The notes under the pieces are model-generated. The model worked only from the letters and a program-made list of their open reading frames with translations, was not told the DNA's origin and ran no database searches. Below are positions 1-64,000 of a stretch of DNA of 64,000 bases, in pieces. The position numbers and the translations under genes were made by a program. The DNA comes from Flavobacteriales bacterium TMED123 (GTDB lineage Bacteria > Bacteroidota > Bacteroidia > Flavobacteriales > BACL11): positions 1 to 64,000 of the forward strand of contig NHFY01000034.1 of assembly GCA_002170165.1 (NCBI GenBank), in the 5' to 3' direction. How positions within the stretch are numbered: position 1 is the first letter of the stretch; every line of letters starts with the position of its first letter.

Positions 1-2
1 AG

Positions 3-2750
3 GGCGGAATGAATGTGACTTTGGAAGTTTCAGTTGTAGATGTGATTAGAGCCTTGGCAAATAATACAAATGATGAGAACTTCAATATTGCAATTGCAAA
101 TGCTCAGCAAATGCAAAAGAACTCCCAAGATGATTTTGTTACTTTATTTGATTTAGAATACGAAAAACTATCTCCAAACAATGGTTTAGCTGTGTTGTTT
201 ATGGCGCAAATGAGAGAAGAGGTTAAAATAAATGCCACTAATAAAGAAGTAGTTACGGTAATAAGAGTAGAGGTAGAGGATGCTATTAGTCGTTCATTCA
301 ATATTTTGCGTTCTCGTATCGATAGATTTGGTGTTACCCAACCTAATATTCAAAGGTTAGAAAATTCTGGTAGAATTTTGGTAGAACTTCCTGGAATTAA
401 AGAGCCAGAAAGAGCTAGAAAGCTTTTGCAATCAACTGCTAAATTAGAGTTTTGGGAAACCTATGAGTATGCGCAATTATTATCTTCATTAGAGGATGCT
501 AATCGATATTTAAGAGAAGAATTAGCGCTTAATGACACTACTGCTAAAAAAGAAGTAGAGGAACTTTTATCAACTAATTTAAATACTGCAGAAAATGAAG
601 ATGCTTCAACTCTACAAGAAGATACATCTGCTAATTCACTATTGAGTAAGTTAGATGGTGATTCGGCAATTGCTGATACCTCTGATGCGCAACTTTCTTT
701 TGAAGAATTTGCAAAAGAGAATCCGCTTTATGCAGTGCTTTATCCAAATATCGATCAGAATAACAGGCCAAATGAAGGTCCTGTAGTGGGCTATTGCAGC
801 ATTAAGGATACTACAGTGCTTAATCAATATTTAGGAGATGTAGAGTTGATGAAAAACTTCCCACTTGATGTAAAATTTGCTTATACGGTTAAGCCATATG
901 ATCCTGATGGTAAGTTTATGCAATTGGTAGCCTTAAAACAAAGTGGAAGAGATGGTAAAGCATCATTAGAGGGAGATGTCGTAACAGATGCTAGACAAGA
1001 ATTCGGCCAATTTAATGCAAATCCTGAGGTGTCTATGACTATGAATTCAGAGGGGGCAAAGCAGTGGAAAAGACTAACGGCAGAAAATATAGGGAAAAGT
1101 GTAGCAATCGTTCTAGACGGATTTGTATACTCTTTCCCAACAGTCCAAAGTGAAATTTCAGGAGGTCGTTCTCAAATTACTGGAAACTTTACTATTAATG
1201 AGGCTAACGATTTAGCCAATATTCTAAAATCTGGAAAATTACCAGCTCCAGCTCGTATTATTGAGGAAGCCATTGTCGGGCCATCTTTGGGTGAGGAAGC
1301 GATAAATGCAGGATTAAAATCATTTATTATTGCACTTGTTATTGTGCTTATTTACATGATTTTTTATTATTCTGGTGCAGGTTTGGTATCTAACATTGCA
1401 TTGCTGGCTAATATTTTTTTCATATTTGGTGTACTTTCTTCAATTGGAGCAGTATTAACACTACCGGGAATAGCAGGTATAGTGCTAACCATTGGTATGT
1501 CAGTAGATGCAAATGTGCTTATTTATGAAAGAATTCGTGAGGAATTAAAAGGAGGAAAAGGAATTCGTTTAGCGATAAAGGATGGTTATAATAATGCCTA
1601 TAATGCTATTATTGATGCCAATGTTACCACTTTGCTTACGGGGATTGTACTTTACACTTTTGGAACTGGCCCAATTAAAGGATTTGCTACTACTCTTATT
1701 ATAGGTATCCTTACTTCACTTTTCTCAGCTATCTTTATTACACGCTTAGTGATATCTTGGAGGTTAAATAAAAACAAAGAAGTAAAATTTGCTACCAAAC
1801 TCACTGATGGTGCATTCAAAAACACAGCTATTGATTTCCTTGGTAAAAGAAAAAGATTTTACATTTTCTCAGCACTTATTATATTAATGGGAATTTTCTC
1901 ATTGGTAACTAAAGGGTTGAATTATGGAGTTGATTTTGTTGGTGGAAGGTCCTATGTGGTTCGCTTTGATAATACAGTAGATAATGAAAGATTAAGAGCT
2001 GAACTGACAACTGTTTTTGTAGATAGTGAAGGATTGAAATATGCTCCTCAGGTAAAAACTTTTGGAGACGATAATCAGGTAAAAGTGACTACTAAATTCA
2101 TGATAGATGAAAACTCTGCAAACGCAGATGAAATAGTTGAAGCAAAATTGAATGAAGGGCTTGCTAAAATGAGCATGAATTATCAAGTAATGAGTTCGCA
2201 AAAGGTCGGCCCAACAATTGCTGATGATATTAAAGATGCTGCAGTATGGTCAATATTTTTCTCTTTGCTTATTATCTTTTTATATATTCTTTTTAGATTT
2301 AGAAAATGGCAATTCTCTTTAGGTGCAGTTGCTGCAGTATTTCATGATGTCCTAATTGTGCTTTCTATTTTTTCTGTCTGCTATGGAATAATGCCTTTTT
2401 CATTGGAGATTGACCAAGCCTTTATTGCGGCTATTTTAACCATTATAGGATATTCACTTAACGATACGGTTGTTGTTTTTGATAGGGTGAGGGAGTATCT
2501 CGGAATGCATAAAAAACGCGAAATTGAAATGGTGATGAATGGTGCACTTAATAGTACTTTAAGTAGAACGATTAATACTTCCATGACTACATTCTTTGTG
2601 CTTTTAGTAATATTTATTTTCGGGGGAGAAGTAATTAGAGGATTTATGTTTGCTTTAATGGTGGGTGTGCTTGTAGGAACATATTCTTCACTTTTTGTAG
2701 CCTCGCCAATAATGCTTGATACCCTTAAAAGAAAAAATATTAAAGAATAA
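3..2750 (+). CDS. secDF: Protein translocase SecDF fusion (5' partial)
   Basis: Membrane fusion of SecD and SecF, which uses the proton motive force to help SecYEG release exported proteins. The reading frame is open through the left window edge. The first ATG (base 9) falls inside the conserved G-G-M-N-V-T-L-E-V segment of the SecD first periplasmic region, so the true start and roughly the first hundred residues lie outside the window. Counting from that ATG, SecD transmembrane helices lie at about 435-595 with the conserved M-S-V-D-A-N-V-L-I-Y-E-R motif near 496. The SecF half starts near 610, with G-V-D-F-V-G-G-R near 640 and the S-L-N-D-T-V-V-V-F-D-R-V-R motif near 815. The insert at about 180-235 is rich in Ser, Asp and Glu and looks poorly conserved. 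A terminator follows directly. Identification is very secure. Confidence 0.97.
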   Translation, partial: GGMNVTLEVSVVDVIRALANNTNDENFNIAIANAQQMQKNSQDDFVTLFDLEYEKLSPNNGLAVLFMAQMREEVKINATNKEVVTVIRVEVEDAISRSFNILRSRIDRFGVTQPNIQRLENSGRILVELPGIKEPERARKLLQSTAKLEFWETYEYAQLLSSLEDANRYLREELALNDTTAKKEVEELLSTNLNTAENEDASTLQEDTSANSLLSKLDGDSAIADTSDAQLSFEEFAKENPLYAVLYPNIDQNNRPNEGPVVGYCSIKDTTVLNQYLGDVELMKNFPLDVKFAYTVKPYDPDGKFMQLVALKQSGRDGKASLEGDVVTDARQEFGQFNANPEVSMTMNSEGAKQWKRLTAENIGKSVAIVLDGFVYSFPTVQSEISGGRSQITGNFTINEANDLANILKSGKLPAPARIIEEAIVGPSLGEEAINAGLKSFIIALVIVLIYMIFYYSGAGLVSNIALLANIFFIFGVLSSIGAVLTLPGIAGIVLTIGMSVDANVLIYERIREELKGGKGIRLAIKDGYNNAYNAIIDANVTTLLTGIVLYTFGTGPIKGFATTLIIGILTSLFSAIFITRLVISWRLNKNKEVKFATKLTDGAFKNTAIDFLGKRKRFYIFSALIILMGIFSLVTKGLNYGVDFVGGRSYVVRFDNTVDNERLRAELTTVFVDSEGLKYAPQVKTFGDDNQVKVTTKFMIDENSANADEIVEAKLNEGLAKMSMNYQVMSSQKVGPTIADDIKDAAVWSIFFSLLIIFLYILFRFRKWQFSLGAVAAVFHDVLIVLSIFSVCYGIMPFSLEIDQAFIAAILTIIGYSLNDTVVVFDRVREYLGMHKKREIEMVMNGALNSTLSRTINTSMTTFFVLLVIFIFGGEVIRGFMFALMVGVLVGTYSSLFVASPIMLDTLKRKNIKE

Positions 2751-2773
2751 ATAGATTATTTATTTTATATAAT

Positions 2774-2803
2774 AAGCCCTTTACTTAAGAGGGCTTTTTT
2801 TAT
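2774..2803 (+). terminator. Rho-independent terminator after secDF
   Basis: A 7-bp stem (AAGCCCT, 2774-2780, pairing with AGGGCTT, 2790-2796) with a 9-nt loop is followed by a T tract. The tract continues into TATTTTTG (2801-2808), which matches the Bacteroidota -7 consensus TAnnTTTG. It lies too close to the tatA ATG (2813) to be a normal promoter, unless the transcript is leaderless. Confidence 0.8.
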
Positions 2804-2812
2804 TTTTGCTTT

Positions 2813-3013
2813 ATGTTATTATTTATAGGGGGTGCTGAGATATTAATTATTCTACTTTTTGTTGTGCTTTTTTTTGGTGCCAATAAAATTCCAGAATTGG
2901 CAAAAGGATTAGGTAAGGCCATGCGCGAATTGAAAGATGCATCCAATGAGATTAAAAAAGATATTCGCGAAAGCACTAATAAAATAAAAGACGACCTTGA
3001 TATAGATAAATAA
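2813..3013 (+). CDS. tatA: Twin-arginine translocase subunit TatA/TatE
   Basis: Small pore-forming subunit of the Tat pathway, which exports folded proteins across the inner membrane. The 66-residue protein has the expected order: a short N-terminus, one transmembrane helix (about residues 7-23), the F-G hinge, and an amphipathic helix starting I-P-E-L-A-K-G-L-G-K-A. A charged Lys/Asp/Glu-rich tail follows. No tatC is seen in this window, so the partner must be encoded elsewhere. Its stop codon overlaps the start of the antiporter gene by one base, suggesting co-transcription. Confidence 0.93.
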   Translation: MLLFIGGAEILIILLFVVLFFGANKIPELAKGLGKAMRELKDASNEIKKDIRESTNKIKDDLDIDK

Positions 3014-3957
3014 TGACGGAGGCATTCTTTTTTATTTTCGGATTCGTATTGCTTTATTTAGGAGGTGAGTCTTTAGTAAAAGGTGCAGTATCTCTTTCAG
3101 CTAAGTTAAGAATATCAACATTAATTGTTGGGCTTACAATTATCTCTTTTGCAACTTCTGCTCCAGAACTTTTTGTGAGTTTGCAAGCCGCATTTGAAGG
3201 AAAATCAAACATAGCTTTTGGGAATGTTATTGGTTCTAATATTGCTAATATAGCATTGGTATTAGGTCTTACTGCCATGATTTTTAGGGTAAAAATCAGT
3301 AAACAAACGCTACAATTCAATTATCCATTTATGCTTCTTTCTTCCATAGCACTAGCGGTTGTTTTGTATTTTACAAATGTATTAAGCACTGCAATTGGTT
3401 TTGTATTTATAGCTACATTGCTGTTGTTTTTAGCCTATTTGGTTAAGCAAGCTAAATTAGATAGGGTAACTAATTCGCATCAAGAAGAACAAACAAAATC
3501 GTCCATATTGCAGGCTTATGGCGGAATATTATTAGGAATTGTCTTACTCAAATTTGGAGCAGACTGGCTAGTTGAAGGCACTATCTATATTGCAAAATCT
3601 TTAAATATTTCTGATAGAATTATTGCCGTCAGTGTATTAGCAATAGGCACAAGTATTCCTGAATTGGCTACTTCTATAGTTGCCGCACTAAAAAAGCAAG
3701 AAAATTTAGCTGTTGGCAATCTTATTGGCTCAAATATTTTTAATGTTTTGGCTGTACTTGGTATTACTGCTGCAATAAAACCTTTAACAGTTAATGATCT
3801 TCAAATTATATCATTTGATATTTCATGGATGTTAGGCATTTCCTTTGTATTAGGAATTTTTATTTATGTACGGTCTAAATATGTAATTAGTAGAAAAGAA
3901 GGTGCTTTTTTGTTTCTGCTTTACTTAGCTTACATTTTCTTTTTAATCAATAAATAA
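3013..3957 (+). CDS. Calcium/sodium antiporter, YrbG-like (CaCA family)
   Basis: Integral membrane cation/Ca2+ exchanger of 314 residues with about ten hydrophobic segments. The two inverted alpha-repeats that form the ion site are clear. The first, near residues 46-85, contains F-A-T-S-A-P-E-L, then G-N-V-I-G-S-N-I. The second, near 208-250, contains A-I-G-T-S-I-P-E-L, then G-N-L-I-G-S-N-I-F-N. Both acidic residues of the P-E-L motifs are intact. The gene is translationally coupled to tatA by a 1-base overlap. Exact ion specificity (Ca2+/Na+ or K+-dependent) cannot be read from the sequence. Confidence 0.93.
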   Translation: MTEAFFFIFGFVLLYLGGESLVKGAVSLSAKLRISTLIVGLTIISFATSAPELFVSLQAAFEGKSNIAFGNVIGSNIANIALVLGLTAMIFRVKISKQTLQFNYPFMLLSSIALAVVLYFTNVLSTAIGFVFIATLLLFLAYLVKQAKLDRVTNSHQEEQTKSSILQAYGGILLGIVLLKFGADWLVEGTIYIAKSLNISDRIIAVSVLAIGTSIPELATSIVAALKKQENLAVGNLIGSNIFNVLAVLGITAAIKPLTVNDLQIISFDISWMLGISFVLGIFIYVRSKYVISRKEGAFLFLLYLAYIFFLINK

Positions 3958-4007
3958 AAAAAGCAGCCAGCTAATGAGTGCCTTTTCCTAATGTTTAAAA
4001 ATTAATA

Positions 4008-5018
4008 TTAAACTTTTGCTGATTTTACAGTTTGTATAATTCTTGCTGCAATTTTGTAAGGATCTCCATTTGAGGCTGGTCGTCTATCTTCTAACCACCC
4101 TTTCCAACCTTGTTCAACTGTTATAATTGGAATTCGGATTGAAGCTCCTCTATCTGAAATTCCATAAGAAAAATCGTTAATGGAAGCTGTTTCATGTAAA
4201 CCTGTTAGTCTTTGTTCATTGTATTCCCCATAAACTGCAATATGTTCATTTGTAACAGGTCGGAATGCTTCACATATTTTCTCATAGGTTTTTTGATTGC
4301 CACATTCCCTCAAAGTAGAATTAGAAAAATTAGCATGCATCCCTGAGCCATTCCAATCTCCTTTTATAGGTTTTGGATGGTATTCTATGTAATAATTGTA
4401 GTCTTCTGTGAGTCTATCTAGCAAATATCTTGCTACCCAAAGTTCGTCTCCTGCTCTTTTGGCGCCTTTTGCAAACAATTGAAATTCCCATTGTCCGCAT
4501 GCAACTTCTTGGTTTATACCTTCAAAATTAATTCCAGCTTCTATACAAATGTCAGCATGTTCTTCTACCAAATTTCTGCCATGGGTGTTTTTCCCTCCTA
4601 CAGAGCAATAGTACAATCCTTGGGGTCCTGGATAGCCGCCCAAAGGAAAGCCTAATGGTAATTGAGTGTCTACATCCATTATAAAATATTCTTGTTCAAA
4701 TCCGAACCAGAAATCATTATTGTCATCATCAATTTGTGCTCTTGCGTTTGATTGATGAGGCGTCCCGTCTGCATTCAAGACCTCAGTCATTACCAAAAAG
4801 CCATTTACTCTTTCTGGATCAGTAAAAATAGCAACAGGTTTTAATAAACAATCAGATGAATTTCCTTCTGCTTGTTGGGTTGAACTTCCATCAAAAGACC
4901 AAATAGGACAGTCCTCTAATTTACCACTAAAATTATTTACCACTTTGGTTTTGCTTCTCATGTTTTGAGTAGGAGCGTAACCATCAAGCCATATATATTC
5001 AAGTTTGGATTTTGCCAT
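4008..5018 (-). CDS. glnA: Glutamine synthetase, eukaryotic-like GSII type
   Basis: ATP-dependent condensation of glutamate and ammonia to glutamine. At 336 residues the protein is much shorter than bacterial GSI (about 470) or GSIII (about 700) and matches the GSII family. Characteristic segments are W-S-F-D-G-S-S-T-Q-Q near residue 44, G-S-G-M-H-A-N-F-S near 222, and S-Y-G-I-S-D-R-G-A-S-I-R-I-P near 285. I choose the ATG at 5018 (M-A-K-S-K-L-E-Y). The frame extends 12 codons further upstream, but that stretch is Lys/Asn-rich, atypical for the family, and lies in the AT-rich leader. The gene is transcribed divergently from the PorE-like gene, with about 190 bp between starts. Confidence 0.93.
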   Translation of the reverse strand: MAKSKLEYIWLDGYAPTQNMRSKTKVVNNFSGKLEDCPIWSFDGSSTQQAEGNSSDCLLKPVAIFTDPERVNGFLVMTEVLNADGTPHQSNARAQIDDDNNDFWFGFEQEYFIMDVDTQLPLGFPLGGYPGPQGLYYCSVGGKNTHGRNLVEEHADICIEAGINFEGINQEVACGQWEFQLFAKGAKRAGDELWVARYLLDRLTEDYNYYIEYHPKPIKGDWNGSGMHANFSNSTLRECGNQKTYEKICEAFRPVTNEHIAVYGEYNEQRLTGLHETASINDFSYGISDRGASIRIPIITVEQGWKGWLEDRRPASNGDPYKIAARIIQTVKSAKV

Positions 5019-5166
5019 TTTTTTTATTTTAGAATTAGTAATTTTCTTTAACAATTACAAAAAAACAATTTTTTATTTTTCACTTAATTATTTGAACAGT
5101 TCGTTTTTGCTTGACTTATCAAAACTTTATTAACAAATGATTGTTTTATTAAAATATAGCATTTTA

Positions 5167-5195
5167 TTGTATTTGTAAATTATTCTTTATTTTAG
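5167..5195 (+). promoter_or_regulatory. Candidate promoter of the PorE-like gene
   Basis: TTG (5167-5169), an 18-bp spacer, then TATTTTAG (5188-5195), one mismatch from the Bacteroidota -7 consensus TAnnTTTG. It ends 14 bp before the ATG, so the leader would be very short. The rest of the 5019-5209 intergenic region holds only AT-rich sequence, and I see no clear opposing promoter for the glutamine synthetase gene. Confidence 0.3.
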
Positions 5196-5209
5196 CAAAG
5201 TTTTAAAAA

Positions 5210-7303
5210 ATGAAAAAGATGAATAATTTCTTAAAAATCATATTGTTGAATTTATGCTTGCTTGTAGCATTACAAGTTGGCGCTCAAAGCAGCAATTATT
5301 CCAAAACTAAAAAGGCGGATAAAGCATTTTTGGTAGAACAGTACTACAAAGCTGCTGACCTTTACAAGAAAGCATATAAAAAAACCAAGAATAGGGCATT
5401 AAAGGCAGAAATCACTTTTAAGCAAGCAGAATGTTATCGATTAACCGGATTGGATAGAGATGCAAAACGAGCTGAAAGTTATTATAAAAGAGCAATAAAA
5501 GCCAAATATCCTGATGTTATTGTGTATTTAAGGTATGCAGACATGTTGAAGAAGAATGCCAAATACTCAGAAGCATTAGAGCAATATAAAAAATATGTAA
5601 AGCTTAACCCTACTGATATTAGAGGAGAAAAGGGAGTAAAATCTTGTAAATTAGCTGTTGACTGGGAAGCAAATCCTACGCGTTATAAAGTTGCAATTAT
5701 GCCTATTGTAAATTCTAGATATGCCGATTTTTCCCCTGCATTTGGAAATAAAGAATATACAGAAATTTATTTTGCGTCTTCGAGAAAAGGCTCAACCGGA
5801 ACTGAACTGGACGAAAGAACAGGGGAGAGCTTCATGGATATTTACAAAACAAGAATTGATAAAAAGGCAAAATGGAGATCTCCTGTTCCAGAAATGGAAA
5901 CTATAAACACAGAAGCAAATGAAGGTCCAATGTATTTGAATGAAAGAGGAAGTGTGATGTATTTTACAAAATGTAAAGTAGAAAAGAAAAAACAATTGGG
6001 ATGCGATATTTTCGTATCACAAAGGAAAGGTAAATTGTGGGCAGAAGCCCAAAAGTTGCAAATAAAAGTAGATAGTGGAGCAAGTGTTGGGCATCCTGCT
6101 ATAACGGATGATGAAAATATGATTTTCTTCTCTTCCGATCAGAAAGAAGGATATGGAGGGAAAGATCTTTGGGTGGTGCAAAAAATCAAAAGAAATCAAT
6201 GGAGTGAACCTATGAATTTAGGTCCAGCTATTAATACTTCAGGAGACGAAATGTTTCCTTTTGTCCATGTTGACGGGACATTGTATTTTGCTTCTGACGG
6301 CCATATTGGAATGGGTGGATTGGATATTTATAAATCAGTTCCAGATAGCAATTTGAGTTTTACTTCTGTTGTCAACTTAAAATCACCAGTCAATTCTTCT
6401 GGAGATGATTTTGGTATGATTATTGAAAGAAAAGATGAAAGGGGTTATTTTACTTCCAATAGGGCTGGCGGAAAAGGAGGAGATGATATTTATCAATTTG
6501 AATTGCCGCCACTTAAATTTACACTTCAAGGTGTTGTGACAGATTCAAAAACCGGAGCAATTCTAACAGATGCTAATGTGCAACTTGTTGCTGCTGATGG
6601 GTATTCAGATGATAAAAAGACGGACAATACTGGATCGTACAATCATAAAATTAAACCAATTACTTCTTACGAATTGGTAACTTCCTTAGAGGGTTATTTG
6701 AAGAAAAAGAAAACAATGACAACTATTGGAGTTGACAAAAATACTGACTTTGTAATTGATTTTGAGTTGGACCCTGTTGTGAGAGAAATCGTACTACCAA
6801 AAATAGAGTACGACTATGCTAAGTGGGATTTAAGAGAGCAATCAATTCAGGATCTAGATGCGCTTATCATTACTTTGAATGAGAATCCTAATATTACAAT
6901 TGAGTTGCGTTCACATACAGATTATAGAGGAACAGATAAACAGAATCAAATTCTTTCTCAAAAAAGAGCAGATGCTTGTATTAACTATTTAATTGAAAAT
7001 GGCATTGCTGCAGATCGTTTAACTGCATCTGGAATGGGTGAAACAGAGCCTTATGTAATGGAACGTAATGATGCAAAACTGAAAGAAGGAGATGTGCTTT
7101 CAAAAGCATTTATTGATAATTTGAGAAGAGGAAAGCATAAAGAACAAGCGCATCAATACAATAGAAGAACAGCTTTTAAGGTAGTGCGACAGGATTATGT
7201 TCCGCCAAAGCCAATAGAAGAGGAAAAAGAGGTAGAAGGCCCAACCATTGAGTTGAAAGATGTTAAAAATGAAGAAGAAAAAGCAACTGATCAAGATAAG
7301 TAA
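5210..7303 (+). CDS. OmpA-family protein with TPR and beta-propeller, PorE-like
   Basis: Predicted exported envelope protein of 697 residues with a signal peptide ending near A-Q at residues 25-26. Domains in order: TPR-like helices (about 30-145); PD40/WD40-like propeller blades (about 160-430) with recurring F-F-S-S-D or Y-F-A-S-D and G-G-x-D-I/L-Y/W motifs; a carboxypeptidase-regulatory-like beta sandwich (about 437-520); and an OmpA C-terminal peptidoglycan-binding domain (about 530-665). The OmpA domain keeps the ligand residues D571 and R586. This order is that of PorE, a T9SS-associated protein that anchors the machinery to peptidoglycan. The same order also occurs in OmpA proteins next to porP/sprF genes, and no porP is present here. 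An acidic, Lys-rich tail follows. Confidence 0.85.
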   Translation: MKKMNNFLKIILLNLCLLVALQVGAQSSNYSKTKKADKAFLVEQYYKAADLYKKAYKKTKNRALKAEITFKQAECYRLTGLDRDAKRAESYYKRAIKAKYPDVIVYLRYADMLKKNAKYSEALEQYKKYVKLNPTDIRGEKGVKSCKLAVDWEANPTRYKVAIMPIVNSRYADFSPAFGNKEYTEIYFASSRKGSTGTELDERTGESFMDIYKTRIDKKAKWRSPVPEMETINTEANEGPMYLNERGSVMYFTKCKVEKKKQLGCDIFVSQRKGKLWAEAQKLQIKVDSGASVGHPAITDDENMIFFSSDQKEGYGGKDLWVVQKIKRNQWSEPMNLGPAINTSGDEMFPFVHVDGTLYFASDGHIGMGGLDIYKSVPDSNLSFTSVVNLKSPVNSSGDDFGMIIERKDERGYFTSNRAGGKGGDDIYQFELPPLKFTLQGVVTDSKTGAILTDANVQLVAADGYSDDKKTDNTGSYNHKIKPITSYELVTSLEGYLKKKKTMTTIGVDKNTDFVIDFELDPVVREIVLPKIEYDYAKWDLREQSIQDLDALIITLNENPNITIELRSHTDYRGTDKQNQILSQKRADACINYLIENGIAADRLTASGMGETEPYVMERNDAKLKEGDVLSKAFIDNLRRGKHKEQAHQYNRRTAFKVVRQDYVPPKPIEEEKEVEGPTIELKDVKNEEEKATDQDK

Positions 7304-7320
7304 ATCATATATAATATACA

Positions 7321-7352
7321 AAAAAGCGTCCTTTTTTAGGGATGCTTTTTTA
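7321..7352 (+). terminator. Rho-independent terminator after the PorE-like gene
   Basis: AAAAAGCGTCC pairs with GGATGCTTTTT (one G-T pair) around a short loop, with a T tract on the 3' side. It lies between the OmpA-type gene and the purM-like gene and contains the upstream ATG (7342) of the longer purM frame, which argues against that start. Confidence 0.75.
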
Positions 7353-7362
7353 TTTACAAAAA

Positions 7363-8541
7363 ATGACAAACGATAGATACAATCAAAGGGGAGTTTCAGC
7401 CGACAAGGAAGATGTGCATAATGCTATAAAGCATGTAGATAAAGGGCTTTTTCCAAAAGCATTCTGCAAAATTGTTCCAGATTATTTAAGTAAAGATGAA
7501 GAGTATTGTTTAATCATGCATGCGGATGGAGCGGGCACAAAATCTTCATTAGCATATATGTATTGGAAAGAGACAGGAGATTTGTCAGTTTGGAAAGGAA
7601 TTGCTCAAGATGCTCTAATTATGAACATTGACGATCTGCTTTGTGTTGGGGCAACTGAAAATATTATGCTTTCTTCTACTATTGGAAGAAACAAAAACCT
7701 TATTGGAGGAGATGTTCTTTCTGCAATAATAAATGGTACAGAAGAACTAATTGAGGAGTATAAAAAATATGGTATAAGTATCATTTCAACTGGAGGAGAA
7801 ACAGCTGATGTTGGGGATTTAGTGCGTACTATAATTGTAGATTCAACAGTTGTTGCTAGAATGAAAAGAAGTGATGTTATTGATAATGCAAATATAAAAG
7901 CAGGAAATGTAATTATAGGTTTGTCTTCTTCTGGAAAGGCGACTTATGAGAGGGAGTATAATGGAGGAATGGGAAGTAATGGACTCACATCCGCTCGACA
8001 TGATATTTTTTCAAAAATATTAGCAGAAAAATATCCTGAAAGTTTTGATTCTTCTATGCCACAAGATTTAGTATATTCTGGAACCAAGAATCTAACGGAT
8101 AAAATAGATGGAACATCTTTAGATGCAGGAAAATTAGTTTTGTCTCCAACGCGTACTTATGCACCTGTAATAAAAGGAATTTTAGATAAATTTAGAAGTA
8201 AAATTGATGGAATGATTCATTGTAGTGGTGGGGCTCAAACAAAAGTACTTCATTTTGTAAAGGATATTCATATTATAAAAGATAATATGTTTGAATTACC
8301 TCCATTGTTTAAAATGATTCAAGAAGAATCTTCAACAGATTGGAAAGAGATGTATAAAGTATTCAATATGGGACACAGAATGGAATTATATGTTCCTCAA
8401 GAAATTGCGAATGAGATCATTTCTATATCTAATTCTTATGATATTGATGCACGAATAGTAGGTAGAGTGGAGAACTCTGAAACAGGAAAAAAATTAACAA
8501 TCCGTTCCGAATTTGGGACATTTGAATATTTAAGATGCTAG
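7363..8541 (+). CDS. purM: AIR synthase (PurM)-related protein
   Basis: Member of the PurM/AIR synthase family. In purine synthesis this enzyme closes the imidazole ring of formylglycinamidine ribonucleotide using ATP. At 392 residues it is the longer, divergent Bacteroidota type. Recognisable parts are the N-terminal R-Y-N-Q-R-G-V-S segment, the H-A-D-G-A-G-T-K-S motif near residue 50, G-G-E-T-A-D-V-G-D near 144, and the glycine-rich G-L-S-S-S-G-K segment near 186. The start is set at 7363 because the in-frame ATG at 7342 lies inside the preceding terminator hairpin. Its end overlaps prfA by 7 bases. The family assignment is firm; that it is the housekeeping PurM is inferred. Confidence 0.85.
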
Positions 8542-9614
8542 ATAAATTAAGTGCAATAAACGATAGGTATCTAGAAGTAGAACAACTTATATCTTCCCCT
8601 GATGCTATGAATGATATGAAGCTCTATGTGCAACTCAGCAAGGAATACAAAGATTTAGAGTCTATTGTAAAAGCTTATAAGGAATACAAGAATCTAGTAG
8701 AAAATATTGATGAAGCGAAAGACATTATAAATAATTCTGATGATGTAGAGATGAAAGAGATGGCTAAAATGGAGTTGGATGAAAATTTGACAAGAAAGGA
8801 GCAAATGGATGAGGACATCAAAGTTTTACTTATTCCTAAAGATCCTGCTGATGCCAAAAATGCAGTAATGGAAATTAGAGCAGGAACTGGAGGTGATGAG
8901 GCTAGTATTTTTGCTGGAGATTTGTATAAAATGTATACTTCTTATGCTTCTGCTAAAGGTTGGAAAACAGAATTGGTAGATGTGGCAGATGGAACAGTTG
9001 GTGGATATAAAGAAATCATCTTTAATATTAATGGAGAGAATGTGTATGGTCAGCTGAAATTCGAATCTGGGGTGCATAGGGTGCAAAGAGTTCCTGAAAC
9101 CGAAACACAAGGAAGGGTACATACTTCAGCAGCAACAGTTATTGTTTTGCCAGAGGCAGAAGAATTTGACATTGAGTTAAAATCAGCTGATATCAGAAAA
9201 GATACTTATTGCTCTTCTGGTCCTGGTGGACAGTCGGTAAACACTACTTATTCTGCGGTTCGTTTAACCCATATTCCAACAGGAGTAGTTGCACAATGTC
9301 AAGACCAAAAATCCCAACATAAAAATTACGATAAAGCTTTAAAAGTTTTGCGCTCTCGTATTTATGAAATGGAGCTTCAAAAAAAGTTGGAAGAGGATGC
9401 GAAAAATAGAAAAACCATGGTTTCTTCTGGAGATAGGTCGGCTAAAATTAGAACTTATAATTATCCTCAAGGAAGGGTGACAGAGCACAGAATTGGGTTA
9501 ACTAAATATAATCTACAAGCAACAATGACGGGAGATATTCAAGAGTTTATTGATGAGTTGCAACTGGCAGAAAATGCAGAAAAACTAAAAGAAGGCACCA
9601 TATCAGATGAATAG
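8535..9614 (+). CDS. prfA: Peptide chain release factor 1
   Basis: Recognises UAA/UAG in the ribosomal A site and triggers hydrolysis of peptidyl-tRNA. The 359-residue length is typical. The universally conserved G-G-Q motif is at residues 231-233 (in [11 protein letters not shown]). The codon-recognition tripeptide appears as P-E-T at 187-189, fitting the P-x-T of RF1 rather than the S-P-F of RF2. The start overlaps the purM-like gene by 7 bases and the end overlaps pyrF by 8, so the three genes should be translated as a coupled set. Confidence 0.97.
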
Positions 9615-10425
9615 AGAAGAGCTCATAAATCAGATTAAAGAAAAACGCTCATTTTTGTGCATTGGTCTCGATACAGACATCAAAAAAATCCCTAGCTATT
9701 TACTAGATAATAAGGATCCTATTTTTGAGTTTAACAAACAAATCATTGATGCTACTAAAGATTTATGTGTTGCCTACAAACCCAACATTGCTTTTTATGA
9801 AAGTATGGCGGAAAGTGGGTGGAATTCACTACAAAAAACTTTAGCCTATATTCCAAAAGATATTTTTACAATTGCAGATGCAAAAAGAGGAGATATAGGA
9901 AATACTTCTCAAATGTACGCTCGTGCATTTTTTGAGAATATGAACTTTGATGCTATTACAATAGCTCCTTATATGGGAGTAGATTCTGTTATTCCATTTT
10001 TAGCATTCGAAAATAAATGGGCGATTATTCTGGCGCTCACTTCCAATAAAGGTAGTTTAGATTTTCAGCAAATAAAAAGTGAAAAAGGAAAACAACTGTT
10101 TGAGCAAGTTCTGGAAACCTCTAAAAATTGGGGAACGGACAAAAATATAATGTACGTTGTTGGCGCTACAAGATCAGAGCAGCTTTCAGAAATCAGAAAA
10201 ACAATACCAAATCACTTTTTATTAGTTCCAGGAGTAGGAGCTCAAGGCGGAAGTTTAGAAGAAGCTGCTAAATACGGAATGAATGATGATTGTGGTATTT
10301 TAGTAAATTCTTCTAGAGGAATCATCTATGCAGGAGATGGTATTCATTTTTCAGAGCAAGCAAGAGAAGAAGCTAAAAAATTGCAGCACAAAATGGATTT
10401 TTTACTTTCAGAAAAGGGACTCTAA
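9607..10425 (+). CDS. pyrF: Orotidine-5'-phosphate decarboxylase (long type)
   Basis: Last step of de novo UMP synthesis: decarboxylation of orotidine monophosphate. The 272-residue length matches the longer PyrF subfamily. The catalytic [10 protein letters not shown] motif is at residues 91-100, with the Lys at 93. The phosphate-binding region is V-P-G-V-G-A-Q-G-G near residue 206 and S-S-R-G-I near 235. It is third in the overlapping purM-prfA-pyrF set, and its 3' end overlaps the convergent DUF218 gene by 4 bases. Confidence 0.96.
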
Positions 10426-11174
10426 AATACTATTTTGTACACAAGATACCCTACCCACTCATGAATAATGGATTCCCATTTTTCAAAACTTTTCGAGTTA
10501 GGTAAAAGCAAATATTCAAGCTGAAGGTTTCTATTACTATTGGTGTTGTCAGTTGAGAATGAAGCTACTTCTATTCCTGCTTTTTCAAAGCAAAATATGG
10601 CCCTTTTCATGTGTAGTGCTGAGGTGATTAGTAAAACAGATTTATTTTGAAAATCACGCTTCAGTATTTCGGCTGATAAAAAAGCGTTTTCTTTTGTGTT
10701 GCGTGATTTGTTTTCAATAATGATATCATCATCAGGAATACCATTTTCAATCAGATGATTTCTCATGATAAAAGCTTCTTTATATTGATTTTTTATCAAC
10801 ATCCCACTTCCACCACTTATTAGAATCTTATTGATGATTCCTTTGCGGTAGAGTTTTTCAGTATAAATTAAACGATCTGCATTTTTATTAAAGTTGACAG
10901 TATTGGTTTTAGAATCGAATGCTGACATGCCGCCAAGCACAACACCAACATCATATTTTGTTTGGATATTTTCTATACTAAATGTTTCATGCTCCCAAAG
11001 ACTAGATATTTCATCACAAATAAAGGTATTGCTAAAAAACCAAAAAGTAAAAACAGATAAAAGCAATATTTTTTTTCTACTTTTTTTAAGTAATACTGCA
11101 ATAATTAGCATTAAGAAAACCCAAACTATTGGACGGATTAAAAAAGCCAGTATTTTTGAGAGTATAAAAAACAT
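10422..11174 (-). CDS. YdcF/SanA-like DUF218 membrane protein
   Basis: A 250-residue protein with two N-terminal hydrophobic segments (about 3-22 and 32-50) followed by a DUF218 domain. Family features are the strand G-V-V-L-G-G-M near residue 77, [11 protein letters not shown] near 100, I-L-I-S-G-G-S-G near 118, the [12 protein letters not shown] segment near 153, and T-S-A-L-H-M-K-R-A near 183. Relatives include ElyC, SanA and YdcF, which are linked to envelope integrity, but no precise reaction can be assigned. The gene is convergent with pyrF, and its start faces the small PspC cluster. Confidence 0.85.
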
Positions 11175-11271
11175 AAATTGTCGTTCAAAAGTAATGGAAA
11201 ATCTTTAGAAGCAGATTATTACTGCAGTAAAAAAATTAACTAAATTGCAGGCATATAATTTGTAATAGATA

Positions 11272-11493
11272 GTGTTTGAAATAGTAAAAAATTTCTTTAA
11301 CAAACAATTCTTTGGCGTTTGTTCTTGGTGGGCTGATATGCTAGGTATAAAAGCTTCCTTTATTCGTTTGGTTTTTATTTACGCTACCTTCACTAATGCA
11401 CTAACAATTTTGATATATTTGTTCATGATATTCTTGTTAAGATTAAGCCATCATTTAAAATATAGAAAACGAAAAAGTGTTTTTGATTTATAG
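11272..11493 (+). CDS. PspC-domain small membrane protein (73 aa)
   Basis: PspC-like protein of 73 residues. After a basic N-terminus come F-G-V-C-S-W-W-A-D-M-L-G-I, then I-R-L-V-F-I-Y, then a second hydrophobic stretch and a basic tail ending R-K-S-V-F-D-L. The pattern G-V-C-x-x-x-A-x-x-x-G-I followed by R-L-x-F is the PspC signature. PspC proteins act in envelope-stress signalling in Proteobacteria; the role of the short Bacteroidota forms is not established as far as I know. The start is a GTG, because a stop codon lies two codons upstream and the next ATG (codon 23) would remove the motif. First of four closely packed genes. Confidence 0.8.
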   Translation: MFEIVKNFFNKQFFGVCSWWADMLGIKASFIRLVFIYATFTNALTILIYLFMIFLLRLSHHLKYRKRKSVFDL

Positions 11494-11498
11494 TATTT

Positions 11499-11717
11499 AT
11501 GGATAACCTGCAAATCACACTCACTATCATACTTTTAGTAATTGAAGTAGCTGCTTTTGCATGGCTGATAATTGATATTCAAAAATCTAAAAGGAAACAA
11601 GATAAAATTATTGAATTGGAAAGACAGATTTTACAAGTTGAGAATACTATTATAGAGCTTGAACAAAAGATAAGTGACAAGATTGATATTTTAATTAAAT
11701 TACAAAAAAATGACTGA
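11499..11717 (+). CDS. Small membrane-anchored coiled-coil protein, unknown
   Basis: I do not recognise this 72-residue protein. It has one N-terminal transmembrane helix (about residues 6-26), then a short Lys-rich stretch and a heptad-like coiled coil (about 33-70) rich in Ile, Leu, Glu and Lys. It is flanked within a few bases by two PspC-like genes and overlaps the downstream one by 8 bases, so translational coupling is likely. A helper or partner of the PspC-like proteins is a guess from position only. Confidence 0.65.
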   Translation: MDNLQITLTIILLVIEVAAFAWLIIDIQKSKRKQDKIIELERQILQVENTIIELEQKISDKIDILIKLQKND

Positions 11718-11874
11718 AAGAAAAGTGTTAGGTATTTGCGCTTGGCTTGCTGATAAATTTGGATTGGATGTAGGTGGAGTTAGAATTTTATTTGTTGCAG
11801 CAGCAATTTTTGGATTCGGATCACCAGTTATTATTTATCTAATATTATACTTAATAAAGCCTGACAACTATTAA
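11710..11874 (+). CDS. PspC-domain mini-protein (54 aa)
   Basis: Short gene of 54 codons plus stop, beginning M-T-E-R-K-V-L-G-I-C-A-W-L-A-D. It carries an almost bare PspC domain: G-I-C-x-W-L-A-D-K-F-G-L near residues 8-19, V-R-I-L-F-V near 24, and a hydrophobic segment I-I-Y-L-I-L-Y-L-I near 41. It starts inside the last codons of the coiled-coil gene (8-base overlap), and its TAA stop shares a base with the ATG of the reductase gene. The W-x-A-D motif is shared with the 73-residue protein two genes upstream, suggesting duplication within this locus. Confidence 0.8.
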   Translation: MTERKVLGICAWLADKFGLDVGGVRILFVAAAIFGFGSPVIIYLILYLIKPDNY

Positions 11875-12779
11875 TGAAAATACTGATTACAGGTAGTAAT
11901 GGGTTGTTAGGTCAGAAACTTCTATACAAATTAAGGATTGATGATTCAGTGGACTTAGTAGCAACTTCTAAAGGAGAGAATAGGGTTACAGTAAGAGATG
12001 GCTACGCTTATCATTCCCTAGACATCACCAATAAAGCAGCATTAGAGGAGCTCATTTCGACACAAAAGCCAGATGTTGTTATCAATACGGCAGCCATGAC
12101 AAATGTTGATTTGTGTGAGGATAAAAAAGAATCTTGTGATGTCTTAAATGTAGATGCTGTTCAGTATTTGGCAAATGCATGTGCTCGCATAGATGCACAA
12201 CTTATTCATATCTCAACTGATTTTATTTTTGATGGAGAGGATGGTCCATATACAGAAGAAGATATGCCTAATCCGCTTTCTTATTATGGATTATCTAAAT
12301 TGAAATCTGAGCAGTTATTACAAGTACATTCAGTAAAATGGACGATTCTTAGAACCATAATTGTTTTTGGGGTAGGAGAGAATTTAAGTAAAGGAAATAT
12401 TGTGCTTTGGGCGAAGGAAGCTTTAGCTAAAGGAGATTCTTTAAATATTATTGATGATCAATTCCGGGCTCCAACTCTGGCAGAGGATTTAGCAGATATC
12501 TGTATATTAGCTGCCAAGAAAAAAGCATTGGGGATTTTTAATGCATCTGGTAAAGATATTATGAGTATTTATGAAATAGTAGAAAGAGTAGCTAAATACT
12601 ATGGAAACTCAACAAATAATTTAAATAAGATAAGTACGGCAACACTTAATCAAAAAGCAGTAAGACCTCCAAAAACGGGATTCATTTTGGATAAATCAAT
12701 AAATGAATTAGGATATAGACCTCACTCATTTGAAGAGTGTTTAGCTATAATGGATGAGCAATTAAAAACAATACATTAA
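11874..12779 (+). CDS. RmlD-like SDR reductase (sugar nucleotide type)
   Basis: Extended short-chain dehydrogenase of 301 residues. The N-terminal dinucleotide-binding motif is G-S-N-G-L-L-G-Q (about 7-14), and the catalytic Y-x-x-x-K is Y138-G-L-S-K142. I-S-T-D-F-I-F-D-G near 113 and N-P-L-S-Y-Y-G-L-S-K are typical of RmlD/dTDP-4-dehydrorhamnose reductase relatives. No rhamnose operon (rmlA/B/C) is nearby, so a role in dTDP-rhamnose synthesis is unproven; the family assignment is secure. It is translationally coupled to the 54-residue PspC protein by a 1-base overlap, an odd partnership. Confidence 0.85.
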   Translation: MKILITGSNGLLGQKLLYKLRIDDSVDLVATSKGENRVTVRDGYAYHSLDITNKAALEELISTQKPDVVINTAAMTNVDLCEDKKESCDVLNVDAVQYLANACARIDAQLIHISTDFIFDGEDGPYTEEDMPNPLSYYGLSKLKSEQLLQVHSVKWTILRTIIVFGVGENLSKGNIVLWAKEALAKGDSLNIIDDQFRAPTLAEDLADICILAAKKKALGIFNASGKDIMSIYEIVERVAKYYGNSTNNLNKISTATLNQKAVRPPKTGFILDKSINELGYRPHSFEECLAIMDEQLKTIH

Positions 12780-12857
12780 TAATGAAAAAAAGACTGCTAA
12801 ATCAGATAATAATAGTTTATTGATACACTGAAATACTAAGTAATTTTATAAAATAAT

Positions 12858-14366
12858 ATGACAAAAAAAATATCACTTTTAACTTTAATGCTTATCTCTG
12901 CTTTTGCTTCAAAAGCAGCTACATTAAGCGAAACAATAGATAGCTTTTTTAAGCCTATTGTAGAGAACTATTTAGTACCTGTTATTTTTTGGGACCCTAT
13001 AAGAGCAATGGGCTTTGATGTAGGAGCTAGCGTGCCTATTGTAGTAGTATGGTTAGTTTTTGGTGCTATTTACTTTACTTTTAGAATGAATTTTATAAAT
13101 TTTAGAGGATTTAAACATGCTATTGGTTTAGTAAAAGGAGATTATGATGATCCAAATGATAAAGGAGAGGTTTCACACTTCCAGGCATTAACAACTGCTC
13201 TTTCAGCAACTGTTGGTTTAGGTAATATAGCAGGTGTTGCTATTGCAATTTCTATTGGAGGGCCTGGAGCTACTTTTTGGATGATAATAGCTGGACTCCT
13301 TGGAATGTCAGCAAAATTTGTAGAATGTACCTTAGGTGTAAAATACCGAAAACTAGATGAGAATGGTGAGGTATCAGGAGGTCCAATGTATTATTTGCGT
13401 GATGGTTTAGCTAAATATAATATGCCACGATTTGGTAAAGTCTTAGCTATTTTATTTGCAATACTTTGTATTGGAGGTTCTTTTGGAGGTGGTAATATGT
13501 TTCAAGCTAATCAAGCTTATGCTCAAGTAGCTGGGCAGTTCCCATTCTTAGCTGGAAATGGTCCTATGTTTGGTTTGATATTATCTATTTTAGTAGGTGC
13601 TGTTATTATTGGTGGGATTAAATCTATTGCAAATGTTACAGAAAAGATCGTGCCTTTTATGGCTGCTTTATATGTCGGTACTGCATTAATTATTATTTTA
13701 ATGAATATAACAGAAGTTGGTAATGTATTTGCTTTAATATTTAAAGGTGCTTTTGCTCCAGCAGCTGGTTTAGGTGGTATAATAGGAGTTCTTGTCCAAG
13801 GATTTAGAAGGGCAGCTTTTTCAAATGAAGCTGGTGTTGGTTCTGCTTCTATCGCGCATGCAGCAGCTAAAACAAATGAGCCAGTATCTGAAGGAATAGT
13901 TGCCCTATTGGAGCCTTTTATTGATACAGTTGTTATTTGTACTATGACTGCACTTGTACTAATTATAACAGGATTTCATAATGTGCAAGGAGTGGAGGGT
14001 GCTCAAATGACTTCTCAAGCTTTTGGATCTGTATTTTCTTGGTTTCCTTATTTATTAGTAATTGCTATTTTCTTATTTGCTTTCTCTACTATGATTTCAT
14101 GGTCTTATTATGGACTAAAATCGTGGACATTCTTATTTGGTAAAACTAAATTTTCAGAGTATTCATATAAAGTATTATTTCTTCTATTTATTATCATAGG
14201 TTCTTCCGTAAAATTAGGAGCAGTACTAGATTTCTCTGATATGATGATATTAGCAATGGCATTTCCAAATATTATTGGTTTAATAATTTTATCTAAAGAG
14301 ATTCGTATTGATTTAGATGATTATTATAGTAGATTAAAGTCTGGTGTTATTAAGAAGTTTAAATAG
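12858..14366 (+). CDS. Alanine/glycine:cation symporter (AGCS family)
   Basis: Sodium-coupled amino-acid carrier of 502 residues and about 11-12 transmembrane helices. Family motifs: A-L-S-A-T-V-G-L-G-N-I-A-G-V-A near residue 113, G-G-P-G-A-T-F-W-M near 130, G-G-P-M-Y-Y-L-R near 173, and R-A-A-F-S-N-E-A-G-V-G-S-A near 322. The N-terminus (1-21) resembles a cleavable signal peptide ending A-S-K-A-A, common in Bacteroidota members of this family. Substrate is most likely alanine or glycine, from family knowledge only. The 78-bp upstream gap shows no clear promoter. Confidence 0.92.
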   Translation: MTKKISLLTLMLISAFASKAATLSETIDSFFKPIVENYLVPVIFWDPIRAMGFDVGASVPIVVVWLVFGAIYFTFRMNFINFRGFKHAIGLVKGDYDDPNDKGEVSHFQALTTALSATVGLGNIAGVAIAISIGGPGATFWMIIAGLLGMSAKFVECTLGVKYRKLDENGEVSGGPMYYLRDGLAKYNMPRFGKVLAILFAILCIGGSFGGGNMFQANQAYAQVAGQFPFLAGNGPMFGLILSILVGAVIIGGIKSIANVTEKIVPFMAALYVGTALIIILMNITEVGNVFALIFKGAFAPAAGLGGIIGVLVQGFRRAAFSNEAGVGSASIAHAAAKTNEPVSEGIVALLEPFIDTVVICTMTALVLIITGFHNVQGVEGAQMTSQAFGSVFSWFPYLLVIAIFLFAFSTMISWSYYGLKSWTFLFGKTKFSEYSYKVLFLLFIIIGSSVKLGAVLDFSDMMILAMAFPNIIGLIILSKEIRIDLDDYYSRLKSGVIKKFK

Positions 14367-14381
14367 TTTTTAAAAAGACCT

Positions 14382-14909
14382 ATGATTAGTCAGAAAATAG
14401 ATTTAGCTATTAGGCAAGTACCTAACTTCCCAAAACCTGGAATTAATTTTAAAGACATAACTCCTCTTTTTTTAGATTCTGGGCTTTCTTGTGAGATTGT
14501 TGATGCTTTTATAGAGAGATTACAAGGTCAAAAGGTTGATGCTATTGTCGGTATTGAAAGTAGAGGTTTTCTATTTGGTTTTTTACTTGCTAATAGAATG
14601 GGGATACCTTTTGTTCTAATTAGAAAGGTGGGTAAATTACCTGGAGAAACTTTAAAATACAAGTATGATTTAGAGTATGGTTCTGCAGAAGTTGAAGTTC
14701 ATAAATCAGATATACAAAAAGATTTGAATATTGTAATACATGATGATTTATTAGCAACCGGAGGCACAGCTTGTGCAGCAGCTGCACTTATTCAGCAATT
14801 AGACGCAAAAGTAGTAGGATTTGCATTTGTAGTTTCGCTTGACTTTCTAAATGGAAAAGAAAAATTAATACAGTATTCAGACAATATTATTAGTCTGAAA
14901 GATTATTAA
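14382..14909 (+). CDS. apt: Adenine phosphoribosyltransferase
   Basis: Salvages adenine to AMP using PRPP. At 175 residues it has normal length. It contains P-N-F-P-K-P-G-I-N-F-K-D-I-T-P near residue 14, G-I-E-S-R-G-F-L-F near 60, and the PRPP-binding loop V-I-H-D-D-L-L-A-T-G-G-T-A at about 118-130. It follows the symporter by 15 bp and precedes the acyl-CoA dehydrogenase by 4 bp, so it may be co-transcribed with both. Confidence 0.96.
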   Translation: MISQKIDLAIRQVPNFPKPGINFKDITPLFLDSGLSCEIVDAFIERLQGQKVDAIVGIESRGFLFGFLLANRMGIPFVLIRKVGKLPGETLKYKYDLEYGSAEVEVHKSDIQKDLNIVIHDDLLATGGTACAAAALIQQLDAKVVGFAFVVSLDFLNGKEKLIQYSDNIISLKDY

Positions 14910-14913
14910 CGAT

Positions 14914-16053
14914 ATGGATTTTAATACAAACGAAAATCAAAAAATGATTGCTGATATGATTCAGCAATTTGGCAAACAACACATAACGCCCTTTTTTCGG
15001 GAATGGGATGACAATCAAACCTTTCCAGTACATGTTTTTAAAAAATTAGGAGAGTTGGGGCTTATGGGGGTTTTGGTGCCTACTGAATATGGTGGTTCAG
15101 GATTTACTTATAATGAGTATGTAACCGCTATTGAGCAGCTTTCTGTTCTTGATCCTTCTATTGGGCTTTCTATGGCTGCTCATAATTCTCTTTGCGCTGG
15201 ACATATCTTACAATTTGGAAATCAGCAACAAAAGCAAAGGTGGCTACCAAAATTAGCAAATGCTGATTGGATTGGTGCTTGGGGATTAACCGAGCACAAT
15301 ACCGGTTCCGATGCTGCCAGCATGGCAACTACTGCTGTAAAAGATGGTGATTGTTGGGTTCTTAATGGAGCTAAGAATTTTATTACACACGGTATTTCTG
15401 GAGATATTGCAGTAGTCATTGCGCGTACAGGAGAAAAAGGAGATGCGCATGGGATGACCGCTTTTGTGGTTGAAAAAGGATCAGCAGGTTTTAGTTCAGG
15501 TAAAAAGGAGGATAAACTAGGGATGCGTGCTTCTGAAACAGCTGAAATTATATTTGATAATTGCAGAGTTCCACATACTAATGTTTTAGGAGAGGTTGGG
15601 GAAGGATTTATTCAGTCTATGAAGGTATTGGATGGAGGAAGAATTTCTATAGCAGCATTAGGGTTAGGTATTGCTAAAGGAGCGTATAAAGCAGCATTGC
15701 AATATTCCAAAGAAAGATATCAGTTTGGCAAGCCTATATCGCATTTTCAAGCTATCGCTTTTAAATTAGCTGATATGGCAACAGAAATTGAAGCTGCAGA
15801 ATTGCTCATTTATAATGCAGCTGATAAAAAGAATAACGGGCAGCAAATGACAAAAGAGGGGGCTATGGCAAAGTATTATGCGTCAGAGATTGCAGTAAAA
15901 ATAGCTAATGATGCAGTACAAGTACTAGGGGGGTATGGTTATACTAAAGACTTTCCTGTTGAGCGATTTTATAGAGATGCAAAGCTTTGTACTATTGGAG
16001 AAGGTACTTCAGAAATTCAGAAGTTAGTAATCTCTACACAAATTTTAAAATAA
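14914..16053 (+). CDS. Acyl-CoA dehydrogenase
   Basis: FAD-dependent oxidation of an acyl-CoA to the trans-2-enoyl-CoA, passing electrons to ETF. The 379-residue protein has the standard three-domain layout. Signatures: W-G-L-T-E-H-N-T-G-S-D-A near residue 128, K-E-R-Y-Q-F-G-K-P-I near 267, and Q-V-L-G-G-Y-G-Y-T-K near 338. In G-E-G-T-S-E-I-Q, E363 sits where short-chain and branched-chain enzymes place the catalytic base. Chain-length preference cannot be read with certainty; a short- or branched-chain substrate would fit the IlvE, E1 and IcmF genes in the window. Confidence 0.93.
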   Translation: MDFNTNENQKMIADMIQQFGKQHITPFFREWDDNQTFPVHVFKKLGELGLMGVLVPTEYGGSGFTYNEYVTAIEQLSVLDPSIGLSMAAHNSLCAGHILQFGNQQQKQRWLPKLANADWIGAWGLTEHNTGSDAASMATTAVKDGDCWVLNGAKNFITHGISGDIAVVIARTGEKGDAHGMTAFVVEKGSAGFSSGKKEDKLGMRASETAEIIFDNCRVPHTNVLGEVGEGFIQSMKVLDGGRISIAALGLGIAKGAYKAALQYSKERYQFGKPISHFQAIAFKLADMATEIEAAELLIYNAADKKNNGQQMTKEGAMAKYYASEIAVKIANDAVQVLGGYGYTKDFPVERFYRDAKLCTIGEGTSEIQKLVISTQILK

Positions 16054-16055
16054 TA

Positions 16056-16085
16056 TTTGTTTGTATCGATTTATTTGTATTTTTG
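16056..16085 (+). promoter_or_regulatory. Predicted promoter of rpsU
   Basis: TTTG (16056-16059), an 18-bp spacer and TATTTTTG (16078-16085), an exact match to the Bacteroidota primary sigma -7 consensus TAnnTTTG. It lies about 22 bp upstream of the rpsU ATG. Confidence 0.6.
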
Positions 16086-16107
16086 CAGCCCAAATTAAAT
16101 TAGTAGC

Positions 16108-16299
16108 ATGATAATTATTCCAGTAAAAGAAGGAGAGCAAATTGATAGAGCCTTAAAGAGATTCAAAAAGAAATTCTTAAAAACAGGGACTTTGAAACAA
16201 CTGCGCTCGAGAAAGCAGTTTACCAAAAAATCAGTAATTTTAAGAGAACAAAAACTAAAAGCTGCTTACTCTCAGAAACTACTTCAAGAAGAAGAGTAG
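16108..16299 (+). CDS. rpsU: 30S ribosomal protein S21
   Basis: Small basic protein of the 30S subunit (63 residues), with the typical N-terminus I-I-I-P-V-K-E-G-E-Q-I-D-R-A-L-K-R-F-K and a Lys/Arg-rich C-terminal helix. In Bacteroidota S21 has been connected with occlusion of the anti-Shine-Dalgarno region of 16S rRNA, which fits the absence of SD sequences here. It heads the conserved order rpsU-xerC-hpf-tRNA-tuf. Confidence 0.95.
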   Translation: MIIIPVKEGEQIDRALKRFKKKFLKTGTLKQLRSRKQFTKKSVILREQKLKAAYSQKLLQEEE

Positions 16300-16320
16300 T
16301 ACTTAAATTTCATTTTTTTC

Positions 16321-16352
16321 TTGTAAATCCTTACTTTTTTTGTATATATTCG
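16321..16352 (+). promoter_or_regulatory. Weak candidate promoter before xerC
   Basis: TTG (16321-16323), a 21-bp spacer and TATATTCG (16345-16352), one mismatch from TAnnTTTG, lying 21 bp before the xerC ATG. Read-through from rpsU is equally possible. Confidence 0.3.
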
Positions 16353-16373
16353 TATACCTTCAAAAGTTGATTT

Positions 16374-17237
16374 ATGCACAAGGAAAAATTTCTTCATTAT
16401 CTTCTTCACGAAAAACGCTACTCTAGGCATACTATTAAATCTTATGAAACCGATTTGCAGCAGTTCGTTCTCTTTCTAGCTGACGAATTTCAAGTATCAT
16501 CTGCTAAAAAGGTGAATTTCCAATTGGTAAGAAGTTGGATTGCTAGTTTGCTAAATAATAATATTTCTCCTCGTTCAGTAAATAGGAAAATAACTACCCT
16601 GAAAACATATTTTCGTTTTCTAATAAATGAGGATGTTATTAGTATTAGTCCTATGCAAAAAATTATTGGACCAAAAACGCCAAAAAAGTTAGCTGTCTTT
16701 GTAGAAGAAATAAAAATGGATGATCTTTTTAATAAAGTTGAATTTGGAAAGGGTGATGTGGCTGAAAGAGATCGTCTAATTTTGGAGCTTTTTTATTTTA
16801 CTGGCATGCGATTGTCAGAACTTATCAATCTCAAAAAGAGAGATGTAGATTCTTCAAATAGCACTATTCGAGTATTAGGAAAAAGAAATAAAGAGAGGTT
16901 AATTCCTATAACGCCTTATATTTTAGACAAAATAAAAACGATAAATAATTCAAATAAAAGTACCTTTTTATTCGTTGCAAAAAAGGGGGGGCAAATTTCA
17001 TCAAAACAAGTCTATCGGCTAGTTAAGAAATATTTAGGGATGGTAACTTCTTCAGATAAAAAAAGCCCACATATTTTGCGGCACACTTTTGCGACTCATA
17101 TGCTTAATAATGGCGCGGACATTAATGCAGTAAAAGAGCTTTTAGGACATGCCAATCTTAGTGCAACAGAAGTTTATACACATAACACTATTGAAAAATT
17201 AAAAACTGTTTATAAACAAGCTCATCCTAGAGCATAA
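16374..17237 (+). CDS. xerC: Tyrosine recombinase XerC/XerD
   Basis: Site-specific recombinase for chromosome-dimer resolution at dif, 287 residues. An N-terminal SAM-like DNA-binding domain (about 1-85, with [10 protein letters not shown]) is followed by the catalytic domain. All catalytic positions are visible: R146 (T-G-M-R-L-S-E-L), K170, H233 and R236 (H-I-L-R-H-T-F), H259 (G-H) and nucleophile Y268 (E-V-Y-T-H). It lies in housekeeping context (between rpsU and hpf) with no attachment site or mobile gene nearby, so it is Xer rather than a phage integrase. Whether it is the XerC or XerD paralogue is undecided. Confidence 0.92.
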
Positions 17238-17249
17238 AAACCAAATATT

Positions 17250-17540
17250 ATGACTATCAATATCCATTCTATTCACTTTCATGTTGATAATAATCTCCAA
17301 GATTTTATAGAGAAGAAGATTAACAAATTACTAAAATTAGATAAAAAAATAATATCCACTGATGTATTTCTAAAATTCAGTAAAGCAGATTCGTACTCTA
17401 ATAAAATAGCGGAAATTAAACTGAAATACCCTGGTTCTAAATTTTTTGCAAAAAGACAAACTGACACATTTGAAGAATCTACTATGCAAGTTTTACAAGC
17501 ATTGCGTAAACAAATCTTAAAAAATAAAGCAAAAAAGTAG
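17250..17540 (+). CDS. hpf: Ribosome hibernation promoting factor (short HPF/RaiA)
   Basis: Binds the 30S decoding centre in stationary phase and blocks translation. The 96-residue protein has the short HPF length, without the C-terminal dimerisation domain of long HPF. Features include the N-terminal I-H-S-I-H-F-H-V-D strand, L-x-x-F-I-E-K-K-I-N-K-L-L-K-L, and a Lys-rich C-terminus. It sits 12 bp after xerC. Confidence 0.9.
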   Translation: MTINIHSIHFHVDNNLQDFIEKKINKLLKLDKKIISTDVFLKFSKADSYSNKIAEIKLKYPGSKFFAKRQTDTFEESTMQVLQALRKQILKNKAKK

Positions 17541-17585
17541 AATATTACTAGATTAAAACTATTTTATAAAAAATCTGTTTTATTG

Positions 17586-17618
17586 TTTGGTTAAAATAAA
17601 AAAACTTTAATACATTTG
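17586..17618 (+). promoter_or_regulatory. Predicted strong promoter for the tRNA-tuf transcription unit
   Basis: TTTG (17586-17589), a 21-bp spacer and TACATTTG (17611-17618): an exact match to the -33/-7 arrangement described for Bacteroidota. It lies about 52 bp before the first tRNA. This is the best promoter match in the window, as expected for stable RNA and EF-Tu genes. Confidence 0.7.
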
Positions 17619-17670
17619 CAACCCCTTTTTAAGGGCATTAGTTCTTTGTTATTTAATAGGAAGAGTGATT

Positions 17671-17744
17671 GCCGATATAGCTCAGTTGGCTAGAGCAGCT
17701 GATTTGTAATCAGCAGGTCGTGGGTTCGAGTCCCTCTATCGGCT
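17671..17744 (+). tRNA. tRNA-Thr (anticodon TGT)
   Basis: Full cloverleaf with acceptor GCCGATA/TATCGGC, D-arm GCTC...GAGC, anticodon loop TTTGTAA (anticodon TGT) on stem GCTGA/TCAGC, T-loop TTCGAGT and discriminator T. CCA is not encoded. First of four tandem tRNA genes. Confidence 0.96.
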
Positions 17745-17756
17745 CTTATTTAGCCG

Positions 17757-17838
17757 GGGGAGATACTCAAGCGGTCAACGAGGACAGACTGTAAATCTGT
17801 TGGCATAGCCTTCACAGGTTCGAATCCTGTTCTCCCCA
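17757..17838 (+). tRNA. tRNA-Tyr (anticodon GTA)
   Basis: Acceptor GGGGAGA/TCTCCCC, anticodon loop CTGTAAA (anticodon GTA), a long class II variable arm, T-loop TTCGAAT and discriminator A. The long variable arm is normal for bacterial tRNA-Tyr. Confidence 0.96.
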
Positions 17839-17850
17839 CGAACTTTATTA

Positions 17851-17923
17851 GCGGAAGTAGCTCAGTTGGTAGAGCATCAGCCTTCCAAGCTGAGGGTCGC
17901 GGGTTCGAATCCCGTCTCCCGCT
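17851..17923 (+). tRNA. tRNA-Gly (anticodon TCC)
   Basis: Cloverleaf with anticodon loop CTTCCAA (anticodon TCC) on stem TCAGC/GCTGA, T-loop TTCGAAT and discriminator T. The acceptor stem GCGGAAG/CTCCCGC pairs at six of seven positions, with an A-C mismatch at the fifth pair (17855 with 17918). Confidence 0.94.
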
Positions 17924-17937
17924 CAAAGCTATATTTA

Positions 17938-18009
17938 GCCGATGTAGCTCAGGGGTAGAGCGTTTCCTTGGTAAGGAAGAGGTCACGGGTTCAATTCCCG
18001 TCATTGGCT
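17938..18009 (+). tRNA. tRNA-Thr (anticodon GGT)
   Basis: Acceptor GCCGATG/CATTGGC (one G-T pair), anticodon loop TTGGTAA (anticodon GGT), T-loop TTCAATT and discriminator T. It directly precedes the tuf leader, and co-transcription with tuf is likely. Confidence 0.96.
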
Positions 18010-18072
18010 CTAACTTATCATATTAATGAAGAAGTAAAAAATAAAAAATAGTAACTAAAAAAAACTAAAGCA

Positions 18073-19260
18073 ATGGCAAAAGAAAATTTTAATCGTACCA
18101 AGCCACATTTAAATATTGGTACTATTGGTCATGTTGACCATGGAAAAACAACTTTGACTGCAGCAATTACAAAAGTCTTGTCAGACAAAGGATTAGCTCA
18201 GGCAGCAGCTTTTGATTCAATTGACAATGCTCCTGAAGAAAAAGAAAGAGGAATTACAATTAATACTGCTCATGTTGAGTATGAAACTGACAATAGACAT
18301 TATGCTCACGTAGATTGTCCAGGTCACGCGGATTATGTAAAAAACATGGTAACTGGTGCAGCTCAAATGGATGGAGCCATATTAGTATGTGCTGCAACTG
18401 ATGGTCCTATGCCACAAACAAGAGAACACATCTTATTAGGAAGACAAGTTGGTATTCCTAGAATAGTAGTGTTTTTGAACAAAGCGGATATGGTAGATGA
18501 TGAGGAATTACTTGAGTTGGTAGATATGGAAGTAAGAGAATTACTTTCATTCTATGAATATGATGGTGATAATACTCCTGTAATTACAGGATCTGCTCTT
18601 GGCGCTTTGAACGGAGAAGCTGAGTGGGTAGAGAAAATCGGTGAACTTATGGATGCAGTTGATGCTTACATAGAGGAGCCTGTTAGAGATAATGAAAAGC
18701 CATTCTTGATGCCAATAGAAGATGTATTCACTATTACTGGTAGAGGTACTGTTGCTACTGGAAGAATTGAAACAGGAGTTGCAAATACTGCTGATTCTGT
18801 AGATATTATCGGAATGGGAGCAGAGAAATTAGCTTCTACAATTACAGGTGTTGAGATGTTTAGAAAAATTCTAGATAGAGGTGAAGCGGGTGATAATGTT
18901 GGTATCTTATTAAGAGGAATTGAGAAGACTGATATAAGAAGAGGAATGGTAATTTGTAAACCGGGATCTGTTACTCCTCATACTAAGTTTAAAGCTGAGG
19001 TTTATATCTTGAAGAAAGAAGAGGGTGGTAGACATACTCCATTCCACAACAATTACAGACCCCAATTTTATTTGAGAACTACTGATGTAACTGGAGAAAT
19101 TCAATTACCTGAAGGAACTGAAATGGTAATGCCAGGTGATAACTTAACAATTACTGTTGAGTTGATTAATGCAGTTGCAATGAGTGAAGGATTGCGTTTT
19201 GCAATTAGAGAAGGAGGAAGAACTGTAGGTGCGGGACAAATTACTTCAATAGTTGAGTAA
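18073..19260 (+). CDS. tuf: Elongation factor Tu
   Basis: GTPase that delivers aminoacyl-tRNA to the ribosome, 395 residues. G1 motif G-H-V-D-H-G-K-T is at 19-26; D-C-P-G-H (G3) and N-K-A-D (G4) are intact, as are the effector segment R-G-I-T-I-N and domains 2 and 3. It lies between a tRNA cluster and tRNA-Trp-secE, the usual bacterial order, and is probably read from the promoter before the tRNAs. Confidence 0.99.
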
Positions 19261-19274
19261 TACATAGTTTAATC

Positions 19275-19311
19275 AGCAATAAAGGAAGGTGATATTTACC
19301 TTCCTATTGCT
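19275..19311 (+). other. Long bulged hairpin between tuf and tRNA-Trp
   Basis: AGCAATA (19275-19281), a 2-nt AA bulge and GGAAGGT (19284-19290) pair with ACCTTCC (19298-19304) and TATTGCT (19305-19311) around a 7-nt loop. It has 14 base pairs and no following T tract, so it is not a standard terminator. It ends 6 nt before tRNA-Trp, consistent with a processing or RNA-stability element (inference). Confidence 0.6.
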
Positions 19312-19317
19312 GTATAA

Positions 19318-19390
19318 ACGGGTGTAGCTCAATTGGTAGAGTAGTGGTCTCCAAAACCATTGGCTGGGAGTTCGAGTCTCTCCACCCGTG
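19318..19390 (+). tRNA. tRNA-Trp (anticodon CCA)
   Basis: Acceptor ACGGGTG/CACCCGT, anticodon loop CTCCAAA (anticodon CCA) on stem GTGGT/ACCAT, T-loop TTCGAGT and discriminator G, as expected for tRNA-Trp. It lies between tuf and secE. Confidence 0.96.
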
Positions 19391-19406
19391 CAAAAGAGAA
19401 AAAAGA

Positions 19407-19601
19407 GTGATAAAGATAGGTTCATATATAAAAGAGTCGGTAGACGAGTTGTTACATAAAGTAAGTTGGCCAACATGGTCAGAATTACAAAATAGTGGGA
19501 TAGTGGTTGCAATTGCAACTGTCATTATTTCATTACTTGTTTATTTTATGGATACTATATTTAGTAGTTTGATGAAAGTATTTTATGATTTCTTTGCTTA
19601 A
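19407..19601 (+). CDS. secE: Preprotein translocase subunit SecE
   Basis: Small subunit of the SecYEG channel. With a GTG start at 19407 it has 64 residues: an amphipathic helix with the conserved K-V-S-W-P-T-W motif (about 18-24), then a single transmembrane helix (about 32-52). An ATG-initiated extension in the same frame runs back into tRNA-Trp and is rejected. It is directly followed by nusG, the usual order. Confidence 0.93.
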   Translation: MIKIGSYIKESVDELLHKVSWPTWSELQNSGIVVAIATVIISLLVYFMDTIFSSLMKVFYDFFA

Positions 19602-19604
19602 AAG

Positions 19605-20162
19605 ATGATGGAAGAACAGGCAGTACAGCATAAATGGTATGTGGTCAGAGTAAAGGGAGGCCAAGAAAAGAAAATCAGTACTTATATTGAAAAGGAGGTA
19701 AATCGACTCAATTGGAATGATTTTGTTACTCAAATTTTGGTACCAACAGAGAAGGTTTTCCAAATTAGAAAAGGTAAAAAGGTGAGCAAAGAACGTAATT
19801 TCTTTCCAGGATATGTATTGATTGAGGCAAACTTGGTTGGTGAGATTTCACACACATTAAGAGCATTGCCGGGTGTTTTTGGTTTTTTGGGTGAGAAAAA
19901 AGGAGGAGAACCAATTCCTATGAGACAGTCGGAGATTAATAGGATTTTAGGAAAAGTCGATGAGATGTCTCTAAGCGACGAGCACATAAATATTCCGTTT
20001 GTAGTTGGAGAAACTGTAAAAGTGATTGATGGACCATTTAATAGTTTCCATGCTGAGATTGAGGGGATTGATGAACAAAAGAAAAAATTAAAATTAGTCG
20101 TAAAAATATTTGGAAGAAAAACTCCATTGGAGTTAAATTTCATGCAAGTAGAAAAAGTATAA
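19605..20162 (+). CDS. nusG: Transcription termination/antitermination protein NusG
   Basis: Binds RNA polymerase and couples it to Rho or ribosomes. The 185-residue protein has an N-terminal NGN domain (W-Y-V-V-R-V-K-G-G-Q-E-K-K near residue 11, F-F-P-G-Y-V-L-I near 65) and a C-terminal KOW domain (G-E-T-V-K-V-I-D-G-P-F near 137). Either of the first two ATGs could serve. It is 3 bp downstream of secE and 3 bp upstream of rplK. Confidence 0.97.
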   Translation: MMEEQAVQHKWYVVRVKGGQEKKISTYIEKEVNRLNWNDFVTQILVPTEKVFQIRKGKKVSKERNFFPGYVLIEANLVGEISHTLRALPGVFGFLGEKKGGEPIPMRQSEINRILGKVDEMSLSDEHINIPFVVGETVKVIDGPFNSFHAEIEGIDEQKKKLKLVVKIFGRKTPLELNFMQVEKV

Positions 20163-20165
20163 AAT

Positions 20166-20606
20166 ATGGCAAAAGAAGTTACTGGAATTATTAAGTTACA
20201 AATTAGGGGTGGAGCAGCTAATCCTGCGCCTCCAGTAGGTCCTGCATTAGGAGCAAAAGGTGTGAATATTATGGAGTTCTGTAAGCAATTCAATGCAAGA
20301 ACGCAAGATAAGCCAGGAAAAATTGTCCCAGTTGAGATTACAGTATTTGCAGACAAATCTTTTGAATTTATTATTAAAACAGCTCCTGCTGCTGCGCAGC
20401 TTCTAGAAGCTGCGAAAAAGAAAAAAGGATCAGGAGAACCGAATAGACAAAAAGTTGGAACTGTAAGCTGGGATCAAATAAGAGTAATAGCTGAAGATAA
20501 GATGGCTGATTTAAATGCATTTAAGTTAGAATCAGCAATGCTTATGGTTGCAGGAACTGCTAGAAGTATGGGTTTAAAAGTACAAGGAACAGCTCCAATA
20601 AAATAA
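20166..20606 (+). CDS. rplK: 50S ribosomal protein L11
   Basis: Component of the GTPase-associated centre. The 146-residue protein has the conserved Pro-rich N-terminal segment ([12 protein letters not shown], about 17-28) and the C-terminal rRNA-binding region ending [10 protein letters not shown]. Unusually, the next gene is a cold-shock gene rather than rplA. Confidence 0.98.
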
Positions 20607-20644
20607 AAAATTAACAATTAAAAATTAACAATTAAAAATTAACA
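20606..20644. repeat. Tandem 14-bp AT-rich repeat, about 2.8 copies
   Basis: The unit AAAAATTAACAATT occurs twice in full plus a partial third copy between rplK and the cold-shock gene. A related ATTAACAATT lies just before rplA (near 20896-20906). It could shape an unstructured leader or have arisen by slippage. Confidence 0.75.
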
Positions 20645-20657
20645 AAAACAAACAATT

Positions 20658-20858
20658 ATGGAAGGTACAGTAAAATGGTTTAATGCTAGTAAAGGTTACG
20701 GATTCATTGAAGGTGAAGATGGAACGGATTATTTCGCACATTTTGGAGAGATCCAATCTGAAGGTTTTAAAACATTAAAAGAAGGACAATCCGTTACTTT
20801 TGAAGTAGCAGATGGTGAAAAAGGTCCTGTAGCAAAGAATATAGTAGCTGCTGCTTAG
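20658..20858 (+). CDS. Cold-shock domain protein (CspA-like)
   Basis: Single cold-shock domain of 66 residues that binds single-stranded RNA/DNA. RNP1 is K-G-Y-G-F-I-E (about 12-18). RNP2 is degenerate: D-Y-F-A-H-F instead of the usual V-F-V-H-x-S. The N-terminus E-G-T-V-K-W-F-N and the end G-P-x-A-x-N-I are typical. It lies between rplK and rplA, two genes that are normally adjacent, with 51-bp AT-rich gaps on both sides. Confidence 0.93.
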
Positions 20859-20909
20859 ATACAAAATATAGTAGTCAGTTACTTAACCACTTTAAATTAA
20901 CAATTTAAG

Positions 20910-21599
20910 ATGAGTAAGTTAAGTAAAAAAAGAAAGGCTAGTTTTGAAAGTCTGGATACAACTGTAAGTTATAGTGTTCAGGAGGCTGCTGATATTGTTA
21001 AAAAAACAGCTCCTGAAAATTTTGATGCTTCAGTTGACATGGCTATTCGACTAGGTGTAGATCCAAAACAGGCTAACCAGATGGTAAGAGGTGTGGTTAC
21101 ACTTCCTCATGGTACTGGTAAAGATTTAAAAGTCTTAGCGCTTGTAACTCCTGACAAAGAAGCTGAGGCAAAAGATGCTGGTGCAGATTTTGTTGGTTTA
21201 GATGAGTATATTGAAAAAATCAAAGGAGGATGGACTGATGTTGATGTTATCATTACCATGCCAGCTGTGATGGGAAAAATTGGTGCTTTAGGTAGGGTGC
21301 TTGGTCCAAGAGGATTGATGCCAAATCCAAAATCAGGAACGGTAAGCAATGATGTAGGTAAAGCAGTTACAGATGTGAAAAAAGGTAAAATTGACTTTAA
21401 AGTTGATAAAAATGGTATTGTACATGCTGCTGTTGGTAAAACATCATTTGACGCACAAAAGCTTGCAGAAAACTCTGAAGAGCTGATTCAAACTATTGTG
21501 AAGCTGAAACCATCTTCAGCAAAAGGAACTTATATTAAGAGTATCTCTATCTCAAGTACTATGGGCATTGGTATTTCACTAAATACAAATGCATTTTAA
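20910..21599 (+). CDS. rplA: 50S ribosomal protein L1
   Basis: L1-stalk protein, 229 residues, and in many bacteria also a translational repressor of its own operon. Conserved segments: [21 protein letters not shown] near 125-145 and G-T-V-S-N-D-V near 148. Followed after 11 bp by rplJ. Confidence 0.98.
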
Positions 21600-21610
21600 A
21601 AGATAAAAAG

Positions 21611-22132
21611 ATGACAAGAGAGGAAAAAAATAAATTTATTGATGATTTAGATATATTGTTAAGTGAGAATAAGAATTTTTACTTAGCAGATATTTCTGAT
21701 CTTACAGCAGAAGAATCTAGCGACTTAAGAAGGTTATGTTTCAAAAGAGATGTGACTTTGAAGGTTGTGAAAAATACATTGCTAAAAAAAGCAATGGAAA
21801 GAAATGATGCTGATTTTGAAGAATTTTACCAAACATTAAGTGGTAACACTTCTATTATGTTTACTGAGGTGGGTAATTCTCCAGCAAAAATTATTAAGGA
21901 TTTTAGAAAAAAACATAACAAACCTATTTTGAAAGCAGCTATTATTGAAGATTGTTTTTATTTAGGGGATGAGAATTTAGATACTTTAGTAGAGCTCAAA
22001 TCCAAACAAGAGCTTATAGGCGAGATTATCACCTTATTACAATCTCCAGCTAAGAATGTAATTTCATCATTACAGTCTGGCGGAAATAAATTATCAGGTA
22101 TTATTAAGGCTTTAGCCGAAAGAGAATCTTAA
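21611..22132 (+). CDS. rplJ: 50S ribosomal protein L10
   Basis: Base of the L7/L12 stalk, 173 residues. The N-terminal domain contains L-T-A-E-E-S-S-D-L-R-R, V-K-N-T-L-L-K-K-A near 57 and the S-G-N-T-S-I-M-F segment near 78. The C-terminal helix that carries L12 dimers is present. Followed by rplL after 68 bp. Confidence 0.97.
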   Translation: MTREEKNKFIDDLDILLSENKNFYLADISDLTAEESSDLRRLCFKRDVTLKVVKNTLLKKAMERNDADFEEFYQTLSGNTSIMFTEVGNSPAKIIKDFRKKHNKPILKAAIIEDCFYLGDENLDTLVELKSKQELIGEIITLLQSPAKNVISSLQSGGNKLSGIIKALAERES

Positions 22133-22200
22133 TTGAGAATAAAAAAGAATGCTTCCAACATTTATAATTAACCAAAGTTGAACAATTAAAATAAAATAAA

Positions 22201-22578
22201 ATGGCAGAACTAAAAGAATTTGCAGAGCAGTTAGTGAATTTATCAGTAAAAGAGGTAAACGAACTAGCTAACATATTGAAAGAGGAGTATGGCATTGAGC
22301 CTGCTGCTGCAGCTGTTGCAGTTGCTGGTCCAGTAGCTGGAGGAGGTGAAGAAGCTGGTGACGAGAAGTCAGAATTTGATGTAATCCTAAAAGCTGCAGG
22401 TGGTTCTAAATTAGCAGTAGTTAAATTAGTAAAAGAACTTACTGGATTAGGACTAAAAGAAGCTAAAGACATTGTTGATAGTGCACCAAAAGCAGTTAAA
22501 GAAGGTGTCGCTAAAGACGAAGCAGAAGCTTTGAAAACCCAGCTTGAAGAAGCAGGTGCTGAGGTAGAATTAAAATAA
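22201..22578 (+). CDS. rplL: 50S ribosomal protein L7/L12
   Basis: Stalk protein that recruits translational GTPases, 125 residues. N-terminal dimerisation helices (about 1-33) are followed by an Ala/Gly/Val-rich hinge (about 36-52). The globular domain contains [22 protein letters not shown] and G-L-G-L-K-E-A-K, and ends E-A-G-A-E-V-E-L-K. Confidence 0.98.
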
Positions 22579-22596
22579 TTCTTCTCACAACATAAA

Positions 22597-22642
22597 GGTT
22601 CAGACTTTATAGTAATATAAAGTCTGAGCCATTTCGTTTTTT
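22597..22642 (+). terminator. Attenuator-like hairpin between rplL and rpoB
   Basis: GGTTCAGACTTTAT (22597-22610) pairs with ATAAAGTCTGAGCC (22617-22630): 14 bp with one G-T pair and a 6-nt loop, followed after a few bases by TTTTTT (22637-22642). The stem is strong but the T run is offset, so partial termination or an RNase III-type processing site is more likely than a full stop. Confidence 0.6.
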
Positions 22643-22677
22643 AATACAACCGTTTTTTTAATTAAAAAGTTACTTCC

Positions 22678-25600
22678 TTGACCAAGACTAATAATTCAGA
22701 AAGAATAAATTTCGCATCCATAGGAAATCAGATAGATTATCCAGATTTTTTAGACATACAATTAGAGACATTCAACAATTTCTTCCAATTAGGTACCACA
22801 AGTGAAGAAAGAAAGAAAGAGGGCCTTTATGAAACCTTTGATGGTATTTTCCCAATTACAGATTCTAGAAATAATTTTATTCTAGAATTCATTGATTATA
22901 CCATAGACCCTCCAAGATATTCCATTGAAGAATGTATAAGCAGAGGACTTACTTATAAAGTGCCTTTAAAAGTAAAATTAAAGCTTTATTGCACAGATGA
23001 GGATCATGAAGATTTTGAAACTATAATACAAGATGTATATTTTGGCAATGTGCCATATATGACACCAAAAGGTACTTTTGTTATTAATGGTGCAGAAAGA
23101 GTTATTGTTTCTCAATTACATAGGTCGCCAGGTGTATTTTTTGGCCAAAGCTTTCATGCTAATGGCACTAAATTGTATTCTGCAAGAGTAATACCATTCA
23201 AAGGTTCTTGGATAGAATTTGCTACTGATATCAATAATGTGATGTTTGCATATATTGATAGAAAAAAGAAATTACCTGTTACTACTCTGCTTAGAGCTAT
23301 TGGCTATGAAAGCGATAGAGATATCTTACAAATTTTTGATTTGGCAGATGAAGAAAAAGTAACAAAAAGCGGCTTGAAAAGATTGGTAGGTAGAAGATTA
23401 GCTGCAAGAGTTTTAAAGTCATGGATTGAAGATTTTGTAGATGAAGATACAGGTGAGTTGGTTTCTATTGAAAGAAATGAAGTGATTATTGATAGAGAGG
23501 TTGTGTTGGAAAAGGAACATATCGATCAGATTGTAGATTCTGGTTCTGCAACTATTCTTTTGCATAAAGAAAATGCTAATGTTTCAGATCATGCACTTAT
23601 CTACAATACCCTTCAAAAAGATCCAACTAACTCAGAGAAAGAAGCGGTTGAATACATTTATCGTCAATTAAGAAGTGCTGAGCCACCAGATGAAGATACG
23701 GCAAGGAGCGTGATTGATAAGTTATTTTTCTCAGATCAAAGATATAGTTTAGGTCATGTTGGTAGATATAGAATCAACAAACGATTAGGTGTTGATGTGC
23801 CAGAAACTAAACAAGTTTTAACCAATGAAGATATCGTTTCTATCATTCAAAACTTGATTGAATTGGTAAATTCAAAAACTGATGTAGATGATATTGATCA
23901 TTTATCAAACAGAAGGGTAAGAACAGTTGGTGAGCAATTGGCAAGTCAGTTTTTTGTGGGATTAAACAGGATGGCGCGTACCATCAGGGAAAGAATGAAT
24001 GTTAGAGATAATGAGGTTTTTACCCCACTTGACTTAATCAATGCTAAAACACTTTCTTCTGTAATTAATTCCTTCTTTGGAACTTCTCAGCTTTCTCAGT
24101 TTATGGACCAAACCAATCCACTTGCTGAGGTTACACATAAAAGAAGGGTTTCTGCATTAGGTCCTGGCGGATTATCAAGGGAAAGAGCAGGATTTGAGGT
24201 GCGTGACGTACATTACACACACTATGGGAGATTATGCCCTATCGAAACGCCTGAGGGGCCAAACATTGGACTTATTTCTTCTTTATGTGTTTATGCTAAA
24301 ATTAACGATTTAGGTTTTATTGAAACACCTTATCGCCCAGTTGAAAATGGTGTAGTACAAGTAGATAAAGAACCAATTTATATGAATGCGGAGGATGAGG
24401 AGAATCAACTCATTGCTCAAGCGAATGCGCCAATCAATGATGATGGTAAATTCAAAAATAGAAGAATTAAATCAAGATTAGAAGCAGATTATCCAGTGGT
24501 AGCGCCAAAAGAGGTTAAGCTTATGGATGTTGCCCCTAATCAGATTGCATCTATTGCGGCATCACTTATTCCATTCCTAGAGCATGATGATGCAAATAGG
24601 GCTTTGATGGGATCTAATATGATGCGTCAAGCAGTTCCGCTTTTACAAACAGATGCACCTATAGTAGGTACCGGTCTAGAACCTCATGTTGCTAGAGATT
24701 CCAGAGTATTAATTAATGCTGAAGGAAATGGTGTTGTAGAATATGTTGATGCTTGTAAGATTAAGGTACGCTATAATTATTCTGCTGAAGAAAAGTTAAT
24801 GGTTTTTGATGATGAATTAAAAACCTATGAATTGACAAAATTCAAAAAGACAAATCAAAATACTTGTATGAATATTATGCCTATTGTTAAAGTGGGTGAC
24901 AAAATCAAAAAAGGGCAAGTACTTTGTGAGGGTTATGCTACTCAAAATGGAGAGTTAGCGATTGGGAGAAACTTAAAAGTTGCCTTCATGCCTTGGAAAG
25001 GGTATAATTTTGAGGATGCTATTGTGCTATCAGAAAGAATAGTGCGAGAAGATTTATTCACTTCCCTACACATTGAAGAGCATAGCGTTTCTGTTCGTGA
25101 AACTAAAAGGGGTGCAGAAGAGCTTACTGCTGATATTCCAAACGTAAGTGAAGAAGCAACCAAAGATTTGGATGAATATGGAATGATCAGAATTGGGGCC
25201 CAAATCAAATCTGGTGATATCCTTATTGGTAAAATTACACCAAAAGGGGAATCTGACCCAACACCAGAAGAAAAACTTCTAAGAGCAATTTTTGGTGAAA
25301 AAGCAGGAGATGTAAAAGATGCTTCATTAAAAGCAAAACCATCTTATGAAGGTGTAGTAATTAATAAAACATTATTCTCCAAATCTATAAAAGACAAATT
25401 ATTAGCATTAAAAGATAAAGAAGCTATAGATGAATTAGAAGTTGCATTCCAAAAGGAAACTGCCAAATTGAAGAAAAAGCTGATTGATAAGCTTTATACT
25501 GTTATTGGAGGAAAGGCTTCACAAGGAGTTACTAATGTACTTGGTGAAGTTATTATTCCAAAAAGTACAAAATTCACTCAAAAATTATTGCAAGAAGTTG

Positions 25601-26487
25601 ACTTTTTGACTGTCGATACCAAAAAATGGACTACAAATTCTAAACACAATAAAATTGTAAATCAAATTTTACTTGGATATATCAAAAATTACAATGAAAT
25701 TTTTGGTGTTCATAAAAGGGATAAGTTTGCTATTACTGTTGGAGATGAATTGCCAAAAGGTGTGCTGCAATTGGCTAAGGTATTTGTAGCTAAGAAGCGA
25801 AAGATTAAAGTTGGTGATAAGTTGGCAGGAAGACATGGAAACAAGGGTATTGTAGCAAAAATTGTTCGTGATGAAGATATGCCATTCTTGGAAGATGGAA
25901 CTCCTGTAGATATCGTATTGAACCCACTAGGCGTACCATCAAGAATGAACCTTGGACAGATTTATGAAACCATTTTAGGTTGGGCTGGTCAGAAATTGGA
26001 TAAAAGGTATTTTACTCCAGTATTCGATGGCGCAAGTATTGATGATATCAATAAAGAAATGAAAGAAGCAGGATTGCCAGAGTTTGGAGAAACCTATTTG
26101 TATGATGGAGGGACAGGAGAAAGATTCGATCAGCCTGCAACAGTTGGTGTTATCTACATGCTTAAGTTAGGTCACCTGATTGATGATAAGATGCATGCGC
26201 GTTCCATTGGCCCTTATTCTCTTATTACACAACAACCGCTTGGTGGTAAAGCACAGTTTGGAGGCCAAAGGTTAGGAGAGATGGAAGTGTGGGCACTAGA
26301 AGGATATGGGGCATCCAATATTCTACAAGAAATGCTTACATTAAAATCAGATGATGTGATTGGAAGAGCTAAAGCATACGAAGCGATTGTTAAAGGAAAT
26401 CCATTGCCAAAGGCAGGAATTCCCGAATCGTTCAATGTATTGTTGCACGAGCTTAACGGATTAGGATTAAAAGTATCTTTTGAATAA
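22678..26487 (+). CDS. rpoB: DNA-directed RNA polymerase subunit beta
   Basis: Catalytic-core beta subunit, 1269 residues. The start is a TTG (22678): the N-terminal E-R-I-N-F-A-S and Y-P-D-F-L-D-I-Q segments are intact from that codon and no in-frame ATG lies nearby. The rifampicin region is recognisable near 470-530 ([26 protein letters not shown]). The C-terminal K-L-x-x-R-H-G-N-K-G and [10 protein letters not shown] segments are also present. It reads in one operon with rpoC after 16 bp. Confidence 0.98.
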
Positions 26488-26503
26488 AATATAAAAGAAA
26501 ATT

Positions 26504-29500
26504 ATGCGAAACACTAAAGATAAAACACAAGTTAAAGATTTTTCACACTTAAAAATTAGCCTTTCTTCTCCTGAAGATATTTTAGCAAAATCCCATGGGG
26601 AGGTGTTAAAGCCAGAAACCATTAATTACAGAACATACAAACCAGAGAGAGATGGGTTGTTTTGTGAAAGAATTTTTGGTCCAGTTAAAGATTTTGAATG
26701 TCATTGTGGAAAATACAAAAGAATCCGATATAGAGGAATTATATGTGATAGATGTGGTGTAGAGGTAACTGAGAAAAAGGTAAGAAGAGAAAGAGTAGGC
26801 CATATTAATTTAGTAGTTCCTGTTGCGCACATCTGGTATTTCCGTACACTACCAAATAAGATTGGCTATCTTTTAGGATTGCCTAGTAAGAAATTGGATG
26901 TGATTATCTATTACGAAAGATATGTTATTATTCAAACAGGTGTTGGCGGATTGAATGAAGAAGGTGAGCCAGTTAAAGATTTGGACTTTATTACAGAAGA
27001 AGAGTATTTGAATATATTAGATGCGCTTCCAGCAGATAATCAATATTTAGATGATGAAGATCCTAATAAGTTTATTGCAAAAATGGGTGCTGAAGCTATT
27101 TCGGATTTGCTTGCAAGAATTGATATGGATTCACTATCTTATGAGTTAAGACATAAAGCTAATACTGAAACTTCACAACAAAGAAAAACAGAAGCGCTTA
27201 AAAGATTACAAGTTGTTGAAGCTTTTCGTGAGGCTAATGCTCATACAGAAAACAGACCTGAGTGGATGGTTGTAAAGGTAGTACCTGTAACTCCTCCTGA
27301 ATTACGTCCTCTTGTTCCCCTTGATGGCGGAAGATTTGCTACTTCTGATCTGAACGATTTATACAGAAGGGTTATCATTAGAAATAACAGGTTAAAACGA
27401 TTAATGGAGATTAATGCTCCTGAGGTAATTTTAAGAAATGAGAAAAGAATGTTGCAAGAATCAGTTGATGCACTTTTTGATAACTCAAGAAAATCATCTG
27501 CTGTAAAAACAGATGGTAATAGAGCATTAAAATCTCTATCAGACAACTTAAAAGGAAAACAAGGAAGATTCCGTCAAAATCTTTTAGGGAAAAGGGTTGA
27601 TTATTCTGCTCGTTCTGTAATTGTAGTTGGTCCTAGTTTAGAGTTGCACGAATGTGGATTGCCAAAAGAAATGGCAGCTGAATTATACAAGCCATTTGTT
27701 GTAAGGAAATTAATTGAAAGAGGAATTGTAAAAACAGTTAAGTCAGCCAAAAAAATCATTGATGCAAGAGAGCCAGTTGTATGGGATATTTTAGAAAATG
27801 TGATGAAAGGACATCCTGTGTTATTAAATAGGGCTCCTACACTTCACCGTTTAGGTATCCAAGCTTTTCAGCCAAAAATGATTGAAGGTAAAGCGATTCA
27901 ATTGCACCCATTAGTTTGTACTGCATTTAATGCGGATTTTGATGGTGACCAGATGGCAGTGCATTTACCTCTTGGTACGGCAGCAATTCTAGAGGCACAA
28001 ATTTTAATGCTTGCTTCTCACAATATTTTGAATCCAGCAAATGGTGCGCCAGTTACGGTTCCATCTCAGGATATGGTACTTGGACTTTATTATATGACCA
28101 AGCAAAAGCGAACTGCTGAAGCAATAAAAGATGAAAAAGGAAAAGTAATTGAGAAAGCAATTTCAGTAAAAGGTGAGGGAATGATATTTTATTCTGCTGA
28201 AGAAGTGAAAATTGCTTATAATGAAAAAATTGTGGATTTGCATGCTATTATTAAATTAAGCGCGCAAAATAGCAAAGGTAAGAATGAGATGATTCAAACA
28301 TCTGTGGGAAGGGTATTGTTTAATGAATTCGTTCCTGCAGAAATTGGTTTTGTAGATCATTTGCTTACCAAAAAAACTTTAAGAAATATTATTGGCGATA
28401 TTTTAAGTGAATGTGGTGTTGCTAAAACAGTTGAGTTTTTAGATAATATCAAAAATATTGGTTATGAAATGGCTTTCAAAGGTGGACTTTCTTTTAATTT
28501 GGGAGATGTAATTGTTCCTGCTGAAAAAGAAGCCATGATCAAAGATGCTTATGAAAAAGTTGATGAGGTACAAGGGCATTATAATCTTGGGGTAATTACC
28601 AATAATGAAAGGTACAATCAGGTAATTGATATTTGGACAAATACCAATGCGAGATTAACAGAAACGGTAATGAGTCGTTTACAAAATGAAAGACAAGGGT
28701 TTAATTCACTTTATATGATGTTGGACTCTGGTGCAAGGGGATCGAAAGAGCAGATTCGTCAGCTTTCGGGAATGAGGGGTTTGATGGCAAAACCACAAAA
28801 GTCTGGTGATCATGGAGAGTCGATTATTGAAAATCCAATTATTACGAACTTTAGAGAAGGGTTATCTATTCTTGAGTATTTTATTTCTACTCATGGTGCA
28901 CGTAAAGGACTTGCCGATACTGCACTTAAAACGGCTGATGCTGGATACTTAACAAGAAGGTTAGTAGATGTATCTCAGGATGTTGTTATCACTGAAGAAG
29001 ATTGCGGAACGCTAAGGGGTCTGGTAACTACAGCACTAAAAAACAATGAAGATATTGTAGAGCCACTTGCAGAAAGAATTACTGGTAGGGTTTGTCTGCA
29101 TGATATTTACAATCCTTCAACTAATAAAGTGATAATAACTTCAGGAAGTGAGATAACTCAACAGGTAGCAAAAGAAATTGAACAAGCAGGCATTGAAGCT
29201 GTTGAGATTCGTTCAGCTCTTACTTGTGAAACCAAAAAAGGTATTTGTAGTAAATGTTATGGTAGAAGTTTAGCTACTTCAAAAATGGCAGAAAAAGGAG
29301 AAGCTGTTGGTGTAATTGCTGCACAATCCATTGGAGAGCCTGGTACACAGCTTACACTAAGAACTTTCCATGTTGGGGGTACTGCATCAAGAACAGCTGC
29401 TGACTCTAGTATTATCGTCAAAAATGAAGGAAAAATTGAGGTTGAAGATTTAAAAACAGTTAAAAACAAAAACGAAAGAGGAGAATTGGTAGATATTGTA

Positions 29501-30850
29501 ATAAGTAGAACGGCAGAGCTTAGGGTCATTGATGTGAATTCTGGTGTTGTTGTAGCTACACATATTATTCCTTATGGGTCAAACATATATAAGCAAAAAG
29601 GAAAAGTTGCAAAAGGTGAGGTGGTTTGTGATTGGGATCCTTATAATGCACTGATTATTTCAGAGATTGCTGGTAAGGTTGAATTCCAAGATATTGAAGA
29701 AGGATATACTTATCGAATTGAATCAGATGAGCAAACAGGTCATCAGGAAAAAGTAATTATTGACAGTAGAGATAAAACAAAAAACCCTGTAATAATTATA
29801 AAAGCGAAAGGGGAAGAAAGAACATATAGTATTCCTGTTAAAGCGCACATTGCTATTAATGAAGGTGATACGATAAAAGCTGGAACTATAGTTGCAAAAA
29901 TCCCAAGAACTCAAGGGTCTTCTGGTGATATCACTGGTGGTCTTCCTAGAGTTACAGAGCTTTTTGAAGCAAGAAATCCATCTAATCCAGCTGTTGTTTC
30001 CGAAATTGATGGAATTATCTCTTTCGGTCCTAGAATTAAAAGGGGTAATAAAGAGATTATTGTTACCTCTAAAACTGGACAGGAAAAGAAATTCTTGGTG
30101 CCGCTTTCAAAACATATCTTAGTACAGGAAAATGATTTTGTAAAAGCTGGAACACCTCTTTGTGATGGTGTAATTACTCCTAGAGATATTCTAGCCATTA
30201 AAGGTCCGACAGTTGTTCAAGAGTATATTGTAAATGAGGTACAAGAAGTCTATCGATTACAAGGCGTAAAAATTAATGACAAACACTTTGAGGTTGTGGT
30301 AAGGCAAATGATGAGAAAAGTAGAAGTGGTTGATTCAGGAGATACTAAATTGTTAGAAAAACAATTGGTGAATAAAACTGATTTCATGGAAGAAAATGAT
30401 TGGATTTTCGATAAGAAATATGTGGAAGAGGTAGGTGACTCTACCCTTTATCAACAAGGACAATTAATTACAGCTCGTCAGTTAAGAGAAGAAAATTCAA
30501 GATTGAAACGAAAAGATTTGAAACTGATAGAATCTCGTGATGCAGTTCCTGCTATTTCTCGCCCAGTATTACAAGGAATTACTAGGGCTTCATTGCAAAC
30601 TGACAGTTGGATTTCTGCAGCATCATTCCAGGAAACTACTAAAGTATTGAATGAAGCGGCCATTCGAGCAAAAAGAGATGGCTTGAGAGGATTAAAAGAG
30701 AATGTAATTGTAGGACATAAAATTCCTGCAGGAACCGGTCTTATTGACGGTAGTGATTTAATTATAGGTTCTCAACTTGAATTTGATGGCTTGGTAGAAA
30801 ATCAGCAAGAAACTCTTATACAAGAGGAGAAAACAATTAGCAATGCCTAA
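26504..30850 (+). CDS. rpoC: DNA-directed RNA polymerase subunit beta'
   Basis: Catalytic beta' subunit, 1448 residues. N-terminal zinc ribbon C-H-C-G-K-Y...C-D-R-C-G-V lies near 67-87. The Mg2+-binding N-A-D-F-D-G-D-Q-M is at 476-484 with aspartates D478, D480 and D482. A second zinc site is formed by C-x-x-x...C-S-K-C-Y-G-R near 900-925. The C-terminal part contains the [14 protein letters not shown] bridge/trigger-loop region and A-G-T-G. Confidence 0.98.
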
Positions 30851-30862
30851 AATAATTTAATT

Positions 30863-31177
30863 ATGTCAGAAGAAAAAAAACAAGACGGCTTAAATATTGA
30901 ACTCACTGAGGAACTAGCAGAGGGTACTTATAGCAATATTGCTATAATTAATCATTCTCCTTCAGAGTTTGTTGTAGATTTTATTCAAATGATGCCTGGC
31001 GTTCCTAAGGCAAAAGTAAAATCGCGTATCATTCTTACTCCTCAGCACGCTAAAAGACTAATGAAGGCTTTAAACGATAATATCATGAAATTTGAAGCCC
31101 AGCATGGTGAAATAAAAGATGTTGATCCTACTGGTGGAATCCCCATGAATTTCGGAGGTCCCACTGCAGAAGCTTAA
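30863..31177 (+). CDS. DUF3467 family protein
   Basis: A 104-residue protein of the DUF3467 family. Visible family features are Y-S-N-I-A-I-I-N-H-S-P-S-E-F-V-V-D-F near residue 23, P-G-V-P-K-A-K-V-K-S-R-I near 45 and T-P-Q-H-A-K-R-L-M-K-A-L near 59. The function is not known to me. It is 12 bp after rpoC and ahead of the operon terminator, a placement I associate with other Bacteroidota, suggesting a role linked to transcription (inference). Confidence 0.85.
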   Translation: MSEEKKQDGLNIELTEELAEGTYSNIAIINHSPSEFVVDFIQMMPGVPKAKVKSRIILTPQHAKRLMKALNDNIMKFEAQHGEIKDVDPTGGIPMNFGGPTAEA

Positions 31178-31182
31178 AAAAT

Positions 31183-31207
31183 AAACCCAACATTAGTTGG
31201 GTTTTTT
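31183..31207 (+). terminator. Rho-independent terminator of the rpoBC operon
   Basis: AAACCCAAC (31183-31191), a 4-nt loop, GTTGGGTTT (31196-31204) and a T run. It ends the long secE/nusG-to-DUF3467 transcription unit and lies before the convergent prenyltransferase gene. Confidence 0.85.
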
Positions 31208-31255
31208 ATGCGCTTTATTAAAAAGTTAACTCCAGAAAACAACAAAAAACAGCAA

Positions 31256-32119
31256 TTAGATAGGGCATAAATGTTTTAATACAATATCAGCAATAACAAA
31301 AGCGCTAAAAATAACTGATGCAATGCCGTTTGTGGTGAAAAAAGCCAAGTTTACTTTTTCCAAATCGTTTTCCTTTACCAAAGTGTGTTGGTAAAGAAGT
31401 AAGGTTGAAAAAATGCAAAAGCCAATCCAATAATAGAAGTCAAACTCTCCTTTAATTCCTGCAAATACTAAAGCTAGTGTAGTGCCAAAATGCAAAAAGT
31501 TAGAAAGTTGCATTGCCTTCTTTGTTCCAATTAGAACAGGAATTGAATGTAGTTTTTGTGCTTTGTCAAACTCCTCATCTTGTAGTGCATAAATGATATC
31601 GAAACCACTTACCCAAAAAAGTACAGCAACTGAGAAAAGAATGGGTAAAAAATCAAATTTTCCGCTAACAGCTAAGTAGGCACCAAGAGGAGCAAGTGAC
31701 AATCCTAATCCAAGTACCAGATGACAAAGAGCAGTAAAGCGTTTAGTGTAACTGTAGCCTAAAATGATTAAAAGTGCAAGAGGAGATAAAACAAAACAAA
31801 GTGAATTAAGAAAGGAAGTTGTCGCAAAAAATAAAAGTGAGTTGAGAATAACAAATAGTAATGCGTTTTTTGCGGAAATTGTGCCATTAGGAATTTCCCT
31901 AACTGTTGCAGTTCTAGGATTTTCCAGATCAATATCTCTGTCGATATAACGATTAAAAGCCATGGCTGCCGATCGTGCAAACAACATGCAAAGCACTACA
32001 TAGAGCAGTGAAATCCACTTAAATTCGTAAGTTGCTGTTGCTAAGAAAAAGCCAATAAGTGCAAATGGCATGGCAAATATGCTGTGGCTGAATTTTATTA
32101 ATGAGAGGTATTTATTCAC
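31256..32119 (-). CDS. UbiA-family prenyltransferase, MqnP-like
   Basis: Integral membrane prenyltransferase of 287 residues and about eight to nine helices. The first Asp-rich motif is N56-R-Y-I-D60-R-D-I-D64, followed by N-P-R-T-A-T-V-R-E-I-P. The second, D-E-E-F-D near residue 183, belongs to the D-I-I-Y-A-L-Q-D-E-E-F-D-K-A segment and is followed by H-S-I-P-V-L-I-G. These segments resemble the UbiA-other/MqnP group, which attaches the isoprenoid chain in the futalosine menaquinone pathway, more than MenA. Assignment to MqnP is from memory of the family and unsupported by neighbours. Its start overlaps the preceding lipoprotein gene by 8 bases. Confidence 0.8.
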   Translation of the reverse strand: MNKYLSLIKFSHSIFAMPFALIGFFLATATYEFKWISLLYVVLCMLFARSAAMAFNRYIDRDIDLENPRTATVREIPNGTISAKNALLFVILNSLLFFATTSFLNSLCFVLSPLALLIILGYSYTKRFTALCHLVLGLGLSLAPLGAYLAVSGKFDFLPILFSVAVLFWVSGFDIIYALQDEEFDKAQKLHSIPVLIGTKKAMQLSNFLHFGTTLALVFAGIKGEFDFYYWIGFCIFSTLLLYQHTLVKENDLEKVNLAFFTTNGIASVIFSAFVIADIVLKHLCPI

Positions 32120-32540
32120 TTGTGGTATAGTCTTTTACAATGAGCCATTGGCATTTAATTTTGTTAAAAGTTAGTAGAAAACCTCCTTTAGGAGTGTCAT
32201 TTTTTCTTATGACTTCCCATTTCCCTTTCAAAGTGGCTATGCTGTCATTTTTTAGTTTAACATCCAATATCTTAAATACTAAACTACCCATTCTTTTTTT
32301 GTTTGGATATACCTTCTTGTAGCGCGCTAAAGTGTTTTTCCATCCTTTGGCAATGCCATTTTCTGATTCAAATACCAATTCTTCCGATTGCCAGTAGCCT
32401 TGCATGAAGCCTTCAATATCACCAGTGTTCCAAGCATTTTGCTGTTTTTCAAGTACTGATTTTATTTCAGAAATAGCATCTGGCTGATTCATATTGCAGG
32501 TAAAAAGAATTGAAAGAAAAAATACAAATAACTGTTTCAT
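32112..32540 (-). CDS. NTF2-like (DUF4440-type) putative lipoprotein
   Basis: A 142-residue protein with a short signal sequence ending in a lipobox-like L-F-T-C at about residues 12-15, so it is probably a lipoprotein. The rest resembles the DUF4440/SnoaL-like NTF2 fold: I-K-S-V-L-E-K-Q-Q-N-A-W-N-T-G-D-I-E-G-F-M near 27-47 and K-G-W-K-N-T-L-A-R-Y near 65. The function is unknown. Its stop overlaps the prenyltransferase start, so the two genes form one unit. Confidence 0.75.
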   Translation of the reverse strand: MKQLFVFFLSILFTCNMNQPDAISEIKSVLEKQQNAWNTGDIEGFMQGYWQSEELVFESENGIAKGWKNTLARYKKVYPNKKRMGSLVFKILDVKLKNDSIATLKGKWEVIRKNDTPKGGFLLTFNKIKCQWLIVKDYTTSE

Positions 32541-32600
32541 AGAATTCGACTCAAAAATACTTAATTATATCTGTTATAATTTACGATATTTGCAAAAATT

Positions 32601-33950
32601 ATGAGCACGATAAAACCGTCCATACCAAAAGGAACAAGAGATTTTTGTTCAGCAGTAATGTTTAGGAGAAATTTCATTTTTGAAACTGTTAAAAACGCTT
32701 TCGAACGTTATGGCTATGCCCCAATACAGACGCCTGCTATGGAAAATATGGAAACTTTAACAGGAAAATATGGGGAGGAGGGCGATCGTTTAATTTTCAA
32801 GATTTTAAATTCCGGAGATTATCTCTCTAAGGCTGATATTGATAAAAAGACAACTTCAAAATCTTTAACAAATCAGATTTCTGAAAAAGCTTTACGCTAT
32901 GATTTAACCGTTCCTTTTGCGCGTTTTGTGGTGCAAAATAGAAATGATATTACTTTTCCATTCAAACGCTATCAAATGCAAAATGTATGGCGTGCAGATA
33001 GACCTCAAAAAGGAAGGTTCAGAGAGTTTTTCCAATGTGATGCAGATGTTATTGGAACGGATTCTCTACTATGTGAGATAGAGCTTATACAACTGTATGA
33101 TGAGGTATTTACTCAGTTGAACATTCCAAATGTTGAGATCAGCATTAACAATAGAAAAATTCTTGCTGGCATGATTTCGCTAATGGATGCTACAGCATTA
33201 TTTGATGATGTGGTTATTGCACTAGACAAGTTGGATAAAATCGGTATTGAGAAGGTGAAAGAAGAAATGCTATCTAAAGGAGTGAAAGCAGCATCTTTAT
33301 CTGTTTTAGATGCGTTTTTAAATGCAAAGGACATAAGTGATTTAGCGCCTTTGTTGGAAAAATCAGCAAGAGGTAAAGAGGGGTTGGAAGAGTTGCAGTT
33401 TGTTATCAGTACAGTAGCTGATGTTGGTTTGCAGTCCGCTAAATTGGTATTTGATATCACATTGGCAAGAGGACTAAACTATTATACAGGCTGTATTTTA
33501 GAGGTAAAAGCAAAAGATGTGAATATTGGCTCCATAGGAGGAGGAGGTAGGTATGATGATTTAACCTCAATCTTTGGGCTTCAAGATATTTCAGGAGTAG
33601 GTATTTCATTTGGTATTGATAGAATCTATATGGTAATGGAAGAATTGGATTTGTTCCCAACAGCTATTGATGTAAGCACTGCTGTTATGTTTGCCAATTT
33701 TGGTGAGCAAGAAACTACTTTTTGTTTACCCTTACTCAAACAACTAAGAGCAAATGGAATACGAGCAGAGCTCTATCCTACAGCTGCTAAAATGAAAAAG
33801 CAAATGACTTATGCCAATAATAAAGGCGTTCAGTTTGTGATTATGGTAGGTGAGGATGAAATGAATTCAGGAGCCTTAACGCTCAAAAACATGGTAAATG
33901 GAACACAAGAAAAGCTGAAGGTTACGGAATTAATTAAGAAGTTATCTTAA
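32601..33950 (+). CDS. hisS: Histidyl-tRNA synthetase
   Basis: Class II synthetase charging tRNA-His, 449 residues. Motif 1 lies near residues 40-60 (P-I-Q-T-P-A-M-E). Motif 2 is V-W-R-A-D-R-P-Q-K-G-R-F-R-E-F-F-Q near 130. The histidine-binding segment R-G-L-N-Y-Y-T-G is near 290, motif 3 (G-I-S-F-G-I-D-R) is near 335, and the anticodon-binding domain is C-terminal. One base separates it from hutH. Confidence 0.97.
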   Translation: MSTIKPSIPKGTRDFCSAVMFRRNFIFETVKNAFERYGYAPIQTPAMENMETLTGKYGEEGDRLIFKILNSGDYLSKADIDKKTTSKSLTNQISEKALRYDLTVPFARFVVQNRNDITFPFKRYQMQNVWRADRPQKGRFREFFQCDADVIGTDSLLCEIELIQLYDEVFTQLNIPNVEISINNRKILAGMISLMDATALFDDVVIALDKLDKIGIEKVKEEMLSKGVKAASLSVLDAFLNAKDISDLAPLLEKSARGKEGLEELQFVISTVADVGLQSAKLVFDITLARGLNYYTGCILEVKAKDVNIGSIGGGGRYDDLTSIFGLQDISGVGISFGIDRIYMVMEELDLFPTAIDVSTAVMFANFGEQETTFCLPLLKQLRANGIRAELYPTAAKMKKQMTYANNKGVQFVIMVGEDEMNSGALTLKNMVNGTQEKLKVTELIKKLS

Positions 33951-33951
33951 G

Positions 33952-35454
33952 ATGGGAAAAGCATATAAAATAGGAGATCAACTACTGACATTTTCCGCCA
34001 TAAGAGAATTGATGGCTATTGACACAAAAGTAGTGCTATCTGCTAAAGCCAAGCAAAAAATAAAAGCTTGCAGAAGCTATTTAAACAAAAAAATAAAAAC
34101 TTCAGATACTCCTATTTATGGTATCAACACAGGATTTGGATCGCTTTGTAATCATAAAATATCTGCTAAAGATTTAGAGCAACTGCAAACCAATTTGGTA
34201 TTATCGCATGCTTGTGGAACTGGAGATGAAGTTCCTCAGGATGTGGTGAAGATTATGCTGTTGCTCAAAGTGCAATCTTTAGCTTATGGGCACTCTGGTG
34301 TTCAGTTGAAAACGGTTGAGCGTTTGCTAGCCATGTACAATCAAAATCTGCTGCCTATTGTATACAGCCAAGGCAGTCTTGGAGCTTCTGGAGATTTAGC
34401 ACCTTTGGCGCATTTATCCTTACCGCTTTTATTAGAAGGGGAAGTATATGCAGATGGAAAAAGAAAGCGAGCGAAAACAGCCTTAAAACAATTGGGTTGG
34501 GATGCTATTAAATTGCAATCCAAAGAAGGTTTAGCGCTTTTGAACGGTACCCAATTTATGGCTGGTTATGGCCTTTGGTCTTTGTTAAAAGCACAAAAAC
34601 TTTCCTATATGGCAGACCTTATTGGGAGCATTTCGCTAGAAGCTTTTAATGGAAGGAGTGAGTGCTTTAATGCATTGATTCATCAGTTAAGACCGTACAA
34701 AGGGCAGATGAAAACTGCTGAAAATATTCGCAATTTTTTAAAGGGTAGTAAAATTCAAAAGCAGGAGAAAGCAGATGTGCAAGATCCTTATTCTTTCAGA
34801 TGTATGCCGCAAGTTCATGGTGCTAGTAAAGATGTTATCACTCATGTTCAAAATGTATTTACCACTGAAATAAATTCGGTAACGGATAATCCCACTATTT
34901 TTATTGAGGAAGATAAAGTAATTTCTGGAGGAAACTTCCATGGGCAGCCCCTTGGAATGGCAATGGATTATCTGGCCATTGGGATTTCAGAATTAGGTTC
35001 TATTTCCGAAAGAAGAACTTATCAACTGATATCAGGGCAAAGAGGATTGCCTCCATTTTTAGTTGCTCATCCAGGCCTGAATTCTGGTATGATGATACCA
35101 CAATATACTGCCGCATCTATTGCGAGCCAAAACAAACAATTGTGTACACCAGCTTCTGTAGATAGCATTGTTTCCTCCAACGGACAAGAAGACCATGTGA
35201 GTATGGGCGCAAATGCAGCCACAAAACTTTATAAAGTAGTGGAAAATACAGAGCGTATTTTAGCCATTGAACTCCTAAATGCTACTCAAGCACTTGCTTT
35301 TAGGCGTGCAAAATCATCTGATTTTATTGAAAGTATTTTGGATGTTTATAGAGATGAGGTTGATTTCCTAGATAATGATAGGTTATTGCATGATGATATT
35401 GAAAAATCCATAGGATTTATTCAAGGACTTTCTGTTGATGAGGATTTGCTTTAA
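33952..35454 (+). CDS. hutH: Histidine ammonia-lyase
   Basis: Converts histidine to urocanate and ammonia, 500 residues. The triad A145-S146-G147 (in G-S-L-G-A-S-G-D-L-A-P-L-A) forms the MIO cofactor. The substrate-selectivity pair is S85-H86 in L-V-L-S-H-A-C-G, the pair of histidine lyases, as opposed to His-Leu (tyrosine) or Phe-Leu (phenylalanine). The Y-G-I-N-T-G-F-G motif is near 60. No other hut gene is present. The 3' end overlaps the convergent DUF4159 gene by 4 bases. Confidence 0.94.
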   Translation: MGKAYKIGDQLLTFSAIRELMAIDTKVVLSAKAKQKIKACRSYLNKKIKTSDTPIYGINTGFGSLCNHKISAKDLEQLQTNLVLSHACGTGDEVPQDVVKIMLLLKVQSLAYGHSGVQLKTVERLLAMYNQNLLPIVYSQGSLGASGDLAPLAHLSLPLLLEGEVYADGKRKRAKTALKQLGWDAIKLQSKEGLALLNGTQFMAGYGLWSLLKAQKLSYMADLIGSISLEAFNGRSECFNALIHQLRPYKGQMKTAENIRNFLKGSKIQKQEKADVQDPYSFRCMPQVHGASKDVITHVQNVFTTEINSVTDNPTIFIEEDKVISGGNFHGQPLGMAMDYLAIGISELGSISERRTYQLISGQRGLPPFLVAHPGLNSGMMIPQYTAASIASQNKQLCTPASVDSIVSSNGQEDHVSMGANAATKLYKVVENTERILAIELLNATQALAFRRAKSSDFIESILDVYRDEVDFLDNDRLLHDDIEKSIGFIQGLSVDEDLL

Positions 35455-36098
35455 TTCGTAAAAACGAATTCCAAGATATTAGCTCCCATTTTCAAGGCTT
35501 TCAATCTTATTGCTGGGCTGTCGTTATGCACCTCTTCATCTTCCCAACCATCACCAATATCAGCTTCATGAGTGTACAAGCAAACTAAACGCCCATCATG
35601 ATAAATGCCAAAAGCTTGTGGCTGACTTGCATCATGCTCATGAATTTTTGGCAAGCCATTTGGAAAATCATATTTCCCATGAAAAATAGGATGATTGCTT
35701 GGAAGCAATAGCAATTCATGCTCAGGAAATACTTTTTTGAGTTCAGAGCGCACAAAAGGATCCATACCATAATTATCATCTATATGCAAAAACCCACCCC
35801 CAATGAGGTAGTTGCGCAAATTTTCAGTATCTTCTGTGTTGAGTACTACATTGCCGTGCCCTGTCATGTGTAGGAAAGGATAGTTGAAAATATCAGCACT
35901 ACTTACTTCCACAGTAGCTGGTTCTGCTTTTATGTTGGTGCCTATGTTCTTGTTTGCAAAAGCAATAAGGTTGGGTAGGGCAGTTGGGTTCGCATACCAA
36001 TCTCCACCGCCACCATATTTAAGTACAGCTATTTGGTAGGTATTTTGACCTATTGTAAATAGGGGTAGGAGTAGCAGTATTCTGATTAGGATTTTCAT
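35451..36098 (-). CDS. DUF4159 domain-containing secreted protein
   Basis: Protein of 215 residues with an N-terminal signal peptide (about 1-19, ending I-G-Q) and a DUF4159 domain: V-L-K-Y-G-G-G-G-D-W-Y-A-N near 26, H-M-T-G-H-G near 77, L-I-G-G-G-F-L-H-I-D-D-N-Y-G near 98, and H-P-I-F near 133. The start at 36098 places the ATG immediately behind the signal peptide and in TAATG overlap with the upstream gene. A 25-codon N-terminal extension is possible but overlaps that gene and lacks export features. Biochemical role unknown. Confidence 0.82.
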   Translation of the reverse strand: MKILIRILLLLPLFTIGQNTYQIAVLKYGGGGDWYANPTALPNLIAFANKNIGTNIKAEPATVEVSSADIFNYPFLHMTGHGNVVLNTEDTENLRNYLIGGGFLHIDDNYGMDPFVRSELKKVFPEHELLLLPSNHPIFHGKYDFPNGLPKIHEHDASQPQAFGIYHDGRLVCLYTHEADIGDGWEDEEVHNDSPAIRLKALKMGANILEFVFTN

Positions 36099-36382
36099 TA
36101 ATATTTGTACTCTTTTTTGTGCAGCCAAGCAAAACATACAGCTGTTATTTTTACATCCATAATAACGAAACAAGGGATTGCATTTGGATTTGGTTTTACT
36201 TTGATAGGATTTCCTACGCCTTTAAATGTTATGTATTTTTTTATAAATACTAAATAAACCCATAAACCGTACCCTACAATTATTTGTAAAGTTGTATTTT
36301 CTATACCTATCGAACTTATCAACATCCCAGTAACTGGTGGTAAAAACGAGAAAACTAAAATATGTAAAATAATTCTTTTCAT
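36098..36382 (-). CDS. Small membrane protein, unknown (94 aa)
   Basis: I do not recognise this protein. It has two hydrophobic segments (about 4-24 and 31-48), then a basic stretch with K-G-V-G-N-P-I-K-V-K-P-N-P-N and a weakly hydrophobic end. It sits 4 bp after rsmE, and its stop codon overlaps the DUF4159 start by one base, which favours a genuine gene in a three-gene unit. Confidence 0.6.
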   Translation of the reverse strand: MKRIILHILVFSFLPPVTGMLISSIGIENTTLQIIVGYGLWVYLVFIKKYITFKGVGNPIKVKPNPNAIPCFVIMDVKITAVCFAWLHKKEYKY

Positions 36383-36386
36383 AATC

Positions 36387-37079
36387 TTAATTTTTTACAC
36401 AAATAGTATGCACAGATACTAAACCTGCTGTTTCTGTGCGTAATCTGCTTTCTCCTAAACTTACGGCTTTAAATTGGTTTTGCAAAGCCATTTTAATTTC
36501 ATTAGTTGAAAAGTCTCCTTCTGGGCCTATCAAAATTAAGGTTTTTTCTGCAACTTTTTCCTGTTTTAGTTCCTTTTTTTCACCATCTTCACAATGAGCA
36601 ATATACTTATTTCCTTCAAAATCTTGATTTAAAAAGTCCTTTAAGGTAATGACTTCATTCAGTTTTGGTAAATGAAATTTTAACGACTGTTTCATGGCCG
36701 AAAGCAAAATCCTATTACATCTTCCTGTTTTAATTACTTTGCGTTCAGATCGCTCACAAATAATAGGCGTTATTTTATCAATGCCAATCTCGCAAGCTTT
36801 TTCCAAAAACCATTCAAAACGATCCATGTTTTTGGTAGGAGCAATGGCAATGTGCAAATGGTAGTTGTGTTGCTTGGGTTTTTTTTCAGAGCTTATAATT
36901 GTTAATTGGCATTTTCTGCTGTCAGCTAAAGTGATTTCAGCTTTGTAAAACCCTCCTTTTCCATCTGTAAAGTGTAAAATATCGCCCTCCTTTTTTCTGA
37001 GTGATTTTGTAGCATGCTTGCTTTCTTCAGCACTTAGTATGATTTCTTTTTCAGTATTAGTTGTAAAGAATAATTGCAT
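36387..37079 (-). CDS. rsmE: 16S rRNA m3U1498 methyltransferase RsmE
   Basis: SPOUT methyltransferase modifying U1498 of 16S rRNA, 230 residues. N-terminal PUA-like domain, then the trefoil-knot region: I-A-P-T-K-N-M-D-R-F-E near 81, L-I-G-P-E-G-D-F-S-T-N-E-I near 178, and S-L-G-E-S-R-L-R-T-E-T-A near 207, all typical RsmE signatures. First gene of a unit with the 94-residue membrane protein and the DUF4159 gene. Confidence 0.95.
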   Translation of the reverse strand: MQLFFTTNTEKEIILSAEESKHATKSLRKKEGDILHFTDGKGGFYKAEITLADSRKCQLTIISSEKKPKQHNYHLHIAIAPTKNMDRFEWFLEKACEIGIDKITPIICERSERKVIKTGRCNRILLSAMKQSLKFHLPKLNEVITLKDFLNQDFEGNKYIAHCEDGEKKELKQEKVAEKTLILIGPEGDFSTNEIKMALQNQFKAVSLGESRLRTETAGLVSVHTICVKN

Positions 37080-37092
37080 TTTTCAAAAATAT

Positions 37093-37118
37093 AAAAAAAG
37101 CCGAGCATTGCTCAGCTT
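37093..37118 (-). terminator. Rho-independent terminator of pckA
   Basis: On the minus strand AAGCTGAGC, AAT and GCTCGGCTT form a 9-bp stem with one G-T pair and a 3-nt loop, followed by a T7 tract (plus-strand A run 37093-37099). It ends the pckA transcript just ahead of rsmE. Confidence 0.85.
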
Positions 37119-37144
37119 CATCTATAGTCTAAAAAATTAAAAAA

Positions 37145-38755
37145 CTAATTTCTTGCAGTAGCTTTTGGTGCTGCATCTAAAATTTCCTCATTCGCATTGT
37201 CAGCAAATTGAGCGAAATTTGCATTAAAAGCATCCGCCAATTCATTGGCTTTATCGTCATAAGCATTTTTGTTTTTCCAGGTGTTTCTTGGGCTCAAAAT
37301 TTCAGATGGCACATTAGGGCATGAAGTTGGCATATTTAAGCTAAAAACCAGATGTTTTGTGTAATCAACCGTTTCTAATTCACCATTTAAAATAGCCGTA
37401 ATCATAGCTCTTGTGTATTTCAATGAAATTCGCTCGCCTACACCATATTCACCTCCAGACCAACCTGTGTTAATCAACCAAACATTAGCGCCACTTTCAT
37501 CCATTTTTTCTCCTAACATTTCAGCATACTTTGTAGGATGTAATGGCATAAATGGTGCGCCAAAACAAGCCGAGAAAGTGGTTTGCGGTTCCGTAACTCC
37601 TGCTTCCGTTCCAGCAACTTTAGCCGTATATCCCGAAATAAAATGATACATAGCTTGCCCTTTAGTCAGTTTAGAAACTGGAGGCAAAACACCAAAAGCA
37701 TCAGCCGTAAGGAAGAAAATATTTCTAGGGTTTCTTGCCAATGAAGGTTGAGCAATATTTTCAATATGATCAATAGGATAGCTTACTCTTGTGTTTTGCG
37801 TAATGCTATCATCTGTATAATTGGGCTCATTAGTTCCTTCAAAGAAAGAAATGTTTTCCAATAGTGCTCCTGGCTTAACAGCCGCAAAAATATCTGGCTC
37901 TTTTTCAGCAGAAAGATCGATACATTTAGCATAGCATCCTCCTTCAAAATTAAATACAGTATCGCAATCCCAACCATGCTCATCATCACCAATTAAGTTT
38001 CTATTTGGATCGGCCGAAAGGGTTGTTTTTCCGGTTCCTGAAAGTCCAAAGAAAATAGCAGTATCGCCTTCTTTCCCAACATTAGCACTACAATGCATAG
38101 CCAGCACATTTTTCTGATGAGGGAGTGTAAAATTCAAAGCAGAAAAAATTCCTTTTTTAATTTCACCTGTATAAGCTGTTCCTCCTATCAGAATAATTTT
38201 TTTAGTGAAATTCAATATTGCGAAATTGTGCTGACGCGTTCCATCAATAGCAGCATCTGCCATAAATCCTGGGGCATTAAGAATAGTCCATTCAGTATCA
38301 AAATTTTCAATTTCCTCTTCAGTTGGGCGCAAAAACATATTGTAAGCAAACATATTGCTCCAAGCATATTCATTCACTACACGAATATTCATTCTGTATC
38401 TATCATCTGCACAAGCATAAGCATCACGCACATAAATTTCTTTTCCACTTAAATACTGAACAATTTTTTGGTGTAGCGCATCAAACTTATCTTCATCAAA
38501 GGATAAGTTTACATCTCCCCACCATACTGCATCTTCTGATATTTTATCTCGAACGATAAAACGATCCATTGGCGATCTGCCTGTAAATTCTCCTGTGTTT
38601 ATGTTAATTGCACCTGTAGAAGTGAGTACTGCTTGTCCTTTTTCAATTGCAATTTTTGCTAATTCATCTGGAGATAAGTTCCAGTGTGCAATAGCATTTT
38701 TTATTCCTAATTCAGAGATGGTAGCACCTTGTGCTCGCTTGCCTGTTTCGGTCAT
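37145..38755 (-). CDS. pckA: Phosphoenolpyruvate carboxykinase (ATP)
   Basis: Converts oxaloacetate and ATP to PEP, CO2 and ADP, the entry step of gluconeogenesis. The 536-residue protein has the kinase-1a P-loop G-L-S-G-T-G-K-T-T at 237-245 (catalytic-site Lys 243). Other family segments are G-R-S-P-M-D-R-F near 59, M-H-C-S-A-N-V-G near 220, D-D-E-H-G-W near 256, and L-I-N-T-G-W-S-G-G near 430. It is monocistronic: its own -7-like box lies upstream and a terminator follows. Confidence 0.97.
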   Translation of the reverse strand: MTETGKRAQGATISELGIKNAIAHWNLSPDELAKIAIEKGQAVLTSTGAININTGEFTGRSPMDRFIVRDKISEDAVWWGDVNLSFDEDKFDALHQKIVQYLSGKEIYVRDAYACADDRYRMNIRVVNEYAWSNMFAYNMFLRPTEEEIENFDTEWTILNAPGFMADAAIDGTRQHNFAILNFTKKIILIGGTAYTGEIKKGIFSALNFTLPHQKNVLAMHCSANVGKEGDTAIFFGLSGTGKTTLSADPNRNLIGDDEHGWDCDTVFNFEGGCYAKCIDLSAEKEPDIFAAVKPGALLENISFFEGTNEPNYTDDSITQNTRVSYPIDHIENIAQPSLARNPRNIFFLTADAFGVLPPVSKLTKGQAMYHFISGYTAKVAGTEAGVTEPQTTFSACFGAPFMPLHPTKYAEMLGEKMDESGANVWLINTGWSGGEYGVGERISLKYTRAMITAILNGELETVDYTKHLVFSLNMPTSCPNVPSEILSPRNTWKNKNAYDDKANELADAFNANFAQFADNANEEILDAAPKATARN

Positions 38756-38781
38756 ATTTATTTACTTTTGTATTAAGATCA

Positions 38782-38789
38782 CAAAAATA
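38782..38789 (-). promoter_or_regulatory. -7 box upstream of pckA
   Basis: TATTTTTG on the minus strand, an exact match to TAnnTTTG, 27 bp upstream of the pckA ATG. No clear -33 TTG at the usual distance. Confidence 0.4.
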
Positions 38790-38894
38790 AGTATAATTCT
38801 CTTTAACCTTATGTAATTATGAATTCTTTTTAGGGCAGCTTAAAAGATAGATTTGATAAATAAATAATATTTTAGCATCTGAAATTTGATGTAA

Positions 38895-40223
38895 ATGAAA
38901 AAGATATTAGTAATAGGAGCAGGAAGATCGGCAGTAACCCTAATAAAGTACTTGCTAGATAATGCAAAATCTAATAATTGGTTGGTAATAGTTGCTGATT
39001 ACTCTGAGGAATTGGCTAAAAGTGCAGTAGTAGAGCATGAGCAAGGAAAGGCAATATTTTTTGATGTAAATAATGCTGAGCAAAGAGAAGAGGAGATCAA
39101 AAATACTGATATTATCATCTCCATGCTGCCAGCCAGGATGCATATTGTGGTAGCAAAAGAGTGTGTCCGCTTGAAAAAGAGTCTGGTTACAGCATCATAT
39201 GTTTCTGCTGAAATTGCTGACTTGGATGAAGCAGCAAAACAAGCTGGAGTGCTACTACTCAATGAAATTGGACTAGATCCAGGAGTTGACCATATGTCCG
39301 CCATGCAAGTAATTGATAAGATTAAAGCAAATGGTGGCGTGTTGACATCTTTCAAGTCTTTTTGTGGAGGTTTGGTTCATCCGGATTATGATAATAATCC
39401 ATGGAACTATAAATTCACCTGGAATCCTAGAAATGTAGTGTTAGCAGGTCAAGGTACTGCACATTATATTGAAAATGGTGAGTATAAATATATTCCTTAC
39501 ACTAAATTGTTTGAGAGTATCGAAAAAATGAGCGTTTTAGATGCAGGAGACTTTGAAGGGTACGCCAATAGAGATTCACTTTCCTACAGAAAAGCTTATG
39601 GTTTAGAAGATATTCCAACTCTTTTTAGAGGAACTCTTAGAAGAAGTGGCTATTCTTCAGCTTGGAACATTTTTGTGCAATTGGGTATGACTGATGATAC
39701 TTACAAAATACAAAATTCAGAAAACATAAGCAATAGGGATTTTTTGAATATGTTTCTGCCTTTTGATACAGAGCTTACTTTAGAGCAGAAATTATGCAAT
39801 GAGTTTAAGCTTGATACTGATTCCTCTATCTTTAAAAAAATCAGTTGGCTAGCGATGTTTGAGAATACTAAAGTAGGGCTTAAAGATGCGAGTCCGGCCA
39901 TGCTATTGCAGGCTATTTTAGAAGAAAAATGGGCACTAGCTGCTGAGGATAAAGACATGGTTGTGATGCAACATCAATTTGAGTATACACAGGATGGAGC
40001 AGAGCAAAAATTAAATTCTTCCTTAGTTGTTTTTGGTGATGATACTAGATATACAGCCATGGCAAAAACAGTTGGTTTACCGGCTGCTATTGCAACCAAA
40101 TTGATACTGAATGGTGAAATTAGCGCTACAGGAGTACAAATACCAACAACAAAAGATATTTATGTGCCTGTCTTGGAAGAATTAGCAACTTATGATATTA
40201 ATTTTGTGGAGGAACTAATTTAA
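38895..40223 (+). CDS. Saccharopine dehydrogenase family protein
   Basis: NAD(P)-dependent oxidoreductase of 442 residues with an N-terminal Rossmann motif V-I-G-A-G-R-S (about 5-11) and the saccharopine-dehydrogenase C-terminal domain. Family segments: S-M-L-P-A-R-M-H near 77, L-N-E-I-G-L-D-P-G-V-D-H-M near 122, and K-S-F-C-G-G-L near 153. Likely linked to lysine metabolism through saccharopine, though substrate and direction are not fixed by the sequence. The 3' end overlaps convergent rimM by 9 bases. Confidence 0.85.
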   Translation: MKKILVIGAGRSAVTLIKYLLDNAKSNNWLVIVADYSEELAKSAVVEHEQGKAIFFDVNNAEQREEEIKNTDIIISMLPARMHIVVAKECVRLKKSLVTASYVSAEIADLDEAAKQAGVLLLNEIGLDPGVDHMSAMQVIDKIKANGGVLTSFKSFCGGLVHPDYDNNPWNYKFTWNPRNVVLAGQGTAHYIENGEYKYIPYTKLFESIEKMSVLDAGDFEGYANRDSLSYRKAYGLEDIPTLFRGTLRRSGYSSAWNIFVQLGMTDDTYKIQNSENISNRDFLNMFLPFDTELTLEQKLCNEFKLDTDSSIFKKISWLAMFENTKVGLKDASPAMLLQAILEEKWALAAEDKDMVVMQHQFEYTQDGAEQKLNSSLVVFGDDTRYTAMAKTVGLPAAIATKLILNGEISATGVQIPTTKDIYVPVLEELATYDINFVEELI

Positions 40224-40736
40224 GTTGAGCAATTCTTCAGGGATTTCTACTTGCATTTCTTCTTTTGCAATATCTATATTTTTCACAAACCGCTCATGCC
40301 ATGGAAAACAAAATTCTTGTTCTTCTTTTTCCACATAAATCAATTGCTGAGCTGTTTGTGTATTGATACGACTTACTGTTCCAAGCTCACCTAAATGCAT
40401 ATCTATTACTGAAAATCCAATACATTGTTTTTCATTTAGGGAATCTTCTGCAGTTTTTGGCAGGTGTATTTTTTGCAAATACACTTTCTTTTTGAGTAAT
40501 TTCTTGGCTTCTTCCTTAGAAGTTAAATCCTCAAATTTTACAAGAATGTTATGAGGTTTTGTGGTGCGAGCTTGTGTAATAAAAAAAGGAACAAGTTCAT
40601 TATTCAGCTCAATTAAAAAAAAATCAATTGCATTAAAATCAAAAGAGATGTCATCTTCATTATAGATTTTGACATCCCCTTTATATCCGTACAATTTGAA
40701 AATTGTTCCTACTAAGAAGCAATCTTGCTTTTGCAT
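40215..40736 (-). CDS. rimM: Ribosome maturation factor RimM
   Basis: Assists assembly of the 30S head and binds S19, 173 residues. The N-terminal RimM domain (V-G-T-I-F-K-L-Y-G-Y-K-G-D-V-K-I near 9-24) is followed by a PRC-barrel (I-G-F-S-V-I-D-M-H-L-G near 106, P-W-H-E-R-F-V near 144). It lies 6 bp after rpsP, the usual pairing. Confidence 0.93.
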   Translation of the reverse strand: MQKQDCFLVGTIFKLYGYKGDVKIYNEDDISFDFNAIDFFLIELNNELVPFFITQARTTKPHNILVKFEDLTSKEEAKKLLKKKVYLQKIHLPKTAEDSLNEKQCIGFSVIDMHLGELGTVSRINTQTAQQLIYVEKEEQEFCFPWHERFVKNIDIAKEEMQVEIPEELLNLN

Positions 40737-40742
40737 TTTATT

Positions 40743-41699
40743 TTAAGCTTCTTCTGATTTCTTTTCCTCTTCCGTATTGCTTTCTTCTGTATTTTCAACT
40801 TTAGTATCTATAGTAGATTCTTCATCTACAGTCTCTTCTTCTGTATTCTCCTCATTAGCTTCAGCTTCTTTTTCTTCAACACTCTCTTCTTTCTGAGAGG
40901 GATTTTCTTCTACTGTTTCTTCAGTTTGTGTTTCTTCAACAACTTCCTCTGTTATTTCATTTTCAGTTGTTGCTTCTTCTGTTTTAGCTTCAGCTACTTC
41001 CTTAACAGGAGCTTCTTCTACTTCTTCCTTTTCTTCTTCTGCCTCTTCAGCAGCTGGTTCTTCTACTGCAGGAGCGTCTTCTGTTGCTGCAGCTTCTGTA
41101 TTTTCCTCAACAACTTCTTCTGCATCATTTGTTGTAGCAGTTTCTTCTGTAGAGGTTTCAGTTGCTTCTATTTCCTCACCTTCTGTTTGCTCAGAAGCGT
41201 TCTCATTTTCATTTGTTGCAGCCTCTAATTCTTCTTTTAGCTCTGAATTTTTAAGCGCAATTACTTTTGCTTTTTCCTCTTTTACTGCTTTTTCTGCTTT
41301 TAATTTTGCCTTAGCAGTTTCAATTTTCACTTTTTCTAATTGAGCAACTTTATCTGTAATTTTTTTCTCTTTTCCGCTCATCCAAGCTGCGAATCTTTTT
41401 TCTGCCTCATCTTCATCAAAAGCACCTTTAGCAACACCAGCTAATAAGTGTTTTTTCATCATAACACCTTTATAAGATAGAATTGCTCTTGCAGTATCTG
41501 ATGGTTGAGCGCCCTTGAGCACCCAATTTACAGCACTGTCAAAATCAATTTCAATAGTTGCAGGATTTGTGTTTGGATTGTAGATTCCTAATTTCTGAAT
41601 TAGTCTTCCGTCTCTTTTCGACCTTTGGTCGGCTACCACAATGTGAAAAAACGGTTTTCCTTTTTTCCCATGTCTTTGTAGCCTAATTCTTGTTGCCAT
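40743..41699 (-). CDS. rpsP: 30S ribosomal protein S16 with long acidic C-terminal extension
   Basis: Residues 1-80 are a normal S16: I-R-L-Q-R-H-G-K-K-G-K-P-F-F-H-I-V-V-A-D, G-I-Y-N-P, and W-V-L-K-G-A-Q-P-S-D-T-A-R. Beyond this the gene continues to 318 residues. A stretch of about 80 residues (to about 150) contains a K/A-rich predicted helix, then about 165 residues are dominated by Glu, Thr, Ala and Val, roughly 40 percent Glu by hand count, with no premature stop. Typical S16 has about 80-90 residues, and Bacteroidota homologues often add a moderate Lys/Ala tail. The reading frame is uninterrupted and rimM follows normally, so the extension is encoded, not an assembly join. Confidence 0.93.
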   Translation of the reverse strand: MATRIRLQRHGKKGKPFFHIVVADQRSKRDGRLIQKLGIYNPNTNPATIEIDFDSAVNWVLKGAQPSDTARAILSYKGVMMKKHLLAGVAKGAFDEDEAEKRFAAWMSGKEKKITDKVAQLEKVKIETAKAKLKAEKAVKEEKAKVIALKNSELKEELEAATNENENASEQTEGEEIEATETSTEETATTNDAEEVVEENTEAAATEDAPAVEEPAAEEAEEEKEEVEEAPVKEVAEAKTEEATTENEITEEVVEETQTEETVEENPSQKEESVEEKEAEANEENTEEETVDEESTIDTKVENTEESNTEEEKKSEEA

Positions 41700-41755
41700 T
41701 TTTTAATTTTTTGGTTAAACCATCTCGTGATTAGTCCTCAATAATTTAAGGGCTG

Positions 41756-41763
41756 CAAATATA
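41756..41763 (-). promoter_or_regulatory. -7 box upstream of rpsP
   Basis: TATATTTG on the minus strand matches TAnnTTTG exactly, 57 bp before the rpsP start. No strong -33 element is visible. Confidence 0.4.
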
Positions 41764-41846
41764 AATATCTTTTTCTTAATAGCTATTCAGTTTAGTAAAA
41801 TATATATCCTTTCTGAAAAAAATAGATTTATATGCGAATAATTGAG

Positions 41847-41854
41847 TATTTTTG
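41847..41854 (+). promoter_or_regulatory. -7 box upstream of the E1 gene
   Basis: TATTTTTG matches TAnnTTTG exactly, 27 bp before the ATG of the fused E1 gene. The -33 region is weak. Confidence 0.4.
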
Positions 41855-41880
41855 CCTTCCCTTTTTTTAATTGATATAAT

Positions 41881-44304
41881 ATGAGTACGAAAGAAAAAAC
41901 CAAACAAAAGATGACAATAAATGATTTCAAAAATGCAATATTGTCTGATTATAGATTGATAAATGAATGTAGAGAAGCAAGCCTATTAGGTAGGCGAGAT
42001 GTGCTTTCAGGGAAAGGTAGTTTTGGAATCTTTGGAGATGGTAAGGAATTGGCACAAATTGCATTGTCAAAAGTGTTTAAAGATGGTGATTTTCGTGCAG
42101 GATATTATAGAGATCAAACCTTAATGATGGCTTTGGGCCAGCTTACAACAAGGCAAATGTTCTCTCATTTATATGGAGATCCTGAGCTCTCAGCTGAGCC
42201 AAGTTCTGGTTCTAGACAAATGATGAATCATTTTGGGACACGTTTTTTGAATGATGATGGCAGTTGGAGAAACCTGATGCAGCAAAAAAATTCAACTTCT
42301 GACATGGCTTGTTTAGCTTCTCAATTTCCAAGATTAGTAGGCTTAGCACAAGCATCAAAAGTATATAGGGAAAACAAAGATTTAGCAAAAAACAAATCTA
42401 ATTTCACATCAAATGGAAATGAGGTTGCTTATGCTACTATTGGAAATTCATCTTGTGCTGAGGGGCATTTTTTTGAAGCAGTAAATGCTATAGGCGTTTT
42501 GCAAGTTCCTGTTGTAATTTCTGTTTGGGATGATGGTTATGGTATATCAGTAGCCAATGATGTGCAGATGACAAAGTCGGATGTATCGGAAGTGTTGAAA
42601 GGATTCCAAAGAGATGAAAAAGGAGAAGGTTTTGAAATAATGAAAGTAAAAGGATGGGATTATCCTGAGCTAATTGATGCTTATGAAAAAGCTGAAAAAT
42701 TAGCTCGTGAACAGCATGTTCCTTCCATTATTCATGTAGTAGAAATGACTCAGCCGACAGGACACTCTACTTCCGGATCTCACGAAAGATATAAAAACAA
42801 GGAGAGGTTGCAATGGGAAGAAGAATTTGATTGTATTAAAAAGTTTGGTCAGTGGATTGTAGAAAGTAAAATTGCTACCCAAGAGGAGTTAGACAACATT
42901 TTTGAAGAAGTAAAAGAGTTTGTGAAGCAAGAAAAGAAAGAAGCATGGAAAGCTTATCAGGCACCTTTAAAAGCAGAGTGGAAATCCTTATCAGACATCC
43001 TAAATTCGATAAAAGTTAAAGTAACCATTCCAGAATTAGAAGGCTGGATAACTGATTTAAATCAGTCGGCAATGTTTGGTGTTTTTAGAAGAGATTATCT
43101 TTCAGTTGCACGAAAGGTAATGGCAAGAATAGCAAAAGAAGACTTTGAAGAAAAGGAAAAACTTTCCGCTTTTATTGCTAAGATAGGTGATGAAAGTAAA
43201 GATCGTTACAATTCAAAACTTTACAATGAAACGGTAACTTCAGCACGCAATGTGCAGGAGGTATTGCCAACTTATGATAGTGATGCAGTAACAGTTGATG
43301 CACGAATTATATTAAGGGACAATTTTCATCAAATGTTTGAGAATATTCCAGAGGCCATGATTTTTGGAGAAGATGTTGGTAAAATTGGTGGTGTGAATCA
43401 GGGGGTTGAGGGTTTGCAAGAAAAATATGGAGAAACAAGAGTTGCCGATACTGGCATTCGTGAAACCACAATTCTAGGACAAGGGATTGGAATGTCGCTT
43501 AGAGGATTACGGCCAATTGCCGAAATGCAATATTTGGACTATTTGCTTTATGCATTCCAAACCATGGCAGATGATATTGCCTCGTTGCATTATAGAACGC
43601 ATGGTGGCCAAATTTCACCTGTAATTATTCGTACAAGAGGACATAGACTAGAGGGGATTTGGCATTCAGGCTCTCCAATGGGTATGGTTATACATGGATC
43701 AAGAGGAGTGAATTTATGTGTGCCAAGAAATATGACAAAAGCGGCTGGTTTTTACAATACATTAATGGCGGCTAATGAGCCAGCAATGGTTGTAGAATGT
43801 TTGAATGGTTACAGATCCAAAGAGAAATTACCAAATAATATGGGAGAATTTAGAACTCCTCTTGGGGTAGTAGAAACTACAAGAGAAGGTACTGACATAA
43901 CTGTGGTTTCTTATGGTTCTACTTGGAAAATTGTAACTGCTGCAGCTGATTTATTGGCTGATGTTGGCATAAGTATTGAAGTGATAGATGTTCAAAGTTT
44001 AGTGCCTTTTGATTTGAATCATGATTCGGTAGAAAGTGTAAAAAAGACGAATCGTTTGCTAGTAGTAGATGAGGATGTTCCAGGAGGTGCTTCTGCTTAT
44101 ATTTTGCAAAAAATTGTTGAAGAGCAGCAAGGCTATAATTATTTAGATTCTAAGCCGCAAACTTTAGCAGCAAAAGCTCACAGGCCAGCTTATGGTAAAG
44201 ATGGAGATTATTTTTCAAAACCATCAGTAGAAGATGTTTTTGAGAAAGTATATGCCATAATGCATGAAGCTGATCCGTCAAAGTATCCGGCAATTTATAA
44301 ATGA
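41881..44304 (+). CDS. Fused alpha/beta E1 of a 2-oxoacid dehydrogenase (branched-chain type)
   Basis: Thiamine-diphosphate-dependent decarboxylase of 807 residues combining E1-alpha (about 1-400) and E1-beta (about 440-807), which are separate subunits in most bacteria. The alpha half has A-T-I-G-N-S-S-C-A-E-G-H-F-F-E near 182 and V-W-D-D-G-Y-G-I-S near 216 (ThDP/Mg site). The beta half has I-F-G-E-D-V-G-K-I-G-G-V near 493, R-V-A-D-T-G-I-R-E near 517 and E-M-Q-Y-L-D-Y near 546. Most likely part of the branched-chain 2-oxoacid complex, feeding branched acyl-CoAs. Its E2/E3 partners are not in the window. Its last codons overlap murQ by 4 bases. Confidence 0.9.
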   Translation: MSTKEKTKQKMTINDFKNAILSDYRLINECREASLLGRRDVLSGKGSFGIFGDGKELAQIALSKVFKDGDFRAGYYRDQTLMMALGQLTTRQMFSHLYGDPELSAEPSSGSRQMMNHFGTRFLNDDGSWRNLMQQKNSTSDMACLASQFPRLVGLAQASKVYRENKDLAKNKSNFTSNGNEVAYATIGNSSCAEGHFFEAVNAIGVLQVPVVISVWDDGYGISVANDVQMTKSDVSEVLKGFQRDEKGEGFEIMKVKGWDYPELIDAYEKAEKLAREQHVPSIIHVVEMTQPTGHSTSGSHERYKNKERLQWEEEFDCIKKFGQWIVESKIATQEELDNIFEEVKEFVKQEKKEAWKAYQAPLKAEWKSLSDILNSIKVKVTIPELEGWITDLNQSAMFGVFRRDYLSVARKVMARIAKEDFEEKEKLSAFIAKIGDESKDRYNSKLYNETVTSARNVQEVLPTYDSDAVTVDARIILRDNFHQMFENIPEAMIFGEDVGKIGGVNQGVEGLQEKYGETRVADTGIRETTILGQGIGMSLRGLRPIAEMQYLDYLLYAFQTMADDIASLHYRTHGGQISPVIIRTRGHRLEGIWHSGSPMGMVIHGSRGVNLCVPRNMTKAAGFYNTLMAANEPAMVVECLNGYRSKEKLPNNMGEFRTPLGVVETTREGTDITVVSYGSTWKIVTAAADLLADVGISIEVIDVQSLVPFDLNHDSVESVKKTNRLLVVDEDVPGGASAYILQKIVEEQQGYNYLDSKPQTLAAKAHRPAYGKDGDYFSKPSVEDVFEKVYAIMHEADPSKYPAIYK

Positions 44305-45107
44305 ACAAAACGACAGAATCGGATTCCTATTATGACTCTTTAGAAAAGATGAGTATAAGGGATTTGCTCGCCAATATCAATAAGGAAGACAAAACGGTTG
44401 CCAAAAGGGTTGCAGAGCAAATTCCACAAATAGAGAAATTAGTCGAAACAATTGTTCCAAAAATGAAAAATGGAGGACGATTGTTTTACATTGGTGCTGG
44501 CACTTCTGGTAGGCTGGGAATTGTTGATGCATCAGAATGCCCACCAACATTTGGAGTAGAACATGGATTGGTAGTTGGCTTAATGGCTGGTGGCGATAAG
44601 GCAATCCGTAAAGCAGTAGAATTTGTAGAAGACGATAAACAGTTTGGTTGGCAAGATTTGCAAAATAACAGAATTAATGACAATGATGTGGTTATTGGCA
44701 TTGCTGCTTCTGGTACTACTCCCTATGTGATTGGTGCATTAGATAATGCCCAAAAAAATCAAATCACAACAGCATGTATAGTTTGTAATAAGCAAAGTCC
44801 GTTATCAAAAGTTGCCGATATCCCTATTGAAGTGGTGGTTGGTCCTGAATTTATAACTGGAAGTACACGCATGAAATCTGGAACTGCTCAGAAATTGGTT
44901 TTGAATATGATTTCCACAGCTGTGATGATAAAGCTAGGAAAAGTGAAGGGTAACAAAATGGTTGACATGCAACTTTCAAACAACAAATTGGTTGATAGAG
45001 GTGCAAAAATGATAATGAAAGAATTTGGGGTGTCTTATCAAAAAGCAGAACAATTATTGTCAGAATTCGGCTCTGTTCGAAAAGCGGTTGAAAACTACAA
45101 TGGATAA
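44301..45107 (+). CDS. murQ: N-acetylmuramic acid 6-phosphate etherase
   Basis: Cleaves the lactyl ether of MurNAc-6-phosphate to GlcNAc-6-phosphate in cell-wall recycling. The 268-residue SIS-domain protein has Y-I-G-A-G-T-S-G-R-L-G near 62 and D-A-S-E-C-P-P-T-F-G near 76 (catalytic Glu in S-E-C). G-I-A-A-S-G-T-T-P-Y is near 133 and G-S-T-R-M-K-S-G-T-A near 190. It starts within the end of the E1 gene and overlaps the DUF6095 gene by 8 bases. Confidence 0.95.
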   Translation: MNKTTESDSYYDSLEKMSIRDLLANINKEDKTVAKRVAEQIPQIEKLVETIVPKMKNGGRLFYIGAGTSGRLGIVDASECPPTFGVEHGLVVGLMAGGDKAIRKAVEFVEDDKQFGWQDLQNNRINDNDVVIGIAASGTTPYVIGALDNAQKNQITTACIVCNKQSPLSKVADIPIEVVVGPEFITGSTRMKSGTAQKLVLNMISTAVMIKLGKVKGNKMVDMQLSNNKLVDRGAKMIMKEFGVSYQKAEQLLSEFGSVRKAVENYNG

Positions 45108-45309
45108 ACAAAAGCTCATAAAAGGCGCGATATGGATTTCAGTATCGGCTTTAACCATTATGATAGATGCAGGATTGTTTTATATTGGTTTTAATAATGT
45201 AGAGCGTGGTAGTTATACCATAATTACAATAGCATTTTTGTTGTTTCCGTTTATTTTTCTTTTTGCCTTTAAGGGTATTAAAAATATTTTAGGAGCTATT
45301 TTTTATTAG
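45100..45309 (+). CDS. DUF6095-like small membrane protein
   Basis: A 69-residue protein with two transmembrane helices (about 10-28 and 38-57) and the ending F-A-F-K-G-I-K-N-I-L-G-A-I-F-Y. That ending resembles the DUF6095 family, which I associate with murQ neighbours in Flavobacteriia (from memory). The ATG at 45100 overlaps the last 8 bases of murQ; longer versions of this frame merely run back into murQ. The 3' end overlaps convergent mnmD by 14 bases. Function unknown. Confidence 0.75.
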   Translation: MDKQKLIKGAIWISVSALTIMIDAGLFYIGFNNVERGSYTIITIAFLLFPFIFLFAFKGIKNILGAIFY

Positions 45310-45948
45310 CCCTAAACATTTCCCTTTTTCCAGGAGGCCCTTTCAAAGTTTCTACTTCAAATCCCACTGATTTTATGGTTCTCTTGACTACTCCCTTTGC
45401 ACAATAGCTGACTAAAAATCCATTTTCATTAAGGAGATTGTAGCATTGCTCAAATACCGATCTCTCCCACATTTCATTTTGTTTTTCAGGAGCAAAAGCA
45501 TCAAAATAAATAACATCAAATTTTTTATCATTATTAAATTGTTGCAACTTTATTTTTTTTTTTTGCATAAAGTGAAATACTCTTTTAACTTTATGTCCTT
45601 CTCCAAATCGCATTCATGTAGTCTGAGAAAAATTGATTGATCTGATTTTACAAAATCCTGAAAATTGAGTTTGCTATAAATTTCCCTTTCAATAGGGAAT
45701 GGCTCCAAAGTTGTGTAATGTACTTTTTTGCTTGCAGCACCTTCTAATGTAAGTAGAGTATTTAACCCTGTACCAAAACCAATTTCTAGAATATTCAGTT
45801 TTTTCTTAGGGTGCGATTGTAATCCATTTTTAATAAAAACATGCATTGCTTCTGCTATAGCTCCATGTTTAGAATGATAATTTTCATTCAATGCTGGCAC
45901 AAAAAGCGAATGTGAACCATCTGCTGTTTTAATGATTTGTTTTTTCAA
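45296..45948 (-). pseudogene. mnmD: MnmD-like tRNA methyltransferase interrupted by a frameshift at A12
   Basis: Homologue of the methylaminomethyl-2-thiouridine methyltransferase (the MnmC N-terminal activity) acting on tRNA wobble U34. Two frames together make one intact protein of about 217 residues. The first (45550-45948) carries the SAM motif E-I-G-F-G-T-G-L-N-T-L and ends in a run of Lys. The second (45296 to the run) carries D-V-I-Y-F-D-A-F-A-P-E-K-Q-N-E-M-W and G-P-P-G-K-R-E-M. The switch needs a -1 shift at twelve consecutive A (minus strand; plus T run 45553-45564). Options: sequencing or assembly error, one-base deletion, polymerase slippage or phase variation. No other damage is visible, so a functional product is plausible. 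Confidence 0.8.
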
Positions 45949-46200
45949 AAAAAAGTGTATTTTTAAGATTTCAAATATAATATTTAGTTGTGGAAGGTTT
46001 TATTCTACTAGCTTAAATATAATTTAGAGAATAATATAAAAAACTAAAATATCAGATTGAATAATCTAAAAAAATAATTTTGAGCACATAAGAAAATTTT
46101 TACTTTATTTCTTTTTTGTTGTAATACATGTATTTTTTTTAAAATTTGTCGTATCATAGTAAAATGAAAAAACAATTTTTATTAACCTAAATCTATAATC

Positions 46201-47631
46201 ATGAAAAAACTTTTGACATTCTTACTTGTTGCAGTAATGGCTGTTTCAACTTACGCAACTCACCTTATGGGTGGGCAAATTGTTGCTACCAATATTGGTG
46301 GTTACGATTATCAAATTGAGTTTACTGCTTACAGAGACACTGTTGGTATTCCAATGCAATTGGTTGCCGACTTTAATGTGCTTGAGCAGGATACAAGTGG
46401 TGCATGGAATCTTTTATTTACTTCTACTGTAAACTATGACACAACTTCTGGGGGTTTGATGCCTTCTGTAGTATCAATATATGGTGTTGAGGTATATACC
46501 TTTATTGACACTATTACAATGCCAGGAGATGGTTATTATGCAATCAGTTGGGATAATTGCTGTAGAAATGGAGCGATTATTAATATGTCCAATCCCCTTT
46601 CTGAAAGTATGAAGTTATCTACTTTCCTAACAGTTGACAGTTTGAATCCAAATTCTTCAGCTTCTTACACTACTCCACCTGTTGCTTATTTACCAGCTCA
46701 TACACTATGGCAATACAATCCGCTTCCATTTGATCTGGATGGTGATTCTTTAGCGTGGTATTTAGATGTCCCATTAGATGATAACGGAACAGTAACTGGT
46801 TATGAGTTTCTTTCTGATTCTGCTTATTCGGATTCAGCAGCTGTATTTGCTTTAGATTCAGTTACTGGTGCGCTTACTTGGAGTGCTAAAATGGTAGGGA
46901 ACTTTGTAGCTTCTTTTATAGTTGAGGAGTTTAGAAATGGTGTTTCTATTGGCTCTATGAGAAGAGATATGCAATTTATTGTTATTCCTGACACATCTAA
47001 TGCAATGCCTCAAATTTCAAATATGCAATCGGTACCAACAAGTTCTGGTGGCTACCCTTATGTAGTGCTTAGTCCAAATCAAAATTATCAACTTCATTTA
47101 TTGGCCTCTGATGCTAATGTGAATGATGTGGTGAATATGACAGGATTTGGTGAGCCTTTTGATTTGACTACTGCTCCTGCTACAATGAATGTTGTTCCAA
47201 CAGGAAATGGTAATGAAATTGAAGGTACTTTCTCCTGGACCCCTGATGTAAGTACAGTAAGAACTGCTCCTTATTTAGCAGTATTTAGAGTAAGTGATCA
47301 AATGTTCTACTTTGATGAAACTATTCAATTTGAAGTTTCTTCAATATCAAGTATTGATGATAATAATGGATTAACAATCCAAAATATTTATCCTAATCCT
47401 GTAAATAACATAATGTATGTTCCGCTAAGCTTAGATAAAGGAGCTACAATTACAATGGATATTTACAATATTTTAGGTGTTAAAGTTTATCAATCAGGCG
47501 AAATGAATTTCACTGCTGGTGAGCATCTAATCCTTAAAAATATTGATTTAAATAGTGGTCAGTATTTAGTTTCCATTAAAGATAATAATGGAAATATGCT
47601 GAGCACAGAACGCATAGTTGTGGTTGAGTAA
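46201..47631 (+). CDS. T9SS type A cargo protein (secreted)
   Basis: Secreted protein of 476 residues. A signal peptide (about 1-19, A-T near the cleavage site) precedes H-L-M-G-G-Q-I, an opening shared by many large surface proteins of Bacteroidota. The middle is rich in Thr, Ser, Asp and Val, with immunoglobulin-like beta segments. The C-terminus (about 395-476) has the T9SS type A sorting features: I-Y-P-N-P-V, then I-Y-N-I-L-G, and a final S-x-K-x-x-x-G-x-x-x-x-x-E-R-I-V-V. Function beyond export unknown. It stands alone between an AT-rich 252-bp upstream region (TAATTTTG at 46075-46082 as a possible -7 box) and a terminator. Confidence 0.88.
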   Translation: MKKLLTFLLVAVMAVSTYATHLMGGQIVATNIGGYDYQIEFTAYRDTVGIPMQLVADFNVLEQDTSGAWNLLFTSTVNYDTTSGGLMPSVVSIYGVEVYTFIDTITMPGDGYYAISWDNCCRNGAIINMSNPLSESMKLSTFLTVDSLNPNSSASYTTPPVAYLPAHTLWQYNPLPFDLDGDSLAWYLDVPLDDNGTVTGYEFLSDSAYSDSAAVFALDSVTGALTWSAKMVGNFVASFIVEEFRNGVSIGSMRRDMQFIVIPDTSNAMPQISNMQSVPTSSGGYPYVVLSPNQNYQLHLLASDANVNDVVNMTGFGEPFDLTTAPATMNVVPTGNGNEIEGTFSWTPDVSTVRTAPYLAVFRVSDQMFYFDETIQFEVSSISSIDDNNGLTIQNIYPNPVNNIMYVPLSLDKGATITMDIYNILGVKVYQSGEMNFTAGEHLILKNIDLNSGQYLVSIKDNNGNMLSTERIVVVE

Positions 47632-47674
47632 TCTTATTTAGAAGAAACCTAAGTTCAGTTTACATGTTTTAGAG

Positions 47675-47702
47675 AAAGGGGAGCAGATTGCTCCCCTTTT
47701 TT
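47675..47702 (+). terminator. Rho-independent terminator after the T9SS cargo gene
   Basis: AAAGGGGAGC (47675-47684) pairs with GCTCCCCTTT (47690-47699), a 10-bp stem with a 5-nt loop and a T run. One of the strongest terminators in the window. Confidence 0.9.
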
Positions 47703-47740
47703 ATTAAATTAGCATTCTTAGAATTGAAGTATTACAATCA

Positions 47741-48805
47741 ATGAAAATTACACTAAAGCAAAACTCCAATATTCAAAATGTAGATTTTAATAATCTGAAG
47801 TTTGGAGCTATTTTCTCTGATCATATGCTGATTTGTAAATACAAAAATGGGAGGTGGGTAGAAGCTGAAATTATGCCTTATCAGCCATTGCCAATGTACC
47901 CAGGAACACAAGCTCTTCATTATGGGCAATCGGTTTTTGAAGGTATGAAGGCTTTTAAAACAGATGATGGCAAAGTACTCACATTTAGAGCAGAGGATAA
48001 TTTTAAGCGATTGAATACATCTGCGAAACGTCTTTGCATCCCTGAAATTCCAAAAGAAATTTTTATGGAAGGTTTGCATGAGATACTTAGATTAGATGCT
48101 GTTTGGGTAAAGGCAGGAGATAATTTCTCGCTTTATGTAAGACCGTTCATTTTTGCTTCTGGACAATGTATAAAAGCTACTATATCAGATGAATACACTT
48201 TTATGATAATTTGCTCTCCAGCTACTACCTACTATCAAGGAGAGATGCATGTGAAAATTGAGCAAGAATACACAAGAGCAGCGAAAGGTGGAACGGGATC
48301 AATAAAAGCAGCAGGAAATTATGCAGCATCTTTTTATCCAACCAAATTAGCAAGAGAACAAGGCTTTAGTCAAATTATCTGGACAGACGCTAAAAATCAT
48401 GAATTCTTAGAAGAAGCTGGAACCATGAATATTTGGATAAGAATTGATGATGCACTAATAACTCCTAATTTAGACGATACTATTTTAGGAGGCTACACAA
48501 GAGATAGTATAGTACAATTGGCAAAAGATATGGATATGAAAGTAGAAGAAAGAGCCGTAAGTGTTAGCGAACTACACCAAGCACATCAGCAAGGAAGGTT
48601 AAAGGAAGCATTTGGTACAGGAACTGCTGTTTCAATTCTTTTTATTGGCTCTATTACACTTGGGACTAATAAAATGATACTGTCAAAACAAGAGGATAGC
48701 TTTGCTAAAAGGCTTAAAGATAGGTTAGTGGCTATTCAGCATGGAAAATATGAAGACAAACACGGTTGGACTACAGAGGTGCTTTCTTCACTTACGCCTC
48801 AGTAA
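47741..48805 (+). CDS. ilvE: Branched-chain amino-acid aminotransferase
   Basis: PLP enzyme interconverting Leu, Ile and Val with their 2-oxoacids, 354 residues (longer class II BCAT type). Segments: H-Y-G-Q-S-V-F-E-G-M-K-A-F near 62, F-R-A-E-D-N-F-K-R-L near 80, I-K-A-A-G-N-Y-A-A-S with the PLP-binding K189, and E-A-F-G-T-G-T-A near 291. It feeds the branched-chain E1, acyl-CoA dehydrogenase and IcmF chain found in this window. The 3' end overlaps the convergent GNAT gene by 7 bases. Confidence 0.95.
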   Translation: MKITLKQNSNIQNVDFNNLKFGAIFSDHMLICKYKNGRWVEAEIMPYQPLPMYPGTQALHYGQSVFEGMKAFKTDDGKVLTFRAEDNFKRLNTSAKRLCIPEIPKEIFMEGLHEILRLDAVWVKAGDNFSLYVRPFIFASGQCIKATISDEYTFMIICSPATTYYQGEMHVKIEQEYTRAAKGGTGSIKAAGNYAASFYPTKLAREQGFSQIIWTDAKNHEFLEEAGTMNIWIRIDDALITPNLDDTILGGYTRDSIVQLAKDMDMKVEERAVSVSELHQAHQQGRLKEAFGTGTAVSILFIGSITLGTNKMILSKQEDSFAKRLKDRLVAIQHGKYEDKHGWTTEVLSSLTPQ

Positions 48806-49230
48806 TTATTCTGAAGCACTATTTTGTAGTGCATAATGCCTGCTTCTTCAAAAATTTCACCCTCTTTTTCGAATCCTAATTTTTCATAAAAAGGCAATAC
48901 TTGAACTTGTGCATGCATGTATAGTAGACCGTTAAAATCAGCCAAATCAGCTAAGATGGCTTGCAGTACCTTCTTTCCATAACCTTTTCCTCTTTTGGAA
49001 GCTAATACAGCAAAACGCTCTAATTTGTAGCCTTTTATTGTTTTTCTATGTCTGGCAGTAGCTACTGCTTTTTTGTTGTTAAAAACAAGAAAGTGCGTGG
49101 ATTCTTCTTCAAATTCCCATTCTAATTCTTCAGGACAATTTTGTCCAATAACAAAAACCTCATGCCTTATTTCATGTGCTATTTGCATGAGTTTGGTATT
49201 TCCAAATCTAAACTTCTTTATCTCAATCAT
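48799..49230 (-). CDS. GNAT-family N-acetyltransferase
   Basis: A 143-residue GNAT protein. The acetyl-CoA motif is L-A-S-K-R-G-K-G-Y-G-K-K-V-L near 77-90, with M-H-A-Q-V-Q-V-L-P-F-Y-E-K-L-G-F near 105-120, similar to the ElaA/YjcF type. Substrate unknown. Convergent with ilvE and divergent from the YceI gene. Confidence 0.85.
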   Translation of the reverse strand: MIEIKKFRFGNTKLMQIAHEIRHEVFVIGQNCPEELEWEFEEESTHFLVFNNKKAVATARHRKTIKGYKLERFAVLASKRGKGYGKKVLQAILADLADFNGLLYMHAQVQVLPFYEKLGFEKEGEIFEEAGIMHYKIVLQNNY

Positions 49231-49234
49231 TTTA

Positions 49235-49264
49235 TTGTAATTGCTGTAAAATTATGTATTTTTG
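49235..49264 (+). promoter_or_regulatory. Predicted promoter of the YceI gene
   Basis: TTG (49235-49237), a 19-bp spacer and TATTTTTG (49257-49264), exactly the Bacteroidota pattern, 22 bp before the ATG. Confidence 0.55.
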
Positions 49265-49286
49265 AGCAAAATAAAAACAAAAAATT

Positions 49287-49877
49287 ATGAAGAAAACTTT
49301 TTTATCAGCACTATTGAGTTTATTAATGTTATTTGTATTTGCAAATACTCCTCATATTGATAGGTTAAGAGTAGATGATCAAAAATCTACAGTAAAATGG
49401 ATAGGGTCAAAAATTGCAGAATCACATGAAGGCCTTATAAGTATTCAAAATGGTGTATTGTTGATAAATCATGGAACATTAGTTGGGGGAGATATTACAA
49501 TTGACATGAGTTCTATCCAAACAACGGATATGTCTGATAAATACAACAAGAAGCTAGATTCGCATTTAAAGAATGAAGATTTTTTTGATGTTGAAAAGCA
49601 TCCTATTTCTACTATAAAAATAACTAAAGCAACAAAAACAGAAGCAAATAATTATGAAATTGTGGCAGATTTAACGATTAAAGGAATTACTCATTCTATA
49701 ATTTTTGATGCAGAAGTTAATATTAGAAAATCTGTATTTTTTGCCAAAGCTAAAATCAAGATAGACAGAACAAAGTGGGACATAAAATATAAATCTGGCA
49801 ACTTCTTTAAAGATCTTGGTGACAAAGTTATTCTTGATGAAATAGAGTTTGAAATTAACCTTTTGTCTGCAAGCTAA
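49287..49877 (+). CDS. YceI-family periplasmic protein
   Basis: Exported protein of 196 residues. A signal peptide (about 1-21) is followed by the YceI lipocalin-like fold: S-T-V-K-W-I-G-S-K near 35, G-D-I-T-I-D-M-S-S-I near 71, H-L-K-N-E-D-F-F-D near 93, H-P-I-S-T-I-K near 105, and L-T-I-K-G-I-T near 129. YceI proteins bind polyisoprenoid-type lipids; the role in Bacteroidota is unclear. The 3' end overlaps the convergent ATP-grasp gene by 23 bases. Confidence 0.93.
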   Translation: MKKTFLSALLSLLMLFVFANTPHIDRLRVDDQKSTVKWIGSKIAESHEGLISIQNGVLLINHGTLVGGDITIDMSSIQTTDMSDKYNKKLDSHLKNEDFFDVEKHPISTIKITKATKTEANNYEIVADLTIKGITHSIIFDAEVNIRKSVFFAKAKIKIDRTKWDIKYKSGNFFKDLGDKVILDEIEFEINLLSAS

Positions 49878-50760
49878 GATTAAAAATTTCATCAGCTAAA
49901 AGTTCTGCACTTTTAGGATTATTTCTAAACCAAAGTTCAGGTTCTATTAGTTCTAATTCGCTTAATGAGGGTTTGTTGTTGTTATCATAAACAATATCAA
50001 CTCTTGCGTAAATAGGTTTAAAAGGGCATTTTGCTAAACATTTTTTTGCAAATGCTATTTCTTCTGAAGTAGCCTGATATTCTTCAACTGTTCCGCCATG
50101 ATCATCTTGCACTCTAAAGTCTCCTTCTTTGGCCATTTTTTTTACAGCATGAGTGTAGTTCCCTCCAATCATTATCAAAGAAATTTCTCCCATTTCAGTG
50201 ATGTTGTTAAGGTATTGCTGAAACAGCATGCATTCTTGCTGGATTAATTGCTGAAAAATAGCTTTATACTGAGTAAAATTCTTAGAGATGATTTTGTAGG
50301 TATGTCTTGCAGCTCCAGATACAGCTGGTTTTATTACCGCTTTTTCCCACTTGGTTTTATTGAACAACTCAGCAAGCGTTATCTTATCTTCTTTTTCAAT
50401 AAATAGAGTAGGTGCTATGTTGATGCCACTCTCCGATAAATCCTTTAGATAATGTTTGTCAATATTCCACTTAATTATTGGTGCTGAATTGATAAAAGTA
50501 GTTCTGTTTTTTGTACTTTCTATCCAATCAAAAAATTCCTTAAATCTTTCAAAATAGTCCCAAGTGGTGCGGAAAATAGCGTATTTTGTTTTTGTCCAAT
50601 CAAACGCTGAATCTGACCAATCTTTTTTACATACGCTTAAGTCTTTTTTTTCTAGAGCATTCAACAATAGCTCATCTTCATCTAGTACTTGTTTAGTATA
50701 CCAATCTTTTTTTTTAGGATTTACATAGCGGTGGTCGGTAAGGATAACAATATCGTACAC
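49855..50760 (-). CDS. ATP-grasp domain protein (RimK/glutathione synthetase-like)
   Basis: A 301-residue ATP-grasp ligase of unknown substrate. Visible parts: an N-terminal pre-ATP-grasp region (T-T-W-D-Y-F-E-R near 66), the ATP-binding lysine segment A-V-I-K-P-A-V-S-G-A near 141, Q-E-C-M-L-F-Q-Q-Y near 176, E-I-S-L-I-M-I-G-G near 192, and the metal-binding E-L-E-L-I-E-P-E near 271. The start is GTG; a stop lies just upstream and no ATG is near. Likely carboxylate-amine ligation, but the product cannot be assigned. Confidence 0.83.
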   Translation of the reverse strand: MYDIVILTDHRYVNPKKKDWYTKQVLDEDELLLNALEKKDLSVCKKDWSDSAFDWTKTKYAIFRTTWDYFERFKEFFDWIESTKNRTTFINSAPIIKWNIDKHYLKDLSESGINIAPTLFIEKEDKITLAELFNKTKWEKAVIKPAVSGAARHTYKIISKNFTQYKAIFQQLIQQECMLFQQYLNNITEMGEISLIMIGGNYTHAVKKMAKEGDFRVQDDHGGTVEEYQATSEEIAFAKKCLAKCPFKPIYARVDIVYDNNNKPSLSELELIEPELWFRNNPKSAELLADEIFNLSLQTKG

Positions 50761-50792
50761 TGCTTAACTTATTTTTTGTGTTAAAAGAAAGT

Positions 50793-50800
50793 CAAATTTA
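50793..50800 (-). promoter_or_regulatory. -7 box upstream of the ATP-grasp gene
   Basis: TAAATTTG on the minus strand matches TAnnTTTG, 33 bp before the GTG start. No good -33 element. Confidence 0.35.
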
Positions 50801-50843
50801 GTTTTTTTTTTATATTAGAACCCTATAAAAAGAACAAAGTAAA

Positions 50844-51404
50844 ATGAGTGCATTAAAGAGCATTTTCAAATGGATGCTTATTACTGTTTTGGCTTTTTGC
50901 ACTTTTAATCTATTTATTTCTCCAGACTATCAAGTAGAAAGAAGTATTGAAATCAATGTGCCATCTTATGTAGTGTATGGAGAGGTAACCGATTTACAAT
51001 CTTGGCCAAATTGGGTAATTTGGTGGAAGCAAGATTCCACTCTAGTAACAGAGTATACAGGAGAAAGGTATGGTAAGAACTCGAAAATGAGTTGGAATGG
51101 CAAAGAGGCAGGAAAAGGCACGCTAGAGATTATTGGAGTTAGTTTTGCTGATTCTATCAATACGGAATTGATATTTGATGATATGAACCCTGCTTATGGG
51201 TACTGGCGATTTACAGAAATAAATGGTATTACAAAAGTAGTTTGGGGGATGAAAGGGGAGATGCCATTTTTTATACGCTTTATGACTTTATTTTTTGATG
51301 CTATGGCAGGAAGAGATTTTGAAGAAGGATTAAAAGGATTGAAAGAAAGATGTGAATCATTCCCTAGTAAATCTTTATCAGTTGAAGTAGTAGATATCCA
51401 ATAA
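50844..51404 (+). CDS. SRPBCC/polyketide-cyclase-like membrane-anchored protein
   Basis: A 186-residue protein with one N-terminal hydrophobic helix (about 9-25) and an SRPBCC ligand-binding fold: V-E-R-S-I-E-I-N-V-P near 31, L-Q-S-W-P-N-W-V-I-W near 51, and a C-terminal helix F-E-E-G-L-K-G-L-K near 155. Such START-like domains bind hydrophobic ligands; the ligand is unknown. Confidence 0.82.
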   Translation: MSALKSIFKWMLITVLAFCTFNLFISPDYQVERSIEINVPSYVVYGEVTDLQSWPNWVIWWKQDSTLVTEYTGERYGKNSKMSWNGKEAGKGTLEIIGVSFADSINTELIFDDMNPAYGYWRFTEINGITKVVWGMKGEMPFFIRFMTLFFDAMAGRDFEEGLKGLKERCESFPSKSLSVEVVDIQ

Positions 51405-51444
51405 TAACACTTTCTATACATTTAAACTAGATGTGTTATGCATG

Positions 51445-54400
51445 CTACATATTTCTTCTGTATTGCCCACCTACCTCAAATAGTGCATTGGTAATTTTTC
51501 CAAGAGAGCAAACTTTAGCAGCCTCCATCAATACATCAAAAATATTTTTGTTTTGTATAGCCGCTTCTTGTAAATTTTTCAAAGCTTCTTCCGTCTTTCC
51601 TTGATTTCCTTTATGAAGTTCTTCTAGCATAGAAATTTGGTATTTCTTTTCTTCTTCAGTTGCTCTAATTACTTCACCTGGAATAATAGTAGGCGATCCC
51701 TCTTTGTTTAGGAAGGTATTTACACCAATGATAGGGTATTCTCCCGTATGTTTTAGGTTTTCGTAATACAAACTTTCTTCCTGTATTTTACTTCTTTGAT
51801 ACATAGTTTCCATAGCTCCTAACACACCACCTCTTTCAGTGATTTTATCAAATTCAGAAAGTACTGCTTCCTCTACTAAATCCGTAAGCTCTTCAATTAT
51901 AAAAGCACCTTGTAGCGGGTTTTCATTTTTAGCTAATCCTAACTCTTTATTAATAATTAGCTGAATAGCCATTGCTCTTCTTACAGATTCTTCTGTTGGA
52001 GTAGTGATGGCTTCATCATAAGCATTGGTGTGTAAAGAATTACAATTGTCATAAATAGCATAAAGAGCTTGTAAAGTAGTACGGATATCGTTAAAATCAA
52101 TTTCCTGAGCGTGTAAAGATCTTCCAGAAGTTTGAATATGGTATTTTAACATTTGCGCTCTTTTGTTTGCTCCGTATTTCGTTTTTAGAGCTTTTGCCCA
52201 AAGCCTTCTAGCAACTCTACCAATTACTGCATATTCTGGATCTACTCCATTACTAAAAAAGAAAGACAAGTTAGGCCCAAATTCATTTATATCCATTCCT
52301 CTACTTATGTAGTATTCCACATAGGTAAACCCATTTGCTAAAGTAAATGCTAACTGAGAAATTGGATTAGCACCTGCTTCTGCAATATGATATCCAGAAA
52401 TAGAAACAGAGTAGAAATTCCTTACTTTATTTTCTATGAAGTATTCCTGCACATCTCCCATCATTCTTAAAGCAAATTCAGTAGAGAAAATACAAGTATT
52501 TTGTGCTTGATCTTCCTTTAAAATATCTGCTTGTACGGTTCCTCTTACTTTTCTTAAGGTCTCTGTTTTTATTTTATTGTAAATTTTATATGGAAGAACT
52601 TTATCTCCAGTAACACCTAACAAGAAAAGTCCTAGACCATTATTTCCTTCTGGTAATTCTCCTTGATATTGAGGTCTTTTTACTCCTTTCTTCTTATAGA
52701 TATCAGTTATTTTCTTTTTTACTTCTTTCTCTAATTCTTTGTCTTTTATATATTTCTCACACTCCTGATCTATAGCGGCATTCATAAAGTAAGCCAGTAT
52801 CATGGGAGCAGGACCATTTATAGTCATGCTTACTGAGGTCATTGGATTAGCTAACTCAAAACCTGAGTAGAGTTTTTTTAAGTCATCCAAACAACAAATA
52901 GAAACTCCTGCGTTTCCAATTTTTCCGTAAATATCAGGTCTATTTCCAGGATCGTTTCCATATAAGGTTACCGAATCAAAAGCGGTAGAAAGTCTTTTTG
53001 CAGACATTCCTAAGCTTACTAAGTGGAAACGCTTATTGGTTCTTTCAGGACCTCCTTCTCCAGCAAACATTCTTGTAGGATCTTCTCCTTCTCTTTTAAA
53101 TGGGAATAGCCCAGAAGTAAAAGGGAATTCTCCAGGTACATTTTCCTGTAATTGCCATTTTAATATATCTCCCCATCCTTCATATTTTGGTAGTGCTATT
53201 TTAGGAATATCAGTTTGTGATAAGGATTTGCTATGTGTTTTAATAGATAATTCTTTATCTCGTACTTTAAAGTTAAATAGTTTTTCTTTATATTTTTTTT
53301 GTAACTCATCCCAACTATCTATTAGTATTTTATTCTTTGGGTCTAATTCTAATAATAAACTCTCATATTTCTTTTTTATCTGATTAATCGCTTCTTCAGA
53401 AGTGTCAGAAAGTATGTCCAAAGATTTTTGTAGTGCATATAATTCCTGAGCTATTTCTTTTTGCTGAATACTCCATTTGTCGTATTCTCTGTTATTTTCT
53501 GCAATTTCCGAAAGATACCGAGTTCTTTTAGGTGGTATTACAAAGATCTTTTCACTCATTTGGTCAGTTATTACAAACTTCGAAGTAAAATCCCCTATTT
53601 TTTTTTCAGAAAAATTGTCCATAATAGCTTTGTAAAGAGAATTTGTTCCTGGGTCGTTAAACTGAGAAGCTATAGTACCATATACTGGCATGTCTTCTAC
53701 TTTTTCATCAAAGCGCTGGTTGTTTCTTTGGTATTGTTTTTGAACATCTCTTAATGCGTCTAAACTCCCTTTTTTATCGAATTTATTGATAGCGATAAGA
53801 TCTGCGAAATCTAACATGTCAATTTTTTCTAGCTGCGTTGCAGCTCCATACTCTGGAGTCATCACATAAAGGGAGATGTCTGAATGTTCTAAAATTTCTG
53901 TATCAGATTGTCCGATGCCAGAAGTTTCTAAGATGATTAAATCATAATTCGCAACTTTTAAAATATCTAGCGCATCATTTACATGTGTAGATAGCGCTAG
54001 ATTTGCTTGACGAGTAGCTAATGAACGCATATATACTTTCTCTGATTTTATAGCATTCATTCGTATTCTATCACCAAGTAAAGCACCTCCTGTTTTTCTT
54101 TTAGATGGGTCTACTGATATTATAGCAATATCTTTTTCTGGGAAATCGATTAAGAATCTTCTTACTAACTCATCTACTAAGGAGGATTTTCCAGCTCCTC
54201 CCGTTCCAGTAATTCCCAGTACTGGAGTTTCGGATTTATTTGCTAGTTTTTTTATTTCAGATAGGAGAGAAGTGTGATTTTCTGGACAATTTTCTGCTGC
54301 AGATATCATCCTAGATATAGCATTAACATCTTTGTTTTCTATTTCTTTAATTCCTCCTTTTAATTGTTTTCCAAGTAAGAAATCAGATTTTTTAATTAGG

Positions 54401-54813
54401 TCATTTATCATACCTTGTAATCCCATCTGCCTACCATCATCTGGATGGTATATTCGTGTTATTCCATATTCTTCTAATTCTGAAATTTCTTCTGGTAAAA
54501 TAGTTCCTCCACCACCTGCAAATATTTTTATATGTGTAGCCTTCTTTTCTTGTAATAAGTCGTACATATACTTTAAATACTCAGTATGTCCCCCTTGGTA
54601 GGATGTCATAGCAATAGCATTTGCGTCTTCTTCTATAGCACAATTTACAACTTCTTCTACCGACCTATCGTGTCCTAGATGTATTACTTCACATCCAGTT
54701 GCTTGTATGATACGTCTCATGATATTGATAGCAGCATCATGCCCATCAAACAAACTAGCAGCTGTTACTATTCTTACTTTATTCTTGGGAGTATATCTTT
54801 CTACTTGTTGCAT
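51445..54813 (-). CDS. icmF: Fused isobutyryl-CoA mutase IcmF
   Basis: Adenosylcobalamin-dependent mutase interconverting isobutyryl-CoA and butyryl-CoA, with its own chaperone GTPase fused in. Order: B12-binding domain (D23-G-H25-D, H25 the cobalt ligand), a MeaB-like GTPase (P-loop G203 to S210), and the mutase barrel (about 540-1110). F570 in G-L-F-P-F-K-R and Q771 in A-Q-N-T-C-I-F are the residues expected for isobutyryl-CoA, where methylmalonyl-CoA mutase has Tyr and Arg. The start is set at ATG 54813. The longer frame begins with a TTG inside a -7 promoter box. 1122 residues. It fits valine/isobutyrate catabolism together with IlvE, E1 and the acyl-CoA dehydrogenase. Confidence 0.93.
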
Positions 54814-54834
54814 TTTCTCTTTGTATTCAGCATG

Positions 54835-54842
54835 CAAATTTA
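54835..54842 (-). promoter_or_regulatory. -7 box upstream of icmF
   Basis: TAAATTTG on the minus strand, an exact TAnnTTTG match, 21 bp before the ATG at 54813. The -33 region is not clear. Confidence 0.45.
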
Positions 54843-54911
54843 CACTTTTACTATTGATTAGCGAATTGACAATTAATTTGATATTTTTACCAAAAACAAA
54901 AGTTTAAGAAA

Positions 54912-57614
54912 ATGAATAAAATTATACAAATATCTATAGGTGTTTGCTTATTTTTCTCTTGTACAAATCAGAAAGAAAAACAAATTGCTTTTGCATCCGA
55001 CAATCCAGCTGAAAGGATAGTATGGGAAAGGATTCGTTTGGCAGATCCTAATACTGGAGAACTGCCAAGAAATATTAGGCAAAAAGAAATGATTTTTGCA
55101 AAAACATTACCCAAGTCTAAAGTATTAAATAAATCTAATTGGGTGCATAGAGGTCCTTACAATGTTGGCGGCAGAACTAGAGCCTTAGCTATGGATGTAT
55201 TGGATGAGAACACCTTATTAGCAGGAGGTGCATCAGGAGGAATGTATCGTTCTACCGATGGAGGTCAAAGTTGGATAATGACTACAGACGCTAATCAATT
55301 GCATAATGTCAGTTGTGTTAGTCAAGATATAAGAGTAGGTAAGGAGCATATCTGGTATTTTGGTAGTGGCGAGCTTAGAGGAAGTTCAGCTAGTGGAGGA
55401 GGAGCGTATTATCAAGGAAATGGCATCTATAAATCAGAAGATGGCGGTTTGAGTTGGGACTCTATATCAGTAACGGCTACCAACACCCCACACAATTTTG
55501 ATTCTGATTTTGATTTTATTTGGAATATAGAAACCGATCCTTCCAATGACAGTTTAGATGTAGTATATGCAGCTACTTACGGTTCTATTTATAGAAGTGA
55601 AGATGGTGGAGATTCTTGGAGTTTACAACTTGGAGGAGGAAGTGCTTACTATAGTAATATTGAGATTAACTCTAATGGTGTAGTGTATGCAGCACTTAGT
55701 TCAGATGGAATTGATAAGGGGATTTGGCGTTCAACAGATGGAAATAATTGGATAAATATTACAGACTCTCTTTTTCCACCAGTTTATGGAAGAATTGCAA
55801 TAGGCATAAATCCGGCTAATGAGAATGAGGTGTATTTTTTGGCAGCAGAAACAGATGGCTATGGACAGCATACAGATGTGTTCTTTGGTGGAGAAGCTTG
55901 GACTTCGCTTTGGAAATATGAAGCAAATAATGGTAATTGGACAGATTTATCTGCAAATATTCCATCAAATCAAACAACAACTTTTGATAATTTTAATTCT
56001 CAAGGTGGCTATGATCTGTTAGTGAAAGTACATCCGTCTTCTCCAAATACAGTTTATATAGGAGGAACAAATTTGTGGCGTTCAACAGATGGCTTTACAA
56101 CTCCGAATAATACGATGATTATAGGTGGATATTTTGTGGGTTCATATGAAGGAGATGGTAATTGGGGGATATACAAAAATCATCATCCTGATCAGCACGA
56201 TTTACTCTTTCTTCCTTCCAATGACAGCATTATACTAAGTGCAACTGATGGTGGTGTGTATAAATCGCACAATACTTTTCAAGATACTGTTGTTTGGACT
56301 TCACTAAATAATGGTTATTACACTACACAGCTCTATGGCGTCACGGTTAGTCGTAATGCAAACTCTGATGTTATGCATGGAGGTTTTCAAGATAATGGTA
56401 ATTTTATCACTTTCTCACCTAATCCAACTTCTCATTGGAATATGCCTTTTAATGGTGATGGTTGTTTTGCAGGTATAGCAGATAATGAAGAAGATTTTTA
56501 TCTGACAATACAGAGGGGGGTGATGTATAAGATGAAGCTAGATACTAATGCTGAACGTTTGGCCTTTAATAGAATGGATCCCATTTCTGCTGATAGCACA
56601 AATTATATGTTTATCAACCCAATGGTGATGGATGATAATGCCGATATTATTTATTGGGCAGAAGGACATAAGTTTTGGAGAAACAATGATTTAGCAAATA
56701 TTCAGTATAACAATTCGCATGCAAAATCAGATTTGGGATGGCATCTTTTTTCGGACTCTTTACCTAGTAGTTCAATGAAAATTTCTGTAATTGAAACAAG
56801 TGTAAATCCTGCCAACGTGGTGTATTTGGGTACGCAAAACAAATACATTTATCGAATTGATAATGCTGATGTAGGCGATCCCCCGCTAAATATGATTACC
56901 AATATTCCAACAGGAACGAACTCTTACACTTCTGATATAGCAATAAATCCTAATGATGCTAATGAGATTATGGTGGTATATTCTAATTATTCATTGTATT
57001 CCCTTTTCCATAGCACTGATGCAGGGGCAAGTTGGATAAAGGTGGCTGGAAATTTGGAACAAAACCCAAGCGGAAGCGGAAATGGACCATCTTGTAGGAC
57101 TGCTGAGATTATTCCATTAGGCAATGATACTTTGTATTTGGTGGGTACTTCAGTTGGACTATTTGGAACAGCTAATTTGAATGGGGCGAATACTATTTGG
57201 AAACAAATTGCTTCTCAAACTATTGGATCAGTTGTGGTAGAGTTTTTAACTTATAGGAAAAATGATGGATTATTAGTGGTAGGTACACACGGAAAGGGAA
57301 TTTTCCAAACCAATATTTCATCAGTTGGAGATTTGCTGTCAATTGATGAAAACTCAGCTTTTACATCTAAAGTGCAATTATTTCCTAACCCAACAAGAGA
57401 TAAAATGAATTTGGAATTTACTGCTCAAAAAACAACTATGGCAGAATGCACAGTTTACAATGAATTGGGGAAAAAAGTAAAAAGCCAAAAAGAAAAAGTA
57501 AGTGCTGGGGAAAACCAATTGAGCATTGATTTGGAAAAATTAAAAGCAGGGATTTATTTTGTAAGTATTGAATTGGAGGGTGAAATAATTACAAGGCAGA
57601 TTATAAAAAACTAA
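54912..57614 (+). CDS. T9SS cargo beta-propeller (BNR/Asp-box) protein, putative lipoprotein
   Basis: A 900-residue exported protein. The N-terminal signal ends in a lipobox-like F-F-S-C (about 14-17). The body carries sialidase-type Asp-box repeats, S-T-D-G-G-Q-S-W near 114, S-E-D-G-G-L-S-W near 175, S-E-D-G-G-D-S-W near 231, S-T-D-G-N-N-W near 274 and S-T-D-A-G-A-S-W near 700, implying one or two beta-propellers. The C-terminus (about 820-900) is a T9SS type A domain: L-F-P-N-P-T, Y-N-E-L-G-K-K-V, G-I-Y-F-V-S-I. No catalytic residues are recognisable. First gene of a three-gene unit, 1 bp before the esterase gene. Confidence 0.85.
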   Translation: MNKIIQISIGVCLFFSCTNQKEKQIAFASDNPAERIVWERIRLADPNTGELPRNIRQKEMIFAKTLPKSKVLNKSNWVHRGPYNVGGRTRALAMDVLDENTLLAGGASGGMYRSTDGGQSWIMTTDANQLHNVSCVSQDIRVGKEHIWYFGSGELRGSSASGGGAYYQGNGIYKSEDGGLSWDSISVTATNTPHNFDSDFDFIWNIETDPSNDSLDVVYAATYGSIYRSEDGGDSWSLQLGGGSAYYSNIEINSNGVVYAALSSDGIDKGIWRSTDGNNWINITDSLFPPVYGRIAIGINPANENEVYFLAAETDGYGQHTDVFFGGEAWTSLWKYEANNGNWTDLSANIPSNQTTTFDNFNSQGGYDLLVKVHPSSPNTVYIGGTNLWRSTDGFTTPNNTMIIGGYFVGSYEGDGNWGIYKNHHPDQHDLLFLPSNDSIILSATDGGVYKSHNTFQDTVVWTSLNNGYYTTQLYGVTVSRNANSDVMHGGFQDNGNFITFSPNPTSHWNMPFNGDGCFAGIADNEEDFYLTIQRGVMYKMKLDTNAERLAFNRMDPISADSTNYMFINPMVMDDNADIIYWAEGHKFWRNNDLANIQYNNSHAKSDLGWHLFSDSLPSSSMKISVIETSVNPANVVYLGTQNKYIYRIDNADVGDPPLNMITNIPTGTNSYTSDIAINPNDANEIMVVYSNYSLYSLFHSTDAGASWIKVAGNLEQNPSGSGNGPSCRTAEIIPLGNDTLYLVGTSVGLFGTANLNGANTIWKQIASQTIGSVVVEFLTYRKNDGLLVVGTHGKGIFQTNISSVGDLLSIDENSAFTSKVQLFPNPTRDKMNLEFTAQKTTMAECTVYNELGKKVKSQKEKVSAGENQLSIDLEKLKAGIYFVSIELEGEIITRQIIKN

Positions 57615-57615
57615 A

Positions 57616-58617
57616 ATGAGATTTCTTTTACTATTAATCTTTCCATGCTTTTCATTTGCTCAGCAAACTATAAATGGAAGCATAATCCATGATAATGTTC
57701 AAAGGGATTATATCCTTTATGTTCCTGCATCATATACTGCTAATAATTCAGTGCCTTTGCTTTTTAACTTACATGGAAGAACTAGTACTGCGTCCGCCGC
57801 AATGTGGGCAAGCGACTTTAGAGATATTGCAGATACAGCAAATTTTATTATTATACACCCTCAAGGATTATTAGATAATACAGGGGTTACACATTGGAAT
57901 TATGGACAAACTACAGTAGATGATATAGGTTTTTTAAACCTATTATATACTCATCTGCTTGCTAATTATAATATTGATATAAATAGAGTATACAGTGCTG
58001 GCATGTCTAATGGAGGGGCTATGAGTTATCGTTTAGCATGTGACATGAGTGATAAAATTGCAGCTATAGCATCTGTAACTGGAACAATGACCACATATCA
58101 ACATGTTTCATGTAGCCCTGTACACCCAACACCTGTAATGGAGATTCATGGAACAAATGACCTTATAGTTCCTTTTAGTTCAATAATTCCGGGATTAGAT
58201 TATTGGAGAAATTATAATAACTGTAATGTTTTAGCAGATACAACAATAATTCCAGATATTGTTTTAACTGATTTTAGTACAGTAGAACATATAGTATATA
58301 ATAATGGAAATAATGGTGCTACTACTGAATTATTTAGGGTTATTAATGGAGAGCATTCATGGCCTGGAAGTGTCTTTCCTTCAGGTGTAACAAATTATGA
58401 TATTAATGCCTCTGTTGAGATTTGGCGTTTCTTTTCAAAATTCGATATCAATGGCTTGATTTCCTCTGCCACTTCAATTGCTGAGATTGATAACCTAAAT
58501 AAGAAACTTATTAAAATTGTGGATGTAATGGGAAGGGCAACAAATAAACAACAGAATCGTATGCTTTTCTATATCTTTAATGACGGAACAGCAGAAAAGA
58601 AAATAATTATTGAATAA
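57616..58617 (+). CDS. Secreted PHB-depolymerase/feruloyl-esterase-like hydrolase
   Basis: Alpha/beta hydrolase of 333 residues with a signal peptide (about 1-15, F-A-Q). Family signs: L-H-G-R-T near 53 (oxyanion region), nucleophile S131 in A-G-M-S-N-G-G-A-M, D182 in H-G-T-N-D, and H247 in G-E-H-S-W-P-G, a full LpqC/PHB depolymerase-type triad. The final 37 residues match the end of the next gene's product and resemble a short T9SS-type sorting tail. Substrate unknown (polyhydroxyalkanoate or hydroxycinnamoyl ester are family options). It overlaps the next gene by one base. Confidence 0.85.
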   Translation: MRFLLLLIFPCFSFAQQTINGSIIHDNVQRDYILYVPASYTANNSVPLLFNLHGRTSTASAAMWASDFRDIADTANFIIIHPQGLLDNTGVTHWNYGQTTVDDIGFLNLLYTHLLANYNIDINRVYSAGMSNGGAMSYRLACDMSDKIAAIASVTGTMTTYQHVSCSPVHPTPVMEIHGTNDLIVPFSSIIPGLDYWRNYNNCNVLADTTIIPDIVLTDFSTVEHIVYNNGNNGATTELFRVINGEHSWPGSVFPSGVTNYDINASVEIWRFFSKFDINGLISSATSIAEIDNLNKKLIKIVDVMGRATNKQQNRMLFYIFNDGTAEKKIIIE

Positions 58618-59234
58618 TGAAGAAAATACTTTTTGTTTTAATATTTCCGCTTTATAGCTTTGCACAATTTACTTATGTGCCTGATGATAATTTTGAACAG
58701 GCTTTAATAAACCTAGGGGTAGATTCTTTAATTGATGATTATGTGGGAACGGCAGGAATTGATACAATTACCTATTTGTATATTTCTAATAGAGGTATAT
58801 CAGACCTGACAGGGATTGAAGATTTTATTTCCCTAAGAGGATTATTTTGTTATTCTAATCAACTTACATTCTTAGATTTAAGCAATAACAGTCAGCTCTT
58901 TGAAGTCTCTTGTGGAAGCAATTTACTTACCTCACTAGATATTAGAAATGGAAATACTCAGGGTTTATGGTATTTCATATCTACAAATAACCCATCTCTT
59001 ACTTGTATAGATGTAGATGATGTGTTATGGGCAGATTATAATTGGGCAACTGATACATGGACTATCTTTAGCACCAATTGTAGTGTCTCAAATCTAGAAG
59101 AAAACAACTCAACTGTCAATCGATTATTAAAGGTGGTTGATATTTATGGAAGAAGCATTAGGCCAAAACCTAATATTCCGCTTTTTTATATTTTTGAAGA
59201 TGGAAGGGTAGAGAAGAAAATCGTTATTAAATAA
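58617..59234 (+). CDS. Secreted leucine-rich-repeat protein with short T9SS-like tail
   Basis: A 205-residue protein with a signal peptide (about 1-16, F-A-Q). The opening Y-V-P-D-D-N-F-E-Q-A-L-I-N-L-G is common to Bacteroidota leucine-rich secreted proteins. A few LRR-like turns follow (S-D-L-T-G-I-E-D-F, L-T-F-L-D-L-S-N-N, L-T-S-L-D-I-R-N). The C-terminal 37 residues share 19 identities with the esterase end. Probably surface binding or adhesion; function not known. Convergent with the sugar-kinase gene, 2 bp apart. Confidence 0.82.
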   Translation: MKKILFVLIFPLYSFAQFTYVPDDNFEQALINLGVDSLIDDYVGTAGIDTITYLYISNRGISDLTGIEDFISLRGLFCYSNQLTFLDLSNNSQLFEVSCGSNLLTSLDIRNGNTQGLWYFISTNNPSLTCIDVDDVLWADYNWATDTWTIFSTNCSVSNLEENNSTVNRLLKVVDIYGRSIRPKPNIPLFYIFEDGRVEKKIVIK

Positions 59235-59236
59235 GC

Positions 59237-60085
59237 TTAATTTATTTTTTGAAGGTGGTATTGCACTAAATTATCAATCGGATTTCGAATAATTTGTTCT
59301 ATGGTGCAATCAAATTCTTTGGCCATCTCTTTAATCTCATCTGCTAAAAAATAAGCTACCGATCCAACAAAGTTGATCGGATGATTTTTATAATTTTTAA
59401 AACAACAAATATGCAATTCAAAAAACTCCCTCAATCCATTTTGAATAATTTCTTGAAACACAATTTCAGATTTATTGTCTGCTAAGAATCTAAAAAAGCG
59501 TGCCAAGTATTTATTTGCTTGCTCACTATGATAAACATTTTGATAATAACCTTCCAATGTAAGGCCATATTCATTCTCCAAATCTCTTCTCAAATCTTCG
59601 GATAAATTATTATTAAAATACAATTGTAGTACTTTTTTTCCAAAATAATTTCCACTTGCTTCATCTCCCACAATATAACCTAGAGCAGGTGCTGCTTCTA
59701 AAATTTTATTTCCATCAAAAAAACAAGAGTTGGAACCCGTTCCTAGAATACAACAAATATTTGACTTACCTTTAAATGTAGCTATGCATGCAGAATCTAA
59801 ATCATGCTTTACATTAATTGTTGCTGATTCAAAAAACATACCTAAATCCTCTTTTAATTTGTTTTTCATTTGGCTGTTACTACATCCTGCACCATAAAAA
59901 TGTACTTCAGTGATTTTATCTACAATCGTAACTAAATCACTTTTTTGCAAATGCTTAATTATTTGAGCTCTATCAATAAAAAAAGGATTAAACCCAATGG
60001 TCTTACAGTATTGTAATTTTTCTTCAGTATTAGTATACAAAACCCAACTGCATTTTGTAGACCCACTATCGGCAACTAGTATCAT
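59237..60085 (-). CDS. BadF/BadG-type sugar kinase (N-acetylglucosamine kinase-like)
   Basis: A 282-residue member of the BadF/BadG/BcrA/BcrD ATPase family. The phosphate-binding D-S-G-S-T-K-C-S-W is at residues 6-14 and the second glycine loop I-L-G-T-G-S-N-S near 113. G-D-E-A-S-G-N-Y-F-G-K near 140 is typical of GlcNAc kinase and MurK relatives, while benzoyl-CoA reductase activators carry an Fe-S site absent here. Amino-sugar phosphorylation is inferred and would complement MurQ. It lies 33 bp downstream of the APC permease gene on the same strand. Confidence 0.83.
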   Translation of the reverse strand: MILVADSGSTKCSWVLYTNTEEKLQYCKTIGFNPFFIDRAQIIKHLQKSDLVTIVDKITEVHFYGAGCSNSQMKNKLKEDLGMFFESATINVKHDLDSACIATFKGKSNICCILGTGSNSCFFDGNKILEAAPALGYIVGDEASGNYFGKKVLQLYFNNNLSEDLRRDLENEYGLTLEGYYQNVYHSEQANKYLARFFRFLADNKSEIVFQEIIQNGLREFFELHICCFKNYKNHPINFVGSVAYFLADEIKEMAKEFDCTIEQIIRNPIDNLVQYHLQKIN

Positions 60086-60118
60086 AAACTTTTTTATTAC
60101 AAATATATAAAGTGAGGT

Positions 60119-62332
60119 TTAGTTCTCTTCAGGTTTTAGAGTTAATCTCAATACAGAGCAGTTTGAGTTAGTGGCAATTTTATCTTGTCCTGTTCCAAAA
60201 AGTATTGATAAGAAGGAATCTTTCCTAGGAGTTCCTAACACTAATAAGTCAAAATTAGCAGAAATGTCTGCAACCTTCTCTAATGGCTCACTTGACTTTA
60301 CCAACATCACTTCGACTTTAGTATTCATAGACGCAATTAAACTTTCAGCATTTCTCCTAATCTTTTCCATTTCATCATCAGATAATTCATCACTCACAAC
60401 ATGTAAAAGCGTAAAGGAAGCATTGTAAAACTGACAAATTTTATCAGTGGTTTCTATAATCTCTTTAATATCTTGACTAGAAGGTCTGATGGCAAGCAAT
60501 ACTTTCTTAATAAACATGAGACCATTATCTTTAAATAGCGCAAAATTTGAATTGATATTTGTTAGGATCCATCCTAAGGGGTTATTAAATAGAATTCCAT
60601 TATAAGCTCTTCCGTTCCAGCCAAAAATAAGCCATTTGCAATTGCTTTGTCTACTTAAAGCCTGAATCGTATTTGCAATATTATGTGTTACTAACGATTC
60701 AAAAGCAATGTCTATTTTATCGGTATTTGCCAAAACCTTTACTTGTCTCTCAATTGCCTTTAACTTTGGATTTTTATCTGATATCGCTTCGAGTAATGTT
60801 TGATCTGGTACTTCTGTAATATTTACTGCTTGTACTTTTTGTTTTGTATTGATAGCTGCCCCCATTTCAATAAGCATCTCTGGTGATTTCTCATTACCTA
60901 AAAGTGGAACAATTACTCCAGCTTCTTGTGAGATATTGATTTTTAGCGATTCTTTCACATCTTGCTGACTCAATTTGCTCTGCTGATTAGAACTAGTTTC
61001 TTTATTAAAAAAGAACATTAATGCAGGTTTGTGGCCATATTTTTTCAGCACACCTATTCTTTCAGTTTCCTTTCCAAAAAAGTAGTAGATAAAAATTCCT
61101 ATTACTGATATGATTAGCATCGCAATGATGGGTTTCCATCCTAAATAGGAAAGTAAAAAGATACCACTAATAACACCAAATATTTGCATTAAAGGATAAA
61201 AAGGAGAAAGGTATTTAGGTTCATACCATTGAACGGCTGTTTCCCTTAAAATAATTACACAAATATTTACCAATACAAACATCATTACCATAAAAGCACT
61301 AGCTAACTTTGCAATACCTTCTACATCTAAAAACAAAATTACCATTACCATTATAAAGGCAGTAAGTAGAATTGAAGTGACAGGTGTAAGGTGTTTTTTA
61401 TGCACTTTTGCTAATTGCTTAGGTAATAACTGATCTAATGCCATGGCAAAAGGAAACCTAGATGTGGCTAAAAGCCCTGAGTTGGCACCTGAGATTAAAG
61501 TGATTGCCCCAATACAAGCAATAATGTAGCCAAAAGTTGAGCCAACTATATTGTCAGCTAATGTAAAAATAGGTGTTATATCGTTTTTAAGTTCATCAAT
61601 TGGAACATTCCCTACTAAGACATAAGTAACCGACACATAGATTAGGGTAATGATACCTAAAGAAAGAATCATACCAAGCGGAATATTCTTGGAAGGATTC
61701 TTAACTTCTCCAGCAATGGCAGCAACTTTAATTACTCCTGCATATGAGATGTAAACAAAGGCGACAGCTGTAAAAAAACCTTTAGATTCATTATTGGTAA
61801 ATGGCGTTAATAATGCAGTTTTGATTTCAGGAATTGTAGAAAAGAGTAATAATAGTAATCCAACAAAACTTATGCTCACTATAGCAACCTGTACTTTCCC
61901 CACTTTCTTCACACCTAATATGTTCAAAAACATAATTAAAAGCAAAAAAGCAATAGCAACCAGTTTGGTGTATTGATCAGGGATGTTTATCAGCACTAAC
62001 ATATAGGCTCCAAATCCAACAAGGGCAAAAGCACTTTTCAATAACAAGGAAAACCATAAACCAATCCCAGATATAGTGCCTAAAATAGGGCCAAATACCC
62101 TTTCTATATACACATAAGTTCCTCCAGAAGAAGGGATAGCACTTGCTAATTCCGATTTTGATAGGGCAGCGGGCAGTATGCAAATAGCGGCCAAAAGATA
62201 GGCCAGCCAAACAGATGGACCTGTTTTTGCAGCTGCTAAACCTGGTAAAACAAAAAGCCCACTACCTAGCATTCCACCAATGCTAATGGCTACAACAGAT
62301 GTAAGGGTTAATCCTCTTTTTAATTTTTTCAA
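60119..62332 (-). CDS. APC-family permease fused to universal stress protein domains
   Basis: A 737-residue protein. Residues about 1-425 are an APC-superfamily transporter with about 12 helices: I-G-G-M-L-G-S-G-L-F-V-L-P-G near 18-31, S-G-G-T-Y-V-Y-I-E near 69, and Y-I-S-Y-A-G-V-I-K near 194. After a linker, the cytoplasmic part (about 465-735) looks like two universal-stress-protein domains, the second ending L-V-L-G-T-P-R-K-D-S-F-L and N-C-S-V-L-R-L. Such fusions suggest nucleotide-dependent control of transport. Substrate (amino acid or amine) unknown. Divergent from gcvT. Confidence 0.87.
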   Translation of the reverse strand: MKKLKRGLTLTSVVAISIGGMLGSGLFVLPGLAAAKTGPSVWLAYLLAAICILPAALSKSELASAIPSSGGTYVYIERVFGPILGTISGIGLWFSLLLKSAFALVGFGAYMLVLINIPDQYTKLVAIAFLLLIMFLNILGVKKVGKVQVAIVSISFVGLLLLLFSTIPEIKTALLTPFTNNESKGFFTAVAFVYISYAGVIKVAAIAGEVKNPSKNIPLGMILSLGIITLIYVSVTYVLVGNVPIDELKNDITPIFTLADNIVGSTFGYIIACIGAITLISGANSGLLATSRFPFAMALDQLLPKQLAKVHKKHLTPVTSILLTAFIMVMVILFLDVEGIAKLASAFMVMMFVLVNICVIILRETAVQWYEPKYLSPFYPLMQIFGVISGIFLLSYLGWKPIIAMLIISVIGIFIYYFFGKETERIGVLKKYGHKPALMFFFNKETSSNQQSKLSQQDVKESLKINISQEAGVIVPLLGNEKSPEMLIEMGAAINTKQKVQAVNITEVPDQTLLEAISDKNPKLKAIERQVKVLANTDKIDIAFESLVTHNIANTIQALSRQSNCKWLIFGWNGRAYNGILFNNPLGWILTNINSNFALFKDNGLMFIKKVLLAIRPSSQDIKEIIETTDKICQFYNASFTLLHVVSDELSDDEMEKIRRNAESLIASMNTKVEVMLVKSSEPLEKVADISANFDLLVLGTPRKDSFLSILFGTGQDKIATNSNCSVLRLTLKPEEN

Positions 62333-62396
62333 GTCTGTTTTCTAATTTTTCGTAAAGATAAAAAAGTATTTTTTTAAGAATTAAAGTAATGTGTTT

Positions 62397-62424
62397 TTTG
62401 TAGCAAGATGATTTTATACATTTG
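62397..62424 (+). promoter_or_regulatory. Predicted promoter of gcvT
   Basis: TTTG (62397-62400), a 16-bp spacer and TACATTTG (62417-62424), the latter an exact TAnnTTTG match, 20 bp before the ATG. The spacer is slightly shorter than usual. Confidence 0.45.
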
Positions 62425-62444
62425 CCTTTATTATAAAAACAGGA

Positions 62445-63518
62445 ATGAAGAAATTAGGATTATCAGATATACATGAAAGTTTAGGAGCAAAAATGGTAGA
62501 ATTTGCTGGGTTTTATATGCCTGTGCAATATGAAGGGGTAAATGCGGAACATCAAGCAGTAAGACAGGAGGTTGGTGTATTTGATGTTTCTCATATGGGA
62601 GAGGTTTTTGTAAAAGGAGAAAATGCAGAAAAGTTTTTGCAATACATCAGCTCCAATGATGTAAGTAAACTGACTTCAGGAAAAGTGCAATACAGCTATC
62701 TTCCAAATGAAAAAGGAGGTGTAGTTGACGATTTTTTACTTTATATGATTGCTGAAAATGAATATATGTTGGTTTTGAATGCTTCTAATTTGCAAAAAGA
62801 TATTGAATGGCTTCAAGCCCATAATACCTTTGATTGTAAAATAGATAATCAATCAGATAATTATTCTCTTTTAGCAGTGCAAGGGCCAGAATCAATCACT
62901 CTTTTACAACAACTGACAGCAGAAGATTTATCAGCAATAAACTACTACAATTTTACAATTGGCATAATAGCAGGAATTCATGATGTAATCATCTCTCGTA
63001 CAGGATATACAGGAGAAGTTGGTTTTGAACTTTATGTTAGAAATGAAAATGTAAAACAGCTTTGGGATGCATTATTTACTGCAGACATTGATGTCAAACC
63101 TATAGGATTGGCAGCGAGAGATACTTTGCGTTTAGAAAAAGGTTTTTGTCTTTATGGTAATGATATTGATGAAACAACATCTCCATTAGAAGCTGGGCTT
63201 GGTTGGATTACAAAATTCTCAACATCATTTATTAATGCAGAAAATTTGCAAAAACAAAATGATAATGGCCTGAAAAGAAAATTGGCAGGTATTGAATTAA
63301 TTGACAGAGGAATCGCACGAAAAGATTACATTATCCTGAATGCTAAAGATGAAGAAATTGGAATCATAACTTCAGGCACCATGTCGCCAACACTAAAAAA
63401 ATCAATTGCAATGGCTTATATAATTACCGAATATAGCGAAATTGATCAGCAAGTGTTCGTTCAAATCCGAAATAAAAAAATAAAAGCAAAAATTGTAGAA
63501 ATACCTTTTGTAAAATGA
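62445..63518 (+). CDS. gcvT: Aminomethyltransferase (glycine cleavage T-protein)
   Basis: Transfers the aminomethyl group from H-protein to tetrahydrofolate, 357 residues. Key segments: G-V-F-D-V-S-H-M-G-E near 45, G-V-V-D-D-F-L-L-Y near 87, S-R-T-G-Y-T-G-E-V-G-F-E near 185, G-L-A-A-R-D-T-L-R-L-E near 220, and the C-terminal G-I-I-T-S-G-T-M-S-P. The other glycine-cleavage genes are not in the window. It overlaps the following comB-like gene by 4 bases (ATGA). Confidence 0.96.
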   Translation: MKKLGLSDIHESLGAKMVEFAGFYMPVQYEGVNAEHQAVRQEVGVFDVSHMGEVFVKGENAEKFLQYISSNDVSKLTSGKVQYSYLPNEKGGVVDDFLLYMIAENEYMLVLNASNLQKDIEWLQAHNTFDCKIDNQSDNYSLLAVQGPESITLLQQLTAEDLSAINYYNFTIGIIAGIHDVIISRTGYTGEVGFELYVRNENVKQLWDALFTADIDVKPIGLAARDTLRLEKGFCLYGNDIDETTSPLEAGLGWITKFSTSFINAENLQKQNDNGLKRKLAGIELIDRGIARKDYIILNAKDEEIGIITSGTMSPTLKKSIAMAYIITEYSEIDQQVFVQIRNKKIKAKIVEIPFVK

Positions 63519-64000
63519 AAAATACCAAACAAATAACAACTTGTTTTGTGTCAAAATGGTTTGAAAAATCTGTAGCAAATGATAGCATAATTGTCGTAAT
63601 TGATTTGTTAAGGGCTACTACAGTTATCAGTACGGCTTTCCATTATGGAGTTAAGGAAATTATTCCTGTACAAACTTTGGAAGAGGTATTAACCTATAAA
63701 GACAAACCAAATCATATAGTGGCTGCTGAAAGAAATGCGAAACTTATGGAGGGTTTTGATTATGGAAATTCACCATTTCATTATATGAATGAAGAAGTTA
63801 GAGGTAAAACTTTGGCGCTCACTACTACAAATGGAACAAAAGCTTTGAATCTTACTGAAAGTCATCATGCCATAACTGGATCATTTGTGAATTTTGATGC
63901 TGTTGTTGAATACTTAATTGAAAAAAATAAGGATGTTGTTTTACTCTGCTCGGGTTGGAAAGGGTTGTTTAATTTAGAGGATAGTATTTTTGCTGGAAAG
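63515..64000 (+). CDS. comB: 2-phosphosulfolactate phosphatase-like protein (3' partial)
   Basis: First 162 codons of a ComB-family gene cut by the right window edge. Family residues are present: D30-L-L-R33-A-T-T near the start, A-A-E-R-N-A-K-L-M-E-G-F-D-Y-G-N-S-P near 70-87, and G-K-T-L-A-L-T-T-T-N-G-T-K-A-L near 97-111. ComB dephosphorylates 2-phosphosulfolactate in coenzyme M synthesis. Bacteroidota do not make coenzyme M as far as I know, so a role in sulfolactate or sulfonolipid metabolism is an inference. The ATGA overlap with gcvT suggests coupling. Confidence 0.88.
   Translation, partial: MKNTKQITTCFVSKWFEKSVANDSIIVVIDLLRATTVISTAFHYGVKEIIPVQTLEEVLTYKDKPNHIVAAERNAKLMEGFDYGNSPFHYMNEEVRGKTLALTTTNGTKALNLTESHHAITGSFVNFDAVVEYLIEKNKDVVLLCSGWKGLFNLEDSIFAGK

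Follow-up and report, generated by a model that had tools for sequence, protein, structure and literature searches.

Among the described C-terminal signals of the T9SS, type B (TIGR04131) and type C or ChiA (NF033708) CTDs (PMC10202324) stand beside the type A CTD (TIGR04183/PF18962), which has about 75 residues arranged as a seven-stranded β-sandwich. Short CTDs of ∼40–55 residues, forming one three-stranded sheet, are described from Prevotella intermedia (PMC11969387), where they coexist with long CTDs and are carried by cargo that includes LRR proteins and proteases. As stated in that report, the short CTDs have a basic residue near motif B and an extra basic residue in motif E, their cleavage consensus has Ile at +2, C-terminal glycosylation follows PorU cleavage, and the motif-D Gly (in GxY or GxN) is absolutely conserved in P. 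intermedia CTDs; P. intermedia is given there as the only species reported with both long and short CTDs. By title, it was also the only species treated in the T9SS short-CTD papers found in the open PMC literature. The tail considered here, which belongs to another order, was not found described among the papers listed from that literature, including by the strings FYIYDDG and YDDGTVEK, nor in PMC12618676 or passages of PMC11928666, and may be described elsewhere.

The gene group compared here with these systems lies at positions 54912–59234 of the window (the whole stretch of DNA analysed, 64,000 nucleotides) and encodes a propeller, an esterase, and an LRR protein. The segment with which both the esterase and the LRR protein end is likely a miniaturised T9SS C-terminal sorting signal, or short CTD. 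The features of the group are as follows.

54912–57614, + strand: ORF1 (P0001), Asp-box (BNR/sortilin-like) propeller of 900 aa, T9SS type A cargo
54912–54962, + strand: lipoprotein-type signal of ORF1, lipobox-like LFFSC with Cys17 (simple pattern)
57378–57611, + strand: canonical T9SS type A CTD of the propeller (TIGR04183/PF18962)
57616–58617, + strand: ORF2 (P0002), putatively secreted α/β-hydrolase of 333 aa, PHA depolymerase/acetyl xylan–feruloyl esterase-like
57616–57660, + strand: Sec signal peptide of the esterase, cleavage expected between A15 and Q16 (read by eye)
58495–58614, + strand: short tail of the esterase, residues 294–333, with motif-B-like VDVMGR, motif-D-like LFYIF, motif-E-like EKKIIIE, and Lys328
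58617–59234, + strand: ORF3 (P0003), putatively secreted, internalin-like LRR protein of 205 aa
58617–58664, + strand: Sec signal peptide of the LRR protein, cleavage expected between A16 and Q17 (read by eye)
59115–59231, + strand: short tail of ORF3, residues 167–205, with Lys200

ORF coordinates confirmed the arrangement given in a preliminary description of the locus, with all three genes on the + strand, a single base (57615) between ORF1 and ORF2, and a 1-bp overlap of ORF2 and ORF3 (base 58617). The full type A CTD claimed for ORF1 was recovered above cut-off with both TIGR04183 (residues 823–900, 47 bits; cut-off 23) and PF18962 (residues 823–898, 55.1 bits; cut-off 27). The CTD models gave no match to ORF2 or ORF3 at E values up to 10, types B and C were among the matches neither of these two proteins (E up to 10) nor of 74 tails, and the common short ending that had been noted on the two proteins was borne out, with 37 residues aligning at 51% identity. 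Export of ORF1 held in so far as its start is of the export type, but this start is lipobox-like instead of an ordinary signal peptide; the same simple pattern found a lipobox-like start in 28 of 42 propeller orthologues (signal-peptide and lipobox assignments throughout are simple heuristics, not SignalP). The propeller occurs as a single orthologue per genome across most of its own family. The assignment of all three products as T9SS cargo stands for ORF1 by its canonical CTD and would extend to ORF2 and ORF3 by way of the short tail.

For the esterase, the expected cleavage site agrees with the Q-rule reported for Bacteroidetes (PMC5837995), and the triad was intact as claimed, Ser131, Asp182, and His247 being kept in 21/21 rows of an alignment of P0002 with 20 orthologues. 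Its earlier label as PHB-depolymerase-like needs qualifying: the closest solved structures are a PHB-hydrolysing esterase and an acetyl xylan/feruloyl esterase of fungal origin, and the score with NF050058 (extracellular PHA depolymerase type 1) just missed the cut-off (148.3 bits against 150), so that PHB is one candidate substrate. In the same 21-row alignment, the motif D/E stretch of the tail was conserved at 0.78, the linker at 0.57, and the tail middle at 0.48; taken as a whole, the tail (0.67) did not exceed the core (0.70) in conservation.

The short segment shared by the two proteins proved not to be confined to the operon and is a module found across the family. A tail search of the own genome gave 10 places at E ≤ 10, nine of which look genuine (eight proteins and one fragment at a contig edge), and L017 was rejected as a weak match that looks spurious. 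The tail was present in 66 of 100 related genomes (E ≤ 0.01), including 52/52 sampled from the own family, with 3–51 copies each; in the order survey, with at most 18 scored candidates per genome, and in another survey, with at most 51, copy numbers are lower bounds. One two-contig, 99%-complete genome had 51 tail matches. Order-wide, 106 of 395 genomes were positive, with four families represented besides the own one; 20 of the 106 had only one or two copies, three of these being weak (E 6e-6 to 9e-5). In a phylum-wide sample of 395 mostly high-quality genomes, of which 370 had a completeness of 90% or more and a contamination of 5% or less, just two carried the tail. Because the tail recurs in the own genome and its relatives, with the phylum sample as comparison, chance similarity of two tails was ruled out. 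The tail-bearing family appears to be marine, judging from the names of MAG records, and its tail cargo comprises esterases, LRR proteins, a sulfotransferase-like protein, and, by our own reading of the sequences, proteases.

The position of the tail was uniform: it was C-terminal in all 78 named loci, ending exactly at the stop in 74 and within 1–3 residues of it in four. By a loose heuristic, a signal-peptide-like start was seen in 165 of 184 distinct tail proteins (13 had none, and six were cut off); the same rule passed 242 of 604 other ORFs of at least 200 aa. L012, a protein of the own genome, has no signal-like start within its open frame. Single-linkage clustering of cores gave one large group and was left unused.

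From model start to end, tails have a median length of 44 residues (26–49). Like the type A CTD, the tail is C-terminal on Bacteroidota proteins of putative export and has a motif-B Gly (183/184 tails) and a C-terminal Lys; as in the P. intermedia short CTDs, a basic residue adjoins motif B (168/184), and motif E has Lys or Arg (174/182) together with a second basic residue (171/181). It differs from both in motif D, where LxY (152/184; 11 not parsed) stands instead of GxY or GxN and Gly was found in 0 of 182 aligned tails. The consensus of the tail is LFYIYDDGTVEKKIIIE.

Canonical CTDs and tails replace each other at the same place on homologous cargo. For 14 distinct tail proteins from four core families, the alignment with a CTD-A homologue comes within 40 residues of the junction on either side, the best pair (L024 and L141) reaching 61% over 441 aa. 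Of 1249 ORFs, 200 were matched by the tail model, 95 by the CTD-A model, and none by both; the proportions in this set are not genome-wide because its loci were picked partly for tails, CTDs, or propellers. A similar motif lies upstream of both: [GSATN]I.[END], a candidate counterpart of the P. intermedia cleavage consensus, was present at 61 of 123 tail junctions and 30 of 42 CTD-A junctions versus 383 of 2480 core windows, and in shuffled windows at 22% (tail) and 24% (CTD-A). In 45 of the 61 tails the motif sits 18–19 residues before the motif-B Gly.

Existing models recognise the tail poorly. Among 74 tails, eight were matched by TIGR04183 (E 0.027 at best) and one by PF18962 (E 0.039), values that other families also reach by chance, and profile comparison of the tail with CTD-A aligned only 10 motif-B columns at a probability of 48% (23% in global mode). 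No PDB sequence matched a profile of the 74 tails at E ≤ 10. The predicted tail model has strands at residues 13–17, 31–36, and 41–45 (mean pLDDT 77); AF2 on the full-length esterase gave an ill-determined tail (blocks of ∼61–75 pLDDT). Using VIA-align, the T9SS CTDs 7pq4, 8gl6, 8glj, and 8gl8 ranked 4, 6, 9, and 10 against the tail model (Z 2.5–3.3), with unrelated folds scoring equally or better, and Foldseek against the PDB gave a best E of 0.78 with no CTD in the top 50. Since the tail is shorter (∼40 versus ∼75 residues), has three strands in the model versus seven, and is devoid of GxY, an ordinary CTD missed by threshold was ruled out.

As a short CTD, the tail would act on proteins exported first through Sec by their signal peptides; the SprA/PorV translocon would then read ∼40 residues instead of the ∼75 of the type A CTD, and PorU would probably remove the tail, with the protein released or anchored. 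Tail proteins may depend on the T9SS, bind PorV, and be cleaved by PorU. Of the seven-stranded sandwich, the tail would retain only motif B (D-x-L-G-R), a hairpin with the consensus LFYIYDDGTVEKKIIIE that stands for motifs D and E, and the C-terminal Lys. One Flavobacteriales family would use it alongside canonical CTDs, with copy numbers per genome from several to dozens. PorV and PorU were found in the own genome; SprA had no match in this assembly, which is 74% complete, and was found in three of three same-genus genomes. A PorV-model match (E ≤ 0.001) was obtained in 66 of 66 tail-bearing related genomes, a few of them weak only, and this co-occurrence is confounded by phylogeny because many T9SS-bearing families are without the tail. 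Provided that the tail is a T9SS signal, a considerable part of the T9SS cargo in these Flavobacteriales escapes the current curated models. It would then be a natural minimal signal, for which motif B and the D/E hairpin are enough and the motif-D Gly is dispensable, would bear on cargo recognition by SprA/PorV, and might serve as a compact export tag. A stronger version, which we regard as rather unlikely, is that the tail forms a separate T9SS signal class, with a lineage-specific PorV-like shuttle reading LFYIYDDGTVEKKIIIE and long-CTD and short-tail cargo passing through one translocon to different fates (surface or released).

The features that set the tail apart, namely the weak matches of the curated T9SS models, the missing motif-D Gly, a profile similarity confined to 10 columns, and the want of a significant fold match, would also suit a C-terminal signal that directs proteins along a different route to the outer membrane or surface, or a tag for anchoring or retention that the T9SS translocon does not read. 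We consider this improbable, given that the tail replaces the canonical CTD on homologous cargo, shares with it the junction motif, motif-B Gly, and C-terminal Lys, and never occurs with it on one ORF in the set; the topology reported for short CTDs in the predicted model and the PorV-model match in each of the 66 tail-bearing genomes also speak against it. Numerous copies per genome on unrelated proteins might be expected if the tail were a coding repeat, neutral or selfish, that recombination had spread and that had no sorting function. Such a repeat is scarcely credible here, as the tail is in frame and C-terminal at all the named loci and shows residue-specific conservation over diverged copies, highest in the motif D/E stretch of the esterase orthologues. 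A short CTD read by the T9SS is the reading we prefer.

The preliminary description had gone further and proposed that the three genes deliver one joint surface assembly, a model consistent with genes that abut or overlap and an export-type N terminus on each product. A synteny check, set beforehand, covered 41 other propeller loci, the propeller having been matched in 48 genomes besides the own one (the loci of G001, G018, G046, G059, G063, G074, and G093 lying outside the 41). The propeller–esterase–LRR order was found at 0 of 41. A tail-bearing LRR-like gene lies directly 3′ of the propeller in 17 of them, across seven genera and with gaps of −4 to 117 bp, so synteny is not absent altogether, and the part of the model that links these two genes gains from it. 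At the remaining loci, the first gene after the propeller is another tail gene (five), a non-tail gene (18), or unclassified at a contig edge (one); the esterase is among the five in a single genome, G003. At 20 esterase loci elsewhere, its gene adjoins M14 and C1 peptidase genes and others. Together the propeller and esterase loci rule out a conserved three-gene assembly as a general unit, and co-delivery of the three products as one surface assembly is very unlikely in the own genome as well. The local group is a recurrent propeller–LRR cargo pair, between whose genes the esterase gene lies in the own genome.

Reading of ORFs and domains agreed with the preliminary description of three ORFs separated by 1 bp and overlapping by 1 bp, respectively, with a canonical T9SS type A C-terminal domain (CTD) on the first and a common ending on the other two.

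54912-57614, forward strand: ORF1, Asp-box propeller (900 residues), type A CTD at residues 823-900
57616-58617, forward strand: ORF2 (P0002), alpha/beta hydrolase (333 residues) with Ser131, Asp182 and His247
58617-59234, forward strand: ORF3 (P0003), short internalin-like LRR protein (205 residues)

The esterase triad, already described as intact, was kept in 21/21 aligned rows (P0002 and 20 orthologues), and the nearest solved structures to P0002 were an acetyl xylan/feruloyl esterase from Aspergillus and an esterase that hydrolyses PHB. The common ending of P0002 and P0003, a module of ~40 residues referred to here as the tail, is best read as a miniature T9SS sorting signal, an assignment we regard as quite probable. 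No description of the tail was found in the open PMC literature among the matches listed.

The tail ended the protein in 78/78 loci of a named collection, exactly at the stop in 74 and within 1-3 residues of it in 4. Under the same loose rule, a signal-peptide-like start was seen in 165 of 184 distinct tail proteins and in 242 of the 604 remaining ORFs of 200 residues or longer from the same loci. Among 1249 ORFs, from loci picked partly for tails, CTDs or propellers, the tail model matched 200 and the type A CTD model 95, with no ORF matched by both. For 46 of the 200 tail cores, a homologue carrying a type A CTD was found at E<1e-10; under stricter rules, 14 distinct tail proteins from four core families gave alignments with such a homologue that stopped no more than 40 residues short of either junction. 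The best pair was L024, encoded by a relative, and L141, encoded in the same genome as the window; they shared 61% identity over 441 residues, one ending in the tail and the other in a canonical CTD. As judged from these alignments, tail and canonical CTD are evidently exchanged on homologous cargo. The junction motif [GSATN]I.[END] was present in 61/123 tails and 30/42 type A CTDs, compared with 383/2480 random core windows and 22% (tail) and 24% (CTD) of shuffled windows.

As in type A CTDs, the motif-B Gly was kept (183/184 tails), followed by a basic residue in 168/184, and a C-terminal basic residue was found in 174/182, with a second one in 171/181; the motif-D Gly of known CTDs, however, occurred in 0/182. 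Of the curated models, TIGR04183 matched only 8 and PF18962 only 1 of the 74 tails in the alignment, all weakly, and hhalign of the tail and type A CTD profiles aligned only 10 columns at 48% probability (23% in global mode). An AlphaFold2 model on the 74 tails had three strands (mean pLDDT 77, pTM 0.53); Foldseek returned no significant fold match for it, and structure comparison with VIA-align placed four CTD entries at Z 2.5-3.3, no higher than some unrelated folds. If that alignment is gap-free near its end, Lys1110 of RemZ (8gl8) would correspond to tail Lys43, that is, Lys328 of P0002. In Flavobacterium johnsoniae, an almost invariant Lys near the C terminus contacts PorV in translocon structures, its primary role lying elsewhere in transport, as the authors suggest (PMC10994853). 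Short CTDs of 40-51 residues, forming one three-stranded sheet and preferring a basic residue in motif B with an extra one in motif E, are described for Prevotella intermedia, which the paper calls the only species reported with both long and short CTDs (PMC11969387). The HBP35 signal is reported to have been localised to the last 22 residues of that protein (PMC11285876).

The PorV and PorU genes adjoin each other in the TMED123 genome (contig C10), which has canonical CTDs at 34 places (33 over cut-off). SprA had no match in this assembly, which is 74% complete, and was present in each of the three genomes from its genus and in 85/100 relatives. PorV matched at E<=0.001 in 95/100 relatives (87 over cut-off), including every one of the 66 tail-bearing genomes, and canonical CTDs were found in 94/100. 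This co-occurrence alone proves little, because many T9SS-bearing families lack the tail.

The likeness of the two endings is no chance one: the tail forms a family. It was found in 66/100 relatives, including all 52 of the same family at 3-51 copies each, and in 106/395 genomes of the order: 52 of the same family and 12, 10, 12 and 20 of families f7, f9, f15 and f8, with one or two copies only in f8. In the phylum sample only 2/395 genomes carried it: TMED123 and a 5.2-Mb genome of the same class but outside the order, where just one copy (L237) was convincing and may reflect transfer or an older origin. The named collection gave 270 confirmed places, of which 80, representing 78 distinct loci, were retained; by title the records were mostly uncultured Flavobacteriales MAGs. 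Three (L090, L094 and L119) came from MAG records that bear the names Chryseobacterium gleum and Polaribacter; either these names or the binning of the contigs may be wrong.

With the LRR tail as query, 10 places were found in the 2.1-Mb TMED123 genome, resolving after reading of the frames into eight tail proteins plus a fragment at a contig edge. Seven of the eight had, by eye, a signal-peptide-like start (the exception being L012). Among them are P0002, P0003 and another esterase (L013, contig C72; 45% identical to P0002); judged by eye from sequence, the set also has a protease resembling M43, a further metalloprotease and a thioredoxin-like protein.

In the other loci read, the three-gene order was matched only in part. 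The propeller was matched at E<=1e-100 in 49/100 relatives, TMED123 included, 41 of them in its own family (41/52). In 41 other propeller loci, sorted by eye on the first downstream same-strand gene, this was a P0003-like LRR gene with the tail in 17, and the propeller-LRR pair is therefore recurrent. Another tail-bearing gene stood there in 5 (in one, G003, the esterase), the downstream gene lacked the tail or was on the opposite strand in 18, and in the remaining 1, at a contig edge, it was left unclassified. Among the loci read, the esterase between propeller and LRR gene is peculiar to TMED123. A further 20 genomes from the family had tail-bearing esterase orthologues (53-69% identity), in varied surroundings. 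In two loci from other genera (L187:6251-9052 and L192:1840-4749), a few bases separate the esterase gene from one for an M14 carboxypeptidase, with a C1-like peptidase gene close by, and by eye the neighbours resemble window genes at 49855-51404.

The propeller start (54912-54962) encodes a lipobox-like signal on the same protein as the type A CTD. By a simple pattern, such a start was found in 28 of 42 propeller orthologues (absent from 13, of which at least 2 probably have a truncated start; 1 cut off), compared with just 1 of the 53 remaining type A CTD ORFs (absent from 41, 11 cut off). A lipoprotein doubling as T9SS cargo would be unusual, if true of the propeller.
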